A stretch of DNA of 64,000 bases. Source: Chiayiivirga flava. GTDB taxonomy: Bacteria; Pseudomonadota; Gammaproteobacteria; Xanthomonadales; Xanthomonadaceae. The notes beneath the pieces were generated by a model that ran no database searches, was not told the DNA's origin, and saw only the letters and a list, made by a program, of their open reading frames with translations. The DNA is taken from the NCBI RefSeq assembly GCF_014202825.1, contig NZ_JACHHP010000002.1, positions 744,001-808,000 on the forward strand. Direction: 5' to 3'. How positions within the stretch are numbered: position 1 is the first letter of the stretch; each line of letters begins with the position of its first letter. Of the stretch, positions 1 to 64,000 are shown in pieces. Position numbers and translations under genes: made by a program.

Positions 1-157
1 TGAGCCGCTCCACGAACCAGAATCCCACAAGCGGAAGTGAGACGAGCGCGACCGCGAACGCAAGCGCGAATGCGAGCGCGTAGGCTGCGAAGGCGCGCAC
101 AAAAAAGTTCGGGCGAGCGGGAGGCTGCGTGTGCTGATTTTTCTCACCCGGTTGCAT
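1..157 (-). CDS. Integron cassette: partial small membrane protein
   Basis: Reading starts at the ATG at 157 on the minus strand and stays open to the window edge, so the C-terminus is missing. The visible 52 residues have a polar Gln/Pro-rich N-terminus (MQPGEKNQHTQPPARPN) followed by a long Ala/Leu/Val/Phe stretch that should be one transmembrane helix. The start lies 8 bases inside the cassette boundary formed by the attC at 165-221, as expected for a gene cassette read away from attI. No family is recognised. Confidence 0.55.
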   Translation of the reverse strand, partial: MQPGEKNQHTQPPARPNFFVRAFAAYALAFALAFAVALVSLPLVGFWFVERL

Positions 158-164
158 GCGCGGA

Positions 165-221
165 CTAACACCTGAGTTAAGCCGCGCCGCGAAGCGGCGT
201 CGGCTTGAATGAATTGTTAGG
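165..221 (-). repeat. attC recombination site (short type)
   Basis: The site is bounded by inverse core CTAAC and core GTTAGG. Inner arms AAGCCG...CGGCTT flank a GC hairpin GCCGCGAAGCGGC, the classical 57-bp attC layout. It is the attC of the 236-511 cassette when read on the minus strand. Confidence 0.93.
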
Positions 222-235
222 CAGCGCCCGCATGA

Positions 236-511
236 CTACATGCAAATAGAACAACGGGTCAGCGACCGATCAAGCTTGGTTTGTGAATATTGCTCCAGGG
301 CGGCAAGATCAGTGCTACAGAACTTGATGTAGTCGCCGGTTGTGAAGTTGCCAATCTTGGCGCTGGACATTGAGCCATGAGTCGCTGCATGGACCATGGG
401 GTATTTCGGCATTCTCACAGCGCGATCAACGTTTGCGACGAAGCCGTGCGGGTTGGCCTGAACCCACTTGAGGTATCTCGTCTCGTCATTGTCAAACAGC
501 TCGACCATCAT
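236..511 (-). CDS. Integron cassette: 91-aa hypothetical protein
   Basis: The start is placed at the tandem ATG ATG at 511, because GGAGAG lies 3 bases upstream; the longer frame would begin inside the neighbouring attC. The protein is soluble, with no signal peptide. It contains YLKWVQANPHGFVANVDRA and HAATHGSM, resembling a small domain (a YLxWxxxNPxGFVxN pattern followed by an HRA-like motif) that I recall in many uncharacterised bacterial proteins; its function is unknown to me. It fills the cassette between the attC sites at 165-221 and 543-600. Confidence 0.7.
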   Translation of the reverse strand: MMVELFDNDETRYLKWVQANPHGFVANVDRAVRMPKYPMVHAATHGSMSSAKIGNFTTGDYIKFCSTDLAALEQYSQTKLDRSLTRCSICM

Positions 512-542
512 TCTCTCCGGTTGCCTGCGCGGTTGATAACGG

Positions 543-600
543 CCTAACACCTGAGTTAAGCCGCGCCGCGAAGCGGCGTCGGCTTGGACGAACTGTTAGG
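543..600 (-). repeat. attC recombination site (short type)
   Basis: This is a 58-bp site with cores CCTAAC and GTTAGG, nearly identical to the 165-221 site but with GGACGAACT in place of GAATGAATT in the right arm. It belongs to the 556-1056 cassette, whose reading frame ends inside it. Confidence 0.93.
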
Positions 601-1056
601 GCTCATGCCGCGTACGGCACAAAACGCAGCAGCTGCGACGAGCCCACAAACCCCGAAGGATGCCGCTCCGCCCATGTATTGGAGCCAGCCTGCCACAGTG
701 GGCACGCCATTCACCATGGTCTCGACGCCGTTTGACGAGGCGTAGGAGCCTGGGCTGGCGTAGCGCAGCGGCCAAGTGATCACCGCGGCAGGCAAGGCCC
801 CCAGCACGAAGCCCGCGAGTAGAGCACTCCACCACCGGAGTAGGCCGCGCCAGCGCATGAGGAAGTAGGCCGGGATGCCGAGCACAACCACATGGGCTGC
901 CGAGATGGCTAAGCAGATGGACAGGAAGCTGCGGGTGCGTACCCAGATATAAGGATCATTCGACTCAAAGGTGGCGAACTGGCCGTAGAGGTACCAAGCC
1001 CCGAGTGCCAGCGTCGGCGCAAGAACCGCTGCTCCGAACGCGATGATGAGTCTCAT
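556..1056 (-). CDS. Integron cassette: 166-aa polytopic membrane protein
   Basis: The protein has about four hydrophobic segments (residues roughly 5-25, 45-68, 72-96 and 128-148), consistent with an inner-membrane protein. No family is recognised. The reading frame runs 45 bases into the downstream attC, so the last 12 residues (SSSKPTPLRGAA) are encoded by the recombination site and the TAA stop is in the attC inner arm. The start ATG at 1056 is 5 bases from the upstream attC boundary, leaving no room for a cassette-borne promoter. Confidence 0.7.
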   Translation of the reverse strand: MRLIIAFGAAVLAPTLALGAWYLYGQFATFESNDPYIWVRTRSFLSICLAISAAHVVVLGIPAYFLMRWRGLLRWWSALLAGFVLGALPAAVITWPLRYASPGSYASSNGVETMVNGVPTVAGWLQYMGGAASFGVCGLVAAAAFCAVRGMSPNSSSKPTPLRGAA

Positions 1057-1060
1057 GAGC

Positions 1061-1147
1061 CCTAACGCCGTGTTAAGCCGCTGCCGGCCGGCAGCAGTCG
1101 CTTGAGCCTAATGTACATCCGGCAGTCGGCTTGAACACCTAGTTAGG
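1061..1147 (-). repeat. attC recombination site (long type)
   Basis: This 87-bp site has cores CCTAACG and GTTAGG, and a longer central stem than its neighbours (CTGCCGGCCGGCAG plus the CCGGCAGTCGGCTTG arm). It belongs to the lipoprotein cassette at 1158-1571. Confidence 0.88.
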
Positions 1148-1157
1148 AGGCTGTTGC

Positions 1158-1571
1158 TTAGCCGGGGTCGCAAGCGGGCGGAGCAGTGCCAAGCTCCCTT
1201 TGAATTGTCACCCACGTGGTACCGAAGAACTCTTGCGAGGATTGATCGCCAGAAGCCTCGCGGCGGAGCGCGGCTGCGCGCTCCGGGGCCAACGACAGCT
1301 CATACGATGCGCCCACTCTGCGCCAAGCGGACGAATCGTCAGGGATCTCCGCGTGCAGCACAACCAGCTTGGCGCCGCAAAGCTCGGCGGGCGCAAGCAC
1401 CTGAAAGGTCGTTGCGTGATGGGCCTCATAGGAGCCATCGGAGTAGTGCGACCAATTGGCACTCTCCGCGAAATCTATCAGCGTTGCCTGGACCAGGAGT
1501 GGCCGATCCGCAGGTGTGGAGGCGCACGACGTGAGCAGAATAGTGAGAATGCCGAGAAGCCGCGCTAGCAC
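1158..1571 (-). CDS. Integron cassette: small lipoprotein
   Basis: The 137-residue product starts MLARLLGILTILLTSC, a short signal peptide ending in a lipobox LTSC with the lipidated Cys at about residue 16. The mature part has no recognised domain. The product would be anchored in the membrane on the periplasmic side. It sits in its own cassette between the attC sites at 1061-1147 and 1584-1640. Two plus-strand frames overlapping it are antisense shadows. Confidence 0.75.
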   Translation of the reverse strand: MLARLLGILTILLTSCASTPADRPLLVQATLIDFAESANWSHYSDGSYEAHHATTFQVLAPAELCGAKLVVLHAEIPDDSSAWRRVGASYELSLAPERAAALRREASGDQSSQEFFGTTWVTIQRELGTAPPACDPG

Positions 1572-1583
1572 TGGTAACAGCCT

Positions 1584-1640
1584 CCTAACACCTGAATTAA
1601 ACCGCGCCGCGAAGCGGCGTCGGCTTGAATGAATTGTTAG
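1584..1640 (-). repeat. attC recombination site (short type)
   Basis: This 57-bp site has cores CCTAAC and GTTAG. Its hairpin GCCGCGAAGCGGC matches the other short sites, with a single-base change in the inner arm (AAACCG for AAGCCG). It is the attC of the TIR cassette, and its core CTAAC contains that gene's TAA stop. Confidence 0.92.
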
Positions 1641-2614
1641 CCGTCAACTCCAAGTACCCGCAGTGATCGGCAAATGCGCTCGACACCCTTATAGCCAGTC
1701 TTGTAGCCGGCTCCGATCCCTACTATGGCTTTTTCCAGCAATTGACGGTGCTCCTTTGCGATGCGGTAGTTCGGAACGTTAAGCAGCACGTAAAACTCAT
1801 CCATTTCCGCTAAATCAAGCTCGAACGCTAATGTCCTTGACTGTTGTTTCGTCAGGGTCCCACTTGACCAACCGGAGAAAAAATCTCTCCACCAACTTAG
1901 CTCAGATTCTCTAACCGGCGGGTCGGTAGTCAGATACACGCCATGAGGAATTTGATGTTTCGCTTTTAGCTTTGCTTTGACTTGCTCTAGTTCGTCGGAT
2001 AGTGCGTCAGGAAAGTCTTCATCTAGGTCGAGCCCTTTCGACTTTTCATCAAGTACGACGCCGAAATCTTCTTTGAATGCGTTTATTGATAGAAATCTGT
2101 GGTATACGCCGACGGAATGTGATTCCGCTGAATAAGTGGCGAAATTAATCGCTTGATCTAGTAGGTCAGCCAGTTCATTTGCACTCAGCTTGTTTCTGTC
2201 TGGAAATAGAGCAGAAATCTTAGAAGCAATCTTCTTGACGCCAATCGATGAGTTGATTGCCAAACGATCGGCTAGTAGCGGAGATACTGCAGCGACTCCT
2301 TTAAAATCAATATCGTGCCAAATTGGAATGATTCTGGCTCTTTCTGCAATTTCAGAGCTGTAAAGCGCGTCGAGTTCGCGTTGCGGCCACTCTTTAATGA
2401 AGAAACTTGGGCTGAGCACGACGACACCGACACTGCATTGTGCGAGTCCCTTATCTATGCTTCTGCGAAGGCTGTCTCCCGGCCGGAGAGAGTATTCGTC
2501 GTACCACACAGTTAGGCCAATCTCATTCAAGCTTTGCGCGAGCGGCCTCACGAGGAGATCTTTGTCCTCGCTTGCGTGGCTAATAAAAATTGAAGACACC
2601 ATGGGATCTGGCAT
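1637..2614 (-). CDS. Integron cassette: TIR-domain protein
   Basis: Residues 7-145 form a TIR domain: SIFISHASEDKD is the first strand and box 1, YDEYSLRPGDSLRRSI is the box 2 region, and WPQRELDAL carries Glu80 at the position of the catalytic Glu of NAD-cleaving TIR enzymes. Residues 150-325 match nothing I recognise and could be the sensing or regulatory part. Bacterial TIR proteins often act in antiphage defence through NAD degradation or signalling; applying that here is inference. It is the first cassette next to the degenerate attI at 2620-2672. The stop TAA is the attC core. Base composition is visibly AT-richer than the flanking chromosome, in keeping with transfer. Start may be residue 1 (2614) or Met5 (2602). 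Confidence 0.88.
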   Translation of the reverse strand: MPDPMVSSIFISHASEDKDLLVRPLAQSLNEIGLTVWYDEYSLRPGDSLRRSIDKGLAQCSVGVVVLSPSFFIKEWPQRELDALYSSEIAERARIIPIWHDIDFKGVAAVSPLLADRLAINSSIGVKKIASKISALFPDRNKLSANELADLLDQAINFATYSAESHSVGVYHRFLSINAFKEDFGVVLDEKSKGLDLDEDFPDALSDELEQVKAKLKAKHQIPHGVYLTTDPPVRESELSWWRDFFSGWSSGTLTKQQSRTLAFELDLAEMDEFYVLLNVPNYRIAKEHRQLLEKAIVGIGAGYKTGYKGVERICRSLRVLGVDG

Positions 2615-2619
2615 TGACG

Positions 2620-2672
2620 GCTAACACCTATTCGACACCACATCGTGGTGTGTAACGCCGCCGTGTAACGGG
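2620..2672 (-). other. attI-like site of a second, degenerate integron platform
   Basis: It begins with the core CTAACACCTAT (minus-strand GGTGTTAG). A short hairpin CACCAC/GTGGTG follows at 2636-2650, then two direct GTAACG repeats at 2652-2657 and 2665-2670. The same elements in the same order and spacing occur at 47111-47165 beside the intact integrase gene. Similarity continues into the start of the intI gene, so this is a duplicated platform rather than an attC. Confidence 0.8.
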
Positions 2673-2767
2673 CTGATTGCGCAGGGAGGTTTCTTGAGAA
2701 TCAATGCCTTCTGCTCGATTCGCGGGGTGGGATGTGGGGCGTAACGCGGGGATTTTGCCGGCAGGCG

Positions 2768-2887
2768 ATGCGGGAGGCATCGTTGCATTCGATGGGTGCG
2801 GGTGCAAGCGATCGGGTGGTGAAACGCGGGTCGCGCCGTTGGGCGCAACGGCGGAAATCGGCGCGCCGGGGCGGCGTGCTTGGTTGA
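2768..2887 (+). pseudogene. intI: Remnant of integron integrase gene 5' end
   Basis: A 39-codon frame begins MREASLHSMGAGAS, matching the start of the intact integrase at 47268 ([12 protein letters not shown]). At DNA level the stretch GGCATCGTTGCATTC is shared exactly, and the upstream leader (GGGGATTTTGCCGG versus GGGGTTTTTCCGG) is also similar. Similarity fades after about 2830, the frame stops at 2885-2887, and the rest of the recombinase, including all catalytic residues, is absent. It lies at the same distance from the attI-like site as the real gene does from its own attI. Confidence 0.72.
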
Positions 2888-2897
2888 CGGTTCGGGC

Positions 2898-3875
2898 TCA
2901 GTGATCGGTGGGCGCGGGTGCGTCGCGGCTGCAGTCTTCGCTGAGCGGGAAACACTGTTCGATCGATTCGCCGTTGCGCGCCATGACGTAGCACAGGCGG
3001 AGAAACGGGCCGGTGTCTGCCAGCGAGGTCAGTGCGGTGCCTTCGAGCACGATGCCGGGGGCGGGTTCGGACGGTCCGCCGACATCGCCGTATTCGTCCA
3101 GGCGCGCGGTGGCGGGGTCGGGGCACTGGCGGCGGATGCGGTCCAGCACCGCGCGGATCCGCGCATCGCGGGCGAGCACCGCGGCGGCGCCGGGCGAGAG
3201 GTTCAGCGCCTGCAGCGCGTGGGCGGGATCGGCGGCCGACAGTTGCGCGTGCACCGCGGTCCACTGCGCCAGCGGGTCTTCCGGCGGCGGTGCGTGGGCG
3301 GGGTCGGCAGGCGCCGGTTCGGGGCGCGTGTCGATCTCCACGTCGAGGCCCGGCCACGCGGCCTCGTGTTCGGGGCGGGCGAGCGGCAGCGCGAATCCGC
3401 CCGCGCCGTAGTCGTCGAGGCTCACGTCGCCGCGCACGCATCCGTCGTCGTGCACGTCGAGCCGGCCGCGGTCGGTACTGCTCCATCCTCGGGAGACGCT
3501 GCTGCCGAAGGTGATGTATTCGCGGTAGGTGCCGTCCGGGGCGAAGCGGTAGCCGACCACCAGCGCGCCGAGCATGTCGGCGGCGAGTGCGGTTTCGTAC
3601 TCGGGGGCGGCGGCCGCTCGCGCGGTGTCCGCCAGCACGGGATCGTCGCTGAGCAGCACGCTGTAGGCGCCGTCCGGTTCCTGCCAGGCCGCCCCGTGGC
3701 GGAAGATGAGTGCGCCGCTGTTGGTCTCGCGGAAGCTGCCGGACACCTCGCCTGCGCCGCTGCAATCGAGCGATGCGGACGGGCCGCTGCAGCCGGCCGC
3801 GAGCAGGCCGGCGAGGGCCAGGCACCGCATCGGGGCGGAGCGCAGGCGCGGCGGCGGTTGTGGCGTGGCGGCCAT
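2898..3875 (-). CDS. Putative lipoprotein of unknown function
   Basis: The product is about 325 residues when started at the ATG at 3875. An N-terminal hydrophobic stretch ends LLAAGC, a lipobox. The mature part has no family I recognise; a Pro/Ala/Asp-rich linker lies near the middle and several Cys residues near the C-terminus (LCYVMA, EQCFPL, EDCSR). Other possible starts are 3830 (Met directly before the hydrophobic core) and 3902; none has a convincing ribosome binding site. The gene is the first chromosomal gene beyond the degenerate integron and is divergent from the exported protein at 4226. Confidence 0.65.
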   Translation of the reverse strand: MAATPQPPPRLRSAPMRCLALAGLLAAGCSGPSASLDCSGAGEVSGSFRETNSGALIFRHGAAWQEPDGAYSVLLSDDPVLADTARAAAAPEYETALAADMLGALVVGYRFAPDGTYREYITFGSSVSRGWSSTDRGRLDVHDDGCVRGDVSLDDYGAGGFALPLARPEHEAAWPGLDVEIDTRPEPAPADPAHAPPPEDPLAQWTAVHAQLSAADPAHALQALNLSPGAAAVLARDARIRAVLDRIRRQCPDPATARLDEYGDVGGPSEPAPGIVLEGTALTSLADTGPFLRLCYVMARNGESIEQCFPLSEDCSRDAPAPTDH

Positions 3876-4225
3876 GACGCAGACTGGCAGAGGGCGGAAC
3901 ATGCGCGCAATGCCGTGCCGCACCTGCGACGGGCGCGGTTGCGGCGCGCGCTTCGCGTCCGGGCCACGTCGGCCGGACCGAGATGGCCTGCCGTGCCGAT
4001 CGGGGGCGGGGCACGTCGGCATGCGCGCATGCGCTCCACGGTCGTGCCGCGGTCTCTCGCGTCAGGCGTCGAAAGGCATGGAAGTGCGCGGCGGTGCTGT
4101 GCAACCATCGCGCAAGGGGGAGGACCGCTGCGACCGCCGATCGGTATCGGGTGCGCGCATCGTCCGAGGTCGACACCGGCTGGCGGGGCTCCTGGTTGAT
4201 CCATTGCCATTGGGGAGCCGACACC

Positions 4226-7147
4226 GTGCGCCACGTTTTCGCATTGCTTTTGCTGTTGTCCTGCGCTGCCGTGCATGCGCAGGAGGCACTCATCGTCGCG
4301 GCACCGCCGGACGCCCCGGCGACCACCCAGCTGCGCGCACCGAACGGGCTGAACTCGCACACGTTCCTGCGCGTCCACCTGATCCTCACGGCCTCCGATC
4401 TGGCAGCGCTTCCGGTCGGCACGGATCCGGTGTCCATCGGCTTCAGCTATGCCGATGGCGTGGGTGCGCCCGCCGCGGGCGGCTTCCGCGTGTATCTGGA
4501 AAACACGGCGGACACCAGCAACCTGAAATCCACCACGTGGGCGACCGCAATCTCCACGATGACCCAGGTGTTCGACGGCACCCTCGATCTGCCGGTGAGC
4601 GCCACGCCGACGAGCGTGGACCTGGATCTGAATGCGACGCCCTTCACCTACACCGGTGGCGGGTTGTACGTCGCGTACGAATACACGGCCACGTCGTTCT
4701 CCACGTCGACCGATCCGGCCACGTACTTCTCGAACAATCTGCTGGCCGGCGGCACCAGGATGGCCAGCAGCGCCACATCGATGCCGGCGACGGTGGCCGA
4801 AACCTCGTCGTTCCGTCCGCAGATCCGCATCGGGTACCCCAATCCGTTCGGCAACGAGCTGGCCCTCGATGCGCTGTCGGTGAAATACGGCGCGCTGCAC
4901 GGCCTGTGGGATGACGAGATCACGGCCACCGTCGCCAATCGCGGGCGCAACGACCGCAGCTCGGTGGTGGTGCAGATGCAGGTGAGCGGCGCGAACACCG
5001 ATACGCACATCTTGATCGAACCGCTGATCGCCGCCGGCGACAGCGCGGCGTTCGTCACCACGCCGATCGCCTACACGAACACCGGCATGCAGACCGTGAC
5101 GGCCAACGTGGCGCCCGACGAGAATCCCGGCAACGACCAGCGCACGATCGATCAGGCGGTGAGCTGCGACGTGCTGGCCTACGTGGACGAAACCGCGCCG
5201 TACGACGGCATCGGTTTCAACACCGGCAGCGGCATCCTGGCGGTGCGCTATGCGGCGCCGCCGGTGCCGATCGTGGTGTCGGCGGTGACTGTGGGCATCC
5301 ACGACGCACCGGCCAATCTGGGCAAGACCGTCGCCGGACGCCTGCTCGATGCCGACGGGCAGATCCTGGCCAGTTCCGCCGACGTGGTGCTCGACGAAAG
5401 CCACCTCGGACAGTGGGTGGTGTTTCCGCTCGCGGCGCCCGTGACGATCGCCGCCGGACAGGTGGTTCACGCGGGCCTGCTGCAGACGGCAGCATCGCCG
5501 GGCTACTTCCCCGTCGCGACCAATGCGCCCGCCATCGTGGCGCCCGACCGCATGTTCTCGTTCCCCGCCGCGGGCGGTGCTGGCACGATGTACACCGACC
5601 TCGGCACATTTCGCATCGGGCTGCATGCCTCGGCCGATGTCGCGCTGGTCCGCACTGCAGACACGCCGCCCGAAGGCGAGGTGGTGACGTACACGGCCAC
5701 CGCCGGCTACGGCGACTACCTGTTCGTCCGCAACGGCGACACGGTGCAGCAGGGGCCGGATCCGGCCTACAGCTTTTCGCCGTCCGGCGCGGGCGACCTG
5801 GTGACGGTGACCGCCACCCGCAATGCCTGCGGAGCCAGCGTCAATGCCATCGAGCCCGTGCGCGAGTACACCGTCACGAGCAGCGTGAGCGGCGGCAACG
5901 GCACGATCACGCCGGCCGATCAGCTCGTCCCGCACGGCCTCGATGCCGGCGGCAGCCTGACACCGGATCCGCACTACCACCTCGCTACGCTGAGCGGCGA
6001 CACCTGCAGCCCGGTCGACGATGGCGCCGGTGGCTGGACCGCGGCCGACATCACCGACGACTGCGCCGTGACCGCGAGCTTCGCGCTCGACACCCACGCC
6101 GTGACGCTGCAGGCCGATCCCTCGGCCGGCGGCACGCTGGCGGTGCTGGGCGGCGTCGATCCCGACGCCGTGCCGCACGGCAGCAGCATCGATCTGGTCG
6201 CCACGCCCGCCGCCGGCTGGGACGTGGCCGATGTCGGCCTCTTTCCGCCGACGCTCGACTGCGGCGGCTCGGTCACCACGCTCGGCGCCACGCTGCAGCC
6301 CGACGGCAGCGCGAGCTTCGCCGCGACCATCGAATCGGCCTGCACCGTGACCGCGTTCTTCGCCAACCAGGCGCCCGACTTCACGCCCGGCACACCGGTC
6401 ACGGCGCTGGTGTCCGGCGCGCCCGTCGCCATCGCCGATTGGGCGACCGATCTGCGCAGCGGCGACGGTCCCGGCGCGAGCCAGGCGCTGAGCTTCGAGC
6501 TCACGCCGATCGACATCGTCCCGCCGGGCGCGCAGCTGTTCGCCGTCGGCGGCGAGCCGACCATCGATGCGACCGGCACGCTGCGGTTCACGCCGGGCGC
6601 GGAGGCGGGCAGCGCGACCTTCCGCGTGGTGTTGCGCGACGATGCCGGCATCGCCAACGGCGGCAGCGACGTGTCGCCCGAACGGGCGCTGACCATCCGC
6701 ATCGCCACGGACGCGATCGATCTCTCGATCCAGGCCGACGTGCCCGCCACGCGCAACTTCCCGGGCGACCGCATCGCGTTCTCGCTCGCGGTCGCCAATG
6801 GCGGACCGGGCAGCGCCGTCGCGGCCGGCGTGCAGTGGACGCCGCCGCTCGAACTGACGGACGTCGAGTGGATCTGCGAAGCGCAGGGTGCGGCGACCTG
6901 CGCCGCGAGCGGCAGCGGTGCCATCGACGACACCGTGTCCGTGCCGGCCGACGGGCGCGTCGACTATTTCATCGAGGCCACGCTGCCGACGGGCGACGCC
7001 TCGCCGCCGGCGGTCATCCCGGCGAGCGCCAGCGTCGTGCCTGCTGCCGACCAGTTCGATACCGACAGCGGCAACGACACCGCGACCTGGCTGTTCCGCA
7101 TCGACGGCCTGTTCCGCGACGGCCTGGAAACGATCGACGCGCCCTGA
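4226..7147 (+). CDS. Large exported multi-domain protein with C-terminal FRDGLE tail
   Basis: The GTG start at 4226 has GGGGAG 10 bases upstream and opens a signal peptide ending at about residue 19 (VHAQ). Of 973 residues, about 215-310 resemble a CARDB cell-adhesion-type domain. About 550-720 contain repeated beta-type segments rich in Gly/Thr/Cys, of the kind that follow 'GGNG.ITP' patterns in surface proteins. About 830-950 resemble DUF11 (DLSIQADVPATRNFPGD). The chain ends LFRDGLETIDAP, with no membrane anchor. The product is expected at the cell surface or outside the cell. The tail recurs in three other exported proteins of this window. Confidence 0.78.
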   Translation: MRHVFALLLLLSCAAVHAQEALIVAAPPDAPATTQLRAPNGLNSHTFLRVHLILTASDLAALPVGTDPVSIGFSYADGVGAPAAGGFRVYLENTADTSNLKSTTWATAISTMTQVFDGTLDLPVSATPTSVDLDLNATPFTYTGGGLYVAYEYTATSFSTSTDPATYFSNNLLAGGTRMASSATSMPATVAETSSFRPQIRIGYPNPFGNELALDALSVKYGALHGLWDDEITATVANRGRNDRSSVVVQMQVSGANTDTHILIEPLIAAGDSAAFVTTPIAYTNTGMQTVTANVAPDENPGNDQRTIDQAVSCDVLAYVDETAPYDGIGFNTGSGILAVRYAAPPVPIVVSAVTVGIHDAPANLGKTVAGRLLDADGQILASSADVVLDESHLGQWVVFPLAAPVTIAAGQVVHAGLLQTAASPGYFPVATNAPAIVAPDRMFSFPAAGGAGTMYTDLGTFRIGLHASADVALVRTADTPPEGEVVTYTATAGYGDYLFVRNGDTVQQGPDPAYSFSPSGAGDLVTVTATRNACGASVNAIEPVREYTVTSSVSGGNGTITPADQLVPHGLDAGGSLTPDPHYHLATLSGDTCSPVDDGAGGWTAADITDDCAVTASFALDTHAVTLQADPSAGGTLAVLGGVDPDAVPHGSSIDLVATPAAGWDVADVGLFPPTLDCGGSVTTLGATLQPDGSASFAATIESACTVTAFFANQAPDFTPGTPVTALVSGAPVAIADWATDLRSGDGPGASQALSFELTPIDIVPPGAQLFAVGGEPTIDATGTLRFTPGAEAGSATFRVVLRDDAGIANGGSDVSPERALTIRIATDAIDLSIQADVPATRNFPGDRIAFSLAVANGGPGSAVAAGVQWTPPLELTDVEWICEAQGAATCAASGSGAIDDTVSVPADGRVDYFIEATLPTGDASPPAVIPASASVVPAADQFDTDSGNDTATWLFRIDGLFRDGLETIDAP

Positions 7148-7389
7148 GCGTCGGCCACGCGGCGATGCCCGGGACGCGTCCGGGCATCGCCGCCATGCGG
7201 GTCGCCGGACCCGCGGAGGCGGGGCCGACGCCGGCCTCCCGCGCAATCGCGTGCCGCACTGGCACCCGGTGACGATGTTTCCCGTGGGGTTCGTCGGGGG
7301 TACGTCTGCTGCTGCGTTTCGACCGTGATTTCGGTCGCGGGCGCGGCCGTCCGTGCCTTGCCCGCCACCGCCATCCCGGGAGACACGCC

Positions 7390-8538
7390 ATGTTTTTGAT
7401 CCGAACCGCCGCCGCTCTGCTCGCCATCGTGGCCGGCGTCGCATCGCCGCCTGCGACCGCGCAGTCGCTGCCACCCTTCGACATCGGCAGTTACGACCCG
7501 ATTCCCGGGCCGTCGCCGTGGGGGCCCGCCGACAACGCCGGCGCCAGCAACACGCAGACCCCGGCCAAGGTGCGCGATGCGATCCTGCGCATCGTCACCG
7601 GCCGCACCATCCGTCTGGCACACACGCTCGAAGCGGGCATGCCGGTGTTTCCGGGCGCGAGTCCGGAGTTCGCGCTGGAGATCTTTCCGCCGATGCAGCT
7701 GGGCCGGCAGATGACGATCGCCGAGCAGATTCCGTATGCGTTTCCGATCGGGCAACTCGGCACGCAGGTCGATGCGCTCAATCATTTCGGCCACCTGCCC
7801 GCGGCCGATGCGACGTTCGACGATGCCGTGTTCTACAACCAGGTCAGCGGCGCCGATCTGCTGGCCGGCACGGGTCCGGGCGACGCGTATGCGCGCCTCG
7901 GCGTCGATCAGCTCAAGCCCTACTTCACCCGCGGGATTCTCGTCGACATGGCGCGCCATGCGAATGCCGGCGCCGCGCTGACCGCGGGCGAGGAAATCAC
8001 CGCGCAGATGCTGCTCGACGTGCTGCACGCGCAGGGTCTGCGCCTGAGCGACATCCAGGCCGGCGATGTGGTGGTGTTCCGCACCGGCCACGGGGCGCGC
8101 TGGCATCTGGGTGCCGGCGGGGTGGACGCCGACGGCGTGTTCCACCCGGGTTATTACCTCGATGTGGTGCCGGGCCTCGGGCCGACCTTCGCCGCCCCCG
8201 GCATCGGACTGGAAGTGGCCGTGCTGCTGGCCGACCGCGGTGTGGCCGCCGTCGGTGCCGACGCGCCGTTCGTCGAGGTGCAGCCGAACGTCGTCATTCC
8301 CGACGGTGTGCCCTTTCCGGTGCACAACCATCTGCTGGCAAAGAGCGGCGTGCCGCTGATCGAATCCATGGCACTGGACGAAGCCGCCGAGTTCGCGGCC
8401 GCGCGCGCGGCCCAGCTGGCGCCGCTGCCGGCGCTCGTGCGCAGGGCGCTCAATCCCTACGTGTTCGCGTTTTCGATGGATCCGATTCCCGTGGTCGGCG
8501 CGTCGGGGTCGACCGTCGCGCCGAAGGCCATCTTCTGA
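7390..8538 (+). CDS. Exported cyclase-family (kynurenine-formamidase-like) hydrolase
   Basis: The 382-residue protein has a signal peptide of about 25 residues (ATAQS cleavage) and a GGGAGA ribosome binding site. The fold family (Cyclase, PF04199) is shown by TIRLAHTLEAGMPVFPG near residue 75 and the metal-binding segment GTQVDALNHFGH near 124-135, a variant of the HxGTHxDxPxH motif. Family members hydrolyse N-formylkynurenine, amides or lactones. The signal peptide and the changed His spacing (Gln-Val-Asp in place of His-x-Asp) mean the substrate cannot be named. Convergent with the 8665-10929 gene. Confidence 0.8.
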   Translation: MFLIRTAAALLAIVAGVASPPATAQSLPPFDIGSYDPIPGPSPWGPADNAGASNTQTPAKVRDAILRIVTGRTIRLAHTLEAGMPVFPGASPEFALEIFPPMQLGRQMTIAEQIPYAFPIGQLGTQVDALNHFGHLPAADATFDDAVFYNQVSGADLLAGTGPGDAYARLGVDQLKPYFTRGILVDMARHANAGAALTAGEEITAQMLLDVLHAQGLRLSDIQAGDVVVFRTGHGARWHLGAGGVDADGVFHPGYYLDVVPGLGPTFAAPGIGLEVAVLLADRGVAAVGADAPFVEVQPNVVIPDGVPFPVHNHLLAKSGVPLIESMALDEAAEFAAARAAQLAPLPALVRRALNPYVFAFSMDPIPVVGASGSTVAPKAIF

Positions 8539-8545
8539 TCGCCCG

Positions 8546-8660
8546 GCCCGCGGCGTTGCGCCGCGGGCGTGCCGTGCGTCGCGACCGGACCGTCGCGACG
8601 CCCGGCCTGGGAGCCGACACGGTCGTGTCGGCTCCGGGCTGCGCGGGCCGCGGCCCGCGC
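8546..8660. terminator. Three stacked hairpins between convergent genes
   Basis: Three perfect GC-rich inverted repeats stand in a row: 8546-8568 (10-bp arms, loop TTG), 8610-8635 (GGAGCCGACAC arms, 4-base loop) and 8641-8660 (20-bp palindrome). None has a clear T-run. They sit exactly between the stop codons of two convergent genes, which suggests bidirectional transcription ending. Confidence 0.6.
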
Positions 8661-8664
8661 GCGA

Positions 8665-10929
8665 TTACTGCAGCGTTTCGAACCCGTCGGCGAAGATCGC
8701 CTCGGGGATCACCAGCACGCTTGCGGTGCTTTCGTTGTTGGCCGGCGCGGGGTCGGTCAGTGCCGAGCCTTCCGGCAACGCGACGGTGGCGGTGTTGTCG
8801 AACGCGGTGAAATCGTCGGCCGGGTCGGCCGCCGGGATCACGGTGCCGAGCAGTTCGAACCGCACCGACGCGCCTTCGGGCAACGAGGCCAGGACGACAT
8901 CGAGTTCGCCCACGTCCGAATCCGGGTCCGGGCAATCGGTGCCGATGGCCTCGACGCACTGCCACACCACGCTCGCCGCATCGAGCCGGTCCGGCGGCAG
9001 ATCGAGCACGTGCACGTCGGTGGCGTCGGCCGGGCCGGCGTTGGCGACGAGGATGCTGTAGGCCACGGTGTCGCCGATGCGCGCACGGGTCACGTCCGCG
9101 GTCTTCTCGATGGAGAGGTCCGCATCGGTCGGCTCCACCAGCTCCACGTCGGACACCACCTGGGCGGCCGCGGTGTAGTTGTCGTCGCCGGCCTGGTTGG
9201 CGGCGATCTGGCACGTGCCGACGGCCACCATCGTCACCGTGGTGCCGCTGACCGTGCACACGGCGGGATCGAGCGAGCTGTAGACGATGGGCGTACCGGC
9301 GTTCGGCTCGGCGCTGGTGGCTTCCGGATCGATCGCGAAGGTGCTGCCGAGCTCGAACACGCGCGTTGCCGGCGACTGCGGCGGGAAGGTCAGCGTCTGG
9401 CTGGCCTGCGCGATGACGAGCGACTGCGCGACCTGCGGTGCCGGGTTCCAGGCGGCGTCGCCGGGCTGGTCGGCGGTGAGCGTGCAGGTGCCGGCCGCGA
9501 CGATCGAGACGGTGGCGCCGCTCACGGTGCAGACCGCGGGCGTGGTCGAGCCGTACACCACCGGAAGGCCGGAACTGGCGACGGCCGGCGGATCGATGGC
9601 GAAGCTGCCGCCCGGGCTGTAGATCTGGTCGGCCTGCGTATCGAAGGTGATGGTCTGGTTGCCGATCGGCGTGATGCTGTTGCTCGGCGCGGACGCGGGG
9701 CCGGTGCCGATGCCGTTGGTGGCGGTGACGGTGCAGGTGTACGGCGTGCCGTTGGTCAGACCGAGCACCGTGATCGGCGACACGGGGCTGCTCGCGCCGA
9801 CGTCGTTGACGCCGTCCGAGCAGGTCGCGGTGTAGTTGACGATGGGGTCGCCGCCGTCGCTGGCCGGTGCATCCCAGCTCACGTCCGCCTGCGTGTCGCC
9901 CGCGACGGCCGTGGCGTTCTGCGGCGCGCCCGGCACGTCGGCCACGACGGTGATCGAGTAGTTCTGCGCACCGCTGCAGCCGCTGGCGTCATTGACGGTC
10001 ACGGTGAAATTGAACGTGCCGGTGGCCACGGGCGTGCCGGAGATGGTGCCGCCGGCGGCGAGCGTCAGGCCCGGCGGCAGCGCGCCGGCGGTGATCGCGA
10101 AGTTCGGTGCGCCGAGGGCGCCGGTCTGCGACAGCGTGGTGCTGTAGGCCTGGCCGAAGGTGCCGCCCGCCAGTGCACCGCCCGGCGTCATGGTGAACGC
10201 GGGACAGACGTACGGCGTGTAGGCGGCGGCGTCGATGCCGATGTAGTCCGAATTGGTGCCGGTGGGTCCGGCGCTCGTCACGAAATAGCGGAACGCCATG
10301 CGGCCCGAGGTGGGCGCGGGCAGTCCGGAGACCGTGACGGTGAACTGCGTCCACACCGCCGGATAGACGTTGACGGTGAGCGTGGGATTGATCGACAGCA
10401 GCAGCGTCGTGAAATCGCCGGTGCCGGAGCCGCCCGTGCCCACGTTGGTGCTCGCGCCGTTGGTGCTCATGCGCACTTCGAGACGGTCCGGATATTCCGT
10501 CCCGCCGCCGGGAGTGGTGGGCCTGCGGGTGTAGAAGGTCAGCACGTCGCCGTTGCGCAGCGTGCGGTTCGGCGCCACCAGCCAGTTGCTGATGGTCCCG
10601 GAGCCGCCGGTGGTGTTGTTGAAGTTGGCGCCGATGTAGGCGTTGGCTGCACCGTTGAAGGAATCGAACGGGCCGCCACCGGCGACGGAGGTGCCCTGGA
10701 ACCAGGCGGTGATGCCGACCGGCGAGCTGTTGTTCTGCAGGAACCAGCCGTTGCCCGGCAGCAGGGTGATGTCGTCGAAGTTTTCGTTGAACGCCTGGGC
10801 GCCGACGACGCCCGAGGTGGCGGCCAGCAGCAGCGCGGCGGCGGCGTGAAGCAGTCTGCGCAGGCCGCGCGCGGGTGTGCGTGGCGCGGTGGCGCAGTCG
10901 ATGTCTTGCCCAACGGATGCGGACAGCAT
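8665..10929 (-). CDS. Exported adhesin-like protein with C-terminal IFADGFE tail
   Basis: The 754-residue protein has a signal peptide of about 45 residues (GVVGAQA) and GAGGGGG 8 bases before the ATG. Residues about 45-225 match a choice-of-anchor J / cleaved-adhesin domain (AFNENFDDITLLPGNGWF). About 230-320 match a putative Ig (He_PIG) domain, about 325-415 an FN3 domain (PGAPQNATAVAGDTQADVSW), then two repeated segments of about 85 residues, and about 625-735 DUF11 (DLSIEKTADVTRARIGD). It ends AIFADGFETLQ. The architecture is that of a secreted or surface protein. Confidence 0.82.
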   Translation of the reverse strand: MLSASVGQDIDCATAPRTPARGLRRLLHAAAALLLAATSGVVGAQAFNENFDDITLLPGNGWFLQNNSSPVGITAWFQGTSVAGGGPFDSFNGAANAYIGANFNNTTGGSGTISNWLVAPNRTLRNGDVLTFYTRRPTTPGGGTEYPDRLEVRMSTNGASTNVGTGGSGTGDFTTLLLSINPTLTVNVYPAVWTQFTVTVSGLPAPTSGRMAFRYFVTSAGPTGTNSDYIGIDAAAYTPYVCPAFTMTPGGALAGGTFGQAYSTTLSQTGALGAPNFAITAGALPPGLTLAAGGTISGTPVATGTFNFTVTVNDASGCSGAQNYSITVVADVPGAPQNATAVAGDTQADVSWDAPASDGGDPIVNYTATCSDGVNDVGASSPVSPITVLGLTNGTPYTCTVTATNGIGTGPASAPSNSITPIGNQTITFDTQADQIYSPGGSFAIDPPAVASSGLPVVYGSTTPAVCTVSGATVSIVAAGTCTLTADQPGDAAWNPAPQVAQSLVIAQASQTLTFPPQSPATRVFELGSTFAIDPEATSAEPNAGTPIVYSSLDPAVCTVSGTTVTMVAVGTCQIAANQAGDDNYTAAAQVVSDVELVEPTDADLSIEKTADVTRARIGDTVAYSILVANAGPADATDVHVLDLPPDRLDAASVVWQCVEAIGTDCPDPDSDVGELDVVLASLPEGASVRFELLGTVIPAADPADDFTAFDNTATVALPEGSALTDPAPANNESTASVLVIPEAIFADGFETLQ

Positions 10930-11320
10930 GATGGATCCCCCTCAGGATGATGGCGACCACAGTATGCGTCACTCCGCGTTCAGGCGATACGGGGACGAGG
11001 CCGCCGACACGATCCGTTTCAGTTGGGCCGATGCGGCCCGGGGGGCGAGGATCGCGCGCCGCAAGGCCCCCGGCGGACGACTCTGTTCCGGCGGCCCGCC
11101 GAGGCGGTGCCGGACGATCCGGCGGCCGCGGACACGGCGATGCGCAGATCGCTGCAGGCGGTCCCCGGCGGGGCGCGCTGCGGCTGGCAGCCGGACGCGA
11201 TCCCGGGAGTGTTCGCCGGTTGACGCTTTCGGCGACAACGCTGCCGCCGGGGCGATGTCCGGATCGCGCGCCGTTTCCGGTGATTGCAGGGACGTCTCCC
11301 ACCTGCAGCAGGACCTCGCC
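10930..11320. other. Intergenic region between divergent exported-protein genes
   Basis: These 391 bases separate two divergently transcribed genes and should hold both promoters. Apart from the GAGGGGG ribosome binding site of the leftward gene I see no repeat, RNA or convincing promoter. Long frames across it are GC-driven. Confidence 0.5.
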
Positions 11321-12970
11321 ATGCACCCGACTCCCCGTCGTCTCCTCGCGCTCGCGCTGTGTTGCGCACCCATCGCCGCGCAGGCGCAGGTCTTCGTCCG
11401 CGCCGACGCGCCCGCCGGTGGCGACGGCAGCAGCTGGGCGAGCGCGTACCAGCGGCTCGACACCGCGCTCAGCGCGCACCCGGGCGACGAGATTTGGGTT
11501 GCACGCGGACGCTACGTGCCGCCGGTCAATCCCGACCCCGATTACACGCCGTCCGAGCAGCGCCGCAGGACGAGCTTCGTCATTCCGCCGGGCACCCGGA
11601 TCTACGGCGGCTTCGCGGGCACCGAAAACGTGCTCGCGCAACGCAACCTGCGGCTCAACCGCAGCGTGCTCAGCGGCGACATGCAGGCCAACGACAGCAA
11701 CCGCGATGCCGACGGCGTCACGCCGACGCCGGACGACATCGTCGGCGACAACGCGCTGCACGTGGTGCGTTTCGACGCGATGCTCTGGAACGGCGGCGAC
11801 GGCGCGGACATCGGCCCCGACACCGTGCTGGACGGTTTCGTGCTCAGCGGCGGCTACGCCAGCGAGGATCTGTACGAAGCCGGCGGCGGCGGTGCGGTGT
11901 GCATCGCCGGGTTCGATCCCGGCAACGTCGAGCGCTGCAGCCCCACGCTGCGCAACCTCGAATTCGTCGGCAACCTCGCCGGCGACGGCACCGGCACCGG
12001 CGGCGGTGGTGCGCTCGCGATCTATTCCGGCGGTGCGCCTGCGGCACCCCTGGTGCAGAACGCGGTGTTCCGCAACAACCGCTCGACCAGCAGCGGCGGC
12101 GCGGTGCTGGTGACCAGCGTCTGGGTGGTGCCGACACCGACCTTCGAGGATGTCGAGTTCATCGGCAACGAAGCGGTGAGCGGCGGCGCCGTCGCGCTGA
12201 CGGACTTCTTCGACGTGCGCATCGACCGCGCGCGCTTCACCGGCAATCGCGCGCGACGCAACGCGCCCGAAGACGGCGACTTCAACGCCCACGGCGGCGC
12301 GCTCTACATCAACGGCGGGTTCGATTTCGAAGACGCGTTCGCGCGGCTGCGCGTCAGCAACGCGGTGTTCTTCGACAACCGCGCCGAGAACCTCGGCGGC
12401 GCGGTCATGAACGTGTCCAACGGCGCGGCCACGCGGGTGGAGCTGGTCAACAGCAGCTTCTCGGCCAATCGCGCGCGGCTCGGCGGCGTGCTGTTCGTGC
12501 CCGACGTGGACGGACCGGTGACGCAGATCCTCAACAGCGTGTTGTGGGGCAATGTCGCCACCCAGGCACCCGAGGCGTTCGACGCATTCGCCACCGGCGC
12601 CGGCGACAACATCTACGGCGACCTCAGCGAGGCTTCGCGCCGCGTGGAGATCGGGCACTCGCTGCTGCAACACGGCTTGAACGCGCCGGGCGTGGTCTAT
12701 TCGCAGGGCTACGAAGCGTTCCCGCCGACCGCGCTGGTGAATCTCGGCGGCCTCGCGAGCGCCGACCCGAGATTCTCCGGCGCGGAGCTGCGCCTGCGTT
12801 CGCAGTCGCCTGCGATCGACGCCGGCAGCAACGCCTACAACACCACGGCGCTCGACCGCGACGGCAACGTCCGCGTCACCGGCGCGCGCATCGACATGGG
12901 CGCCTACGAGTTCATCGACAACGGTTGCGACGGCCTGCCGGACGGCCTGTTCTGCGACGGGTTCGAATAA
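11321..12970 (+). CDS. Exported beta-helix protein with C-terminal LFCDGFE tail
   Basis: The start ATG at 11321 opens a signal peptide of about 21 residues (IAAQAQ); the frame is open upstream but without a signal. The 549-residue product shows repeated parallel-beta-helix coils (GGGGALAIYSGG, SGGAVLVTS, SGGAVALTD, LGGAVMNVSN) like polymorphic-membrane-protein / choice-of-anchor Q proteins. The late AIDAGSNAYNTTALDRDGN and DMGAYEF segments are typical of anchor Q domains. It ends DGLPDGLFCDGFE directly at the stop codon. Likely a surface or secreted protein; ligand unknown. Confidence 0.82.
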   Translation: MHPTPRRLLALALCCAPIAAQAQVFVRADAPAGGDGSSWASAYQRLDTALSAHPGDEIWVARGRYVPPVNPDPDYTPSEQRRRTSFVIPPGTRIYGGFAGTENVLAQRNLRLNRSVLSGDMQANDSNRDADGVTPTPDDIVGDNALHVVRFDAMLWNGGDGADIGPDTVLDGFVLSGGYASEDLYEAGGGGAVCIAGFDPGNVERCSPTLRNLEFVGNLAGDGTGTGGGGALAIYSGGAPAAPLVQNAVFRNNRSTSSGGAVLVTSVWVVPTPTFEDVEFIGNEAVSGGAVALTDFFDVRIDRARFTGNRARRNAPEDGDFNAHGGALYINGGFDFEDAFARLRVSNAVFFDNRAENLGGAVMNVSNGAATRVELVNSSFSANRARLGGVLFVPDVDGPVTQILNSVLWGNVATQAPEAFDAFATGAGDNIYGDLSEASRRVEIGHSLLQHGLNAPGVVYSQGYEAFPPTALVNLGGLASADPRFSGAELRLRSQSPAIDAGSNAYNTTALDRDGNVRVTGARIDMGAYEFIDNGCDGLPDGLFCDGFE

Positions 12971-13039
12971 CGCGGCGACGTCGCGCGCACCTGCGGGCCG
13001 GCGGCCGACCGCACCGCCGTCGGCCCGTGCGGCAGTCGC

Positions 13040-14029
13040 TCAGTCCGGGCGCAGCGCCAGCGCCGCCACGATGCCGGCAAACACGGCACCGCCGACCCAG
13101 TTGTTGTGCAGGAAGGCCTTGAAGCAGCCGGCGCGCTCGCGCCGCCACGCCAGACGGAACTGCCACGCGACCAGACACGCTGCCACGCCCAACGCGGCGA
13201 AATACGGCCAGGCCAGCGCCGCGCGCTGGCCGACGAACGCGAGAGCGATCAGCGTCATCGAAAACAGCACGCCCTGCGCGAGCAGATCGCCGTTGCCGAA
13301 CAGGATCGCGGTCGATTTCGCGCCGGCGCGGATGTCGTCCTCGCGGTCGACCATCGCATACCAGGTGTCGTAGGCCGTGGCCCACAGCACGTTGGCGCAG
13401 AACAGCAGCCAGGCCAGCGGCGGGACGGTGCCCTGCACCGCCGCGAATGCCATCGGAATGCCCCAGCCGAAGGCGAGGCCGAGGTAGACCTGCGGCAGGT
13501 AGGTGTGGCGCTTGAGATACGGGTACGACGCAGCGAGGAACACGCCGACGATGCTCAGATACACCGTGAGTCGGTTGGTCAGCAGCACCAGGCCGAACGC
13601 CACCAGCATCAGTACCGCGAACACGAGCAGGGCTTCGCGGCCCGAGACCGCGCCGGTGGCGAGCGGGCGCGACTTCGTGCGTTCGACCTGCGGATCGAGC
13701 CAGCGGTCGGCGTAGTCGTTGATCACGCAGCCGGCGGAGCGCGTGAGCCACACGCCGAGCGTGAAGATGACCAGCAGTCCCAGCGGCGGGAAACCGTCGG
13801 CCGCCAGCCACAGCGCCCACCACGTGGGCCACAGCAGCAGCAGCGTGCCGATGGGGCGGTCGCCGCGGACGAGGAGCCAGTACTGGCGGCCGCGCGCCTT
13901 CCACCACGGCTCGGGCTGCGACGCGGGCGACGGTGGCCGCAGCGACGGTCGGGTTCTCGTCGCCTGCTGCCGTGGCGCGGCGGGGCGGCGCGTTGGCGGC
14001 GCGGCGCGGGGTGGGCGGGGCGTGGTCAT
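13040..14029 (-). CDS. ubiA: 4-hydroxybenzoate octaprenyltransferase
   Basis: UbiA transfers the polyprenyl chain to 4-hydroxybenzoate in ubiquinone synthesis, in the inner membrane. The 329-residue product has the family's two Asp-rich motifs, [11 protein letters not shown] and [12 protein letters not shown], and [12 protein letters not shown] at the start of the core, followed by eight or so membrane segments. The ATG at 14029 was chosen because the longer frame runs into an intergenic repeat. The N-terminal ~50 residues are Pro/Arg-rich and longer than usual. It stands alone, on the opposite strand from its neighbours. Confidence 0.95.
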
Positions 14030-14103
14030 TCGGTGGCGGCGCGTGAAAGAGCCAAAGCGTAGCGCATGGGATTGTCGACGTGATTTCGGCGCGGCAGGAG
14101 CGC

Positions 14104-14258
14104 CCCCCTTCCGGCTGCCGCCACCTTCCCCCGCTGCGCGGGAGAAGGGAGCTTCGTTGTGCATTGTCGATGACATAAGCCTCGGGCTTCGAATCATTGC
14201 TTGTCGAAGGAATCCTTCTCCCGCGCAGCGGGGGAAGGTGGCGGCAGCCGGAAGGGGG
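14104..14258. repeat. Intergenic inverted-repeat element, 45-bp perfect arms
   Basis: The left arm (14104-14148) and right arm (14214-14258) are exact reverse complements over 45 bp. Each carries the palindrome-like CCTTCTCCCGCGCAGCGG block. A 65-bp centre separates them. The CCTTCTCCCG...GAGAAGG block recurs at 20341-20505 and 48330-48371. It occupies the ubiA / peptidase gap (14030-14347). Confidence 0.85.
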
Positions 14259-14347
14259 CCACGGTGGTCCGACATCGGCCATCTGGCCTACGCGCCACGG
14301 TGCGCACGCGTGCTAGCGTTCCGGCTTCCCCTCCTGAGGAGTGCGTC

Positions 14348-16321
14348 ATGGTTCCCCGTCACCTTCACGTGTGCGTCCTCGCCAGCGCGATCGCGCTTGC
14401 CGCCTGCAACCGGGCACCCGAACCTGCCGCGCCCGCCGCCGCGCCTGCCGTGACCGCCGAGGCCCCGCCCAAGCCCGCCGATGCCGTCGGGCGTCCGACG
14501 CGCCAGTACTCGATCGAGGAGTTCGTTGACACCACCACCGTCGCCGGCGCGTCGTTCTCGCCGGACGAAAGCCGCATCCTGTTTTCGTCCAACAGGAGCG
14601 GCGTGTGGAACGCGTACACCATTCCCGTCGCCGGCGGCGATTGGACCCCGGTGACGCAATCGACCACCGACAACAACTACGCCGTGGCCTTCTTCCCCGC
14701 CGACGATCGCCTGCTGATCACGCGCGACACCGGCGGCGACGAGCTCAACCATCTCTACGTGATCGCCGCCGACGGCAGCGAGAAGGACCTCACGCCCGGC
14801 GACAATCTCAAGGCGCAGTTCTACGGCTTCACCCATGACGGCAGCAAATTCCGCGTCTCCACCAACGAGCGCGACGCGAAATTCTTCGACATCTACGAAT
14901 ACGACGCGAAAACCTACGAGCGCACGCGCCTGTTCGAAAACACCGACGGCTACGAGCCCGGCGCGCTCAGCGACGACGGCCGCTACCTGGTGCTCGGCAA
15001 GACCCGCACCACCGCCGACAACGACCTCTATCTGCTCGACCGCGAGACCGGCAAGACCACGCACCTGACGCCGCACGAAGGCAACGCCACCTACGCCGCG
15101 CAGGATTTCGACGGCACCTGCACCGCGCTCTACTACACCAGCAACGAAGGCGGCGAATTCTCGCGCCTGCGCCGCTACATGCTGGCCGGCGGCACGCACG
15201 AGGACGTGCGCAGCGAGCCGTGGGACATCGTGGACGTCGCGTTCTCGCACAACGGCAAGTACCGCGTCGACGTGGTGAACGTGGACGGCAGCACCGAAAT
15301 CGACGTGTTCGATGCCGCCAGCGGCGCCCCGGTAGCGCTGCCGACATTGCCGTCGGGTGAGATCCGCGGCGTGCGCATCGCCAACTCCGAATCGCGCATG
15401 GCGTTCTACCTCAACGGCGACCGGCAACCGAACGATCTGTACACGCTGACGTTCGGCGAAGCGGAACCGAAGCGGCTCACCCAATCGCTCAATCCGAAAA
15501 TCGACGCGGCCGACCTCGTCGATTCGAGCGTGGTGCGCTTCAAGAGCTTCGACGGCATGGAAATCCCCAACATCCTGTGGAAGCCGCACCAGGCCACCGT
15601 GGTGAACAAGGTGCCGGCCGTGGTGCTGGTGCACGGTGGCCCGGGCGGCCAGACCACGCGCGCGTACAACTACGCCGCGCAGTTCCTCGCCAACAACGGC
15701 TACGTGGTGCTCGGCATCAACAACCGCGGCAGCTCCGGCTACGGTCAGACCTTCTTCACCGCCGACGACGGCAAGCACGGGCGCGAGCCCTTGTGGGACT
15801 GCGTGGAGGCCAAGAAGTACCTGCAGACGCTCGACTACGTGGACCCGGACCGGATCGGCATCATGGGCGGCAGCTATGGCGGCTACATGACCCTGGCCGC
15901 GCTCGCGTTCCAGCCCGACGAGTTCAAGGTGGGCGTCGACATCTTCGGCGTCAGCAACTGGGTACGCACGCTGGAAAGCATCCCGCCGTACTGGGAATCC
16001 TTCCGCGAGGCGCTGTACACCGAGATCGGCAACCCGGAAACGCAGCGCGACTTCCTCGTCGAAACCTCGCCGGCCTTCCACGGCGACAAGATCACCAAAC
16101 CGCTGCTGGTGATCCAGGGCGCCAACGATCCGCGCGTGATCAAGGCCGAGTCCGACGACATCGTGGCCGCGGTGAAGAAGAACAACGTGCCGGTGGAATA
16201 CGTGGTGTTCGACGACGAAGGCCACGGTTTCACCAAGAAGAAGAACCAGATCGAGGCCTACGGCGCGATCCTGGAATTCCTCGACACGCACCTCAAGGGT
16301 CTGCCCGCGAAACAGGGCTGA
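14348..16321 (+). CDS. S9 family prolyl-oligopeptidase-type lipoprotein peptidase
   Basis: The 657-residue protein starts at the ATG at 14348, with GAGGAG 8 bases upstream. The signal peptide ends in lipobox LAAC (Cys20), so the enzyme is membrane-anchored and faces the periplasm. Residues ~55-390 form a beta-propeller-like region (SPDESRILFSSNR and similar WD/PD40 repeats). The C-terminal alpha/beta-hydrolase domain carries the catalytic triad Ser509 (GGSYGGYM), Asp594 (GANDPRV) and His626 (DEGHGF). It is expected to cleave short peptides, often after Pro or Ala. A hairpin at 16333-16356 follows the stop. Confidence 0.92.
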   Translation: MVPRHLHVCVLASAIALAACNRAPEPAAPAAAPAVTAEAPPKPADAVGRPTRQYSIEEFVDTTTVAGASFSPDESRILFSSNRSGVWNAYTIPVAGGDWTPVTQSTTDNNYAVAFFPADDRLLITRDTGGDELNHLYVIAADGSEKDLTPGDNLKAQFYGFTHDGSKFRVSTNERDAKFFDIYEYDAKTYERTRLFENTDGYEPGALSDDGRYLVLGKTRTTADNDLYLLDRETGKTTHLTPHEGNATYAAQDFDGTCTALYYTSNEGGEFSRLRRYMLAGGTHEDVRSEPWDIVDVAFSHNGKYRVDVVNVDGSTEIDVFDAASGAPVALPTLPSGEIRGVRIANSESRMAFYLNGDRQPNDLYTLTFGEAEPKRLTQSLNPKIDAADLVDSSVVRFKSFDGMEIPNILWKPHQATVVNKVPAVVLVHGGPGGQTTRAYNYAAQFLANNGYVVLGINNRGSSGYGQTFFTADDGKHGREPLWDCVEAKKYLQTLDYVDPDRIGIMGGSYGGYMTLAALAFQPDEFKVGVDIFGVSNWVRTLESIPPYWESFREALYTEIGNPETQRDFLVETSPAFHGDKITKPLLVIQGANDPRVIKAESDDIVAAVKKNNVPVEYVVFDDEGHGFTKKKNQIEAYGAILEFLDTHLKGLPAKQG

Positions 16322-16463
16322 ACACCCGGCGCGCCGCCCGCGTCACAGCGGGCGGCAGCCTGCGTCTTGATTGCACGGTGCGGTGCAACCATCTTGCGTT
16401 GGACACCGTGCGCGCGGCGGCGTCGCCGATGCCGCCGCCCATTCAACGATGCAGGAGACAACG

Positions 16464-16694
16464 ATGAGTAGTGGCCAAGGCAGCACCGGCAACGTGATTG
16501 CCGCGATCTGCAGTTTTTTCGTCCCCGGCCTCGGCCAGCTGTTCCAGGGCCGCCTGCTGTCGGCGATCGGCTGGTTCCTCGCCGCGTGCGTGGCGTTCGG
16601 CATCACCTGGCTGCTCACGTTGAGCCTGCTGCCGTTCGGCTGGTTCGTGGTGAGCGTCTTCTCGTGCATCAGCGCGGCGGTGTATCGGCGGTGA
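16464..16694 (+). CDS. Small two-helix membrane protein
   Basis: The 76-residue product has GGAG 8 bases before the ATG at 16464. Residues ~10-30 contain FFVPGLGQLFQGR, a P-G-L-G-Q-x-x-x-G-R turn seen in TM2-like and related small membrane proteins. Two hydrophobic segments follow (about 31-50 and 52-70). An upstream ATG at 16449 is in frame and would add five residues. Function unknown. Confidence 0.7.
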   Translation: MSSGQGSTGNVIAAICSFFVPGLGQLFQGRLLSAIGWFLAACVAFGITWLLTLSLLPFGWFVVSVFSCISAAVYRR

Positions 16695-16748
16695 TGGACG
16701 GGGCGCCATCCTTCGGCTCGCGGCGGACTCGATAGCGCCTTCGCCAAT

Positions 16749-16856
16749 CGTCGTCCCGGCGAACGCCGGGACCCAGTGACGTTGCCGGTTTTTTGCGACG
16801 CTTGCGGCACCGGACGAGAAAAATCGCTGGGTCCCGGCGTTCGCCGGGACGACGGG
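16749..16856. repeat. Dispersed inverted repeat, copy 1 (CGTCCCGGCGAACGCCGGGAC)
   Basis: Two inverted arms (16749-16783 and 16821-16856) each contain the palindrome CCCGGCGAACGCCGGG, followed by ACCCAG. The same element occurs at 59299-59403 and 62717-62827. It fills most of the 16695-17047 gap between two convergent genes. Confidence 0.88.
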
Positions 16857-17047
16857 TTGGGACGGCGCGGCATTCGAGTCTTGCCAACGACGTCGGACTG
16901 AGCGCATTGCAGGCGCTCTCGACCCGCAAGCGGACAGGGGTTTGCCCGGACAACGGCGGGCATTCGCTGGGATGACGTCGAGGCCGGACGACGTTGCGAT
17001 GGAACGACGCTGGTGGCTGCCTGACAGGATCGCTCCGCAGTTGTCGT

Positions 17048-18664
17048 TCAAGCCGCAGCAATGAACACGACGCCGTAACCCGGCAGCCGAAGCACGTCGC
17101 CCTCGCGCGTGCCGGACACGAGCCCGTGCCCGTCCAGCACGCGCCATGTGCCGGCACCGTCGAATACCACGTCACACGCATCGCCTGCAGTGTTGAAGTA
17201 GCCGCGGATCACCTCGCCATCGAGCGAGCGCTCCAGCGCCACCACCGGTTCCGGACTCGCCAGCATGCGCACGGCGCCGAGTACCAGCGCCGGGCGTTCC
17301 TTGCGCCACTGCAGGAAGCGGCGAAAGCGACGCAGCGGCGACGTCGGCTTGCGTTCCTGCTGCGCCACGCTGCGCACGCGGTGCGCGTCCGGCACCGGCA
17401 GCCACGGCGTGGCGGCACTGAATCCACCGTGCGCGGCATCGTTCCACGGCATCGGCGTGCGGCAGCCGTCACGGCCCTTGAACGTGGGCCAGAACGCGAT
17501 GCCGTACGGATCGCGCAGCAGTTCGAACGGCAGTTCGGCCTCGCCCAGGCCCAGTTCCTCGCCCTGGTACACGCAGACCGAGCCGCGCAGCGAACACACC
17601 AGCGCCGTCAGCGTGCTGGCCACGTGCTCGGGCGCGTCGACGCCGCCCCAGCGGCTGGCCACGCGCTGCACGTCGTGATTGGAGATGGCCCAGCACGGCC
17701 AGCCTTCGGTCATCTTGGTTTCCAGCGCCTCGACCGTCTCGCGGATGTGGCGCGCCGACACCTCGTCGGTGAGCAGCTCGAAGCTGTAGCCCATGTGCAG
17801 GCGGTCCGGGCCGGTGTACTGCGCCATCGTCGCGAGCGAATCCTCCGATGAAATCTCGCCCAGCGCGGCGACATCCGGATAGCGGTCCATCAGCGCGCGG
17901 ATCTCGCGCAGGAAGGCGACGTTTTCCGGCTGCGTGTTGTTGTACCAGTGGTACTGGAACGCATACGGGTTGTCCGGACTGAAGCCGCGGCCGACGCGTT
18001 TTTCGATCGGCTTGGGCGGGTTGTCGCGCAGTGCGCGATCGTGGAAACAGAAATTGATCGCATCGAGGCGGAAGCCGTCCACGCCGCGGTCGAGCCAGAA
18101 CTTCACGTTGTCGAGCGTGGCGCGCTGCACGTCGGGGTTGTGGAAGTTCAGATCGGGCTGCGAGGCCAGGAAGTTGTGCAGGAAGTACTGCCCGCGGCGC
18201 GGCTCCCACTGCCACGCCACGCCGCCGAACAGCGACAGCCAGTTGTTCGGCGGGGTGCCGTCGTCGCGCGCGTCGGCCCAGACGTACCAGTCGGCCTTCG
18301 GATTGTCGCGGCTTTCGCGCGATTCGCGGAACCATGCGTGTTCGATCGAGGTGTGGCTCAGCACCTGATCGATCATCACCTTCAGGCCGAGGCGATGTGC
18401 CTTGTCGACGAGGCGGTCGAAATCGGCCAGCGTGCCGAACAGCGGGTCCACGTCGCGGTAGTCGGCGATGTCGTAGCCGAAATCGGCCATCGGCGACTTG
18501 AAGAACGGCGAGATCCAGATGCCGTCCACGCCCAGACCCGCGATGTAGTCGAGCCGCTCGACGATGCCGGGCAGATCGCCGACGCCGTCGTCGTCGGTGT
18601 CCTGGAAGCTGCGCGGGTAGATCTGGTAGATGACGGCGCCGCGCCACCACGGTTGCGTGTTCAT
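17048..18664 (-). CDS. GH13 alpha-glucosidase (GH13_23-like)
   Basis: The 538-residue cytoplasmic-type enzyme hydrolyses alpha-1,4-linked glucosides such as maltose and maltodextrins. The GH13 core is shown by QIYPRSFQDTDDDGVGDL near residue 15, the nucleophile Asp201 (GFRLDAINF), the acid/base Glu270 (ALGEISS) and the transition-state Asp331 (SNHDVQR). Length and motif positions match the Halomonas/Xanthomonas alpha-glucosidase group. The ATG at 18664 is the first codon of MNTQPWWRGAVIYQIYP; upstream frame is non-coding. It is divergent from the symporter gene at 18883, so the two probably share a promoter region. Confidence 0.93.
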   Translation of the reverse strand: MNTQPWWRGAVIYQIYPRSFQDTDDDGVGDLPGIVERLDYIAGLGVDGIWISPFFKSPMADFGYDIADYRDVDPLFGTLADFDRLVDKAHRLGLKVMIDQVLSHTSIEHAWFRESRESRDNPKADWYVWADARDDGTPPNNWLSLFGGVAWQWEPRRGQYFLHNFLASQPDLNFHNPDVQRATLDNVKFWLDRGVDGFRLDAINFCFHDRALRDNPPKPIEKRVGRGFSPDNPYAFQYHWYNNTQPENVAFLREIRALMDRYPDVAALGEISSEDSLATMAQYTGPDRLHMGYSFELLTDEVSARHIRETVEALETKMTEGWPCWAISNHDVQRVASRWGGVDAPEHVASTLTALVCSLRGSVCVYQGEELGLGEAELPFELLRDPYGIAFWPTFKGRDGCRTPMPWNDAAHGGFSAATPWLPVPDAHRVRSVAQQERKPTSPLRRFRRFLQWRKERPALVLGAVRMLASPEPVVALERSLDGEVIRGYFNTAGDACDVVFDGAGTWRVLDGHGLVSGTREGDVLRLPGYGVVFIAAA

Positions 18665-18882
18665 TCGACGCCCTGTGCCTTCCCCGTTGCGAGCCCGCAT
18701 CCGGCAGGCCGCGCTGCCCCGCAGCGATGCGCAAGAGCTTAACCGCAGCGGCGACCATGCTCCGATGCCCCTGCATACGTATTCATGCGGATCGACGCTG
18801 CATGACACGGCGAACCGTTCTAGCGTGTGGACGGCCGCAGCGGGGATACATCGCGCGCGGCGTCATCCGGGGGAGGGAATCG

Positions 18883-20301
18883 ATGGACACCGGTGCGACC
18901 CAGATCGCCGTCTTTGCCGCGCTCACCGCGCTCGTGGCCGCGCTCACGTGGTGGCGCTGTCGCCGCGCGCAGCGCAGCGCCGACGCATCGCGCGATTACT
19001 TCCTCGCAGGCGGCGGGCTCACCTGGCCGTTCATCGCGGGCTCGCTGCTGCTGACCAACATCAGCGCCGAGCAGATCGTCGGCATGAACGGCGCGCAGAT
19101 GATGCTCGTGGCATGGTGGGAGTTCGGCGCCGCGGCCGGACTGATCGTGCTCGCGCACGTGCTGGTGCCGATGTACTACAGGTACAAGTGCACCACCACG
19201 ACGGAACTGCTGGAAAAACGCCTCGGCGATGCGGGCATCCGTCGGCTGGTGTCGCTGCTGTTCCTGCTCGGCTACATGTTCATCCTGTTGCCGGTGGTGC
19301 TGTACACCGGCGCGGTGTTCGTCAAATCGAGCTTTGCGCTCGACGTGCCGCTGGTGGCGATCGCGGCCGCGTTCGCGCTCGGCGGGCTGCTGTATGCCGC
19401 GTTCGGCGGGTTGCGCGCGATCGCGATCTCCGACACCTACAACGGCATCGGACTGCTCGTGATCGGGCTCGCGGTGACCGTGTTCGCGCTGGTGGCGGTG
19501 GACTGGGATCTGTCCGGCATCCCGGCCGAACGCTGGACGCTGATCGGTGCCGCGGACTCCGACATTCCGTGGACGACGCTGCTGACCGGCATGCTGTTCA
19601 TCCACGTGTTCTACTGGGGCACGAACATGGTGATCGCGCAGCGCGCGCTGGCCGCGACGACGATGCGCGAGGCGCAGAAGGGCATCTATGCCGCCGCCGC
19701 GTTCAAGTTCCTCACCCCGCTGATCGTGATCCTGCCCGGCGTGATCGCATTCAAGCTCTACGGCGACGTGGGCGACGTGGCGTACGGGCGGCTCGTCGGC
19801 GACGTGCTGCCGCCGTGGCTGTCCGGCGCGTTCGCCGCGATGATCGTCGGCGCGGTGCTGTCGAGCTTCAATTCGTGCCTCAATTCCGCCGCCGCGCTGT
19901 ACACCTGCGATTTCCACCTGGCGAAGATCAACCCGGACGCCGACGTGAAGCGGGTCGGCCAGTGGGTGACCTTGGTCTTCACGCTCGTCTCGCTCGCGAT
20001 GGTGCCGCTGTACCAGCATGCGCAGAGCATCATCGCGACGCTGCAGCAGCTCAACGGGCTGTACTCGATGCCGGTGCTCGCGGCGTTCCTTGCCGCGGTC
20101 TTCATGCGCGGCGTCGGCGCGCTGCCGGTGAAGCTCGGCATCGCGTTCGGCGCGGCGCTGTATGCGGTGTTCACGTTCGTCTGGACGCCGCTGCATTACA
20201 TCCATCTGATGGCGATCACGCTGGCGGCGACGTTGCTGGTGATCGCGGCACTGGATCGCATGCTGCGGCCGGCGCCGGTGACGGCGGCGGTGCGATCGTG
20301 A
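18883..20301 (+). CDS. Sodium:solute symporter (SSS family), probably sugar
   Basis: The 472-residue polytopic protein has GGGAGGG 6 bases before its ATG. The SSS signature region is visible as YFLAGGGLTWPFIAGSLLLTNIS (residues ~35-55). The family core includes GLRAIAISDTYNGIG and SSFNSCLNSAAALYTCDF. Around 11-13 membrane segments are expected. SSS proteins import sugars, myo-inositol or amino acids with Na+. Its place between a GH13 glucosidase and amylolytic enzymes points to a glucose or maltose-type substrate, which is inference from context. Confidence 0.88.
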   Translation: MDTGATQIAVFAALTALVAALTWWRCRRAQRSADASRDYFLAGGGLTWPFIAGSLLLTNISAEQIVGMNGAQMMLVAWWEFGAAAGLIVLAHVLVPMYYRYKCTTTTELLEKRLGDAGIRRLVSLLFLLGYMFILLPVVLYTGAVFVKSSFALDVPLVAIAAAFALGGLLYAAFGGLRAIAISDTYNGIGLLVIGLAVTVFALVAVDWDLSGIPAERWTLIGAADSDIPWTTLLTGMLFIHVFYWGTNMVIAQRALAATTMREAQKGIYAAAAFKFLTPLIVILPGVIAFKLYGDVGDVAYGRLVGDVLPPWLSGAFAAMIVGAVLSSFNSCLNSAAALYTCDFHLAKINPDADVKRVGQWVTLVFTLVSLAMVPLYQHAQSIIATLQQLNGLYSMPVLAAFLAAVFMRGVGALPVKLGIAFGAALYAVFTFVWTPLHYIHLMAITLAATLLVIAALDRMLRPAPVTAAVRS

Positions 20302-20340
20302 ATTGCATGGCCATGTGGTCGACTCGACGCATGCCATGCG

Positions 20341-20505
20341 TTCCTTCTCCCGTCGGGAGACGAGCCTGCCCCGGACATGAACCGGGGTGCCCGGCAGGGC
20401 GGGTGAGGGAAGAACCTCGCACGCAAACGCGCGCGGCACCGGTGGCAGCCGCGTCCCTCATCCCCCCTGCCGGGGACCTTCTCCCGGCGGGAGAAGGAGA
20501 GAAGC
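20341..20505. repeat. Intergenic imperfect inverted repeat (CCTTCTCCCG family)
   Basis: An outer pair CCTTCTCCCG / CGGGAGAAGG, plus inner blocks CCTGCCCCGG and CCCTGCCGGGG-type, flank a ~90-bp centre. It is the same block as in 14104-14258 and 48330-48371. It lies immediately upstream of the pullulanase-like gene and seems to have displaced its start. Confidence 0.7.
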
Positions 20506-20564
20506 GGCATAGCGGTTGCGGCAAGCGCAGATCGTTTCGCTTCGCCGGAAACATCGTCGCATCC

Positions 20565-23219
20565 GTGCTGCTCGCATGCTTTACCACGGCGAACGCAACC
20601 CCCCACGCCCCTGCGCTCGCCGACTGCGACATGCCGGAGCACGCACGCACGCTGCGCGCCGTGTCCGGCCCCGCCTTCGACGCGCGCGCCGTCTGGCTCG
20701 ATGGCCGCACGCTGCGCTGGCCCGGACGCGACCGCAGCGGACGCTTCCGCCTGCATCACGCGCGCGATGCGACCCTCGTGCGCGGCAACGACGCGCTGAC
20801 CGGCGCCGACCGCGTGCTGGATCTCGACATCGCACAGGGCACCATGCCAGGCCTGCCGTGGATCGCGGACGGCGTGGAGCTGCACGTGCGCGAGTCCGAC
20901 CTCGCAGCGCTGCCGGACCTGCACCGCGGCCAACTCGTCATCACGCACGAGGACGCCGGCGGCACGATCCTCGACATCACCACGCTGCAGCACGCGCGCG
21001 CGCTCGACGACCTCTACGCGGCGGCGGCCGACGCGCCGGCGCTCGGCCTGCACCCCGACGGCGCACACACGCGCGCGGCGCTGTGGGCACCGACGGCACG
21101 CAGCGTGGCGCTGTGTACCTACGCCGACGCCAGCGGCGCGGCCACCGGGCTGCATCCGGTGCAACGCGACGCCGCCACCGGCATCTGGCGCGGCACGGTC
21201 GACGCCGGTCCGGCGCACCGCTACGCCACGTGGCTCGTCGACGTGTTCGTTCCTAACGTCGGCCTCGTGCGCAACCGCGTCACCGATCCGTATTCGCTCG
21301 GACTCTCCGCCGACTCGCGCCGCAGCTACATCGCCGATCTCGGCGCGCCATCGCTGCAGCCCGCAGGCTGGACCGATGCACCGCGTCCGCCGCTGCCGGC
21401 CGCCGCCACCGATCTCGTGCTGTACGAACTGCACGTGCGCGATTTCAGCATCGGCGATGCCAGCGTGCCGTCCGCCCACCGCGGCAAGTACCTCGCCTTC
21501 ACCGACACCGCATCGGACGGCATGCGCCACCTGCGCGCGCTGGCGCAGGCCGGCATCACGGACATCCACCTGCTGCCGGTGTTCGACATCGCCACGATTC
21601 CCGAACGCGGCTGCCTCACGCCCGATGTCGGCGGTACGCCGGACAGCGAGCGGCAGCAGGCGATCGTCGCCGCGCACGCGGCGCGCGACTGCTTCAACTG
21701 GGGCTACGATCCGTTCCACTACACCGCGCCCGAGGGCAGCTACGCGAGCGATGCCGACGACGGCGCCGCGCGCATCCTCGAGTTCCGCCGCATGGTGATG
21801 GCGCTGCACGCGGCCGGCCTGCGCGTGGGCATGGACGTGGTCTACAACCACACCAGCGCCGCGGGCCAGGACGCACGTTCCGTGCTCGACCGCATCGTGC
21901 CGGGCTATTACCAGCGCCTGTTGCCCGACGGCACCGTGGCCACGTCCACCTGCTGCCCGAACACCGCCACCGAACACGCGATGATGGAACGGCTGATGAT
22001 CGACTCGGCCGTCACCTGGGCGCGCGACTACCGCATCGATTCGTTTCGCTTCGACCTCATGGGCCACCAGCCGCGCGCGGCGATGGAACGGCTGCAGCGC
22101 GCGGTCGACGCGGCCGCCGGCCGTCATGTCCATCTGCTCGGCGAAGGCTGGAACTTCGGCGAGATCGCCGACGGCGCACGTTTCGTGCAGGCCTCGCAGC
22201 TGTCGCTCGGCGGCAGCGGCATCGCCACCTTCAGCGATCGCGCGCGCGACGCCGCGCGCGGCGGCAGCGCCGGCGACAACGGCATCGACCAGGTGCGCAA
22301 CACCGGCTGGCTCAACGGCGGCGCGGACGCGCGCCGCGCGGACCTGCTGCGCGTCGGGCTGGCCGGCTCGCTGCGTTCGTACGCGTTCGAGACCGCATCC
22401 GGCAGCACGCTGCCGGCGTCGGCCATCGACTACGCCGGGCAGCCGGCGGGGTACACGAGCCAACCCGGCGAAGTGGTCAACTACGTCGAGAACCACGACA
22501 ACCAGACGTTGTTCGATCTCAACGCCTTCAAGCTGCCGCGCGACACGCCCGCCGCCGAGCGCGCGCGCGTGCAGACGCTCGGCGCGGCGCTGGTGGCCTT
22601 CAGCCAGGGCATCGCGTACTTCCACGCCGGGCAGGACATCCTGCGCAGCAAATCGATGGACCGCAACAGCTTCGATTCGGGCGACTGGTTCAATCGCCTG
22701 GACTGGACGTACACCGACAACGGCTTCGGTGCCGGGCTGCCGCCGGCGCAGGACAACGCCGCGAGCTGGGAGTTGATGCGTCCGGTGCTTGCGGACACCG
22801 GCATCAAGCCGTCCGCCGACGACATCGCGTGGACGCGCGATGCCTTCCGCGACCTGCTGCGCATCCGCGGCAGTTCCGGCCTGTTCCGCCTGCGCAGCGC
22901 GGACGAGATCCGGAACCGACTGCGCTTCCTCAACACCGGACCCGCGCAGCAATCCGGCGTGATCGTCGGCCGCCTCGACGGCCGCGGCCATGCGGATGCC
23001 GGCTTCGACGCGATCCTCTACGCACTCAATGCCGAGACCGACGCGCGCACGCTGGTGCTGCCCACCGAGCGCGGCCGAGCCTACGTGCTGCATCCGGTGC
23101 ACGCGGCCGAGGCCGCCGCGGATCGCCGCGCGCGCGAGGCGCGTTTCGACGCGGACACCGGCACCTTGCGCGTGCCCGCGCGCACGGCGGTGGCGTTCGT
23201 GTTGCCGCGCGCGCCGTGA
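20565..23219 (+). CDS. pulA: Exported GH13 pullulanase-type debranching enzyme
   Basis: The enzyme should hydrolyse alpha-1,6 branches of pullulan or limit dextrins in the periplasm. Features are an N-terminal domain with CBM48/starch-binding-like segment ([15 protein letters not shown]), [23 protein letters not shown], nucleophile Asp497 (FRFDLMGH), acid/base Glu527 (GEGWNFGEI) and [12 protein letters not shown] (numbered from 20565). The start is uncertain. A clear signal-peptide-like stretch (KRRSFRFAGN...[15 protein letters not shown]) has no ATG before it; in frame there is only GTG at 20565, ATG at 20631, or ATGs near 20307 within or beyond the repeat. Coordinates use the GTG as a compromise. 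Confidence 0.85.
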
Positions 23220-23262
23220 CGCGGCACGCTCGGCTCCCGCGTCCCCCCATGGCATCGCACGC

Positions 23263-24783
23263 ATGAACGCATCGTCCGATTCGCGCATCCGGTCCGTGGT
23301 CATCGTCGGCGGCGGCACGGCCGGCTGGATGACCGCGTCGGCACTGGCGAAGCTGCTGGGCCGCAGCGTCGACATCCGCCTCGTGGAGTCGGACGAGATC
23401 GGCATCGTCGGTGTCGGCGAGGCGACCATTCCGCAGATCCGCCTGTTCAACGGCACGCTCGGGCTCGACGAGGACGAGTTCATCCGCCGCACGCAGGGCA
23501 CGTTCAAGCTCGGCATCGAGTTCGTCGACTGGACACGCCCGGGCCATCGCTACACCCACGCGTTCGGCCCGATCGGCGGGCGCGAACTAGGCGTGGTGCC
23601 GTTCTGGCAGTACTGGCGCAAGGCGCACGCGCAGGGCTGGGCCGGCGAACTCGGCGACTACGTGTTCAACACCGTCGCCGCGCGCGGCAACAGGTTCCTG
23701 CGCGGCGCCAACGTGCAGAATTCGCCGCTGTCGAACGTGTTCCACGCGTTCCATTTCGATGCGGGACTGTATGCGAAGTACCTGCGCGGCTACGCCGAAG
23801 CGCGCGGCGTGCGTCGCACCGAGGGCAAGGTGGTCGACACCACGCTGCGCGGCGCCGACGGCTTCGTCGAATCGGTCACGCTCGCCGGTGGCGAGCGCAT
23901 CGACGGCGATCTCTTCATCGACTGCTCCGGCTTCCGCGGCCTGCTGATCGAGCAGGCGCTGCACACCGGCTACGACGACTGGAGCCACTGGCTGCCGGCC
24001 AACCGCGCGCTAGCGGTACCGTGCGAATCGGTGTCGCCGCTGACGCCGTACACGCGCTCCACCGCGCGCGACGCCGGCTGGCAGTGGCGCATCCCGCTGC
24101 AGCACCGCATCGGCAACGGCTATGTCTACTGCAGCGAGTTCGTCAGCGACGACGAAGCCGCCACCACGCTGCTCGCAAACCTCGACGGCCGCGCGCTGGC
24201 CGACCCCCGCCCGCTGCGCTTCGTCACCGGCATGCGGCGGAAGTTCTGGCACCGCAACGTGGTGGCGATCGGCCTTGCCAGCGGCTTCATGGAGCCGCTC
24301 GAATCGACCAGCATCCACTTCATCCAGGCCGCGATCTCCAAGCTCGTCGCGCTGTTCCCGGACCGCGATTTCGCGCCGGCCGGCATCGACGAATACAACC
24401 GCGTGCTGCAGTTCGAATACACCCGCAGCCGCGACTTCATCCTGCTGCACTACAAGGCCACCCAACGCCCCGGCGCGTTCTGGCAACGCTGCCGGGAGAT
24501 GCCGATCCCCGACACGCTGGCGCACAAGATCGCCCTGTTCCGCGAGGGCGGCCGCCTGTTCCGCGAGCACGAGGAGCTGTTCACCGAGCTGAGCTGGGTG
24601 CAGGTGCTGCTCGGGCAGGACGTGCTGCCGGCGTCGTACCACGCGATGGTGGATCTGCTGAGCGATGCCGAGCTGCGGCAGTTCCTCGACGGCGTGAAGG
24701 GCGTGCTGGAGCGCTCCGCCGCGGCGATGCCGACGCACGAGGCGTTCATCCAGCGGCATTGCAAGGCGGACGCCGTTGCGTGA
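23263..24783 (+). CDS. Tryptophan-halogenase-family flavoprotein
   Basis: The 506-residue protein has the FAD-binding motif [11 protein letters not shown] (residues 12-22) and Lys82 in GTFKLGIEF, the position of the catalytic Lys of flavin halogenases. A W-x-W-x-I-P segment is present ([17 protein letters not shown]). True tryptophan halogenases chlorinate indoles, but paralogues sit beside TonB receptors and glycosidases in Xanthomonas and Caulobacter sugar loci, where their substrate is unknown. Here it lies 43 bases after the pullulanase-like gene and 62 before the GH97 gene, so it is probably in one operon with them. Real halogenation is not implied. Confidence 0.9.
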
Positions 24784-24845
24784 CCTGTGCACGGCCGGGG
24801 CTCGCCGCAGGCAACACGTCTCCGGAAATTTCTCGTGAGGAACCC

Positions 24846-26897
24846 ATGAACACACGCTGCGTCATGCTCGTTCTTGCGCTGGCGGGCGCGGGTATCGTCC
24901 GCGCCGCGCCCGAGTCCGTCGCCACGCTCGCGTCGCCGGGCAAGGTGCTCGCCGTCACGCTCGAACTCGACGACGGCCGCCTCGCGTACCGCATCGATCG
25001 GCTTGGCGAGCCGGTGATCGCGCCGTCGCGCCTGGGGCTGCTGCTGCGCGATGGACGCTTCGAGCGCAATCTCGCGCTGACGGCGCAGTCCACGTCCATG
25101 CGCGACGAGACCTGGGAACAGCCGTGGGGCGAAAGCCGCTTCGTGCGCAATCACTACAACGAGCTGCGTGCCACCTTCACCGAGACGACGCTGCACAAAC
25201 GCAGCGTCGATGTCGTGTTCCGTCTCTTCGACGACGGTGTCGGGTTCCGCTACGAATTTCCGAAGCAGCCGCAGGACAGTAGCGGCGCCGACGTGCTGAT
25301 CGACGACGAGCTTACCGAGTTCGCGATTGCGGCGCCGGCGGAGGCGTGGTGGATCCCCGCGGGCGAGTGGAACCGCTACGAATATCTCTACACGCGCACG
25401 CCGCTCGCCGAGGTGGGCCAGGCGCACACGCCGCTCACGATCCGCACGCGCGACGGTCTGCACATCGCGCTGCACGAAGCCGCGCTCGTCGACTACGCGG
25501 CGATGTGGCTGCGGCGCGTCGACGGGCAGCGGCTGAAGGTGCAACTCGCGCCCGGCGCCGAGGGCTGGAGCGTGCGCCGCAGCGCGCCGTTCCACACGCC
25601 GTGGCGCACGCTGCAGATCGACGACCGCGCCGGCGGGCTGGTCGAGTCCAACCTGATCCTCAACCTCAACGAACCCAGCGTGCTCGGCGACGTCAGCTGG
25701 GTGAAGCCGGCCAAGTACGTCGGCGTGTGGTGGGAGCTGCATCTGGAGGATTCGACCTGGGCTACCGGTCCGAAGCACGGCGCGACCACCGCGAACACCA
25801 AGCGCTACATCGATTTCGCCGCACGGCACGGCTTCCGCGGCGTGCTGGTCGAAGGCTGGAATCCGGGCTGGGACGGCGACTGGTTCTCGAACGGCTGGAA
25901 CTTCGATTTCACGCGCGCCACGCCCGACTTCGACATCGAGGAACTGGCCGCGTACGCGAAACGCCACGGCGTGCATCTCATCGGCCACCACGAAACCGCC
26001 TGTGCGGTCAGCCACTACGAGCGCCAGCTCGATGCCGCGTTCGCGCTGTACGCGCGGCTCGGCATCGACCAGGTGAAGACCGGTTACGTCTGCGACGCCG
26101 GCCAGATCGAACGCCAGGACACGCCCGGCGGCCCGGTGCTGCGCGAGTGGCACGATGGCCAGTGGAACGTGCGCCACCACCTGCGCGTGGTGCAGGCCGC
26201 GGCGAAACACCGCATCGCGATCAACGCGCACGAGCCGGTGAAGGACACCGGGCTGCGACGCACCTATCCGAACTGGATCGCACGCGAAGGCGCGCGCGGC
26301 ATGGAGTACAACGCGTGGGGCCAGCCGCCGAATCCGCCCGAGCACGAGGCCAATCTCGTCTTCACCCGCATGCTGGCAGGGCCCATGGATTTCACCCCGG
26401 GCGTGCTGAGTCTCACCGGCCGCGGCGGCGCACGCATCGAAAGCACGCTCGCCAAGCAGCTGGCGAACTACGTGGTGCTCTACAGCCCCATCCAGATGGC
26501 GGCGGATCTGCCGCATAACTACGAACGGCACATGGACGCGTTCCGTTTCATCGTCGACGTGCCGGTGGATTGGGCGCAGACGCGCGTGCTGGACGGCGCC
26601 ATCGGCGATTTCGTCACCGTCGCGCGCAAGGACCGCAACAGCGAGGACTGGTACCTGGGCAGCGTCACCGACGAGCATGGCCGCGTGCTGCCGGTGCCTC
26701 TGTCGTTTCTCGATGCGGGCCGGCGCTACGTCGCGCAGATCTACCGCGACGGCGACGACGCGCACTGGAAGACCGCGCCGTTCGCCTTCGCCGTCGAAAC
26801 GCGCGAAGTCACCAGCGCAGACACGTTGCAGCTGCGCCTGGCCGCGGGCGGCGGCCAGGCGATCCGCTTCACGCCTGCGGACCTTGCGGCGCGGTGA
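24846..26897 (+). CDS. Exported GH97 alpha-glucosidase (SusB-like)
   Basis: The 683-residue protein has GAGGAA 5 bases before its ATG and a signal peptide of about 20 residues (IVRAAPE). The GH97 architecture is complete: N-terminal beta-supersandwich (residues ~25-290), catalytic barrel (GVLVEGWNPGWDGDW), C-terminal beta-domain. Glu383 (HHETA), Glu463 (NAHEP) and Glu487 (MEYN) match the three catalytic Glu residues of the inverting SusB type; the latter two keep SusB's 24-residue spacing. It should release glucose from maltodextrins in the periplasm. Last gene of the sugar locus. Confidence 0.93.
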   Translation: MNTRCVMLVLALAGAGIVRAAPESVATLASPGKVLAVTLELDDGRLAYRIDRLGEPVIAPSRLGLLLRDGRFERNLALTAQSTSMRDETWEQPWGESRFVRNHYNELRATFTETTLHKRSVDVVFRLFDDGVGFRYEFPKQPQDSSGADVLIDDELTEFAIAAPAEAWWIPAGEWNRYEYLYTRTPLAEVGQAHTPLTIRTRDGLHIALHEAALVDYAAMWLRRVDGQRLKVQLAPGAEGWSVRRSAPFHTPWRTLQIDDRAGGLVESNLILNLNEPSVLGDVSWVKPAKYVGVWWELHLEDSTWATGPKHGATTANTKRYIDFAARHGFRGVLVEGWNPGWDGDWFSNGWNFDFTRATPDFDIEELAAYAKRHGVHLIGHHETACAVSHYERQLDAAFALYARLGIDQVKTGYVCDAGQIERQDTPGGPVLREWHDGQWNVRHHLRVVQAAAKHRIAINAHEPVKDTGLRRTYPNWIAREGARGMEYNAWGQPPNPPEHEANLVFTRMLAGPMDFTPGVLSLTGRGGARIESTLAKQLANYVVLYSPIQMAADLPHNYERHMDAFRFIVDVPVDWAQTRVLDGAIGDFVTVARKDRNSEDWYLGSVTDEHGRVLPVPLSFLDAGRRYVAQIYRDGDDAHWKTAPFAFAVETREVTSADTLQLRLAAGGGQAIRFTPADLAAR

Positions 26898-26933
26898 GAT
26901 GCCTTGCGACGGGCCGGGCCGGGGGCCGCTGCG

Positions 26934-27281
26934 CTACAGCGCGCGCCCGTCGTAGTGCGTCACCGGGATGGTATCGAGCGCGATGCCGTCGATGCAGCGC
27001 AGGTTGATTGCGGCCACGCGATTGCCGTTGCCGTCGACGCCTTCGCCGTGGGTGTGGATGCCGCACGTGGCGCAGAAGCGGTGCACGATGACGTGCCGGT
27101 TGAACGTGTAGGACGCAGCGTCCGCCTCGGGTGTGCGCAGGCGCAGCGCATCGCGCGGCACGAACCACAGCAGCGAGCCGCGCCGATGGCACATCGAGCA
27201 ATTGCAGGCGAGCGCGCTGTCGGGTTCGCCGTCGACATCGAATGCGACCTTGCCGCAGTGACAGCTGCCTGTGTGTGCCAT
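26934..27281 (-). CDS. GFA / CENP-V domain zinc protein
   Basis: The 115-residue protein is made entirely of the GFA (glutathione-dependent formaldehyde-activating-like) domain. Zinc-binding Cys pairs appear as SCHCGKV (residues 6-12), CNCSMCHRRG (27-36) and CATCGIHTH (70-78). GGAG stands 6 bases before the ATG. Most single-domain members have no proven activity, so an enzymatic role is not asserted. Convergent with the GH97 gene. Confidence 0.9.
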   Translation of the reverse strand: MAHTGSCHCGKVAFDVDGEPDSALACNCSMCHRRGSLLWFVPRDALRLRTPEADAASYTFNRHVIVHRFCATCGIHTHGEGVDGNGNRVAAINLRCIDGIALDTIPVTHYDGRAL

Positions 27282-27361
27282 CGGATGCTCCGTGTGCGTG
27301 GTTGCCGATGCGGCACGCTACCGTGATCGCGCCGCATGTGCCAGCACCGCGGCGGTATGCA

Positions 27362-28021
27362 TCACGCGCGTCGCGCCCGGTACACGCCGTAACCCACCGC
27401 CACAGCGCCGGTGAGCGCGGCGGGCACGCGCAGCGCCGCGTACCCCATCGCGCGGAACGCGAACGTGCCGACGATGCCGCCCGCGAGGAACCCCGTGATC
27501 ACGCACACGCACAGCCGCACCCGCCGCCCGTCCACCGGCAGTCCGCGCAGCCGGTGCCCGAGCGCGATGCCGAGGTCGGTGAACATGCCCGACACATGCG
27601 TGGTGCGCACCACCGCGCCGCTGTAGGTGCTGGCCATCGCGTTCTGCAGGCCGCATGCGCACGCGGCCGCGTACATGCCCCAGGCGCTGCGCGCTTGCAG
27701 CAACGGCACCGCAACGAACAGCAGCAGCGACACCAGCAGCAGCGCCACGCCGTAGCGCCGCCCGAGCGTGAGTGCGCTGTCCTGCACGATGTAGCCGCTG
27801 ACCGCGGTGCCGAGCACGAACGCGCCGATCAGCGCGGCGAACTTGACCGCGGCGGCGCCATCCAGCGAGGCAATGGCCTCACCCAGCAGCGAACTGTTGC
27901 CGGTGAGGTGCGTGATCGCCTGGTGCTCGAAACCGAGCAGGCCGACCACGTTGACGATGCCCGCGATGAATGCGAGCACCCATGCACCCGCCCACACCCA
28001 CGGCGGCAGCCGCGTGATCAT
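27362..28021 (-). CDS. DUF1275 (YoaK-like) membrane protein
   Basis: The 219-residue protein has about six membrane segments. WVLAFIAGIVNVVGLLGF, HLTGNSSLLGEA and CGLQNAMASTYSGAVVRTTHVSGMFTDLG are typical of the YoaK/DUF1275 family, whose function is unknown. An in-frame ATG at 28060 would add 13 Arg/Pro-rich residues; 28021 is preferred because the protein then begins at the usual point before the first helix. It seems to be a single-gene unit. Confidence 0.85.
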   Translation of the reverse strand: MITRLPPWVWAGAWVLAFIAGIVNVVGLLGFEHQAITHLTGNSSLLGEAIASLDGAAAVKFAALIGAFVLGTAVSGYIVQDSALTLGRRYGVALLLVSLLLFVAVPLLQARSAWGMYAAACACGLQNAMASTYSGAVVRTTHVSGMFTDLGIALGHRLRGLPVDGRRVRLCVCVITGFLAGGIVGTFAFRAMGYAALRVPAALTGAVAVGYGVYRARRA

Positions 28022-28253
28022 GGATGCGCGAAACGCAGCGGGCCGCGATGGGCGGCGCATCCCGGCGAGGCCAACGTCCGCATTGCGACGCGATCCACGT
28101 TCATCCTGTCCGACGCGATTCCAATCAATCGATTGCGGTTGCAGCGCGGCGCAGGCGCAGGCGCTCAGGCGCAGTGTACGTCCGAAGCGGCGAGGACACG
28201 GAGCTGGCGCGCCCGCATCGGCACCGCCGGATCACGTGTCGCCCGCTCGCGCG

Positions 28254-29186
28254 TCAGCCCGGCGCCGGCCGCACGCGGCGATACCACTGCAGGCCGATCC
28301 CGATCAGCGTGCACACGAGGATCGGGATCAGCAGCGACTTTGCGGTGCGGTCGCTCTCGGCGCCAAGGAAGATCGGGCCGGACGCGATCGTCCACGCCAT
28401 CGCGGCGCAGAACAGCAACGCCAGCGCGGTTTCCGCGCGGCGCAGCAGCGGCGGTCTGCGACCCTGCACGATCGCCACCGCCATCAGCGCCACCTGGGCG
28501 AACAGCAGCACCAGCAGAACGATGCCCTGCCGCTGCCGGAACGTCTCGGTGTAGGTGAAGGACTCGATCACCACGGGCGCGGCGCGTCCGCCGAGGGCGG
28601 CGTCGATGAAGTAGGCCGGCGCCACCAGCACGCACGCCCCGCAGAGCGCCGCCACCGCAGCCACGACGAGCAGGCCGCGGTTGCCGGCGGCGTCGCTGGG
28701 GCGCGGCATCCAGTCGGCGGTGCGCGGCCAGCGTCGCCGTCCCCACGCCGCGGCCGCGAAGCCGGCCACCAGCACTCCCGGCCACCACAGCGACGGCAAT
28801 GCCGCCGTCGTCCACCAGTGCCCGAGCGCACCGAGCACGCCGGACTCGGGCAGCGGCGGCCAGAAGCTGCGCAGCAGCCCCAGGCCCCAGATGACCACGA
28901 GCCCGATCCACGCCGCGCGCCGGAAGGCGGCGCCGTCGGCCGGGTCGATGATGGTGACCGCGGGTCGGTAGCGTGCCGCCACATCCGCCGGCCGACCCAT
29001 GCCGCGCGCCAGCGCCAGCGCCATCTCCGCATCCGGCGGGCGGCCCGCGGCATCCGCAAGCGCCTGCAGTTCCTCGCCGAGCAGCGCGCGCAGTTCGAAC
29101 GCGACGTCGTTGCGCTGCCGGCGCGGCAACAGCAGCGCGACATCGGTGACGTAAGTCTCGATGACCTGCCTGGCGTCCATCGTCAT
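28254..29186 (-). CDS. HAAS-type transmembrane protein paired with PadR
   Basis: The 310-residue protein starts with a cytoplasmic helical domain (residues 1-75, VIETYVTDVALLLPRRQRNDVAFELRALLGEEL) of the HAAS / permease-prefix type. It then has about six membrane segments. The ATG at 29186 overlaps the PadR stop by ATGA, showing translational coupling. HAAS-domain proteins are regularly encoded next to PadR regulators and ABC transporters, but their role is not established. Confidence 0.78.
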   Translation of the reverse strand: MTMDARQVIETYVTDVALLLPRRQRNDVAFELRALLGEELQALADAAGRPPDAEMALALARGMGRPADVAARYRPAVTIIDPADGAAFRRAAWIGLVVIWGLGLLRSFWPPLPESGVLGALGHWWTTAALPSLWWPGVLVAGFAAAAWGRRRWPRTADWMPRPSDAAGNRGLLVVAAVAALCGACVLVAPAYFIDAALGGRAAPVVIESFTYTETFRQRQGIVLLVLLFAQVALMAVAIVQGRRPPLLRRAETALALLFCAAMAWTIASGPIFLGAESDRTAKSLLIPILVCTLIGIGLQWYRRVRPAPG

Positions 29187-29518
29187 CCTTCGTCCAGCAG
29201 ACGGTCCATGGCGCCGTTCATCGCGCGCCAGGCCGCGGTGAGCTTGGCGAGCAGCGCATGGCCGTCGGCGTTGAGTGCGTAATAGCGGCGCGGTGGGCCG
29301 TCCTCGATCTTCCACTCGCTCTGCAGCACGCCCTGCGTCTCCAGCCGGCGCAGCAGCGGGTACAGCGTGCCTTCCTCGATCGGCAGGCCGGCGTCGGCCA
29401 GCGCCTGCCGCAGCGCGTAGCCGTAGCGCGGCGCGCGCAGTTGCGAGAGCGTGGCGAGCACCAGCACGCCACGGCGCAGTTCCAGTTCGAGTTTCGCGAA
29501 GGCATCGGCATCGGCCAT
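29183..29518 (-). CDS. PadR-family transcriptional regulator
   Basis: This is a 111-residue winged-helix repressor of the PadR type: LRRGVLVLATLSQLRAPRYGYAL, EEGTLYPLLRRLETQGVL and GPPRRYYALNADG are the family's hallmark segments. The ATG at 29518 was chosen over a longer frame that crosses the promoter. The sequence GCACAGTACTG lies 5 bases upstream of the start and again as a perfect palindrome before the first gene of the cluster, so the protein probably controls both promoters. Confidence 0.92.
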   Translation of the reverse strand: MADADAFAKLELELRRGVLVLATLSQLRAPRYGYALRQALADAGLPIEEGTLYPLLRRLETQGVLQSEWKIEDGPPRRYYALNADGHALLAKLTAAWRAMNGAMDRLLDEG

Positions 29519-29523
29519 GACGT

Positions 29524-29537
29524 GCACAGTACTGCGT
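29524..29537. promoter_or_regulatory. Probable PadR operator at padR start
   Basis: GCACAGTACTGCGT is an imperfect copy (one mismatch in the right half) of the perfect palindrome at 32546-32559. Its position directly before the padR start codon suggests autorepression. Confidence 0.55.
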
Positions 29538-29558
29538 GCGGCGCGTGCACGGCTATCG

Positions 29559-30380
29559 TCAACCCACACGCGCCAGGCGCCGGATCGCGAGCCCGCCGCA
29601 CAGCACGGTCACGCCCGCGAGCGCGGCCGCGGCGACCGACGGCGGAATCCACGTGAACTCCGCCACGCCGGCCAGACCGAGCGCGAGCTGGTCGAGATGG
29701 AAGGTCGGCCACAGCACCACCCACGGCCGCAGCACGTCCGGCAACGGCATGAACAGCCCGGACAGCCACATCATCGGCAGGAACACGAGATTGCCCCACG
29801 CCGGCGACGCCGACGCCGACGACAGCGCACCGATTAGCAGTCCCATCGCGGCGAACGGCACGGTGCCGATCACGAGCACGCCGCACATCACGCCCACCTG
29901 CGCCGGCGACAGCGTGATCCTGCCGGCGAGCAGCGCCGCGGCTGCCACCAGCGCCACCGCGATCGCCGCCACCGCGGTCGCCATCGCCACCTTGGCCACG
30001 ATGCTCGCGCCCGGCGGCAGCGGCATCGCGCGCCGCAGCCGCAGCAGATTGGCCTCGCGCTCCTGCGCGAGGATCACGCCGCTGAAGATGCCGGGCATGG
30101 CGACGGCCATCGTCGCGAATCCGGCGAACAGGTAGTTGGGCAGGCCCGCGCCGAGTTCGCCGCCGTCCGCATCGCCGCTGATCAGCACGCCGAACAGCAG
30201 GTAGACGAGCACCGGCACGCTGATGAACGGCAATGCGAAACCCGGCGTGCGCAACGCGCCGAGCAGCTCGAAGCGCGCGTGCAGCATGTACGCGTGCAGC
30301 AGGCGCGGCAGCGGCAGCGGCGCATCGGCACCGGGGAGGGCGACGGTGGTCATGGCAGGGGTGTCGGCGACGTCGTTCAT
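29559..30380 (-). CDS. ABC-2 type transporter permease
   Basis: The 273-residue membrane protein has six hydrophobic segments and the ABC-2 pattern FATMAVAMPGIFSGVILAQERE followed by LRLRRAMPLPPG. WLSGLFMPLPDVLRPW lies in the last third. The ATG at 30380 overlaps the stop of the upstream ATPase gene (ATGA). With that ATPase it should form a DrrAB-like exporter; the substrate is unknown. The conserved linkage to PadR suggests drug or lipid export, by inference. Confidence 0.9.
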   Translation of the reverse strand: MNDVADTPAMTTVALPGADAPLPLPRLLHAYMLHARFELLGALRTPGFALPFISVPVLVYLLFGVLISGDADGGELGAGLPNYLFAGFATMAVAMPGIFSGVILAQEREANLLRLRRAMPLPPGASIVAKVAMATAVAAIAVALVAAAALLAGRITLSPAQVGVMCGVLVIGTVPFAAMGLLIGALSSASASPAWGNLVFLPMMWLSGLFMPLPDVLRPWVVLWPTFHLDQLALGLAGVAEFTWIPPSVAAAALAGVTVLCGGLAIRRLARVG

Positions 30381-32479
30381 GCGGCCTCCGCGGTGAGTTC
30401 GGTCAGCGCCTCGGCGAGGCTCGCCTGGCGTACGTCCAGTTGCGACAGTGCCGGATCGGCGGCGAACAGCCGGCACACCACCGCCTCGGCGTCGGTCGCG
30501 GTGACGTGCAGCAGGCGCGCATCGCGTGCGGCGTCCACCACGCCCGGCCAGCCGCGCACGGTGTCGAGCGGCACGCTGCTCGCGCAGCGGATGCGGCGGC
30601 GCGCCACCAGCGCGCGCATCTGGTCGACGGTGCCGTCGGCCACGATGCGGCCCTTCGCCAGCACCGCCACGCGATCGGCCAGCGCTTCGGCCTCCTCCAG
30701 GTAATGCGTGGTCAGCACGATGGCGCAGCCGTCGTCGCGCAGGGCGCGCAGCGTGGACCACAGCGCCTCGCGCGCCTGCACGTCGAGGCCCACCGTGGGT
30801 TCGTCGAGGAACAGCAGCCGCGGCCGCCCGCACACCGCGACCGCGAACTGCACCTGGCGCTTCTGCCCGCCCGACAGGCGCCCGTAGCGCGTGCCGGCGA
30901 ACGCACCGATGCCGGCGAGCGCAACCGTCTCGTCCACGGTGCGCGGCGCCGCGTAACAGCTCGCCGCAAGCGCGATGTGCTCGCGCGCGTCGAGCATCGG
31001 TGCAAGGCTCACGTCCTGCAGCATGGCGCCGATGCCGAGCCGGCGCTGCACGTCCGACGGCGCGCCGCCGAGCAGCTGCACGCTGCCCGCATCGGCCTGC
31101 AGCGTGCCGAGCCACAGCCCGATGGCGGTGGACTTGCCGGCGCCGTTGGGCCCGAGCAGGGCGAGCAGTTCGCCGGCACGCACGTCGAACGTCACCGCGT
31201 CCAGCGCCACGGTGGCGCCGTAGCGCTTGCTCACTGTGTCGAGCCGCGCCACCGGTGCCGCGGCGTGCGGCGCGTCCGTCGCGGTGCGCGGCGCGACATC
31301 GGCCCCGCGACCGCGCGGCACGCGGCGCCCGTTGAGCACCTCGCCGAGCAACGTGGGCCGCACCCCGTAGTGGTAGCTCGCCAGCAGCACGCCGAACGTG
31401 ATCGCGAGGATCAGCGGAAACTTCAGCGACCAGTGCAGCGGCCAGTCCGCCATCAGCACCTGCAGCCCGAACACGATCGGCAGGTGCGCGAGATAGAACC
31501 AGTACGACGCATCGGCAAGATACCGCCGCACCGGACGTTCGGCGGCGCAGAAGCGCAGCGCCGCGCCAACCAGGCCCAGCACCCAGCACCACGATCCGGT
31601 CGTGTACGAAATCGCGTACACCGTGCGCCGCCACGGTGCGCCGGGCAGCGCGGTCGCGTCGGCCGGCGGCACGGGACCCGTCAGCCACAGGCAGATCACG
31701 CTCAATACCACCGCCAGCGTCAGATGCACGGCCCAGTCGCGGCGCACGGTGTCGAGCAGGGCCGTGTCGCGCTGCAGCCACCAGCCCACGCAGAACGCCG
31801 TACCGAAGCCGACCACGGCGGACACGCGCGGCAGCAGGCCGGTGTCGGGCGTCTGGATCCCGAACCACGGCGCCCACGCCGGATCGGCCAGCAGCACCGC
31901 GCACAGCGGCAGCGCAAACACCAGCGCCGCCACCCGACCCCGCAGCACGAACCGCAGCACCGCCGCCGCACCCCGGCGCAGTCCGCCGCCGCGATCCACC
32001 CCCGCCGCGGCCGCGCGCAACCCCAGCGCCGCCACGTAGAACAGGCACAGGTAGTAGAGAAACCACAGATGCGTCAGCGGGATGCCCTGCGGTGCCATCG
32101 CCGCGGCGTCGGCCGGCGCCACCTCGGGAAACGTGCGCGACAGCCCGACCAGCAGGATGCCCACGGTCAGCGGCGCCAGCACGAGCCAGCCGACGACCAT
32201 CGGCACCCCGATCCGCTTCGCCCGGTCGCCGACGAACCCGCGCACGCCGCGCCGCTCGAGCAGCAGCCGCGCGAAGAAGCCCGCGAGCACGAAGAACAGG
32301 CTCATGCGGAACATGTGGATCACGAAAAAAATCATCGCGAGCGCGGTGCTGCGCGACACGTCCTGCGCCGGGAACGGCAGGAAGAACGACATCGTCGCGT
32401 GCAGCACGAGGCCCAGCAGCAGGGCGCCGGCGCGCGCGGCGTCGAGCGCGTGCAGGCGATGGGGGACGGCAAGGCTCAA
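30377..32479 (-). CDS. Acyltransferase-3 / ABC ATPase fusion protein
   Basis: One open frame joins two unrelated modules. Residues ~1-385 are a polytopic acyltransferase-3 (OafA/OpgC-like) domain (RLHALDAARAGALLLGLVLHAT, MFRMSLFFVLAGFFAR, HLWFLYYLCLFY). Residues ~420-700 are an ABC ATPase with Walker A GPNGAGKST, signature LSGGQKRQV, Walker B LLFLDEPTVGLD and the switch His (TTHYLEEAE). The start is placed at TTG 32479, with CAGGAG 6 bases upstream; the longer ATG frame (32566) would run through the operator. It is followed by the permease with a 4-base overlap. The fusion suggests that the exported molecule or the transporter is tied to acyl transfer. Confidence 0.88.
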   Translation of the reverse strand: MSLAVPHRLHALDAARAGALLLGLVLHATMSFFLPFPAQDVSRSTALAMIFFVIHMFRMSLFFVLAGFFARLLLERRGVRGFVGDRAKRIGVPMVVGWLVLAPLTVGILLVGLSRTFPEVAPADAAAMAPQGIPLTHLWFLYYLCLFYVAALGLRAAAAGVDRGGGLRRGAAAVLRFVLRGRVAALVFALPLCAVLLADPAWAPWFGIQTPDTGLLPRVSAVVGFGTAFCVGWWLQRDTALLDTVRRDWAVHLTLAVVLSVICLWLTGPVPPADATALPGAPWRRTVYAISYTTGSWCWVLGLVGAALRFCAAERPVRRYLADASYWFYLAHLPIVFGLQVLMADWPLHWSLKFPLILAITFGVLLASYHYGVRPTLLGEVLNGRRVPRGRGADVAPRTATDAPHAAAPVARLDTVSKRYGATVALDAVTFDVRAGELLALLGPNGAGKSTAIGLWLGTLQADAGSVQLLGGAPSDVQRRLGIGAMLQDVSLAPMLDAREHIALAASCYAAPRTVDETVALAGIGAFAGTRYGRLSGGQKRQVQFAVAVCGRPRLLFLDEPTVGLDVQAREALWSTLRALRDDGCAIVLTTHYLEEAEALADRVAVLAKGRIVADGTVDQMRALVARRRIRCASSVPLDTVRGWPGVVDAARDARLLHVTATDAEAVVCRLFAADPALSQLDVRQASLAEALTELTAEAA

Positions 32480-32545
32480 GGGCCACTCCTGGGACGAGGC
32501 GGTGCCGGGCCGCCGTGCAGCGACTGCCCGCCCGACCCGTGACTC

Positions 32546-32571
32546 GCACAGTACTGTGCAACACACAGTAC
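32546..32571. promoter_or_regulatory. Palindromic operator upstream of the ABC/PadR operon
   Basis: GCACAGTACTGTGC (32546-32559) is a perfect 14-bp palindrome, followed at once by another CACAGTAC half-site (32564-32571). The same core lies before padR at 29524. The element is 67 bases upstream of the preferred TTG start of the fusion gene. Confidence 0.65.
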
Positions 32572-32618
32572 GTCAACCGGTGCTCCGCTCCCGGGTCGCG
32601 GAGCTGCGGAGCGCCTGC

Positions 32619-33080
32619 CTAGCCGTCGCGCGGCACGTGCTGGCCCGGATCGTGATCGGCCACCAGAGACAGCTCGATGCCGTGCTCCAGCCACGCCTTA
32701 CAGCCGGCCAGCGCCAGGGTGAACCCACCCATCGCATCGATGGCCTGCGCCACCCGTTCGTTGTCGCTGCCGTCGAAGCCGCCGGCCGTGATGGTCACGA
32801 ACGTGGCCCCGTCGCCGCGCGGCGAGAACGTCCACTCCACCGGCGTCGGCCAATGCACCAGGATGCGGCGGTCCGGCTCCAGCGCGATCACGTCGACGGT
32901 GGCGGACGCGCCGTACATGTCCCAATGCCACGTCACCGTCGCGCCCTGGCGCAGTTCGCCGCTGCCGCGCGTGAACCAGAACCGGCAGGTCTGCAGCGGA
33001 TCGACGAATGCACGGTAGACCTCGGCTGCCGGCTTGCGGATCAGCATGTGGGTGCGCGCGACAGGTGGCGAGATCGGCAT
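32619..33080 (-). CDS. SRPBCC (AHSA1-like) domain protein
   Basis: The 153-residue protein starts at the ATG at 33080. It contains a START/Bet v1-like fold: MLIRKPAAEVYRAFVDPLQTCRFWFTRGSG, ATVTWHWDMYG, VEWTFSPRGDGATFVTITAGGF and a C-terminal helix GGFTLALAGCKAWLEHGIEL. AHSA1-type proteins bind small hydrophobic ligands or act with ArsR regulators. No partner regulator is adjacent. Ends just before the operator of the ABC cluster, divergent from the sigma factor at 33349. Confidence 0.88.
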   Translation of the reverse strand: MPISPPVARTHMLIRKPAAEVYRAFVDPLQTCRFWFTRGSGELRQGATVTWHWDMYGASATVDVIALEPDRRILVHWPTPVEWTFSPRGDGATFVTITAGGFDGSDNERVAQAIDAMGGFTLALAGCKAWLEHGIELSLVADHDPGQHVPRDG

Positions 33081-33348
33081 GTCGGCTTCCCGGCTCGTGA
33101 AAAGCCGGATGATCACGCGAGGATCCAACCGCCGCAACCGGCGCTCGCACAACGGGAACAGCGTTCTCACGCACACCCGGCAACAGGACAGCCCGTGCCC
33201 CGCGTGGGTCGTTTCATGCGATGTATGTGCCGGCTGCCGCCTTGGGTCCGGCGGGCCGCGACGCACGCGGGCAGGGGCGGTGCGAGGCGCGGCCACTCCG
33301 GCTCGCATCGGTCGATTGGGGACGCGAAGCGCGCGGTAAGATGCTGCG

Positions 33349-33897
33349 ATGGACGATGTCACGCAGCTGCTTCAGCGCTGGCGGGACGGCGAGCAGGATG
33401 CGCTCGATCGGCTGCTTCCGCTGGTGTACGCCGAGCTGCGCGCGCTCGCGTCGCGGCAATTGGCGGGCGAACGCGCCGATCACACGCTGCAGGTCACCGG
33501 CCTTGTCAACGAGGCCTATCTGCGGCTCGCCGGGCAACGCGCGGCGTGGGCCGATCGCCGGCACTTCCTGCTGATCGCGGGCACGCTGATGCGGCGCGTG
33601 CTGGTCGACCATGCGCGGCGGCAGCAGGCGAGCAAGCGTCCACCCGCCGATGCGCGCGTGTCGCTCGACGATGTCGATCCCGCGGCGCTGCGCGTGGACA
33701 GCGATCTGATCGCGCTCGACGGCGCGCTGGATGCACTCTCGCGCATCGACGAGCGTCAGGCGCGCATCGTGGAGCTGCGTTACTTCGTCGGCCTGGACAT
33801 CGAGACGACGGCGCGCACGATGGAGCTGTCGGTCTCGACGGTGACGCGAGAGTGGCGCATGGCGCGTGCGTGGTTGCAGCGGCGGCTCGACGCCTGA
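33349..33897 (+). CDS. ECF-type RNA polymerase sigma factor
   Basis: The 182-residue protein has sigma-70 region 2 (LVNEAYLRLAGQRAAWADRRHFL and MRRVLVDHARRQQA) and region 4 (ARIVELRYFVGLDIETTARTMELSVSTVTREWRMARAWLQRRL). This matches the ECF group found next to Ser/Thr kinase genes in Xanthomonadales and Planctomycetes. No anti-sigma factor is adjacent; the convergent kinase at 33943-36543 is the likely partner, as in other genomes with this pairing. Confidence 0.93.
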   Translation: MDDVTQLLQRWRDGEQDALDRLLPLVYAELRALASRQLAGERADHTLQVTGLVNEAYLRLAGQRAAWADRRHFLLIAGTLMRRVLVDHARRQQASKRPPADARVSLDDVDPAALRVDSDLIALDGALDALSRIDERQARIVELRYFVGLDIETTARTMELSVSTVTREWRMARAWLQRRLDA

Positions 33898-33942
33898 CGT
33901 CGTGGCCGGATGCTGCGTCGGCGCTCGCGCCGCCGAACCGGC

Positions 33943-36543
33943 TCAGCGCGGGCGCAGCGCCGCCACGTCGGCGACATAGCCGGCGAAGGCCGCATCGGTG
34001 CGCCCCGCCATCGCCGCGTCGAAGCGCGCCAGCGTGTGCGCCAGCTCAAGGTTGCGGTGGCGCTCATGCTGCACCTGCGCCAGTCGCGTGAGCACGCGCA
34101 GGTACATGTCGGGATAGGCCTCCGGATCGATGCGCGAGAGACCGTCCGCGGCCTGGGCGAGTTCATCTTCGGCCTCGGCGCGATCCCCGCGCAGCATCGC
34201 GGCCTGCGCCAGCGTCTCGCGCGACGCGGCAAGGAACACCTGCGCTTCGGTCGCGCCCTCGGTCTGCGCCTCCGCCACAAGCCCGGGAAGCACGCTGCGC
34301 ACCAGCGCCACGGCGCGGTCGCCGTCGCCCAGCGCCATGTGCGCCGCGGCGTAGTTGCCGATCGTGAGCCGGTACAACTGGCTGTTCTCGCCGCTCACCT
34401 CGCGCGCCATCGCGGCCGCGCGTTCGTATACGGACAGGCTCTCGCGGGCGCGGTCGAGCCGCGTGAGCGTGCTGCCGTAGTTGCTGAGCAGGGCGGCGAC
34501 GCGCACGCTCGGGCCCATGCGGCGCTCGTGGTCGGCGATCAATCCCGGCAGCAGCTCCGCCGCACGCGCCGGGTCGCGCTCGTGCACCGCGGTGACCCAT
34601 GCGTAGCGCACCGGCAGCAGGCGCGGATCGTCCGCCGGATACGTGGCGGAGGCGATGCGCATCGCCTCCTCCGCCGCGGCCAGCGCGCCGTCGCCGTCGC
34701 TGCCGTAGGCCATCACCATGGCGCGCCAGGCCGCGATGCGAAGGCCCGGCGGCGCATCGGGGCGGGCATCGAGCTGCGCGAGCACATCGCGCAGGCGCGC
34801 GCGCACCTGTTCGAGCGGGATGTCGAGCGTGACCGCGTGGTTGTGCAGCCAGCGGATGGTGGCCTGCGCGATCTCGTTGGCGTGGTTGCCTGGGGCGTCG
34901 CGCAGCAGCGCAAGCGCGGCGCCGTCGGCGGCGATGGCGTCTGCGAGCCGGCGACTGCCGCTGTAGGCCGCGGCGAGCGCAAGCTGCAGCTCGGCCCGTT
35001 GTTCGACGGCGGCATCGGCGCCTGCGGCATGCAACGCTTCGCGCGCTTCCTCCAGCAGCGGCACCGCGTCACGCGTGAGGCCAAGCGCGTTGTAGGCTCG
35101 ACCGGTGGCGAGCAGCAGAGCGGCGCGGTGTTCGGGCGACAGATCCGTGCGCGTGCGCAGACCGGCGGCGCCGAGATCGAGCATCTGCCGCACGGTCACA
35201 TCCTGTCCACCCAGGTGCAGCGAATCGGTGTTCTGGTACAGCGCGTTCATGTAATCGACGACGGCGCCGGCGCGGTCGCGTTCGGTGGCGATGCGCGCGG
35301 CCTGCCGCGTCCACTCCGACACGGACACCGCCAGCACCGCAAGGAACAGCCCGGCCACCGCGAGCGCGCCGCGCCTGCGCCATGCGAACCGGCGCAGGCG
35401 GTAGCGCCAGTGGCCGCGTTGCGCGCGCACCGGCCGGTCGGCGAGGAAGCGGCGCACGTCCGCGGCGAAGGCCGCGGCGCTCGGATAACGCTGGTCCGGT
35501 TCGCGCCGCATCGCCTTGAGCACGATGGCGTCGAGGTCGGCGGGCACGCGCCTCGGGCGCGTTCCGGCCGGCATTTCGCGTGCCAGCTCGCGCGCGCGGC
35601 GGCTGGGCGGTGGCACGTCCCCGGCGACGATGGCCTGCGGCAGCAGATGCGCGCCTTCGAGCGGCTCGAACGGACGCGCGCCGGCTACGAGCTGGTACAG
35701 CACCACGCCGAGCGAGTAGATGTCGCTGGCGGTGCCGAGTGCGCCGCCGACGATCTGCTCCGGACTCGCGTATGCGAGCGTGAGCGTGCGCGCATCGGTG
35801 CGCGTTGCATCCGCGTGGCCGGTGTCGAGCAGGCGCGCGATGCCGAAATCGAGCAGTTTCGGCTCGCCGTCGGCGCCGACGAGGATGTTGGAGGGCTTGA
35901 TGTCGCGATGGATGACGAGGTGGCGGTGCGCATGCTCGACGGCGGCGCAGACCTTGAGAAACAGCGCGAGCCGACGCGGCAGGCCGAGCCCGGCGCGGTC
36001 GCAGTAGCTGTCGATGCGTTCGCCATCGACGTGTTCCATCGCGAGGAACGGCCGTCCGGTAGCGGTGACGCCGCCGTCGACGAGATGCGCGATGTTCGGA
36101 TGGTTGAGCGTGGACAGGATGGCGCGCTCGGTGGCAAAGCGGCGTTGCGCGGCCGGATCGGCTTCCGGCAGCGGATGCAGCAGTTTCAGCGCAACGGTCT
36201 GCTGCAGGCCGGCGTCGATGCGCTCGGCGAGGTAAACCACGCCCATGCCGCCCTCGCCGATGCGGCGCAGCACACGGTAGTCGCGCGGCACCGGCGCTTC
36301 GAGGTGCATGGCGCTGCCGGCCAACGCATCGCGCAGCGGCGGGGCGACGGCGTCGTCGCCGGAGGCATCGAGTGCGGCGTCGATCAACCACTGCACGTCG
36401 CGTTCCAGGTCGGTGTCGCCGCCGCAGGCGAGCGCGATGTCGTCGGGCAGGCGCCGCGGTGCGTCGAGCAGGTCGAGCGCGATGGCCTTGGCGCGCAGAT
36501 AGCGCGCGGACTGCGTGTGGGTGGCGGCGGCGGCGTGTCTCAT
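33943..36543 (-). CDS. Transmembrane Ser/Thr protein kinase with TPR-like region
   Basis: In the 866-residue protein, residues ~85-360 are a complete Hanks-type kinase: glycine loop IGEGGMGVVYLAE, VALKLL lysine, catalytic loop HRDIKPSN, DFG, and APE-like ASPEQ. A membrane segment follows at about 388-411 (ALAVAGLFLAVLAVSVS). The C-terminal half (~430-866) is helical, with TPR-like repeats (LLATGRAYNALGLTRDAVPLLEEAREAL). An alternative ATG at 36597 with AGGAA 11 bases upstream would add 18 residues. It is convergent with the ECF sigma gene and probably phosphorylates that sigma factor or its targets (inference). Confidence 0.92.
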   Translation of the reverse strand: MRHAAAATHTQSARYLRAKAIALDLLDAPRRLPDDIALACGGDTDLERDVQWLIDAALDASGDDAVAPPLRDALAGSAMHLEAPVPRDYRVLRRIGEGGMGVVYLAERIDAGLQQTVALKLLHPLPEADPAAQRRFATERAILSTLNHPNIAHLVDGGVTATGRPFLAMEHVDGERIDSYCDRAGLGLPRRLALFLKVCAAVEHAHRHLVIHRDIKPSNILVGADGEPKLLDFGIARLLDTGHADATRTDARTLTLAYASPEQIVGGALGTASDIYSLGVVLYQLVAGARPFEPLEGAHLLPQAIVAGDVPPPSRRARELAREMPAGTRPRRVPADLDAIVLKAMRREPDQRYPSAAAFAADVRRFLADRPVRAQRGHWRYRLRRFAWRRRGALAVAGLFLAVLAVSVSEWTRQAARIATERDRAGAVVDYMNALYQNTDSLHLGGQDVTVRQMLDLGAAGLRTRTDLSPEHRAALLLATGRAYNALGLTRDAVPLLEEAREALHAAGADAAVEQRAELQLALAAAYSGSRRLADAIAADGAALALLRDAPGNHANEIAQATIRWLHNHAVTLDIPLEQVRARLRDVLAQLDARPDAPPGLRIAAWRAMVMAYGSDGDGALAAAEEAMRIASATYPADDPRLLPVRYAWVTAVHERDPARAAELLPGLIADHERRMGPSVRVAALLSNYGSTLTRLDRARESLSVYERAAAMAREVSGENSQLYRLTIGNYAAAHMALGDGDRAVALVRSVLPGLVAEAQTEGATEAQVFLAASRETLAQAAMLRGDRAEAEDELAQAADGLSRIDPEAYPDMYLRVLTRLAQVQHERHRNLELAHTLARFDAAMAGRTDAAFAGYVADVAALRPR

Positions 36544-36757
36544 GGCGGGGTGCGGAGTTCGGCACGGCGCCGGGCCGCCGCGGAATTCGATGACCATCGT
36601 TTGCCGGTTCCTGCGCGTTACACCTCCGATGATCGCATCCCGGGGCAGTCGCGGCGAACGCCTGTCTTCCCCGGCGCGCGGATCACCGACCCCGGCGAGG
36701 CGGCAGCGCCGCCCGCAGGCAGACCAGGCGTGACAACCTTCCGGAGGAAACGTGGGC

Positions 36758-39730
36758 ATGAAGTCAGCAAGACATCGATGGGGCGCCATGGTGGCGGCCG
36801 GTCTCGTGGCCTGGTGCGTGGGCGCGGTGCTGCCGGTACAGGCCGGCACGCCGCCCGCGGCGCAGGTGGAACTGGTGACGCCGGACATGGCGTTCGCCAA
36901 CGTGGGCCGCGCGGTGGCGGTGGACGGCGACACCGCGCTGGTGTCCTCGCCGTTCGCGAACGTCGGCGCCGACGACGGCGCCGGTGCGGTGTACGTGTTC
37001 GTGCGCAGCGGCGGCGCCTGGACGCAGCAGGCGGTGCTCGCCGCCAGCGTGGCCGAGCCGTTCAGCGGCTTCGGCAGCGCGGTGGCGATCGACGGCGACA
37101 CCGCCGTGGTCGGCGCGCCGAGCGCCACCGGCGTGGTCGACTTCGCCGGCGCCGTGTACGTGTTCACGCGCAGCGGCACCACGTGGACGCAGCAGGCGCG
37201 CCTCGTCGCCGCGGATGGCGAAGGCTTCAGCGACTTCGCCCGCACCCTCGCCGTGGACGGCGACAGCATCGTCGTGGGCGCGCCGAGCATGTTCCTTGGC
37301 AACCAGAACGTGGTCGGCGCGGCCTACGTGTTCGCGCGCAGCGGCGGCACCTGGACCCAGCAGCAGAAGCTGCTCGCCAGCGACGGCGGCGAGTTCGACA
37401 GCTTCGGCAATGCCGTGGCGATCGACGGCGATCGTGTCGTGATCGGCGCGCATCAGGCCGATGTCGGCAGCGCGCTGTTCGCCGGCGCGGCCTACGCCTT
37501 CGAGCGCAGCGGCGGCACGTGGACGCAGACGCAGAAGATCACGCCCGGCGTCCCGACCGAAGACGACACCTTCGGCAGCAGCGTGGCGCTCGACGGCGAC
37601 AGCGTCGTCATCGGCGCACGCCAGCCGCCGCTGCTGGACGACGGCGGCACCGGCCGTGCCTTCGTCTTCGTCGACGACGGCACGGCATGGACGCAGCAGG
37701 CCGAGCTCATGGCCGCGGACCCCGCCATCGGCGACGAATTCGGCGCCGCGGTCGGCATCGCCGGCGACCAGGTGATCGTGAGCGCGCCGTTCAACGGCGC
37801 GACGCCGGGCGTGGACCTCGAAGCCGGTGCCGTGTACGTGTTCCAGCGCGCGATGGGCGTGTGGACGCAGCAGTCGCGCATCCGCGCCGTGGCCGGACGC
37901 CAGGGCGAGCACATGGGCGACCGCGTCGATCTGTCCGGCATCACGGCCATCGTCGGCGCCTCGGAGGCCACCGTCGGCGACAACGCGTTCCAGGGCAAGG
38001 CCTACATCTTCACGCTGGGCCTGCCCCAGCTGCAGGTGGCGCCGCTGGCCATGGACTTCGGCGCGGTGGCCGTGGGCGCGAGCTCGGCGCCGCAGACGCT
38101 GACGGTGCGCAACGTCGGCACCGCAGACCTGTTCTCCGGCGCGATCACGCTCGGCGGCGCCGATGCCGCGAACTTCGCCATCGTCGGCGACGCCTGTGGC
38201 GGCGAGCGTCTGGGTCCGGCGCAGTCCTGCGTCGCGCAGGTGGCCTTCACCCCCGATGCGATCCGCAGTTACGCGGCGCAGGTGATCGCGCCGGGCAGCG
38301 CCGGTGTAGCGTTCGTCGACGCGACCGGCGAAGGCGTGGAACCGCCGCCGCAGATCGCGGTGACGCCGAACCCGATCGAAGCGATGCTGCCGCAGGACGC
38401 GAGCGCAACCCTGCCGATCACCGTCTCGCACCCGGGCACCAGCGGCACGCTCGCGTGGGAACTGGTGCAGGACGCAACGCCGCCCGCACGCCGCCTGCAC
38501 GTGCTGGGCGCCGCGACGGCGGTATCGGCAGCGCTGCCCGACGGCGCTCTCGACTTCGCCGGCTTCCGCCGAAGTCCAGCGCGTACCGGCGCCGGCACGC
38601 CAGGCCCGAACGGCCTGCCGCCGCTCGGCCAGACGCTGACGCATTCGACCAGCGACGCGATCGTGGTCGGCAACTCGCTGGTCTGCGGAAACAACGACAC
38701 CGGCACCACCAACGCCAACCAGTTCCTGCGCGTGTTCACCCTGGCCGACTTCGGCATCGATAGCGACTTCGCCGTGGACTCGGTGCAGTTCGCCGTGGAA
38801 GACGTGTCAGTGGCCACCACCGTCACGGTGAACCTCTACCTGCTCGACGGCACCGACCTGCGCTACTTCGCCATGCAGCGCATCGCCACCGCCGATGTGG
38901 CGCTGCAGCCGCAGTCCACCGCATACATCGACGTGCCCCTGCCGGCCACCGTGCCCGCCGACGCCACGCTGGTGTTCGAGGTGGCGATTCCCGACATGGA
39001 AGCCAGCGCCGGCAACTACGCGCCCGGGTCCAACGCCGCCGGCCAGACCGCACCGTCCTACGTGGCCGCGACCGCGTGTGGTGCGGACGATCCGGTCGAC
39101 ACCGCATCGATCGGCGCGCCGGACATGCACCTGGTGATGTCCGTCACCGGCACCAGCGCGGCACCGGCGCCGGACTGCACGCTGCCGACGTGGCTCGACC
39201 TCGCGACCCAGTCCGGCACGCTGGCGCCGGGCGCGTCGCAGTCGGTGGACCTGCAGTTCGACACCGCCGGCCTGCCGCAAGGCACGGTCACCGCGCAGCT
39301 GTGCTTCGCGAGCAACGCCGAGGACGCGCTGTACCTGGTGCCGGTGACGCTGGACGTGACGGCCACGCCGCAGCTCTCGGTGGACACCACGTCGCTCGAC
39401 TTCGGCAGCGTTGTGGTGGGTGTGCAAAGCGACGCGAGGACGGTGGTTGTGAGCAATCCCGGCACGGTGGCGGCGACCATCGGCACCGCCGCGATCGACG
39501 ATGCCGCGTTCGCCATCGTCGCCGACACGTGCTCGAACACGTCGCTGGCAGCAGGAGACACCTGCAACATCGACATCGTCTTCGCACCGCAAGCCACCGG
39601 CGCGGCCACGGGCACGCTGCAGTTGCCGTCGGATGCGGCGGATTCCCCGGCGACGGTGGCACTCGCAGGCAACGGACTGCCCGCCGGAATCGCCATCTTT
39701 GCGGACGGATTCGAGGGCCTGGGCGACTGA
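36758..39730 (+). CDS. Exported FG-GAP / choice-of-anchor D protein with IFADGFE tail
   Basis: The start is placed at the ATG at 36758, with GGAGGA 9 bases upstream (an in-frame GTG sits at 36752). The 990-residue protein has a signal peptide of about 30 residues (LPVQAG). Residues ~35-425 hold seven FG-GAP-type propeller repeats (VGRAVAVDGDTALVSSP, FGSAVAIDGDTAVVGAP and so on). Choice-of-anchor D / ASH-like domains follow at ~427-525 (LDFG-type LAMDFGAVAVGASS) and ~880-975 (SLDFGSVVVGVQSDA), with a beta-rich region between. The end is IAIFADGFEGLGD, no anchor. Confidence 0.85.
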   Translation: MKSARHRWGAMVAAGLVAWCVGAVLPVQAGTPPAAQVELVTPDMAFANVGRAVAVDGDTALVSSPFANVGADDGAGAVYVFVRSGGAWTQQAVLAASVAEPFSGFGSAVAIDGDTAVVGAPSATGVVDFAGAVYVFTRSGTTWTQQARLVAADGEGFSDFARTLAVDGDSIVVGAPSMFLGNQNVVGAAYVFARSGGTWTQQQKLLASDGGEFDSFGNAVAIDGDRVVIGAHQADVGSALFAGAAYAFERSGGTWTQTQKITPGVPTEDDTFGSSVALDGDSVVIGARQPPLLDDGGTGRAFVFVDDGTAWTQQAELMAADPAIGDEFGAAVGIAGDQVIVSAPFNGATPGVDLEAGAVYVFQRAMGVWTQQSRIRAVAGRQGEHMGDRVDLSGITAIVGASEATVGDNAFQGKAYIFTLGLPQLQVAPLAMDFGAVAVGASSAPQTLTVRNVGTADLFSGAITLGGADAANFAIVGDACGGERLGPAQSCVAQVAFTPDAIRSYAAQVIAPGSAGVAFVDATGEGVEPPPQIAVTPNPIEAMLPQDASATLPITVSHPGTSGTLAWELVQDATPPARRLHVLGAATAVSAALPDGALDFAGFRRSPARTGAGTPGPNGLPPLGQTLTHSTSDAIVVGNSLVCGNNDTGTTNANQFLRVFTLADFGIDSDFAVDSVQFAVEDVSVATTVTVNLYLLDGTDLRYFAMQRIATADVALQPQSTAYIDVPLPATVPADATLVFEVAIPDMEASAGNYAPGSNAAGQTAPSYVAATACGADDPVDTASIGAPDMHLVMSVTGTSAAPAPDCTLPTWLDLATQSGTLAPGASQSVDLQFDTAGLPQGTVTAQLCFASNAEDALYLVPVTLDVTATPQLSVDTTSLDFGSVVVGVQSDARTVVVSNPGTVAATIGTAAIDDAAFAIVADTCSNTSLAAGDTCNIDIVFAPQATGAATGTLQLPSDAADSPATVALAGNGLPAGIAIFADGFEGLGD

Positions 39731-39755
39731 CGCCCGGCAAATCGAAGCCTGACGC

Positions 39756-39792
39756 AGAGACGCCGCCGCGGATCGTCCGCGGCGGCGTCTCT
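39756..39792 (+). terminator. GC-rich hairpin after the FG-GAP gene
   Basis: A perfect 17-bp stem (AGAGACGCCGCCGCGGA, loop TCG) lies 25 bases after the stop codon. The T-run is poor, so factor-independent termination is likely but not certain. Confidence 0.65.
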
Positions 39793-40266
39793 CGTGTGCG
39801 AGCGGAAACGCTGCGCGGATCGTCAGCAAACACCGAGCATCGCCACGTCAACCCGCGGAATCACGAGAGGCGTCTGTGATGAAGTCGACGCCCGTCACTG
39901 CTGCTGCTTCCATCATCGCCGTCGATCGTGCGACGGGGCATTCCGCAGGCATTGTCGATGCCATGCATCGGTTGCCGGAACGCAACGCTTCGGCAGCGCC
40001 GCGTTCACGCGACCTGTTACGTCGGCATCCGCCGCATGGAGTGACGGTGGCATGCGCCCAGGCACGTCACCGGGCCTGTCGCTCCATCGTGCCCGGCATC
40101 GCCTCACGCTGTTCCCCATGCATCAAGTCGAACCCGGAATTGCATCTGACCGGCGATCGCAACGACACGGCGGGCGTGCTCGAAACGCTGCGCCATGCCG
40201 ACGGCTCGCAACCGCGGACTGACCGGGTCGCAGTTGCCCAAGTTTCGCAGCGATCTATACAGAAAA
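39793..40266. other. Long intergenic region without a recognisable gene
   Basis: A frame in phase with the aminopeptidase runs through here without a stop. Its translation is Arg/His/Pro-rich and unlike any protein, and it overlaps the parD-like gene, so I do not call it. Nothing else is visible until the palindromic promoter at 40267. Confidence 0.5.
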
Positions 40267-40285
40267 TATACGATTCGTATATAAT
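40267..40285 (+). promoter_or_regulatory. Promoter with overlapping 15-bp palindrome, parD-map operon
   Basis: TATACGATTCGTATA (40267-40281) is a perfect palindrome. Its last two bases are the first two of the -10 hexamer TATAAT (40280-40285). An AT-rich island in GC-rich DNA, 30 bases before the ParD-like start, this layout fits an antitoxin-repressed promoter. Confidence 0.75.
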
Positions 40286-40314
40286 AGCGGTCCAGCCACC
40301 CGCCGAGACCCCGC

Positions 40315-40536
40315 ATGGGCATCGTCAACATCGACGACGAACTGCACGATCAGCTGCGCCGCGCCTGCAGCGTCACCAGCCGCTCCGTCAACGCACAGGC
40401 CAGCTACTGGATCCGGCTGGGCATGCTGTGCGAGATGCACCCGGGCCGCAGCCTGCAGCAGATCGTCGCCGAGCGTCTGCTCGCGGCCGGTGTCGCGCGT
40501 GCGCCGGAGGACAAACCGGACGCCACGCACGCGTGA
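40315..40536 (+). CDS. ParD-like antitoxin-family protein
   Basis: The 73-residue protein resembles the ParD_like family (short ribbon-helix-helix-type antitoxin-like proteins): MGIVNIDDELHDQLRRACSV, SRSVNAQASYWIRLGML, then an acidic and flexible C-terminus. It should bind the palindrome at 40267 and repress its own operon. The next gene is a methionine aminopeptidase with a GTGA stop/start overlap, and not a ParE toxin; I recall this pairing in other Gammaproteobacteria, but the role of the enzyme in it is unclear. Confidence 0.8.
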   Translation: MGIVNIDDELHDQLRRACSVTSRSVNAQASYWIRLGMLCEMHPGRSLQQIVAERLLAAGVARAPEDKPDATHA

Positions 40537-41309
40537 TCAAGCGCCCGGACGAGATCGAACGGCTCGCGCGTGCCGGGGCGCTGCTGGCGCAGGTGTTCGC
40601 GCGACTCGACACGCTGCCGCTCGAAGGCCGCAGCACGATGCAGATCAACGACCTGGTCGAACGCATGATCGTCGACGAGCTGCAAGCCCGCCCCGCCAGC
40701 AAGGGCCAGTACGGGTTCGGCTACGTGCTCAACGCGTCGATCGACGATGTCGTCTGCCACGGCGTGCCGTCGAACGCTGACGTGCTGCGCAGCGGCCAAA
40801 TCGTCAACCTGGACATCACGCTGGAGAAGGACGGCTACATCGCCGATTCGAGCACCACCTACCTCGTCGGCGACGTGGCCTACCCGGCGCGCCGCCTGGT
40901 CTCCGCCGCGTACCGCGCGCTGTGGCACGGCATCGCGGCGGTGCGCCCCGGCGCCCGCACCGGCGACATCGGCCACGCCATCACGCGCTATGCACGCGCG
41001 CAGGGCTACAGCGTGGTGCGCGAGTACTGCGGCCACGGCATCGGCCGACAGATGCACGAAGACCCGCAGATCCTGCACGACGCCCGACCCGGCACCGGCC
41101 CTCTGCTCGCCGAAGGCATGGTCTTCACCATCGAACCGATGCTCAACCAGGGCAAACGCGCGATCCGCACGGCGCCGGACACGTGGCCGGTCTACACCCG
41201 CGACGGCACGCTCTCGGCCCAGTTCGAACACACCGTCGCCGTCACCCGCACCGGCGCGCGTGTGCTCACCCTGCGCCCCGGCGAAACGCCGCTGGCCGCG
41301 ACCGGGTAG
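40533..41309 (+). CDS. map: Type I methionine aminopeptidase
   Basis: The enzyme removes N-terminal Met from nascent proteins. The 258-residue product keeps all five metal ligands at the spacing of E. coli MAP: Asp94 and Asp105 (NLDITLEKDGYIADS), His168 (CGHGIGR), Glu201 (FTIEPML) and Glu232 (AQFEHTVAV). The GTG start at 40533 overlaps the TGA of the ParD-like gene. The reading frame extends upstream, but the overlap and the family N-terminus (IKRPDEIERLARAG) fix the start. It is probably an accessory copy, because it is coupled to an antitoxin-like gene rather than to rpsB or ribosomal genes. Confidence 0.93.
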   Translation: MIKRPDEIERLARAGALLAQVFARLDTLPLEGRSTMQINDLVERMIVDELQARPASKGQYGFGYVLNASIDDVVCHGVPSNADVLRSGQIVNLDITLEKDGYIADSSTTYLVGDVAYPARRLVSAAYRALWHGIAAVRPGARTGDIGHAITRYARAQGYSVVREYCGHGIGRQMHEDPQILHDARPGTGPLLAEGMVFTIEPMLNQGKRAIRTAPDTWPVYTRDGTLSAQFEHTVAVTRTGARVLTLRPGETPLAATG

Positions 41310-41369
41310 CGCGCGCGCAGGGCGCGACCGCGCGCCTGCGGCCGCGGCTCGACGCCACCGCGTTCCCAC

Positions 41370-41597
41370 TCACGCCAGCGCGATCGTTCCCGCCACCACC
41401 GCAAGCACCCCGGCAAGCCACGAACCCACGATCGGCCAGTACGCACCGGACCGATTCAACGCCAGGAACAGATATCCAGGCACCAGCAGCGCCAGCAAAC
41501 CGGACGCCGCGCTGTGGCGAAATGCCGCCACACACGCCAGCAGTTGCGCCAGAGTGGTTACCAGCATGCCCAGCACGATCACTCCGCCCCAGCTCAC
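41370..41597 (-). CDS. Small membrane protein, function unknown
   Basis: The 75-residue protein has two to three hydrophobic segments (VIVLGMLVTTLAQLLACVAAF, GLLALLVPGYLFLAL, IVGSWLAGVLAVVAGTIAL). It lies 18 bases downstream of the HIT-family gene on the same strand and may be co-transcribed with it. No family recognised. Confidence 0.65.
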   Translation of the reverse strand: MSWGGVIVLGMLVTTLAQLLACVAAFRHSAASGLLALLVPGYLFLALNRSGAYWPIVGSWLAGVLAVVAGTIALA

Positions 41598-41615
41598 GAC
41601 ATGGTCCCCGGTCCG

Positions 41616-42125
41616 TCATTCCGACAGATTCGCACGAATCAGCGCCACGGTCCCGGCCAGCTGTTCGTCCGGCACCCGAACCCGCTCGCGCCGCTGTGCA
41701 TCCCCGCCGGCATCGTGCGCGGTGCCGCGCGCGCGTCCGGCACCGTCGAACGTGGCCAGTTGCGGCGGGCCGATGCCCCAGTCGCTGCCCGGCTGGCGGG
41801 GCACCACGTGGAAATGGAAGTGCGGCGTTTCCTGCCCGCTGAAGACGCCGTTGTTCTGGAAGGTGAGCAGTCCGAGCGGCCGGTACGCGCGCACGAGCGC
41901 CGCGGCCACGCGTCTGGCCGCGGCCAGCACGGCCGCGCACTCGTCGTCGGACAGATCGAGCAGCGTGGCGACATGCCGGCGCGTGATCACGCAGCATTGG
42001 CCGACCTCGAACTGCCACGGATTGATCACGGTCAGCGTGTGATCGCAGTCCGTGATGATCCTCCAGCGCTCGTCACGCGCTGCCACGCACAGATCGCACG
42101 GGTCCCGGACGGGAAGTTCGATCAT
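41616..42125 (-). CDS. HIT-family nucleotide hydrolase/transferase
   Basis: The 169-residue protein starts MIELPVRDPCDLCVAARDE, with a C-x-x-C pair as in zinc-containing HIT proteins. It then shows INPWQFEVGQCCVITRRHV and the histidine triad HFHFHVVPR (residues ~101-109). HIT enzymes cleave nucleotide phosphoramidates or dinucleoside polyphosphates. The last ~35 residues (after RARGTAH) are Arg/Asp-rich. Last chromosomal gene before the main cassette array. Confidence 0.9.
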   Translation of the reverse strand: MIELPVRDPCDLCVAARDERWRIITDCDHTLTVINPWQFEVGQCCVITRRHVATLLDLSDDECAAVLAAARRVAAALVRAYRPLGLLTFQNNGVFSGQETPHFHFHVVPRQPGSDWGIGPPQLATFDGAGRARGTAHDAGGDAQRRERVRVPDEQLAGTVALIRANLSE

Positions 42126-42267
42126 CCATCACTCCACATGCGCGGCCTTGCGCGAGATCGGTCGGATTCTGCGCCGTGCTGACTGGCCTGCGACCGCTTG
42201 CCGCTCATTGGCACCTGTCTCGCCATTGTGAGTGGCTCGAAAGTGTCTACAAAAGGCTGGGCGATTC

Positions 42268-42292
42268 AAGTCGGCTTGGACACGTAGTTAGC
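42268..42292 (-). repeat. Partial attC at the distal end of the array
   Basis: Only one half of the site is visible: arm GTCGGCTTGGACAC and core GTTAGCC. The matching inverse arm (a CTAAC followed by AAGCCG) is not found in the preceding 140 bases. The intervening 42126-42267 holds no gene. This marks the far end of the cassette array. Confidence 0.6.
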
Positions 42293-42536
42293 CGCCGATG
42301 CCGGGCCGCTTGGAGAACAGTTGCTCTGCGATTGCCAAGCCGCGCTCAAGTGCTTGCGGCTCGAGACATACCGACTTGAAATTGCTGCGCGGATTGTCGA
42401 TGCAGCCCTGCGCATACAGACGATCCATGACATCCCAGTTGTAACCCTTCCAAGAGCGACCGCCATCGAAGCTAAACAGCGCTAAGAGAGCAAGTACGGT
42501 TTCGTCGATGCGCTGATCATCGAGCTGCATTTGCAA
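42288..42536 (-). CDS. Integron cassette: DUF6429 family protein
   Basis: The 82-residue protein (DDQRIDETVLALLALFSFDG, GRSWKGYNWDVMDRLYAQG, SVCLEPQALERG) matches the small DUF6429 family, common in cassettes and mobile regions and of unknown function. It seems complete and soluble. The TAA stop is the core of the partial attC at 42268-42292. It is the last cassette of the array. Confidence 0.85.
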   Translation of the reverse strand: MQMQLDDQRIDETVLALLALFSFDGGRSWKGYNWDVMDRLYAQGCIDNPRSNFKSVCLEPQALERGLAIAEQLFSKRPGIGG

Positions 42537-42566
42537 ACCTCCGAGTAGCGAGGCAATTGTAGGCGA

Positions 42567-42623
42567 CTAACGCCTGAGTTAAGCCGCGCCGCGGAGCGGC
42601 GTCGCCCTGGATGAATTGTTACC
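42567..42623 (-). repeat. attC recombination site (short type, variant core)
   Basis: Inverse core CTAACG and hairpin GCCGCGGAGCGGC are typical. The outer core reads GTTACCC instead of GTTAGGC, and the arm reads GTCGCCCTGG in place of GTCGGCTTGA. These changes may weaken recombination. Confidence 0.85.
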
Positions 42624-42637
42624 CGCGTGCCCAGTTA

Positions 42638-43318
42638 CTAGTAGATCCATAGGTCGCCCTCCTTAGGATCTTTAGGCTCGTCTGGCTGCACAAAGATTCT
42701 TGGCTCGGTCAGCTTGTCGAGAGACTGGAGAAGGCCGGGACCAATCTCCATCGCCCACTCAGATGCTCTCCGGTCGACCTCGGCGCCATGTACCGCGGCA
42801 TTCAGCAGGCCAACCAGGTCGGCAAGTACCGACCTCTGCTTGGTAGTGAGAACTCCACGCTTATCCAGCTCTCGGAGGATGGTGCTGATGCCCCGCGAGC
42901 GGAGAGGGACCTGATGCTACTCTGCGAGACGCAACAGTCGGCGTTCAATCTCGATGCGCAGCCCAGCAAGTGCCAGATTGGGGTCGCGATCTGCAACAAG
43001 TTGGAACGAGTGTTCAGGAGCCGGACTCCCCGACTCGGAGGAAATCAGTCCTGCGTCTTGAGCGCGGCTAGAGACTTGATACATCTCTTGCAGCTCGACC
43101 TTCCAGCCGCCGGGAAGCTCCAACGTTTTAATGAGCGGTGCCAGCCACGGGATGATCGCAACAGCGAGCAACCCGAGAGTAATTGCATCGATCGCAAGGT
43201 TCGGAAAAAGCAGGTGAGCCAATGCGAGCGCGAGCGCCGCCAGAGTGACAATACGGCGAACACGCCGTTGCAAAGTCACAGCGGGGCTTTCTTGTTTAGG
43301 TTCGTGGGCGGCTGTCAT
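42638..43318 (-). pseudogene. Integron cassette: gene interrupted by one in-frame TAG
   Basis: The first frame (42917-43318, 133 residues) has two membrane helices (residues ~24-60) and ends GLRIEIERRLLRLAE, then TAG at 42917-42919. Reading straight on in the same frame gives 92 further good residues (HQVPLRSRGISTILRELDKR ... NAAVHGAEVDRRASEWAMEI ... GDLWIY) to a TAG at 42638-42640. The tail continues the helical domain begun before the stop, so the intact gene was 226 codons. One base change (CAG or GAG to TAG) explains it. Both halves are within one cassette. Either the gene is dead, makes a truncated protein, or is read through. Confidence 0.8.
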
Positions 43319-43331
43319 GTGTGTTTAGCGG

Positions 43332-43388
43332 CTAACGCCAGAATTAAGCCGCGCCGAGAAGCGGCGTCGGCTTGAATGAATTGTTAGG
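43332..43388 (-). repeat. attC recombination site (short type)
   Basis: This 57-bp site has cores CTAACG and GTTAGG. Its hairpin GCCGAGAAGCGGC has one mismatched pair compared with the consensus. It belongs to the 43384-43788 cassette. Confidence 0.9.
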
Positions 43389-43788
43389 CGCCACTTGCAG
43401 CACTCTGCATGTGCTCACGAATCTTCCGCTCCAATTCCGCAAACTCCTCCATGAGCCTGTCGCACTCAAGCTTGGATGCTTGGCAAAGGGCATTGGTACG
43501 CATCCTGACGGCCCCATCTTGTTCATAGATGGGGCGCTTCACCGCAGCCGGGTGTGCGGGGTGTCCCGGAGGAGTAAACGACCAGATTGAACGCTCCTCT
43601 CCGTCTTGCATCGAGACGACAGTCCACCCATCCTGCTCCCTGACCTCGGCAAGCGGGTTGCTCTTTAGGTCTTCGAAAGCCTCCGCAACGCTAGCGTAGC
43701 CAATTGAGCTCGTTCTTGGCCCGTCCGTAGCTATGACGGATCCAGCGGCTAGTGCCAAGATGAGGGGAAGTAGATGCTGAACTCTCAT
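43384..43788 (-). CDS. Integron cassette: exported small protein
   Basis: The 134-residue protein has an N-terminal signal peptide (MRVQHLLPLILALAAGSVIA) and no lipobox. The mature part (SVAEAFEDLKSNPLAEVREQ, GWTVVSMQDGEERSIWSFTP) ends in a charged helix with two Cys (LCQASKLECDRLMEEFAELE). It is expected in the periplasm; family not recognised. The TAA stop is supplied by the attC core at 43384-43386. Confidence 0.72.
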   Translation of the reverse strand: MRVQHLLPLILALAAGSVIATDGPRTSSIGYASVAEAFEDLKSNPLAEVREQDGWTVVSMQDGEERSIWSFTPPGHPAHPAAVKRPIYEQDGAVRMRTNALCQASKLECDRLMEEFAELERKIREHMQSAASGA

Positions 43789-43794
43789 GTGGCA

Positions 43795-43883
43795 CCTAAC
43801 GCCGCGTTAAACGGCCGCGGGCCGAATATACATCAGGAAACACGATGACCTGTCCCCGCGGTCCGTTTGAACGCATAGTTAGG
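43795..43883 (-). repeat. attC recombination site (89-bp type)
   Basis: The cores are CCTAACG and GTTAGG. The arms are GGCCGCGGGCCG and CCGCGGTCCG, with the conserved central string ACATCAGGAAACACGAT. It is a close sibling of the site at 44367-44455 and belongs to the DUF4279 cassette. Confidence 0.9.
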
Positions 43884-44361
43884 TTGATGGCGCGCAGCAC
43901 TGAGAGTATGCCTTTCCGCTTTCACATGGACACGGAGCTGAGGGATCAATAGGGCGATCAGGAGCGTAGATATCGAAGCCTACCTCGATCCCGCGTGCAG
44001 CAAGGGCAGACATTGTAGCTACTGAGAGGGAACATCCTTCATTCGATCCTTCCATGAACAGACCACAGAACAGATCGATCTGATACTTCTGATTGAGCGT
44101 CGACCACACCGCCATGTCAGAGGAAAGGGCCGAGAGAACTTCGTGGACTTGGTGGTCCAGATCCTCCGGCTCGCGCGGCGCGGCGGTGATCTTCCACATC
44201 CCCGTCTTTCGGGTTATGACGTGCCCGGTGCTTGTGTGCCGAACTTCCCCCTTCGAGTACGAGTCCGTCGGCCTTGAGCCGAGAAGCACTGAAATCTCGT
44301 CAGGAACGAGGTCGTCCCCGAAGATTCGGAGCGCTGCCCGAGATTGCGAAATGCTAGACAC
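43879..44361 (-). CDS. Integron cassette: DUF4279 protein with C-terminal SEC-C motif
   Basis: The 160-residue protein starts at GTG 44361. Residues 8-135 match DUF4279 (LRIFGDDLVPDEISVLLGSRP, GMWKITAAPREPEDLD, DLFCGLFMEGSNEGCSLS). Residues ~143-157 are CPCESGKAYSQCC, a SEC-C zinc motif of the kind on SecA and many accessory proteins. The combination suggests a protein- or nucleic-acid-binding accessory; function unknown. Its stop TAA lies in the attC core. Confidence 0.85.
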   Translation of the reverse strand: MSSISQSRAALRIFGDDLVPDEISVLLGSRPTDSYSKGEVRHTSTGHVITRKTGMWKITAAPREPEDLDHQVHEVLSALSSDMAVWSTLNQKYQIDLFCGLFMEGSNEGCSLSVATMSALAARGIEVGFDIYAPDRPIDPSAPCPCESGKAYSQCCAPST

Positions 44362-44366
44362 AGCAA

Positions 44367-44455
44367 CCTAACGCCGCGTTAAGCGGCCGCGGGCCGATAC
44401 AACATCAGGAAACACGATCGCCTCTCCTCGCGGTCCGCTTGAACGCATAGTTAGA
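44367..44455 (-). repeat. attC recombination site (89-bp type)
   Basis: This site shares most bases with the 43795-43883 site, including CAACATCAGGAAACACGAT in the loop region, although the two cassettes encode unrelated proteins. The cores are CCTAACG and GTTAGA. Confidence 0.9.
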
Positions 44456-45242
44456 TCGCATACACCGCAGCCAGCTGTTCTTTGACTAGCCTTGATAGAG
44501 CATGAAATGAAGTTAGCGCATGACCATGCTGCACTGACAGAGTTGAAGCCAAATGAGCAAGCTCCAGAGGCGGGCGCGCCCCAAAGCCATACCTTGTGGT
44601 TCCGGTTTCAGAATCGCGCTTGCGGCTAACCAGCCCGCTGAATCCATGCACCAATCGAGGCGGAGCGGAATGGTTGTAAAGGTTTCTAAAATTACCGGTC
44701 GCCTCGGAGTACGCAGAGTCCGAAAGGCCTGACAGCGAATTTAGAAGCGAAGGCCCAGTGCTCCACCTCTCGACGCAGCGCTTCATAACGCGATAGTCGA
44801 TCCCCGTGTCGTTCGGCAGACGCGACTCTCCCCAGGAAGGGTCAGTAGCCTTGTTCGCCTGGTGTGACAGGTGGCTGGCCGCGAAAATGAACCTGAAGCG
44901 CAAAGCATACGGCGTTTGGACCGCTGAAAGCGCAATGGAATCAATTAGCTCGATCGCAAGAGTGAGCTGATCGAGTGCTTCACAATCTGGAAGAACCTTT
45001 GACCAAGCTTCGAGCTGACCGATTCTATGCCCGAAGGCGTTAACTTCATTTGCTAGGTTGGGAAGGTGCTCCCGAAGCAATTCGTGGTACGGCGCAAGAT
45101 TGAATGGGTTGCTATCGCGGGTCTCGACGTGGCCGTAAGGGGCTAGTTCGAACTCAGTGGATGTTTCGTAGAAATGTTCTCGCGCCTCCTGGAGGGCCCG
45201 CAGAATCAGCGCAGTTTCTTTGACGTACTCAGGGTTGCCCAT
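44451..45242 (-). CDS. Integron cassette: HEPN-like protein with R-X4-H motif
   Basis: The start ATG at 45242 was preferred to a GTG that lies inside the attC (45257). The 263-residue, mostly helical soluble protein carries NFRNLYNHSAPPRLVHGFSG near residue 190. The R-N-L-Y-N-H core fits the R-X4-H active-site motif of HEPN ribonucleases, and the surrounding pattern recalls the Cthe_2314-type HEPN group. HEPN proteins often act in defence and toxin systems, so a role here is inference. No companion antitoxin is in the cassette. Stop TAA is in the attC core. Confidence 0.7.
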   Translation of the reverse strand: MGNPEYVKETALILRALQEAREHFYETSTEFELAPYGHVETRDSNPFNLAPYHELLREHLPNLANEVNAFGHRIGQLEAWSKVLPDCEALDQLTLAIELIDSIALSAVQTPYALRFRFIFAASHLSHQANKATDPSWGESRLPNDTGIDYRVMKRCVERWSTGPSLLNSLSGLSDSAYSEATGNFRNLYNHSAPPRLVHGFSGLVSRKRDSETGTTRYGFGARPPLELAHLASTLSVQHGHALTSFHALSRLVKEQLAAVYAI

Positions 45243-45249
45243 GATGCGA

Positions 45250-45335
45250 CCTAACACCTTAGTTAAGCCGCCGCCTGCGACGGCAACGGTTCGGAGCCGT
45301 GCCTTCCCAGCGGTCGGCTTGAATGAATAGTTAGA
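45250..45335 (-). repeat. attC recombination site (long type)
   Basis: This 86-bp site has cores CCTAAC and GTTAGA, arms AGTTAAGCCG and CGGCTTGAATGAATAG, and its own long central stem (GGCAACGGTTCGGAGCCGTGCC). It belongs to the 45337-45966 cassette. Confidence 0.88.
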
Positions 45336-45336
45336 T

Positions 45337-45966
45337 TTATTTCTGTACGTAGAGGGCGACTAAAAGCGCCAGAAGTGCAGTAATAATGATGTTTCCCCAC
45401 TTGTTGCGCATGGACAGCACAGATCGCAGCAATTTATTTTTGTAGCGAAGATCATTGAGTAACAGCCAGTTGAGCCGTGCACGATCAATGACGCCACTCG
45501 AATCATGACCACACAAGGACGTCATACGCGCCACAAAAAAGAACTTTTTCAGTGCGTCTTGAATTTTTGATAATGTGAGCTCGGCCGGATCGATCGGACG
45601 ATACAATAAAATTTCTTTGAAATTAGATTGGACTCGATCGGATTTGCGTGGATAAACGATGAAGATTACATGTCCTGATATAGACTGCGACGCTACTAGT
45701 GCGCCACCACCTTCTAATGCTGCGGCACCTTCAGCGCCTGTTTTAATAAATCCAGTTGTAATTTGAATCGTCTCTTCGTTGGGTGTTGGAAACAATTTGA
45801 CATCAACTGGGAAAGGGTAGCTGCAACTCGATGCGTCTTCACGCGCATGGGAAAATGCGCCATAAATTCTGTCACGCACGAACACGCGCCAGTTTAAGCG
45901 CCTGTACCACAGTAGGTCGTGTGCTCTACTGAGCTTTCTGGTCTCCTCCAGCATCAATTCGCTCAC
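45337..45966 (-). CDS. Integron cassette: C-terminally anchored hypothetical protein
   Basis: The protein has about 209 residues from the GTG at 45966; a GTG at 45981 lies in the attC and an ATG at 45954 is also possible. The main part is soluble, with a Gly-rich beta segment (GAEGAAALEGGGALVASQSISG). The last 20 residues are a membrane helix (IIITALLALLVALYV), giving a tail-anchored layout. The gene is distinctly AT-rich for this chromosome. No family recognised. Confidence 0.65.
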   Translation of the reverse strand: MSELMLEETRKLSRAHDLLWYRRLNWRVFVRDRIYGAFSHAREDASSCSYPFPVDVKLFPTPNEETIQITTGFIKTGAEGAAALEGGGALVASQSISGHVIFIVYPRKSDRVQSNFKEILLYRPIDPAELTLSKIQDALKKFFFVARMTSLCGHDSSGVIDRARLNWLLLNDLRYKNKLLRSVLSMRNKWGNIIITALLALLVALYVQK

Positions 45967-45973
45967 GGCAAAA

Positions 45974-46060
45974 TCTAACACCGTGTTAAGCCGCCGCTGC
46001 GCGGCAGCGGTCCAGAGGAACGAAGCATATCCTCAACGGTCGGTTTGAGCACACAGTTAG
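45974..46060 (-). repeat. attC recombination site (long type)
   Basis: This 87-bp site has cores TCTAACA and GTTAG, with central stem GCCGCTGCGCGGCAGCGG. It belongs to the 46057-46482 cassette, whose stop TAA is in its core. Confidence 0.88.
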
Positions 46061-46482
46061 TCATGACGCGTGGAGGAGATCCGAGCGGCGGCGATGCCGG
46101 CAACGACAAGCAAAAGCACGATTATCGAAGCGCCCCCGATGGTCGGTACCGAATGGTGCGCGGAGCCCGACTGCGAAACTCCTTCCGACACGACAAAAGG
46201 TTGCGAAAATGCACTGCGCAGGACAGGAGGGCCGCAGTCATTGACGGCGGACGCAACGTACAGCTCGTAACGGACGGTGTACTCGCCAGGCGCGAACGGT
46301 CCCATTACAAACCGGACGTTGTAGGCGGGCGGCGTGGCGAAACAGAAGCAATCAATCTCGTCGCGAACAAAAATCGTGTCGCCAGCCAGCACATGAGAAG
46401 CATGTCCTCCACAGCCGGAACCGGTGTACGTGAACAGTACTTGCTCACGTGATGTAGGCGCTGCGGGTGCGGTTTGGATCAT
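46057..46482 (-). CDS. Integron cassette: protein with IPTL-CTERM-like tail
   Basis: The 141-residue protein has a Cys-containing beta-type region (GCGGHASHVLAGDTIFVRDE, YTVRYELYVASAVNDCGPP). It ends in VPTIGG, then a hydrophobic helix (ASIIVLLLVVAGIAAA), then basic residues (RISSTRHD). That three-part end matches the layout of IPTL-CTERM sorting tails, although the W of the usual IPTLSEW is missing. No N-terminal signal peptide is evident, which is odd for a sorted protein. Confidence 0.65.
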   Translation of the reverse strand: MIQTAPAAPTSREQVLFTYTGSGCGGHASHVLAGDTIFVRDEIDCFCFATPPAYNVRFVMGPFAPGEYTVRYELYVASAVNDCGPPVLRSAFSQPFVVSEGVSQSGSAHHSVPTIGGASIIVLLLVVAGIAAARISSTRHD

Positions 46483-46483
46483 G

Positions 46484-46541
46484 GCTAACGCCTGAATTAA
46501 GCCGCGTTGCGAAGCAACGTCGGCTTGAATGAATTGTTAGA
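46484..46541 (-). repeat. attC recombination site (short type)
   Basis: The cores are GCTAACG and GTTAGAC. The hairpin GCCGCGTTGCGAAGCAACG differs from other short sites by compensated changes (GTTGC/GCAAC), which keeps the stem. It belongs to the attI-proximal cassette. Confidence 0.91.
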
Positions 46542-47091
46542 CGGGAGCATCGAGGGAGAACCTGCCGTCATCGAAGTATCCGCGAAGCCGATAGGCTCGC
46601 CACTGTACTCTTGCTCTTTGAATGATCGTCGGTTGTTGCCCATGAAAGTAGGCATGGCAAATGGCAAAGTCCATTGCTTCTCGTAAATATGTGCCGAGAA
46701 CGAGAAGCTCTTTTGTCCTTGCGCTGGTGCGCTGATCTTTCATGTGGGCGATGTAGACGGGCATCCATTTAATTGTGCGAAAGCCAGAATCTAAACCCCA
46801 AAGTGGATAACGCGTCTTGAGCCTAACTTGATCAATCTCTTTCGCGACGGCATCTGCCTGAGTTCGAGTCGCTGCAAATGTTGCGTCGGTCTTGCACTGG
46901 CTCATCTTCACTGAGAGCGCGACCAGTTGATACAGTTTGTTTCCCAGTTCCGTAAAGTCATTGGCTAACGCTGTCCGTCTGGTGCTGCGCAAATCAGATT
47001 GCCGCGCAAAATGCGCTGACACGAACAGGCTAACGACAGAAAAGACAGCCGCAACCGCTGCGGCAAGTAGAGTTGCATCCCCCTGATCCAC
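46537..47091 (-). CDS. Integron cassette (attI-proximal): membrane protein
   Basis: The start is taken as GTG 47091, with GGAG 7 bases upstream; the frame is open to 47118 inside attI. Of 184 residues, ~8-30 form a membrane helix (LLAAAVAAVFSVVSLFVSAHF). The rest is a cytoplasmic helical region resembling the DUF4760-type layout (RRTALANDFTELGNKLYQLV), without a firm match. As first cassette it should be the best expressed of the array. Confidence 0.7.
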   Translation of the reverse strand: MDQGDATLLAAAVAAVFSVVSLFVSAHFARQSDLRSTRRTALANDFTELGNKLYQLVALSVKMSQCKTDATFAATRTQADAVAKEIDQVRLKTRYPLWGLDSGFRTIKWMPVYIAHMKDQRTSARTKELLVLGTYLREAMDFAICHAYFHGQQPTIIQRARVQWRAYRLRGYFDDGRFSLDAPV

Positions 47092-47110
47092 CGCGATCTC
47101 TCCGTTCCCG

Positions 47111-47165
47111 TCTAACACCTATGGGACACCACGGATGTGGTGCGTAACGCCGGGGTGTAACGCTG
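47111..47165 (-). other. attI recombination site of the chromosomal integron
   Basis: It comprises core TCTAACACCTAT, hairpin CACCAC/GTGGTG (47127-47142) and direct repeats GTAACG (47144-47149, 47157-47162), the expected core plus accessory IntI sites. It lies 103 bases from the intI start, between the integrase gene and the first cassette, in the usual divergent layout. Confidence 0.85.
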
Positions 47166-47267
47166 TGCCCGGCAGGAAATTTCCCATGCGAATCCCCGAT
47201 GTCGCCCGAGTTACGCCCCATTGCGTGGGGTGTAGCGTTGGGGTTTTTCCGGCGCGGGGAGACATGG

Positions 47268-48272
47268 ATGGCATCGTTGCATTCACGGGAGGGTGGCGCA
47301 AGCGAGGTCGGTGAGGCGCCGCGGTTGCTGGATCGGGTGCGGTTGCGGGTCCGGCGGTTGGGGTTGGCGCTGCGGACCGAGGAGGCCTATGTCGGGTGGG
47401 TGCGGCGTTTCATTCTTGCGTGCGGGAAGCGGCATCCGGAGACGATGGGCGCGCGTGAGGTGGAGTGGTTTCTCTCGCGGTTGGCGAGCGAGGGGCGGGT
47501 GTCGGCGTCGACGCAGAATCAGGCCTTGGCGGCACTGTTGTTTCTGTATCGCGAGGTGCTCGGGGTCGATCTGCCGTGGATGCACGATATTCGGCGGGCG
47601 AAACGGCCGGAGCGGTTGCCCGTGGTGTTGACGCGCGAGGAGGTGGCGCGGGTGCTGGGGCAACTGGAGGGTATGTCTTTCTTGATGGCGGGTCTGTTGT
47701 ACGGCGCGGGGTTGCGGTTGATGGAGTGTTTGCGGCTGCGCGTGCAGGACGTGGATCTTGCGCGGCGCGAGATTACGGTGCGGCATGGGAAGGGTGGCAA
47801 GGATCGGCGGACAATGTTGCCGGCGGCATGCGTGGGAGCGTTGCAGCGGCAGCTCGATGCAGCGCGGGAGGTGCATCGGCGCGATCTGGAGGAGGGGTTC
47901 GGCGAGGTGTGGTTGCCGGATGCGCTGGCGAGGAAGTCTCCGACGGCAGGGCGCGCGTGGGCGTGGCAGTACGTGTTTCCGGCGCGGGCGCGGAGTGTCG
48001 ATCCGCGGAATGGCGCGGTGCGTCGGCATCATGTGGACGAGAAGGTGTTGCAGCGGGCGGTGTTTCGCGCCGTGCGGCAGGCCGGCATCGAGAAACACGC
48101 CACGTGTCATACGTTGCGGCATAGTTTCGCAACGCATTTGATCGAGGCCGGTTCGGATATCCGCACGGTGCAGGAATTGCTGGGGCATACGGATGTCTCG
48201 ACGACACAGATTTACACGCACGTGTTGCAGCGGGGTGGATTGGGGGTGGTAAGTCCGTTGGATGTGGGGTGA
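47268..48272 (+). CDS. intI: Integron integrase (tyrosine recombinase)
   Basis: The 334-residue enzyme is intact. The N-terminal SAM-like domain (residues 15-105) is followed by the catalytic domain with Arg150, His281, Arg284, His307 and Tyr316, each exactly four residues beyond the IntI1 positions. The IntI-specific segment between patches II and III is present ([29 protein letters not shown], ~231-259). GGGGAGA precedes the ATG at 47268. It inserts and excises cassettes by attI x attC recombination. Transcribed away from the cassettes. I see no clear LexA box in the leader. Confidence 0.97.
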
Positions 48273-48329
48273 AGTGCGGGAGGCGTTTTGGCGTTTCTGC
48301 GGGTGGTGGTGCGGGTGCGTGCGGGGGCG

Positions 48330-48371
48330 CCCTCATCCGCCTTCGGCACCTTCTCCCGGCGGGAGAAGGGA
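48330..48371. repeat. Single copy of the CCTTCTCCCG repeat block
   Basis: GCCCTCATCCGCCTTCGGCA followed by CCTTCTCCCGGCGGGAGAAGG is the same block as in 14104-14258 and 20341-20505. It lies between the integrase gene and the rho terminator. Confidence 0.75.
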
Positions 48372-48374
48372 GCA

Positions 48375-48406
48375 AGAAAAAGCCCCGCATGGGCGGGGCT
48401 TTTTCT
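48375..48406 (-). terminator. Rho-independent terminator, bidirectional
   Basis: A 14-bp stem AGAAAAAGCCCCGC with 4-base loop has A-run and T-run flanks, so it works on both strands. It ends both the rho transcript (stop at 48427) and the integrase transcript. Confidence 0.92.
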
Positions 48407-48426
48407 GAGGCGTGCCGGAGCAGGGC

Positions 48427-50085
48427 TCAGCGTTTCATCGAGGTGAAGAACTCGTCGTTGGTCTTGGTGTTCTTCATCTTGTCGAGCAGGAATTCGATCG
48501 CGGCCAGTTCGTCCATCGGATGCAGCAGCTTGCGCAGGATCCAGATCTTCTGCAGGAAGTCCGGTTCGATCAGCAGTTCCTCGCGGCGCGTGCCGGAGCG
48601 GTTGATGTTGATGGCGGGGTAGACGCGCTTTTCGGCGATGCGGCGGTCGAGGTGCACTTCCATGTTGCCGGTGCCCTTGAACTCCTCGTAGATCACCTCG
48701 TCCATCTTGCTGCCGGTGTCGATCAGCGCGGTGGCGATGATGGTCAGCGAGCCGCCTTCCTCGGCCTTGCGCGCGGCGCCGAAGAAACGCTTCGGGCGCT
48801 GCAGGGCGTTGGCGTCGACACCACCCGTCAGCACCTTGCCCGACGACGGCACCACGGTGTTGTAGGCACGGGCGAGGCGCGTGATCGAGTCGAGCAGGAT
48901 GACGACATCCTTCTTGTGCTCGACCAGGCGTTTGGCGCGCTCGATCACCATCTCGGCGACCTGCACGTGGCGCGCGGCCGGTTCGTCGAAGGTGGAGCTC
49001 ACCACTTCGCCGCGCACGGTGCGCTGCATTTCCGTGACTTCTTCCGGGCGCTCGTCGATGAGCAGCACGATCAGGTGCACGTCCGGATGGTTGTAGGTGA
49101 TCGCGCTCGCGACGTTCTGCAGCAGCATCGTCTTGCCGGCCTTGGGCTGCGAGACGATGAGGCCGCGCTGGCCGCGGCCGATCGGCGCGACGAGGTCGAG
49201 GATGCGGCCGGTGATGTCTTCGGACGAGCCGTTGCCGCGTTCGAGGGTGAAACGCTGGCGCGGGAACAGCGGCGTGAGGTTTTCGAACAGCACCTTGTTC
49301 TTCGACGCTTCCGGCGGCTCGCCGTTGATCGTCGCGACGTTGTGCAGGGCGAAGTAGCGCTCGCCTTCCTTCGGGCTGCGGATGCGGCCGGTGATGAAGT
49401 CGCCGGTGCGCAGGTTGAAGCGGCGGATCTGGCTGGGCGAGATGTAGGTGTCGTCCGGGCCGGCGAGGTAGCTGGCGTCGTGCGAGCGCAGGAAGCCGAA
49501 GCCGTCCGGCAGGATTTCCAGCACACCGTCGGCAGCGACGCCGTCGCCGTGGCGGGTGAGGATCTTCATCACCGCGAAGGTGACGTCCTGCTTGCGCATG
49601 CGCGCCACGCTCTCGCCGATGCCGAGCTGGTCGGCGATGTCGAGCAGCTTGTTGGCCGGCATGCGCTTGAGGTCGGTCAGGCTGTAGACCGGGAAATCGG
49701 CCGGCAACTGGATCGGCGGGCGGTTGTCGTGCTGCGGGGTGTCGTCGTCGCCGTCGCCGTCGGCCATCTCGCCCTGCTGGCGCTGGTTGTCGCGATCGCG
49801 TCCGCGGCGCCGTTCGCGGCGGTCGCGGTGGCGATCGCGGTTGTTGCGCGGCGGGTTGTTCTGGCCGCCCTGGCCGCCGCCCTGCGCCTGGGGCGTCTGG
49901 CCGCCGGACTGTCCGCCGGCCTTGTCGCCCGGCTTTTCACCGTCGGGCGCGGCTGCATTGGCCGACGCCGCTGTACCGGGCGCAGCCGGGGTGCTGGACG
50001 AGGGGGGGCTGCTGGCGGCGGGCGCGTCGTGTTCGGTGCGCGCGGGCGCGGCGGAGCCGCCGGTGTCGGTATCGTTTTCGTGCAC
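48427..50085 (-). CDS. rho: Transcription termination factor Rho
   Basis: The 552-residue hexameric RNA-dependent ATPase ends untranslated transcripts. The core has the N-terminal helix ([20 protein letters not shown]), the RNA-binding cold-shock-like domain ([20 protein letters not shown]), Walker A SQPKAGKT, Walker [14 protein letters not shown] and the secondary RNA site. It is about 130 residues longer than E. coli Rho at the N-terminus. That extension is Pro/Ala/Gly-rich, then Arg/Asp-rich ([20 protein letters not shown]), probably disordered and RNA-binding. Downstream of trxA, same strand, 205 bases apart. Confidence 0.97.
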
Positions 50086-50290
50086 GGGAATTCCTCGCGG
50101 GCTGCGAGTCGGGGGAGAAGGATGCGATTCGAGAAAGGAGCGGAGCGAGCGCTCCGTCAGATGGAACGAAACTTACACCGGCAATCGCGGGAGGTAAAGA
50201 CGCGGCGCGAGATTTCGTTCATCGCCAGCACGGTGTCCGCGCCGGCGCATGGGTACCGGCGCACGCATGCGGCGCCGGCAACCGAGGGCG

Positions 50291-50617
50291 TCAGAGGGTG
50301 CGATCGATCAGCTGGGTGAGCTGCGCCTTGCCCACCGCGCCCACCTGGGTGGCCTGCACCTTGCCGTCCTTGAAGATCATCAGGGTCGGGATGCCGCGCA
50401 CGGCGTACTGGCGCGGGGTCTGCTGGTTGTGGTCGATGTTGATCTTGGCCACCTTGAGCTTGCCGGCGTAGGTGTCGGCCAGCTCGTCGACGATCGGCGC
50501 GATCATCTTGCACGGGCCGCACCATTCGGCCCAGAAATCGACCAGGACCGGTTCGGCCGAATCGAGCACCAGGCTCTGGAAATCGGCGTCGCCGACGTTG
50601 AGGATCTTGTCGTTCAT
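50291..50617 (-). CDS. trxA: Thioredoxin 1
   Basis: The 108-residue protein has the active site WCGPC (Cys33, Cys36) and the cis-Pro segment GIPTLMIF. AGGAG stands 4 bases before the ATG. It is the general cytoplasmic disulfide reductase. The trxA-rho order, with rhlB divergent, matches the conserved gammaproteobacterial arrangement. Confidence 0.97.
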   Translation of the reverse strand: MNDKILNVGDADFQSLVLDSAEPVLVDFWAEWCGPCKMIAPIVDELADTYAGKLKVAKINIDHNQQTPRQYAVRGIPTLMIFKDGKVQATQVGAVGKAQLTQLIDRTL

Positions 50618-50944
50618 GGGGCTCCTTTAAACGTTGCGGCGCGGCGGGCGTCCGCATCGGCTACAATTTGGCGGCTAAACGATCCGATTCAAGCACCGCA
50701 CCACGTCGATACCACGTCATCGGCCGCCGAAGTCCGCCGCAGTGTGCGGGCAAGCGGCCGGCCACGCAAGCCAAGCCAAACCGCACCTGCCGTGCCCGCG
50801 CGAGAGCGACGATCTCGCAACCATCGCGAACCGCGATACGCTCCGGAACGAGCCGCAATCATCTGATTATCTTCAGGTTTCTGCGGACTCCGAAGCCGCG
50901 GAACGCCCCCACGAACGCGCATGGGCGCGTTCGAAGAAGGACGC
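50618..50944. other. Intergenic region between divergent trxA and rhlB
   Basis: These 327 bases hold the strong trxA ribosome binding site, a TACAAT hexamer at about 50662 usable as a rightward -10, and otherwise GC-rich leader of rhlB. A long leader before rhlB is left; no RNA structure could be assigned by eye. Confidence 0.5.
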
Positions 50945-52816
50945 ATGAACGCAACGCCGCAAGACCACCAGACCACCGCTCCGCACCCGCCCGAGACGGC
51001 ACCCGCGATCCCCGAGACCCGGGTTCCCGCCCCGGCGGTGAAAGCCGGCGAGAAGCCACTGACCGATATCCCGCTGTCCAGTTTCGACCTGCATCCAACG
51101 CTGAAGGCCGGCCTCGACGCCGCCGGCTTCACCCGCTGCACCCCGATCCAGGCGCTGACCCTGCCGCTGGCCCTCAACGGCCGCGACGTCGCCGGCCAGG
51201 CCCAGACCGGCACCGGCAAGACCCTGGCCTTCCTCGTGGCCGTGGTGAACCGCCTGCTGACGCGCCCGGCGCTGGCCGAACGCAAGCCCGAAGACCCGCG
51301 CGCGCTGATCCTCGCGCCCACGCGCGAACTCGCGATCCAGATTCACAAGGACGCGGTCAAGTTCGGCGCCGACCTCGGCATCAAGTTCGCGCTCGTCTAC
51401 GGCGGCGTCGACTACGACAAGCAGCGCCAGCTGCTGCAGGCCGGTGCCGACGTCATCATCGCGACCCCCGGCCGCCTGATCGACTACGTGAAGCAGCACA
51501 AGGTCGTCTCGCTGCACGCCTGCGAAATGTGCGTGCTCGACGAAGCCGACCGCATGTTCGATCTCGGCTTCATCAAGGACATCCGCTTCCTGCTGCGCCG
51601 CATGCCGGTGCGCACCGAGCGCCAGACGCTGCTGTTCTCGGCCACGCTCTCGCACCGCGTGCTGGAGCTGGCGTACGAGCACATGAACGAGCCCGAAAAG
51701 CTCGTGGTGGAATCGGAGTTCATCACCAACGCCAAGGTGCGGCAGGTGGTGTATTTCCCGGCCAACGAGGAGAAGCTGCCGCTGCTGATCGGGCTGCTCT
51801 CGCGCTCCGAAGGCGCGCGCACGATGGTGTTCGTCAACACCAAGGCGTGGGTGGAGCGCGTGGCGCGGGGGCTGGAGCGTGCCGGCTACCGCGTCGGCGT
51901 GCTGTCGGGCGATGTGCCGCAGAAGAAGCGCGAGTCGCTGCTCAACAAGTTCCAGAAGGGCCAGCTCGAAATCCTGGTGGCCACCGACGTGGCCGCGCGC
52001 GGCCTGCACATCGACGGCGTCAGCCACGTCTACAACTACGATCTGCCGTTCGACGCGGAAGACTACGTGCACCGCATCGGCCGCACCGCGCGCCTCGGCG
52101 CCGAGGGCGACGCGATCAGCTTCGCGTGCGAGATGTACGCCGAGAGCCTGCCGGGCATCGAGGCCTACATCGAGCAGAAGATCCCGGTGGAAGCGGTCAA
52201 TGCGGACCTCCTGCGCGCGCTGCCGCGCAAGCCGCGCGAGCCGGTGGACGGCGACGACGCGACGAACGAGGACGGCGACAGCGTCACGGAAATCTTCCGC
52301 GAGGTGCGCGAGGCCAAGGCGGCCGAACGCGAGCGCGAAGGTGGCCGCGGCGGTGGTTCGCGCAGCCGCGGCGACGCGGGCTCGCGTGGCGGCAACCGCG
52401 ACGGCGCCTCGCGCCCGCGCGGTCCGCGCCCGCCGCGCAGCGGTGCGCCGCGCGAAGGCGCCGGCGTGGCGCCCGACGGCACCGTCGTGGAGCGCGCGCC
52501 GCGTCCACCCCGCGCGCCGCGCCCGCCGCGCGACGCGGCCCCGGGCACGGTGTCGCAGGCCGCCGATCCGGCGCAGCCGGCCACCGCGCCCGATCCGAAC
52601 GCACCGGCGCGCAAGCCGCGCCGTCGGCGCGGCGGCCGCGGCCGCAATCGCGGCGACGCCGGCACCGTGCCGGCCGAGCAGGCCACCGCGAAGGCCGCGG
52701 CGTCCGCGCCTGCGGCCGCGGCACCCGCCGCGCCGGCGGGCGACAAGCCGTCGCTGATCGGTCGCATCAAGCAACGCGTCAGCGGCTTCTTCAAACGGCC
52801 CACGCCGCGGCACTGA
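50945..52816 (+). CDS. rhlB: ATP-dependent RNA helicase RhlB
   Basis: This is a 623-residue DEAD-box helicase. The ATG at 50945 has GAAGGA 3 bases upstream (an ATG at 50921 is also in frame). Motifs are QTGTGKT (I), PTRELAIQ (Ia), DEAD (II), SAT (III), ARGLHIDGV (V) and HRIGRTAR (VI). The C-terminal ~190 residues are Arg/Gly/Pro/Ala-rich and basic, ending in [12 protein letters not shown]-type and [12 protein letters not shown] segments. RhlB works with the RNA degradosome and Rho; the location beside rho fits. The tail is much longer than E. coli RhlB's. Confidence 0.95.
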
Positions 52817-52919
52817 GTGCGGTGTCGACCCCTGCCGACACCGGCAGGGGTACGCGCGCGGACGGGTTTGCTACAGTGCGCGGGTTGTCTTCGCACCTGC
52901 ACCGGTCCGACCTTTCCGA

Positions 52920-53849
52920 ATGTTCGACGCGCTCGCCTCCGATGCCTTCGGTCGCCGCTCCGCCCTGCTGGCGCGCGCGGCGCTTGCGCTTGCGTTTGCC
53001 GGGTGCGCGTTTGCGCTGGTGAAGCTCGCGTGGCTTTTCGTGGCCGGGCCGACCTTGCCCGCCGTGGCGCCGATTCCGCTCGATGCACCGTCCGCCGGCA
53101 GTGCGCAGCCGGCGCAGTCGGTGGCGGCGTGGCATCTGTTCGGCAGCACGCAGGGCACGGTCGATCTCGCGGCGCTGGCGCGCGAGGCGCCGGCGACGGC
53201 GCTGAACCTGTTGCTGCGCGGCACGCTGAACGAGAACGCGCCCGAGGGCGGCATCGCGATCATCGCCGAAGGCACCAATCCCGATCAGGCCTATCGTGTC
53301 GGCGACACGCTGCCCGGCGGCGCGCGGCTCGACGGCATCTACGCCGGGCGCGTGCTGCTGAGCCGCAACGGCACGAACGAATCGCTGAGCCTGCCGGGCG
53401 AGTCCGCCGCGCAGACGCGCACTGCGCCGGGCGCACAGACGCGCGGCGCCGGGTCGAACGCGTCGGGCGGGCGTCGCACGGCGCTGCCCGGTGCCGCGGC
53501 ACCGGCGGTGCCCTTCATCAACCCGACCATCGCGGTCGGCGCGCCGAGTCTGGAATCGATCCGCACCGCCACCGGCGTCGACGCCGCCGAGCTCGCCAAA
53601 GACGTCCAGATCATGCCGGTGCTCGAAAACGGCCGCATGGCCGGCGTGCGCCTGGCGGCGGGCCGCAACGCCGAGCTGCTCAGCCGCGCCGGCCTGTTGC
53701 CCACCGATGTGGTGACGGCGGTCAACGGCATTCCGCTCGACGGCCCCGAACGCGGCGCGCAGCTGCTTTCCAACCTGCAGAATGCGCGCAGCGCGCAGGT
53801 AACGGTGCGGCGCGACGGCAAGGAGATCCAGCTGACGATCGGGCTGTGA
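52920..53849 (+). CDS. gspC: Type II secretion system protein GspC
   Basis: In the 309-residue inner-membrane protein, one membrane helix (residues ~14-42) is followed by the HR domain (VAAWHLFGSTQG ... LNLLLRGTLNENAPEGGIAIIAE). A Gly/Ala/Thr-rich linker comes next, then a C-terminal PDZ-like domain (AGLLPTDVVTAVNGIPLDGPERGAQLL). GspC links the inner-membrane platform to the secretin and helps select substrates. First of three gsp genes in order C-D-E. Confidence 0.93.
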   Translation: MFDALASDAFGRRSALLARAALALAFAGCAFALVKLAWLFVAGPTLPAVAPIPLDAPSAGSAQPAQSVAAWHLFGSTQGTVDLAALAREAPATALNLLLRGTLNENAPEGGIAIIAEGTNPDQAYRVGDTLPGGARLDGIYAGRVLLSRNGTNESLSLPGESAAQTRTAPGAQTRGAGSNASGGRRTALPGAAAPAVPFINPTIAVGAPSLESIRTATGVDAAELAKDVQIMPVLENGRMAGVRLAAGRNAELLSRAGLLPTDVVTAVNGIPLDGPERGAQLLSNLQNARSAQVTVRRDGKEIQLTIGL

Positions 53850-54073
53850 CGGGGGGCAGGGGACGCGCTGCATGCCGGCGCGGCGCATCGCCGTCGACGG
53901 CATCGGCCGACGCACCTTCGGCACATCGCGCTGTACTGCTTCACCGCGTTGCCGATGCGACATCGCGGCGATCGCGTTCCACCCGATGCAATCTGCGCCT
54001 TCCCGAGACCAAGACACGCCGCACTCCCGCTTCGCCCACGTTCCACTCAACGCGCCACCACGAGACACCGTCC

Positions 54074-56191
54074 ATGCTCCGATCGACCCGCCTGTCCGCC
54101 GCCGTGGCACTGCTCGTGGCGCTTCCGCTGTTTGCCCAGACCCCGCCCGTGGTGAACGTGCCGAAACTGCCGCAGGCGGCGCCGCAGCCGGCGACGCCCG
54201 CCGACGGAACGGGCACCGGAACCGCCGCCGCAACCACCACCGGCGACGGCCGCCACACGCTGAATCTGAAGGCCGCCGACATGGGCGTGCTGATCCAGAC
54301 CGTGAGCGAGATCACCGGCAAGAGCTTCATCGTCGATCCGCGCGTCGAGGGCCGCGTCACCGTGATCTCGGCGCGGCCGCAGACGGCGGCGGAAATCTAC
54401 GAAACCTTCCTCTCGGTGCTGCGCGTGCACGGCTTTGCGGCGGTGGCCTCGGGCGACATGGTCAAGATCGTGCCGGACGCACTCGCCGCGCAGGACGGCA
54501 GCGTCGGCAACGGCGGCGGCGGCGCCGATGCGCTGGTCACGCGGCTGGTGCCGATCCAGCACATCTCCGCCGACGACGTGGTGAAGCTGCTGCGCCCGCT
54601 CGCGCCGCAGCAGGCCACGTTCGCCGCGCACCCGGGCAGCAATTCGGTGCTCATCACCGACCGCGCCGGCAACGTGGAGCGCCTGATGGCGCTGATCCGC
54701 CGCATCGACACGCAGTCCGATTCGGCGGTGGAGGTGATCGCGCTGCGCCACGCGAGCGCCGCCGAAGTGGCGCGCACGCTCACCACGCTCGAAGGTGCCG
54801 GCGCGCAGGGCGCGGGCACCAAGCTCATCGCCGACGAACGCACCAACTCCATCCTGCTCTCGGGCGACCGCTCGCAGCGCCTGCGCCTGCGTTCGCTGGT
54901 GGCGCACCTGGACACGCCGCTCGACGGCGGCGAAAACACCCAGGTGATCTACCTGCAGTACGCCAAGGCCGACGACCTTGTGCCGATCCTCGACGGCGTT
55001 ACCGCCTCGCTCACGCGCACGCAGCCGGCGGCAGCGGCGGAGGGTGGCGGCGATGCGAAGTCGGCCACCATCCAGGCGCATGCGGAAACCAATTCGCTGA
55101 TCGTCACGGCATCGCCCGCTGTGTTCCGCGAGATCCAGTCGGTGGTGCGCCAGCTCGACGTGCGCCGCGCGCAGGTGCTGGTGGAGGCGATCATCGCGGA
55201 AGTCACCGACGAACTGGCCGACGAGATCGGCGTGCAGTGGCAAAGTTCGAGTTACGACGGTGGCGACGACACCGGCATCATCGGCGGCACGAATTTCCCG
55301 CGCAACGGCATCGGCGGCATCATCGCGGCGATGGCCGACCCGGCGGGTACGCTCCGCCAGAGCAGTGGCCTCAATCTCGGTTACGTCGGCGGCACCATCG
55401 ATCTGGGCGGCAATCAGGTGCTGCAGATCGGCGCGCTTGTGAAAGCGCTGCGCGGCGACGGCCGCGCCAACATCATGTCGAACCCGTCGGTGGTCACGCT
55501 CGACAATCACGAAGCCGAGTTCAAGGTGGTGCAGGAAGTTCCGTTCCTGACAGGCTCCTACACCAACACGTCCAGCGGCGGCGGCAATACGCCCAACAAC
55601 CCGTTCCAGACGGTGGAGCGCAAGGACGTCGGCCTGATCCTCACCGTCACGCCGCACATCAACTCCGGCGACAGCGTGCGGCTGGAAGTGAAGCAGGAAG
55701 TGTCGTCCATCGCCAACTCGGTCGACGGCGCCGTCGATCTCATCACCAACAAGCGCGAGCTCACCACGAGTGTCATGGTGGCGGATGGTGGCCTGCTGAT
55801 CCTTGGCGGCCTGTCGGAAGACAACACACGCGAAAACATCCAGGGCGTGCCGTATCTCTCGCGCATTCCGCTGATCGGCAACCTGTTCAAGTCGCGCGAC
55901 TCGAGCAAGACACGCCGCAACCTGATGGTGTTCCTGCGACCCATCATCCTGCGCGATGCGGCGACGGAAGCCGCGGTGTCCGGCGAGAAGTACAACTTCC
56001 TGCGCACCGAGCAGCTGCGCATGCGCGAGAACCGCGAGCTAAAATACAACGGCAACGTGCTGCCGCCGCTGCCGCCCGCATCGATCCCGTCGCAGCCACG
56101 CGCGATCGAAGGCCGCAACGACCTGATGTCCAACCCGCCGCCGATTCCGCCGCAGCAGGGCGGCTTTGAAACGGGCGCCGAGCGTGACTGA
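54074..56191 (+). CDS. gspD: Type II secretion system secretin GspD
   Basis: The 705-residue outer-membrane channel has a signal peptide ending near residue 22 (LPLFAQ). N0-N3 domains follow (LNLKAADMGVLIQTVSEITGKSFIVDPRV, then repeats with NVERLMALIRRIDTQ and QVIYLQYAKADDLVPIL). The secretin domain spans ~380-620 (VLVEAIIAEVTDELADEIGVQW, VGLILTVTPHIN). The C-terminus after ~630 is Pro-rich. The start ATG at 54074 leaves a 224-base gap after gspC in which I see no gene. Overlaps gspE. Confidence 0.96.
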   Translation: MLRSTRLSAAVALLVALPLFAQTPPVVNVPKLPQAAPQPATPADGTGTGTAAATTTGDGRHTLNLKAADMGVLIQTVSEITGKSFIVDPRVEGRVTVISARPQTAAEIYETFLSVLRVHGFAAVASGDMVKIVPDALAAQDGSVGNGGGGADALVTRLVPIQHISADDVVKLLRPLAPQQATFAAHPGSNSVLITDRAGNVERLMALIRRIDTQSDSAVEVIALRHASAAEVARTLTTLEGAGAQGAGTKLIADERTNSILLSGDRSQRLRLRSLVAHLDTPLDGGENTQVIYLQYAKADDLVPILDGVTASLTRTQPAAAAEGGGDAKSATIQAHAETNSLIVTASPAVFREIQSVVRQLDVRRAQVLVEAIIAEVTDELADEIGVQWQSSSYDGGDDTGIIGGTNFPRNGIGGIIAAMADPAGTLRQSSGLNLGYVGGTIDLGGNQVLQIGALVKALRGDGRANIMSNPSVVTLDNHEAEFKVVQEVPFLTGSYTNTSSGGGNTPNNPFQTVERKDVGLILTVTPHINSGDSVRLEVKQEVSSIANSVDGAVDLITNKRELTTSVMVADGGLLILGGLSEDNTRENIQGVPYLSRIPLIGNLFKSRDSSKTRRNLMVFLRPIILRDAATEAAVSGEKYNFLRTEQLRMRENRELKYNGNVLPPLPPASIPSQPRAIEGRNDLMSNPPPIPPQQGGFETGAERD

Positions 56192-57665
56192 AGCCCGCGC
56201 CACGCGTCCGAGCTTCGGATTTGCGCGGCGCAACGGCGCCACCATCGTCGCGTTCGACGAGCACGGCGCGCGTGTCGCGCATCGCCCGGGTGTGAAGCCC
56301 GAGATCATCGCCGAACTGCGCCGCCACGCCGGCCGCCCGCTCACGCTCGAAACGCTGGAGCCGCCCGCGTTCGACCGCCTGCTGCGCGAGCTCTACGAAG
56401 GCGGCAGCGACGACGCCCGCGCGATGGTGGCCGACTTCGACGACACCTTGGACCTCAACCAGATCGCCGACGCGCTGCCCGAACCCGAAGACCTGCTCGA
56501 AAGCGACGACGACGCACCGATCATCCGCCTGATCAACGCCATCCTCACCGAGGCGATCAAGGACAACGCGTCCGACATCCACATCGAACCGTTCGAGAAC
56601 CGCCTCGTGGTGCGCTTCCGCGTCGACGGCCAGTTGCGCGAAGTGCTGGCGCCGCAGAAGGCCGTCGCGCAGCCGGTGGTGAGCCGCATCAAGGTGATGG
56701 CGAAGCTCGACATCGCCGAGCGCCGCCTGCCGCAGGACGGCCGCATCGGCCTGCGCATCGCCGGTCGCCCGGTCGACGTGCGTGTCAGCACGATTCCCGC
56801 CGGCCACGGCGAACGCGTGGTGCTGCGCCTGCTCGACAAGCAGGCCGGGCGCCTCGACCTGCCGCAGCTGGGCATGGAACCGGCGACGCTCGAACGCATC
56901 GACGCGATCATCCACCGCCCGCACGGCATCCTGCTCGTCACCGGCCCCACCGGCTCCGGCAAGACCACGACGCTGTACGCCGCACTCACGCGCCTCAACG
57001 ACGCCACGCGCAACATCCTCACGGTGGAAGACCCGATCGAGTACTACCTCGACGGCATCGGCCAGACCCAGGTCAACACGAAAGTCGACATGACCTTCGC
57101 CCGCGGCCTGCGCGCGATCCTGCGCCAGGATCCGGACGTCGTGATGGTCGGCGAAATCCGCGACCTCGAAACCGCCGAGATCGCCGTGCAGGCCTCGCTC
57201 ACCGGCCACCTCGTGCTCTCGACGCTGCATACCAACAGCGCGGTCGGCGCGATGACGCGCCTGCGCGACATGGGCATCGAACCCTTCCTGCTCTCGTCGT
57301 CGTTGCTCGGCGTGATCGCGCAACGCCTCGTGCGCGTGCTCGACCCCGCCACGCGCGAGGCCTACACGCCGACGCCGGCCGAATGCGCCGCGTTCGGCAA
57401 ACCCTTCGATCCGTCGCTGGTCTTTTACCGCCCGGACTCGAGTGCGTCCGGCCGCAACGCCGGCTACAAGGGTCGCACCGGCGTCTACGAACTCGTCATC
57501 GTCGACGACACCATGCGTCGCCTCATCCACGACGGCGCCAGCGAACTCGACCTCGCAAAACATGCCCGCACCAAGACCCCGTCGATCCTTGAAGACGGCT
57601 GGCGCATGGTGCTCGCCGGCGTCACCTCGGCCGACGAAGTGCTGCGCGTGACGCGCGACGAATGA
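56184..57665 (+). CDS. gspE: Type II secretion ATPase GspE
   Basis: The 493-residue cytoplasmic ATPase powers the T2SS. The GTG at 56184 overlaps the gspD stop; a TTG at 56166 is also possible. It contains the N2 region (DNASDIHIEPFENRLVVRFRVDG), Walker A GPTGSGKTTT, Asp box EDPIEYYLDG, Walker B MVGEIRD and His box LSTLHTNSAV. The usual four-Cys zinc element before GYKGRTGVYEL is absent: the region (ECAAFGKPFDPSLVFYRPDS...GRNAGYKG) keeps only one Cys. gspF does not follow; a VapBC module does. Confidence 0.94.
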   Translation: MTEARATRPSFGFARRNGATIVAFDEHGARVAHRPGVKPEIIAELRRHAGRPLTLETLEPPAFDRLLRELYEGGSDDARAMVADFDDTLDLNQIADALPEPEDLLESDDDAPIIRLINAILTEAIKDNASDIHIEPFENRLVVRFRVDGQLREVLAPQKAVAQPVVSRIKVMAKLDIAERRLPQDGRIGLRIAGRPVDVRVSTIPAGHGERVVLRLLDKQAGRLDLPQLGMEPATLERIDAIIHRPHGILLVTGPTGSGKTTTLYAALTRLNDATRNILTVEDPIEYYLDGIGQTQVNTKVDMTFARGLRAILRQDPDVVMVGEIRDLETAEIAVQASLTGHLVLSTLHTNSAVGAMTRLRDMGIEPFLLSSSLLGVIAQRLVRVLDPATREAYTPTPAECAAFGKPFDPSLVFYRPDSSASGRNAGYKGRTGVYELVIVDDTMRRLIHDGASELDLAKHARTKTPSILEDGWRMVLAGVTSADEVLRVTRDE

Positions 57666-57674
57666 TGTTACGAT

Positions 57675-57700
57675 GTGTACCGAATCGACTATCGGTACAC
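57675..57700 (+). promoter_or_regulatory. Inverted-repeat operator of the vapBC module
   Basis: GTGTACCGA and TCGGTACAC are perfect 9-bp inverted arms with an 8-base spacer, ending 4 bases before the vapB start. It fits autorepression by the VapBC complex. It starts 9 bases after the gspE stop. Confidence 0.75.
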
Positions 57701-57704
57701 ATTG

Positions 57705-57929
57705 GTGCGCACCAACATCGAAATCGACGACAAGCTGATGGCCGATACGCTGCGCGTCACGGGCATCCGCACCAAGCGCGAAGCCGTGGAAGCAGGGTTG
57801 CACCTGTTGCTGCGCTTTCGCCGCCAGGCCCAGTTGCGCGAGATGTTCGGTCGATTGCCCTGGACGGGTGACCTCGACGCGATGCGTTGCGACGAGCCGC
57901 CGGTCGACGAGCCGCCGGTCGACGAGTGA
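57705..57929 (+). CDS. vapB: VapB-type antitoxin
   Basis: The 74-residue protein starts at GTG 57705 (VRTNIEIDDKLMADTLRVTG), the family's usual beginning; the longer frame from 57675 would run through the operator. RTKREAVEAGLHLLLRFRRQ is the ribbon-helix-helix part. The C-terminus is unusual: it ends in a duplicated 15-base unit encoding DEPPVDEPPVDE. It overlaps vapC by GTGA. It should neutralise the adjacent PIN toxin and bind the operator. Confidence 0.92.
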   Translation: MRTNIEIDDKLMADTLRVTGIRTKREAVEAGLHLLLRFRRQAQLREMFGRLPWTGDLDAMRCDEPPVDEPPVDE

Positions 57930-58324
57930 TCCTCGTCGACTCGAGCGTCTGGGTCGACTTCTTTCGCGGAAACGCGACGCCACAGACCGACAGGCTCAAC
58001 GAGCTGCTCCTCACCGATCTTGTGGCGATCGGCGACCTCATCCTGACGGAAGTGCTGCAGGGCTTCACGTCGGACGAGGTGTTCCGCACCGCCCGGCGCA
58101 TGCTGTCGCATCTCGATCTTGTCGTCATCGGAGGACCCGATGTGATGATCCAGGCAGCAAGCAACTTCCGCACGCTGCGCGCACGTGGCGTGACCGTGCG
58201 CAAGACGATCGATACGTTGATCGCGACACGATGCATCGTCAGCGACCTCGAGCTGCTGCACGCCGATCGGGACTTCGATGCCTTCGCGACGTATCTGGGG
58301 CTGCGTGTGGTCCACTGCGGGTAG
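57926..58324 (+). CDS. vapC: VapC-type PIN-domain toxin
   Basis: This 132-residue PIN ribonuclease begins VILVDSSVWVDFFRG (Asp5). ILTEVLQGF carries the conserved Glu and TIDTLIATRC the central Asp. LLHADRDFDAFA is the last acidic motif. The GTG start is coupled to vapB. VapC toxins cleave specific RNAs such as initiator tRNA or 23S rRNA; the target here is unknown. Confidence 0.93.
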   Translation: MILVDSSVWVDFFRGNATPQTDRLNELLLTDLVAIGDLILTEVLQGFTSDEVFRTARRMLSHLDLVVIGGPDVMIQAASNFRTLRARGVTVRKTIDTLIATRCIVSDLELLHADRDFDAFATYLGLRVVHCG

Positions 58325-58448
58325 TCAGGTCCGACATCCCTGACGATGGGGTCGACGCAGGGAATTCAGGGCACGACGCATTGCAGGCATGCCGTCGAGA
58401 ATGCTGCCGTCGAATCGTCGATCATCCACATCCGGCATGGAGACGATC

Positions 58449-59102
58449 ATGGGCAAGGTCAAGGTTGCGGCATTTTCGCTGTCGCTCGACGGCTACGGGG
58501 CGGGGCCGGACCAGAGTCAGACGCATCCGCTTGGCGTCGGTGCGGACGGTCTGCACAAGTGGATTCTCGGCACGCGCACCTTCCAGGCGATGACGGGCGG
58601 CGAGGGCGGCAGCACCGGCGTCGACGACGCGTTCACGCGGCGCAGCTTCAAAAACGTCGGTGCGTGGATCATGGGCCGCAACATGTTCGGTCCGGTGCGC
58701 GGACCGTGGCCAGACGCGTCGTGGCGCGGATGGTGGGGCGAGGAGCCGCCGTACCACGTGCCGGTGTTCGTGCTGACGCACCACCCGCGGACGCCACTCG
58801 AAATGGAGGGTGGCACCACGTTCCACTTCGTCACCGGCGGGCCTGACGAGGCGATGCAGCGGGCGCGCGAAGCGGCGGGCGAGCGCGACGTGCGCATCGG
58901 CGGCGGCGTGCAGACGGTGCGGGCGTATCTGCAGCGCGGGATGATCGACGAGATGCATCTGGTGACCTCGCCGGTGGTGCTGGGGCAGGGCGAGGCCCTG
59001 TTCGCGGGGATCGATCTGGTGGCCGCGGGGTTTCGCTGCGTCGAGCATGTGGCGTCGCCGGAGGCGTTGCACAGCGTGCTGGTGCGGACGGGGACGGACT
59101 GA
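58449..59102 (+). CDS. Dihydrofolate-reductase / RibD C-terminal family protein
   Basis: The 217-residue protein starts at the ATG at 58449, with GGAGA about 7 bases upstream. It has the RibD_C fold pattern: VAAFSLSLDGYGAGP, GTRTFQAMTG, AWIMGRNMFGPVRGPW, VFVLTHHPRTPLEM, RIGGGVQTVRAYLQRGMIDEMHLVTSPVVLGQGEALF. Members are NAD(P)H-dependent reductases of unclear substrate; it is not the housekeeping folA. Alone in orientation and spacing. Confidence 0.88.
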   Translation: MGKVKVAAFSLSLDGYGAGPDQSQTHPLGVGADGLHKWILGTRTFQAMTGGEGGSTGVDDAFTRRSFKNVGAWIMGRNMFGPVRGPWPDASWRGWWGEEPPYHVPVFVLTHHPRTPLEMEGGTTFHFVTGGPDEAMQRAREAAGERDVRIGGGVQTVRAYLQRGMIDEMHLVTSPVVLGQGEALFAGIDLVAAGFRCVEHVASPEALHSVLVRTGTD

Positions 59103-59298
59103 TTGCGGTCCGGCGGCGCGCTTGTACGCATCGCAAGCGCAGACGCAAAACGAGGAATCGCGAAACCTCTCCTGCCGTCGTTCCCGCGCGGGCGCACCGC
59201 TGTCCGGACGATTCAGCGCGCTCCGCTGCACGCCAGGCGCCCGCTGCTCTCGTGTCAACGGCCGCCCTGTCGACAGGCCCGACAACAACGTCCAGACC

Positions 59299-59403
59299 CG
59301 TCGTCCCGGCGAAAGCCGGGACCCAGTGACGTTTCTGGGTGATCAACGCATTTCAAGCGGCCCGAGCAACGTCGCTGGGTCCCGGCTTTCGCCGGGACGA
59401 CGG
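59299..59403. repeat. Dispersed inverted repeat, copy 2
   Basis: Arms (59299-59333 and 59367-59403) carry CCCGGCGAAAGCCGGG, then ACCCAGTGACGTT and its complement. It sits in the 59103-59551 gap between convergent genes; nothing else is seen there. Confidence 0.88.
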
Positions 59404-59551
59404 TGGGGAGTGCGTGCGTTGCCCGGACAGCCGTGTGCCTGCACGGGAATGACGACAGGGGCGGCTTCGCCGCTGGATAGACGCCGGTCTCGAACAGAAA
59501 CGCCGCGTCGCCCGGTTGCGAAGCGGCGCCTCTTTCGAAGCGGCGCGTCCG

Positions 59552-62500
59552 TCAATGCGCGATCGCGCGACCGGTCTGCGCATCCACGGCCACATGCGTC
59601 TTGGCGAGCAGCAGGTACACCACCGGCACCACGAACAGCGTGAAGAAGGTGCCGATGCCCATGCCGCCGACGATCACCCAGCCGATTTGGTTGCGCGCTT
59701 CCGCACCGGCGCCGGTGGCGATCGCCAGCGGCAGCGAGCCGAGCACCATCGCGCCGGTGGTCATCAGGATCGGACGCAGGCGCAGAGCGGCGGCATCGAC
59801 CACGGCGTCGAACTTGGAGCGGCCCTGTTCCTGCAGCTGGTTCGCGAACTCCACGATCAGGATGCCGTGCTTGGCGATCAGTCCCACGAGCGTGACGATG
59901 CCGATCTGGCTGTAGATGTTCCAGCTGCCGTGCCCGCTCAGTTTCAGCGCAAGGAACGCGCCGAACGCGGCCAGCGGCACGGCGAACAGGATCACCAACG
60001 GATCGATGAAGCTCTCGAACTGCGCCGCGAGCACGAGGTAGATGAAGGCGATCGCCAGCAGGAAGATCAGCGCGAAGTCGCTCGACGATTCGCGGAATTC
60101 GCGACTTTGTCCGGACAGATCGTACTGCGCGTTCGGCGCCACCTCCTTGAGCGTGGACTCCATCCAGTCCAGCGCCTCGCCCATCGAGTAGCCGGGCGCG
60201 AGGCCGGCCGAGATCGTGGCCGAGCGCAGCTTGTTGAAGTGGTTGAGCTCCTTGGCCGCGAGCGATTCGTTGACCGTGACGAGGTTCGACAGTTGCACCA
60301 TCTGCCCGTCGCCACCGCGCACGAAGATGTTGGACAGGTCGCCCGGCGTGCGGCGGTCGGCATCCTCCACCTGCACCAGCACGTCGTACTGCTCCGAGCC
60401 GCGCTTGAAGCGCGTCACCTGGCGTCCGCCGAGCAGGGTTTCGAGCGTGCGGCCGACGACCGAGACGCTGCTGCCCACCGCTGCCACCTTCTCGCGGTCG
60501 ACGTCGATCTTCAGCTCGGGCTTGTCGAGCTTCAGGTCGCTGTCCGGGTTCGAGAGCCCCGGGTTCTGCACCATGCGCTGCATCACCTGGCCGACGATCT
60601 GGTTGAGGTCTTCCCAGGTGCCGGTGCTCTGGATCACGAAACTCAGCGGCTGGCCGAAGCCGTCCTGTCCGAGCGGCGGCGGCAGCACCGGGAACGCGAG
60701 GATGCCGGGGATGCCCATGAACTGCGGGAACAGCTGGCCCTGGATGTCGGCCGCGCCGACCTCGCGCTCGTCCCAGTCCTTGAGGCCCACGAACGCGATC
60801 ATGTTGGTCACCGCCGGGAAACCGACCAGGACGAAATAGCGGTCCGCGTCGGGCAGCTTTGCGAAGGCGCCTTCCATCATCTTCGCGTAGTGGTCGGTGT
60901 AGTCGACCGTCGAGCCTTCCGGCGCGACGCCGAAGCCGATGACCAGACCCTGGTCCTCCTGCGGCGCCAGTTCGTTCGGCAGGCTGCCGAGCAGCAGCCA
61001 GGCGCCGGCGAGCAGCGCGAGACCGCCGGCCACCACGAACCAGCGCAGCTTCAGCGCCAGCCGCACCAGCCGGCGGTAGCCGTTGTCGAGCGCGACCAGC
61101 GCGCGCTCGCCGAACTGGTAGATGCGCCCGTGGCTTTCCTCGTGCTTGAGCAGCTTGGACGACATCATCGGCGACAGCGTCAGCGCGGTGAAGCCGGACA
61201 CGAGCACGGCACCGGCGAGCGTGAGCGCGAACTCGATGAAGAGCTTGCCGGTGCGGCCGGTGGAGAACGCCAGCGGCACGTACACCGCGGCCAGCGTCAG
61301 CGTCATCGCGACGATCGCAAATCCGATCTCGCGCGAGCCCTTGAGCGCGGCCTCGAACGGCGCCATGCCTTCTTCCACGTGGCGGAAGATGTTCTCCAGC
61401 ATCACGATCGCGTCGTCGACCACCAGGCCGATCGCCAGCACCATCGCAAGCAGCGTCAGCGTGTTGATCGAGAAACCCATCAGGTACATCAGCGCAAACG
61501 CGCCGACCAGCGACACGGGAATCGTCACCAGCGGGATCAGCGTGGCGCGCCAGTTGCGCAGGAACAGGAAGATCACCAGTACCACGAGCACCACCGCTTC
61601 GGCGATGGTGGCGTAGACCTCGTCGATGGATTTGGCGATGAAGATGGTCGAGTCGTAGGCAATCTCGACCTTCATGCCCTCGGGCAGCGTGCGGGTGATT
61701 TCCGGCAGCATGGTCTTGAGACCTTCGGAAATCTCCAGCGGGTTCGCCACGGCCTGCTTGACGATGCCCAGCGGTACCGCGGTGCGGCCGTTGTAGCGGG
61801 CGCGGAAGCGGTCCTCGCCGGCGCCGAGCTCCACGCGTGCCACGTCGCGCAGACGCACGAGGTAGCCGTTGACGTTGCCGAGGATCACCGCGCCGAATTC
61901 CTCGGGCGTGCGCAGATCGGTTTCCGACAGCACGGTGAATTCGCGGTTGCTGCTTTCCACGCGCCCGGCCGGGATCTCGACGTTCTGCGCGCGCAGCGCG
62001 TTCTCGACGTCGGTGGTCGTCAGACCGAAGCCGGCGAGGCGCTGCGGCTGCAGCCACACGCGCATCGCGAACGTGGTCGCGAACACCTGCGCCTGCGCCA
62101 CGCCCGGGATCGTCTGCACGCGGTCCTTGACCAGCGTCTCGGCGATGTCGGCGATCTCGACGGTGCTGTGGCGGTCGGACGAGAAGGCGAGGTAGATGAT
62201 CGGCTGCGCGTCGGCTTCCTGCTTCTGCACGATCGGCTCGTCGGCTTCGTCGGGCAGGAACTGGCGGGCCTGGCCGACGCGGTCGCGCACGTCGGAGGCG
62301 GCGGCGTCGGCGTCGCGGTCGAGGCGGAAGCGGATCGTGACCTGGCTCGACTGCTCGCGGCTCACCGACGAGATGAAGTCGATGCCTTCCACGCCCGACA
62401 GCGCGTCCTCGATCGGCTGCGTGATCTGCGATTCGATCACCTGCGCGTTGGCGCCGGGATAGTTGGTGTTGACCGTCACCACCGGCACGTCGACGTTCGG

Positions 62501-62611
62501 GATCAGGCGCACCGCGAGGCGCTGGTACGAGATGACGCCCAGCAGCAGGATCACCAGGTTGATGACCGTGGCGAAGACCGGGCGGCGGATGGAGATGTCG
62601 GAAAGAACCAT
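59552..62611 (-). CDS. RND efflux transporter (HAE1, AcrB/MexB-like)
   Basis: The 1019-residue inner-membrane proton antiporter starts MVLSDISIRRPVFATVINLV. It has the large periplasmic loops and the family's proton-relay Asp pair in LAIGLVVDDAIVMLENIFRH. Repeat symmetry is complete, so it seems functional. It pumps drugs or other hydrophobic compounds with a periplasmic adaptor and a TolC-type channel. The adaptor gene lies upstream at 62838, with 226 bases between them filled by a dispersed repeat; no outer-membrane gene is in the window. Confidence 0.95.
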   Translation of the reverse strand: MVLSDISIRRPVFATVINLVILLLGVISYQRLAVRLIPNVDVPVVTVNTNYPGANAQVIESQITQPIEDALSGVEGIDFISSVSREQSSQVTIRFRLDRDADAAASDVRDRVGQARQFLPDEADEPIVQKQEADAQPIIYLAFSSDRHSTVEIADIAETLVKDRVQTIPGVAQAQVFATTFAMRVWLQPQRLAGFGLTTTDVENALRAQNVEIPAGRVESSNREFTVLSETDLRTPEEFGAVILGNVNGYLVRLRDVARVELGAGEDRFRARYNGRTAVPLGIVKQAVANPLEISEGLKTMLPEITRTLPEGMKVEIAYDSTIFIAKSIDEVYATIAEAVVLVVLVIFLFLRNWRATLIPLVTIPVSLVGAFALMYLMGFSINTLTLLAMVLAIGLVVDDAIVMLENIFRHVEEGMAPFEAALKGSREIGFAIVAMTLTLAAVYVPLAFSTGRTGKLFIEFALTLAGAVLVSGFTALTLSPMMSSKLLKHEESHGRIYQFGERALVALDNGYRRLVRLALKLRWFVVAGGLALLAGAWLLLGSLPNELAPQEDQGLVIGFGVAPEGSTVDYTDHYAKMMEGAFAKLPDADRYFVLVGFPAVTNMIAFVGLKDWDEREVGAADIQGQLFPQFMGIPGILAFPVLPPPLGQDGFGQPLSFVIQSTGTWEDLNQIVGQVMQRMVQNPGLSNPDSDLKLDKPELKIDVDREKVAAVGSSVSVVGRTLETLLGGRQVTRFKRGSEQYDVLVQVEDADRRTPGDLSNIFVRGGDGQMVQLSNLVTVNESLAAKELNHFNKLRSATISAGLAPGYSMGEALDWMESTLKEVAPNAQYDLSGQSREFRESSSDFALIFLLAIAFIYLVLAAQFESFIDPLVILFAVPLAAFGAFLALKLSGHGSWNIYSQIGIVTLVGLIAKHGILIVEFANQLQEQGRSKFDAVVDAAALRLRPILMTTGAMVLGSLPLAIATGAGAEARNQIGWVIVGGMGIGTFFTLFVVPVVYLLLAKTHVAVDAQTGRAIAH

Positions 62612-62716
62612 GGTGGTGTCCGATCGGCAGCGAGGGTGCGTCGCTGCGGGAAGTGGCGGTGCCGACGGTGTGGCGGGGGGCGTGTCGACCGTCGGCGCGT
62701 CTCGGAATCATTTCTC

Positions 62717-62827
62717 CGTCGTCCCGGCGAAAGCCGGGACCCAGTGACGTTGCTCGGTGCTGGTCTTGCGTGTCGCCGAGATGGAGCGATGCAACGTCAC
62801 CGGGTCCCGGCTTTCGCCGGGACGACG
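62717..62827. repeat. Dispersed inverted repeat, copy 3
   Basis: Arms (62717-62751 and 62791-62827) are of the same family as copies 1 and 2. Here it lies inside an operon, between the RND adaptor and pump genes. Confidence 0.88.
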
Positions 62828-62837
62828 GGTGCGGGTG

Positions 62838-64000
62838 TCAGGCTTCGGGTGTGTCGGCGTCGTCGCCCGTTGTCTCGGGTTCCGGCGCGGGTGGGGCGGC
62901 AGGCGGCGTTGGATTCGCGGGTTCGGCCGCGCCGTTTCCGGTCGGCGTCGCCGCCGGTGCCGGTGCGCCACCCTGCGCCGGGGCCGCGCCCGCCGCCGGC
63001 ATCACCATGACGCCGGCGCCGTCGAACATCATCGGCTTGGCCTGCCCGGCGGTGATGACCATGTCGCCTTCGTTCAGGCCCGACACCACCTGCAGCCGGC
63101 CCGGCAGACGCAGGCCGGTCTGGATGACCGTGCGCTTGGCCTTGCCGTCGACCACGGTGTAGACGAAGCGCTCCTCGCCCTGCTGCATCAGCGCCTGCTC
63201 GGGGATCAGCAGGCCGGTCTGGCCCTGCGCGCCGGTGCCGAGCGAAACGCGCGCGAACAGGCCGGGGCGCAGCTTGTAATCGGTGTTGTCGATGCGCGCG
63301 CGCACCTTCGCGCTGCGGCTGTTGATGTCGATCACCGGATCGACCGCGGCCACTTCGCCGCGGAAAGTCTCGCCCGGGTAGGCGTCGACCTGCAGCGTCA
63401 CCGGCTGGCCCTGCGCGATGCGCGACAGTTCGGCTTCGGGCAGACTGAAGTCGACTTCCATCGGATCCAGCCGCACCAGCGTCACCAGCGCCTGGCCGGG
63501 GCTGACGTATTCGCCGACGCTGACCTCGCGCAGACCGATCACGCCATCGAACGGCGCGCGCAGCGTGTACTTGCCGAGCGTGGCGCGGGCCGACGCCACA
63601 CGCGCATCGGCGACGCCCAGCTGCGAGCGCAGCGTGTCGATTTCCGATTGCGAGATGAGGCGACGCTGGCCCAGTTCGCTCGCGCGGGTGTCCGCGCGCT
63701 GTGCGTTGACGCGCGTCGCGCTGGCCTCGCTGAGTGCGGCACGCGGCACCGAATCGTCGAGCGCGAACAGTTCGTCGCCCTTCTTCACCCGGTCGCCCTC
63801 GGTGAACGGCAGGCGCACGATGCGGCCGGCGACCTCGGGCCGGATCACCACCGATTCGTCGGCGCGCGTGGTGCCGACGGTCTGCACCGCGGCTTCGAGC
63901 GGCTCGCGCTTGACCGCCACCGCTTCCACCGGCAGCTGCATGGCGGGCGCTCCGCCCGCGCCGTCACCTTCGCCGCCGGGCGCACCGCCCGGCGCAGCGC
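62838..64000 (-). CDS. RND efflux periplasmic adaptor (partial, 5' end outside)
   Basis: The frame is open to the window edge. The first inner ATG (63941) is not the start: in-frame Gly/Ala/Pro-rich sequence precedes it and the signal peptide must lie outside. The visible part has the lipoyl-like halves (VAGRIVRLPFTEGDRVKKGD and LRAPFDGVIGLREVSVGEYV), a short coiled hairpin and the beta-barrel domain (PVTLQVDAYPGETFRGEVAA). The C-terminus is a Pro/Ala-rich tail. It joins the RND pump at 59552 to an outer-membrane channel. Confidence 0.93.
   Translation of the reverse strand, partial: AAPGGAPGGEGDGAGGAPAMQLPVEAVAVKREPLEAAVQTVGTTRADESVVIRPEVAGRIVRLPFTEGDRVKKGDELFALDDSVPRAALSEASATRVNAQRADTRASELGQRRLISQSEIDTLRSQLGVADARVASARATLGKYTLRAPFDGVIGLREVSVGEYVSPGQALVTLVRLDPMEVDFSLPEAELSRIAQGQPVTLQVDAYPGETFRGEVAAVDPVIDINSRSAKVRARIDNTDYKLRPGLFARVSLGTGAQGQTGLLIPEQALMQQGEERFVYTVVDGKAKRTVIQTGLRLPGRLQVVSGLNEGDMVITAGQAKPMMFDGAGVMVMPAAGAAPAQGGAPAPAATPTGNGAAEPANPTPPAAPPAPEPETTGDDADTPEA

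Follow-up and report, generated by a model that had tools for sequence, protein, structure and literature searches.

Chiayiivirga flava carries four widely separated integron attachment sites (attI), each at the head of a cassette array, and one intact integron integrase gene. Three of these platforms (P2, P3, and P4) are probably satellites, with attI sites loaded in trans by the single IntI that also serves its own site at P1; we put this reading at roughly two chances in three. The usual picture of an integron is a single integrase with an adjoining attI; arrays that lack intI are regarded either as remnants or as scattered cassettes occupying secondary sites. In the scheme that we infer, an ancestral platform would have been duplicated within the lineage of this genome, the copies would have moved, and intI would then have been deleted from every copy but one, with the attI core and the IntI-binding repeats kept. 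The single IntI, encoded by the gene starting at 47268, would act in trans on all four attI sites, integrating and excising cassettes at each, and one integron would thereby be spread over four loci.

Anatomy of the P2 site

The window analyzed here is a stretch of 64,000 bp (C2:744001-808000) of the 4.07-Mb genome, which is assembled in 12 contigs. The P2 attI (2621 to 2670, plus strand) consists of the core CTAACACCTATTCG, a CACCAC/GTGGTG inverted repeat (2636 to 2650), and two GTAACG repeats (at 2652 and 2665). The P1 attI (47112 to 47162, plus strand) has the core CTAACACCTATGGG, the inverted repeat at 47127 to 47142, and the GTAACG repeats at 47144 and 47157; the core CTAACACCTAT stands at both 2621 and 47112. 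The GTAACG repeats are presumed to be IntI-binding sites. Farther along, P2 has a second conserved island, TGTGGGGCGTAACG, with the leader GGGGATTTTGCCGG (2733 to 2761, plus strand; the GGGG(A/T)TTTT(G/C)CCGG leader occupies 2748 to 2761), and the start of intI, GCATCGTTGCATTC, is present at both junctions. The remnant of the first intI codons at P2 (2775 to 2811, plus strand) has lost the start codon (GAG, at 2620 as the position was reported, in place of the ATG of P1), and the remainder of the gene is undetectable. Local homology between P2 and P1 stops about 190 bp from the core, about 13 codons into intI. The original prediction had the integrase gene lost after about 20 codons; the loss itself stands, but the homology is shorter than that and the start codon is gone too.

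The element-by-element repetition claimed for the two junctions holds for every element named, and it extends outside the core. Homology links the segment from 2621 to 2811 with the attI-intI junction at 47112 to 47305, and their local alignment scores 70 when the core is left out. Dinucleotide shuffles (n = 1,000) gave a mean score of 22.2 (standard deviation, 3.0; maximum, 36), and the best scores elsewhere in the window were 30 on the plus strand and 36 on the minus strand for control pieces of 288 bases taken every 144 bases, with the plus-strand pieces adjoining both sites left out. Identity between P2 and P1 was 75% in the attI segment (2621 to 2670) and 51% in the spacer that follows. 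Homology reaching from the core into intI gives no support to the proposal that IntI had acted at a secondary site. Nor does the site read as an ordinary attC: an attC model (R2), with which 150 of 5,563 first-look candidates were scored, reported none at 2621, though it reported the neighboring attC sites, and a model of the attI region (R1) called an attI there.

P2 has no functional intI beside its attI, as a complete integron platform would; P1 has a full-length intI in that position. What P2 does have is an attI homologous to that of the intact integron and correctly oriented, attC-bounded cassettes, and the attI and attC models agree on the second, integrase-less platform with its own array that had been predicted.

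The P1 attI has TATGGG (47120 to 47125) where P2 to P4 share TATTCG with 11 of 19 relatives; of these variants, the less typical is the one beside the working integrase. This difference between P1 and the satellites counts against loading in trans. The spacer between attI and intI at P1 and in several relatives (L029 and L037) also holds a palindrome around GGAAATTTCC (47175 to 47184 in P1), judged by eye to be degraded in P2 to P4, which is possibly an intI operator.

Four platforms and their arrays

The original prediction described a special arrangement of two platforms around 40 kb of core genes. A DNA search followed by a search with R1 revealed four platforms: P1, at C2:791108 (window position 47112, plus strand), which bears the intact intI and adjoins rho; P2, at C2:746617 (window position 2621, plus strand); P3, at C1:248656, on a different contig from P1; and P4, at C2:575830-575995, 170 kb away and on the strand opposite to that of P1 and P2. 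The last three are without integrase. R1 was built from these four copies, P2 being one of its four training rows, and matched them with E values of 9e-41 to 6e-33 (P2, 4.6e-37); the next matches, at E values of 0.05 and 0.16, look like coding DNA. Genome-wide IntI searches found one intact integron integrase gene, intI at 47268 to 48272 (plus strand; 334 aa; TIGR02249, E = 3e-142), and gave no match at P2. Each attC array found in the genome is headed by an attI, and a single array has an integrase.

P1 and P2 lie 44.5 kb apart in the same orientation, as would be expected if one large integron had been split by a chromosomal insertion or rearrangement of about 40 kb or if IntI had inserted cassettes at an attG-like site. 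The placement of P3 on another contig and of P4 in inverted orientation, 170 kb off, does not fit either origin. Moreover, an attI and an intI start are present at both P2 and P3, and P4 too has an attI. A split could not have duplicated these elements, and they are not part of what a cassette insertion brings; P2, furthermore, pairs with P4 and not with P1. We therefore regard both origins as very improbable, and the suggestion that chromosomal DNA had been inserted into one integron is not supported.

In a tree with 19 attI sites of relatives, most of them named Lysobacterales, P1 to P4 formed one clade (support, 100/99), and their alignment shows a common core, insertion, and 13-column gap. 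Within the clade, P1 and P3 are sisters (93/85), as are P2 and P4 (98/92). The single clade favors duplication within this lineage over a split integron, in agreement with one of the origins first proposed. It also argues against the separate acquisition of several related integrons from near relatives, all but one of which then lost intI, an account that we find decidedly unlikely. Integron neighborhoods do differ between genera, in keeping with such an account: rho and the frames beside P2 to P4 gave no tblastn match in 80 IntI loci, many of which end near intI; IntI itself did give matches in the same database. Repeated foreign arrival, however, would not be expected to make copies cluster by genome, as attI copies tend to do in the trees. 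A tree of 41 attI sites from 19 genomes had 16 changes of genome label (minimum, 12; shuffled mean, 27.6; 0 of 200 shuffles as low), in a test that covers the 13 genomes with at least two copies. Seven of these 13 form single clusters (G094 with weak support), although six are split (G022, G083, G085, G087, G089, and G090).

Nine relatives, each compared over the 20 kb lying past rho on its 3' side, were uninformative on whether the 40 kb separating P2 from P1 is syntenic. When window frames of at least 100 aa were compared with these stretches, rho alone was matched in seven and nothing in two; one of the seven added distant matches, the long ones at about 32%, to genes at 59 to 64 kb. The gene to the right of P2 was matched in 1 of 39 other genomes. 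In a metagenome-assembled genome (MAG), G095 (L198, L199, L205, and L206), three attI copies show tract-wise identity: bases 0 to 134 are identical, bases 134 to 240 have diverged, and bases 241 to 379 are nearly identical between the C6 copy and the intact copy, a pattern such as gene conversion would leave.

R2 was built from 19 attC sites, and 150 of 5,563 first-look candidates were scored with it. Of the 31 attC matches obtained at E values up to 1, 30 lie inside the four attI-headed arrays (P1, 7; P2, 7; P3, 6; P4, 10). The lone weak match outside them (C2:542667-542723; E = 0.011) is far from all four. P2, P3, and P4 each have at least two tandem attC sites without a nearby intI and are in this respect CALINs, that is, attC-bounded cassette arrays without a nearby integrase gene. 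The P1 array occupies 42566 to 47111 (minus strand).

Four complete cassettes had been seen attached to P2; they are indeed present, as the right-hand part of an array in which three of the seven attC matches lie to the left of the window. Cassette 1 carries a gene for a TIR-domain protein (1637 to 2614, minus strand; 325 aa; PF13676, 1.2e-21) and an attC at 1584 to 1642. Cassettes 2 and 3 carry genes for proteins of 137 aa (1158 to 1571, minus strand) and 166 aa (556 to 1056, minus strand), both without a Pfam match, with attC sites at 1061 to 1148 and 543 to 601, and cassette 4 has an open frame (236 to 550, minus strand) and an attC at 164 to 222 (81.8 bits). The model matches for all four attC sites are on the plus strand, and the cassette genes are on the other. 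The TIR protein resembles PDC-S66 and ThsB of anti-phage systems, and the product of the first cassette of P4 (L013, 1597 to 2982), a protein of 461 aa, matches the pAgo and Aga_SIR2 profiles of PADLOC. Two similar stretches (gcaagcgtgtcggtccc...) were seen by eye toward the far end of the P2 array, at about 6540 and 7857 of L007.

Among the 30 cassettes, no cassette-body DNA was common to the arrays of P1 to P4; the attC ends alone match, at up to 98%, indicating that the arrays were filled separately. The sole likeness between cassette proteins of different arrays is a distant one (P1 cassette 7 and P4 cassette 6; 50% over 64 aa). The attC sites form one mixed pool in which similarity is unstructured by array membership: the nearest neighbor was in the same array for 7 of 30 sites (shuffled mean, 7.0). 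Mean attC scores were 68.4, 63.2, and 64.3 for P2, P3, and P4 and 64.5 for P1; the integrase-less arrays do not score lower.

These data bear on another account, in which full platforms were duplicated, each array was filled by its own intI, and intI was then lost, leaving the arrays frozen as inert fossils. The intI remnants at P2 and P3 fit it, as do the altered ends of several P3 attC sites and the lack of common cassette DNA. The last two observations also count against loading in trans, recent exchange in this strain being unsupported by the cassette DNA. The undiminished attC scores of the integrase-less arrays argue against frozen arrays, and with the evidence from relatives given below, we consider it unlikely that P2 to P4 are inert.

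Integrase-less attI sites in relatives

The attI copies at first appeared to be an isolated case, with R1 matches in 3 of 79 other genomes; a broader attI model (R3) overturned this view. R3 was built from 23 sequences that include P1 to P4; training rows match it by construction, and the other extra attI sites were not in training. Of 25 genomes chosen for having IntI (24 distinct; G027 and G084 are one genome by coordinates), R3 matched 23, many of them with several sites. Sampling the family evenly (197 genomes, C. flava included, each at least 90% complete) gave 72 attI sites, at E values up to 1e-5, in 40 genomes, 20 of which had two or more. A full intI lies within 600 bp of 29 of these sites, 5 have a fragment, and 38 have neither; exactly one attI has a full intI in 16 of the 20 multi-attI genomes. 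Three of the 40 genomes (G004, G136, and G183) have attI but no IntI match at the cutoff used for relatives (E values up to 1e-16), and attI may outlast the integrase.

Nineteen extra attI sites were examined outside C. flava, and for 12 of them the array side gave an attC match. Those without one are L187, L189, L195, and L203 and, near contig ends, L194, L200, and L201; the argument for satellites does not depend on sites lacking attC, but they were still counted in the by-genome clustering above and in the comparison of core and spacer below. A satellite with five attC matches in G022 (genus g23) has an orthologue in G119, with both flanks conserved, that has no attC match; not every satellite is therefore loaded, which counts against loading in trans. 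G089 (the same genome as G108 by coordinates) has a disrupted, nearly full copy of intI beside its second attI, as expected if platforms had decayed into fossils. A candidate second array in G087 was rejected, since contig overlap suggests one long array.

The attI sites of the family have an inverted repeat beside the core (bases 10 to 38 from it), the sequence of which varies while pairing is kept (CACC/GGTG, ACCCC/GGGGT, GACGTC/GACGTC, and GCTGC/GCAGC). Stems of at least 5 were found in 25 of 52 rows (57 aligned), compared with 3 of 56 control stretches, related copies being counted repeatedly.

Fixed sites with changing loads are found in genus g4, of which three species were compared: G179 (one contig), G214 (one contig), and G228 (six contigs). 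Each has one IntI match and three attI sites (I, b, and c). The right flanks are orthologous across the three species (I, 95 and 86%; b, 96 and 89%; c, 93, 89, and 87%); attI-I and attI-b are unseparated in the g4 attI tree, and their orthology therefore rests on these flanks. In all three species, an intI remnant was undetectable at attI-b and attI-c. On the array side of b and c (6 to 7 kb leftward), no stretch of more than 200 bp was common to different species, with the exception of 452 bp of the distal flank of b in G179 and G214. Short attC-sized matches between the array sides do occur, and 754 bp of G179 array c is 90% identical to a stretch in G228 array I. The integrase-less attI sites of g4 have been retained long-term at orthologous places, and their loads differ between species. 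Arrays frozen by the loss of intI would not be expected to differ among three species that all lack intI at those sites, and fixed integrase-less sites with changing loads suggest a single enzyme that supplies several distant sites.

Individual cassettes were also found at more than one site within a genome. The first cassette at attI-c of G214 is 100% identical over 447 bp to a cassette of array I and ends at the core. An identical cassette abutting an integrase-less attI again speaks against inert fossils; the array-I copy, however, has a different or damaged attC, a point against loading in trans. One whole attC-to-attC cassette of G228 recurs in arrays b and c, neither of which has an integrase (536 bp; 95.5%). 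In G179, arrays b and c have 443 bp in common, 99.5% identical and next to an IS110 element. Three draft genomes repeat a cassette start, which stands at an integrase-less attI or in the array there and again in a second array, with the match followed as far as contig ends (G083, 99.1% over 232 bp; G094, 127 bp; G097, 123 bp). Two longer repeats, 1.3 kb common to G179 arrays b, c, and I and 1.6 kb common to arrays of the MAG G095, were rejected as cassettes because they carry an IS110-type transposase, and this identity is a further point against loading in trans. IS110-type elements are repeated within the arrays of both genomes (L254, 2171 to 3130; L206, 7666 to 8760), and an Rfam sX15 sRNA match overlaps the IS110-type copies in all three G179 arrays. 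A tRNA gene (L255, 7346 to 7419) lies about 300 bp to the right of the integrase-less attI-c of G179.

The conservation of the attI core was compared with that of the spacer. In 21 satellite-intact pairs (1 of 22, L204, was dropped for having too few columns), the core and first repeats were better kept than the spacer in 16, with 3 ties and 2 reversals (Wilcoxon P = 0.0003); over all 22 pairs, 861 of 1,149 positions were identical in the core part and 704 of 1,111 in the spacer. The gap was smaller in intact-intact pairs between genomes (0.547 versus 0.502). P2 (0.75 and 0.51), P3 (0.79 and 0.62), and P4 (0.71 and 0.41) all have a better-kept core, as satellite attI sites should. In g4, identity of b and c to G228 was 0.87 to 0.92 in the first 52 bases, 0.52 to 0.67 in the next 63, and 0.90 to 0.92 in the following kilobase; the second repeat island of attI-c drops to 0.38 to 0.48. 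Between G179 and G214, in contrast, the spacers of b and c (0.968 and 1.0) were kept no worse than the cores (0.923 and 0.981). A core kept while the spacer decays, in most pairs and against G228, is not expected of inert fossils; the G179-G214 comparison lacks this pattern, and both it and the drop in the second repeat island of attI-c count against loading in trans. Core conservation may be inflated by the model's own preference for the core, and attI retention could also serve a Pc promoter for the array.

The P2 array had been called a fossil, a label that fits the intI remnant but not the attI and is probably wrong. The relatives lend strength to the accompanying suggestion that the distant integrase may go on feeding the array; for C. 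flava itself, we infer it.

Proposed satellite attI sites and known integrons

CALINs are stated to be possibly mobilized in trans by a functional IntI (PMC12444791). The arrays described here differ from CALINs in being headed by attI, with an intI start at P2 and P3, and in that the attI sites of relatives are fixed while their cassettes change. IntegronFinder 2.0 detects no attI outside class 1 (PMC9024848), and surveys based on it would therefore miss attI-headed arrays.

The sedentary chromosomal integron of Xanthomonas and relatives resembles the one described here in its intI of the TIGR02249 kind, divergent cassette array, and species-type attC. A single intI platform, with ilvD as its neighbor apart from two exceptions, is described for Xanthomonas integrons (PMC12444791), whereas C. 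flava has one platform next to rho and three without integrase. The same survey found that about half of the Xanthomonas genomes have integrase-less arrays, located at a few conserved loci, and contrasted this with scattered attG insertion. Unrecognized attI copies would explain the fixed positions of such arrays. In Xanthomonas fuscans 4834-R, an attI, a truncated intI, and a cassette array lie off the usual site and are described as integron remnants at one place (PMC3826837). The truncated intI with attI and the displaced array are features in common with the satellites, but the excerpts available of that paper describe no second attI beside a working integrase. In the delta-attI gene cassettes, attI-type sites of cassettes of mobile integrons are usable by IntI1 (PMC12901181). 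There, too, an attI sequence stands in an unusual place and is still usable; in C. flava, by comparison, whole attI sites head separate chromosomal arrays.

CALINs, the idea of mobilization in trans, and a displaced truncated intI with attI are already known. No description of several attI-headed arrays served by one integrase was found in the literature searched, outside of which most subscription papers lie. If satellite loading in trans is true, loading sites can be multiplied without multiplication of the recombinase. The evidence is evenly poised on whether Lysobacterales commonly run such a distributed integron, in which one integrase would serve several attI sites copied around the chromosome, fixed by selection for trans loading and perhaps homogenized by gene conversion. 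If they do, many integrase-less CALINs of Lysobacterales would be active satellite docks and not relics.
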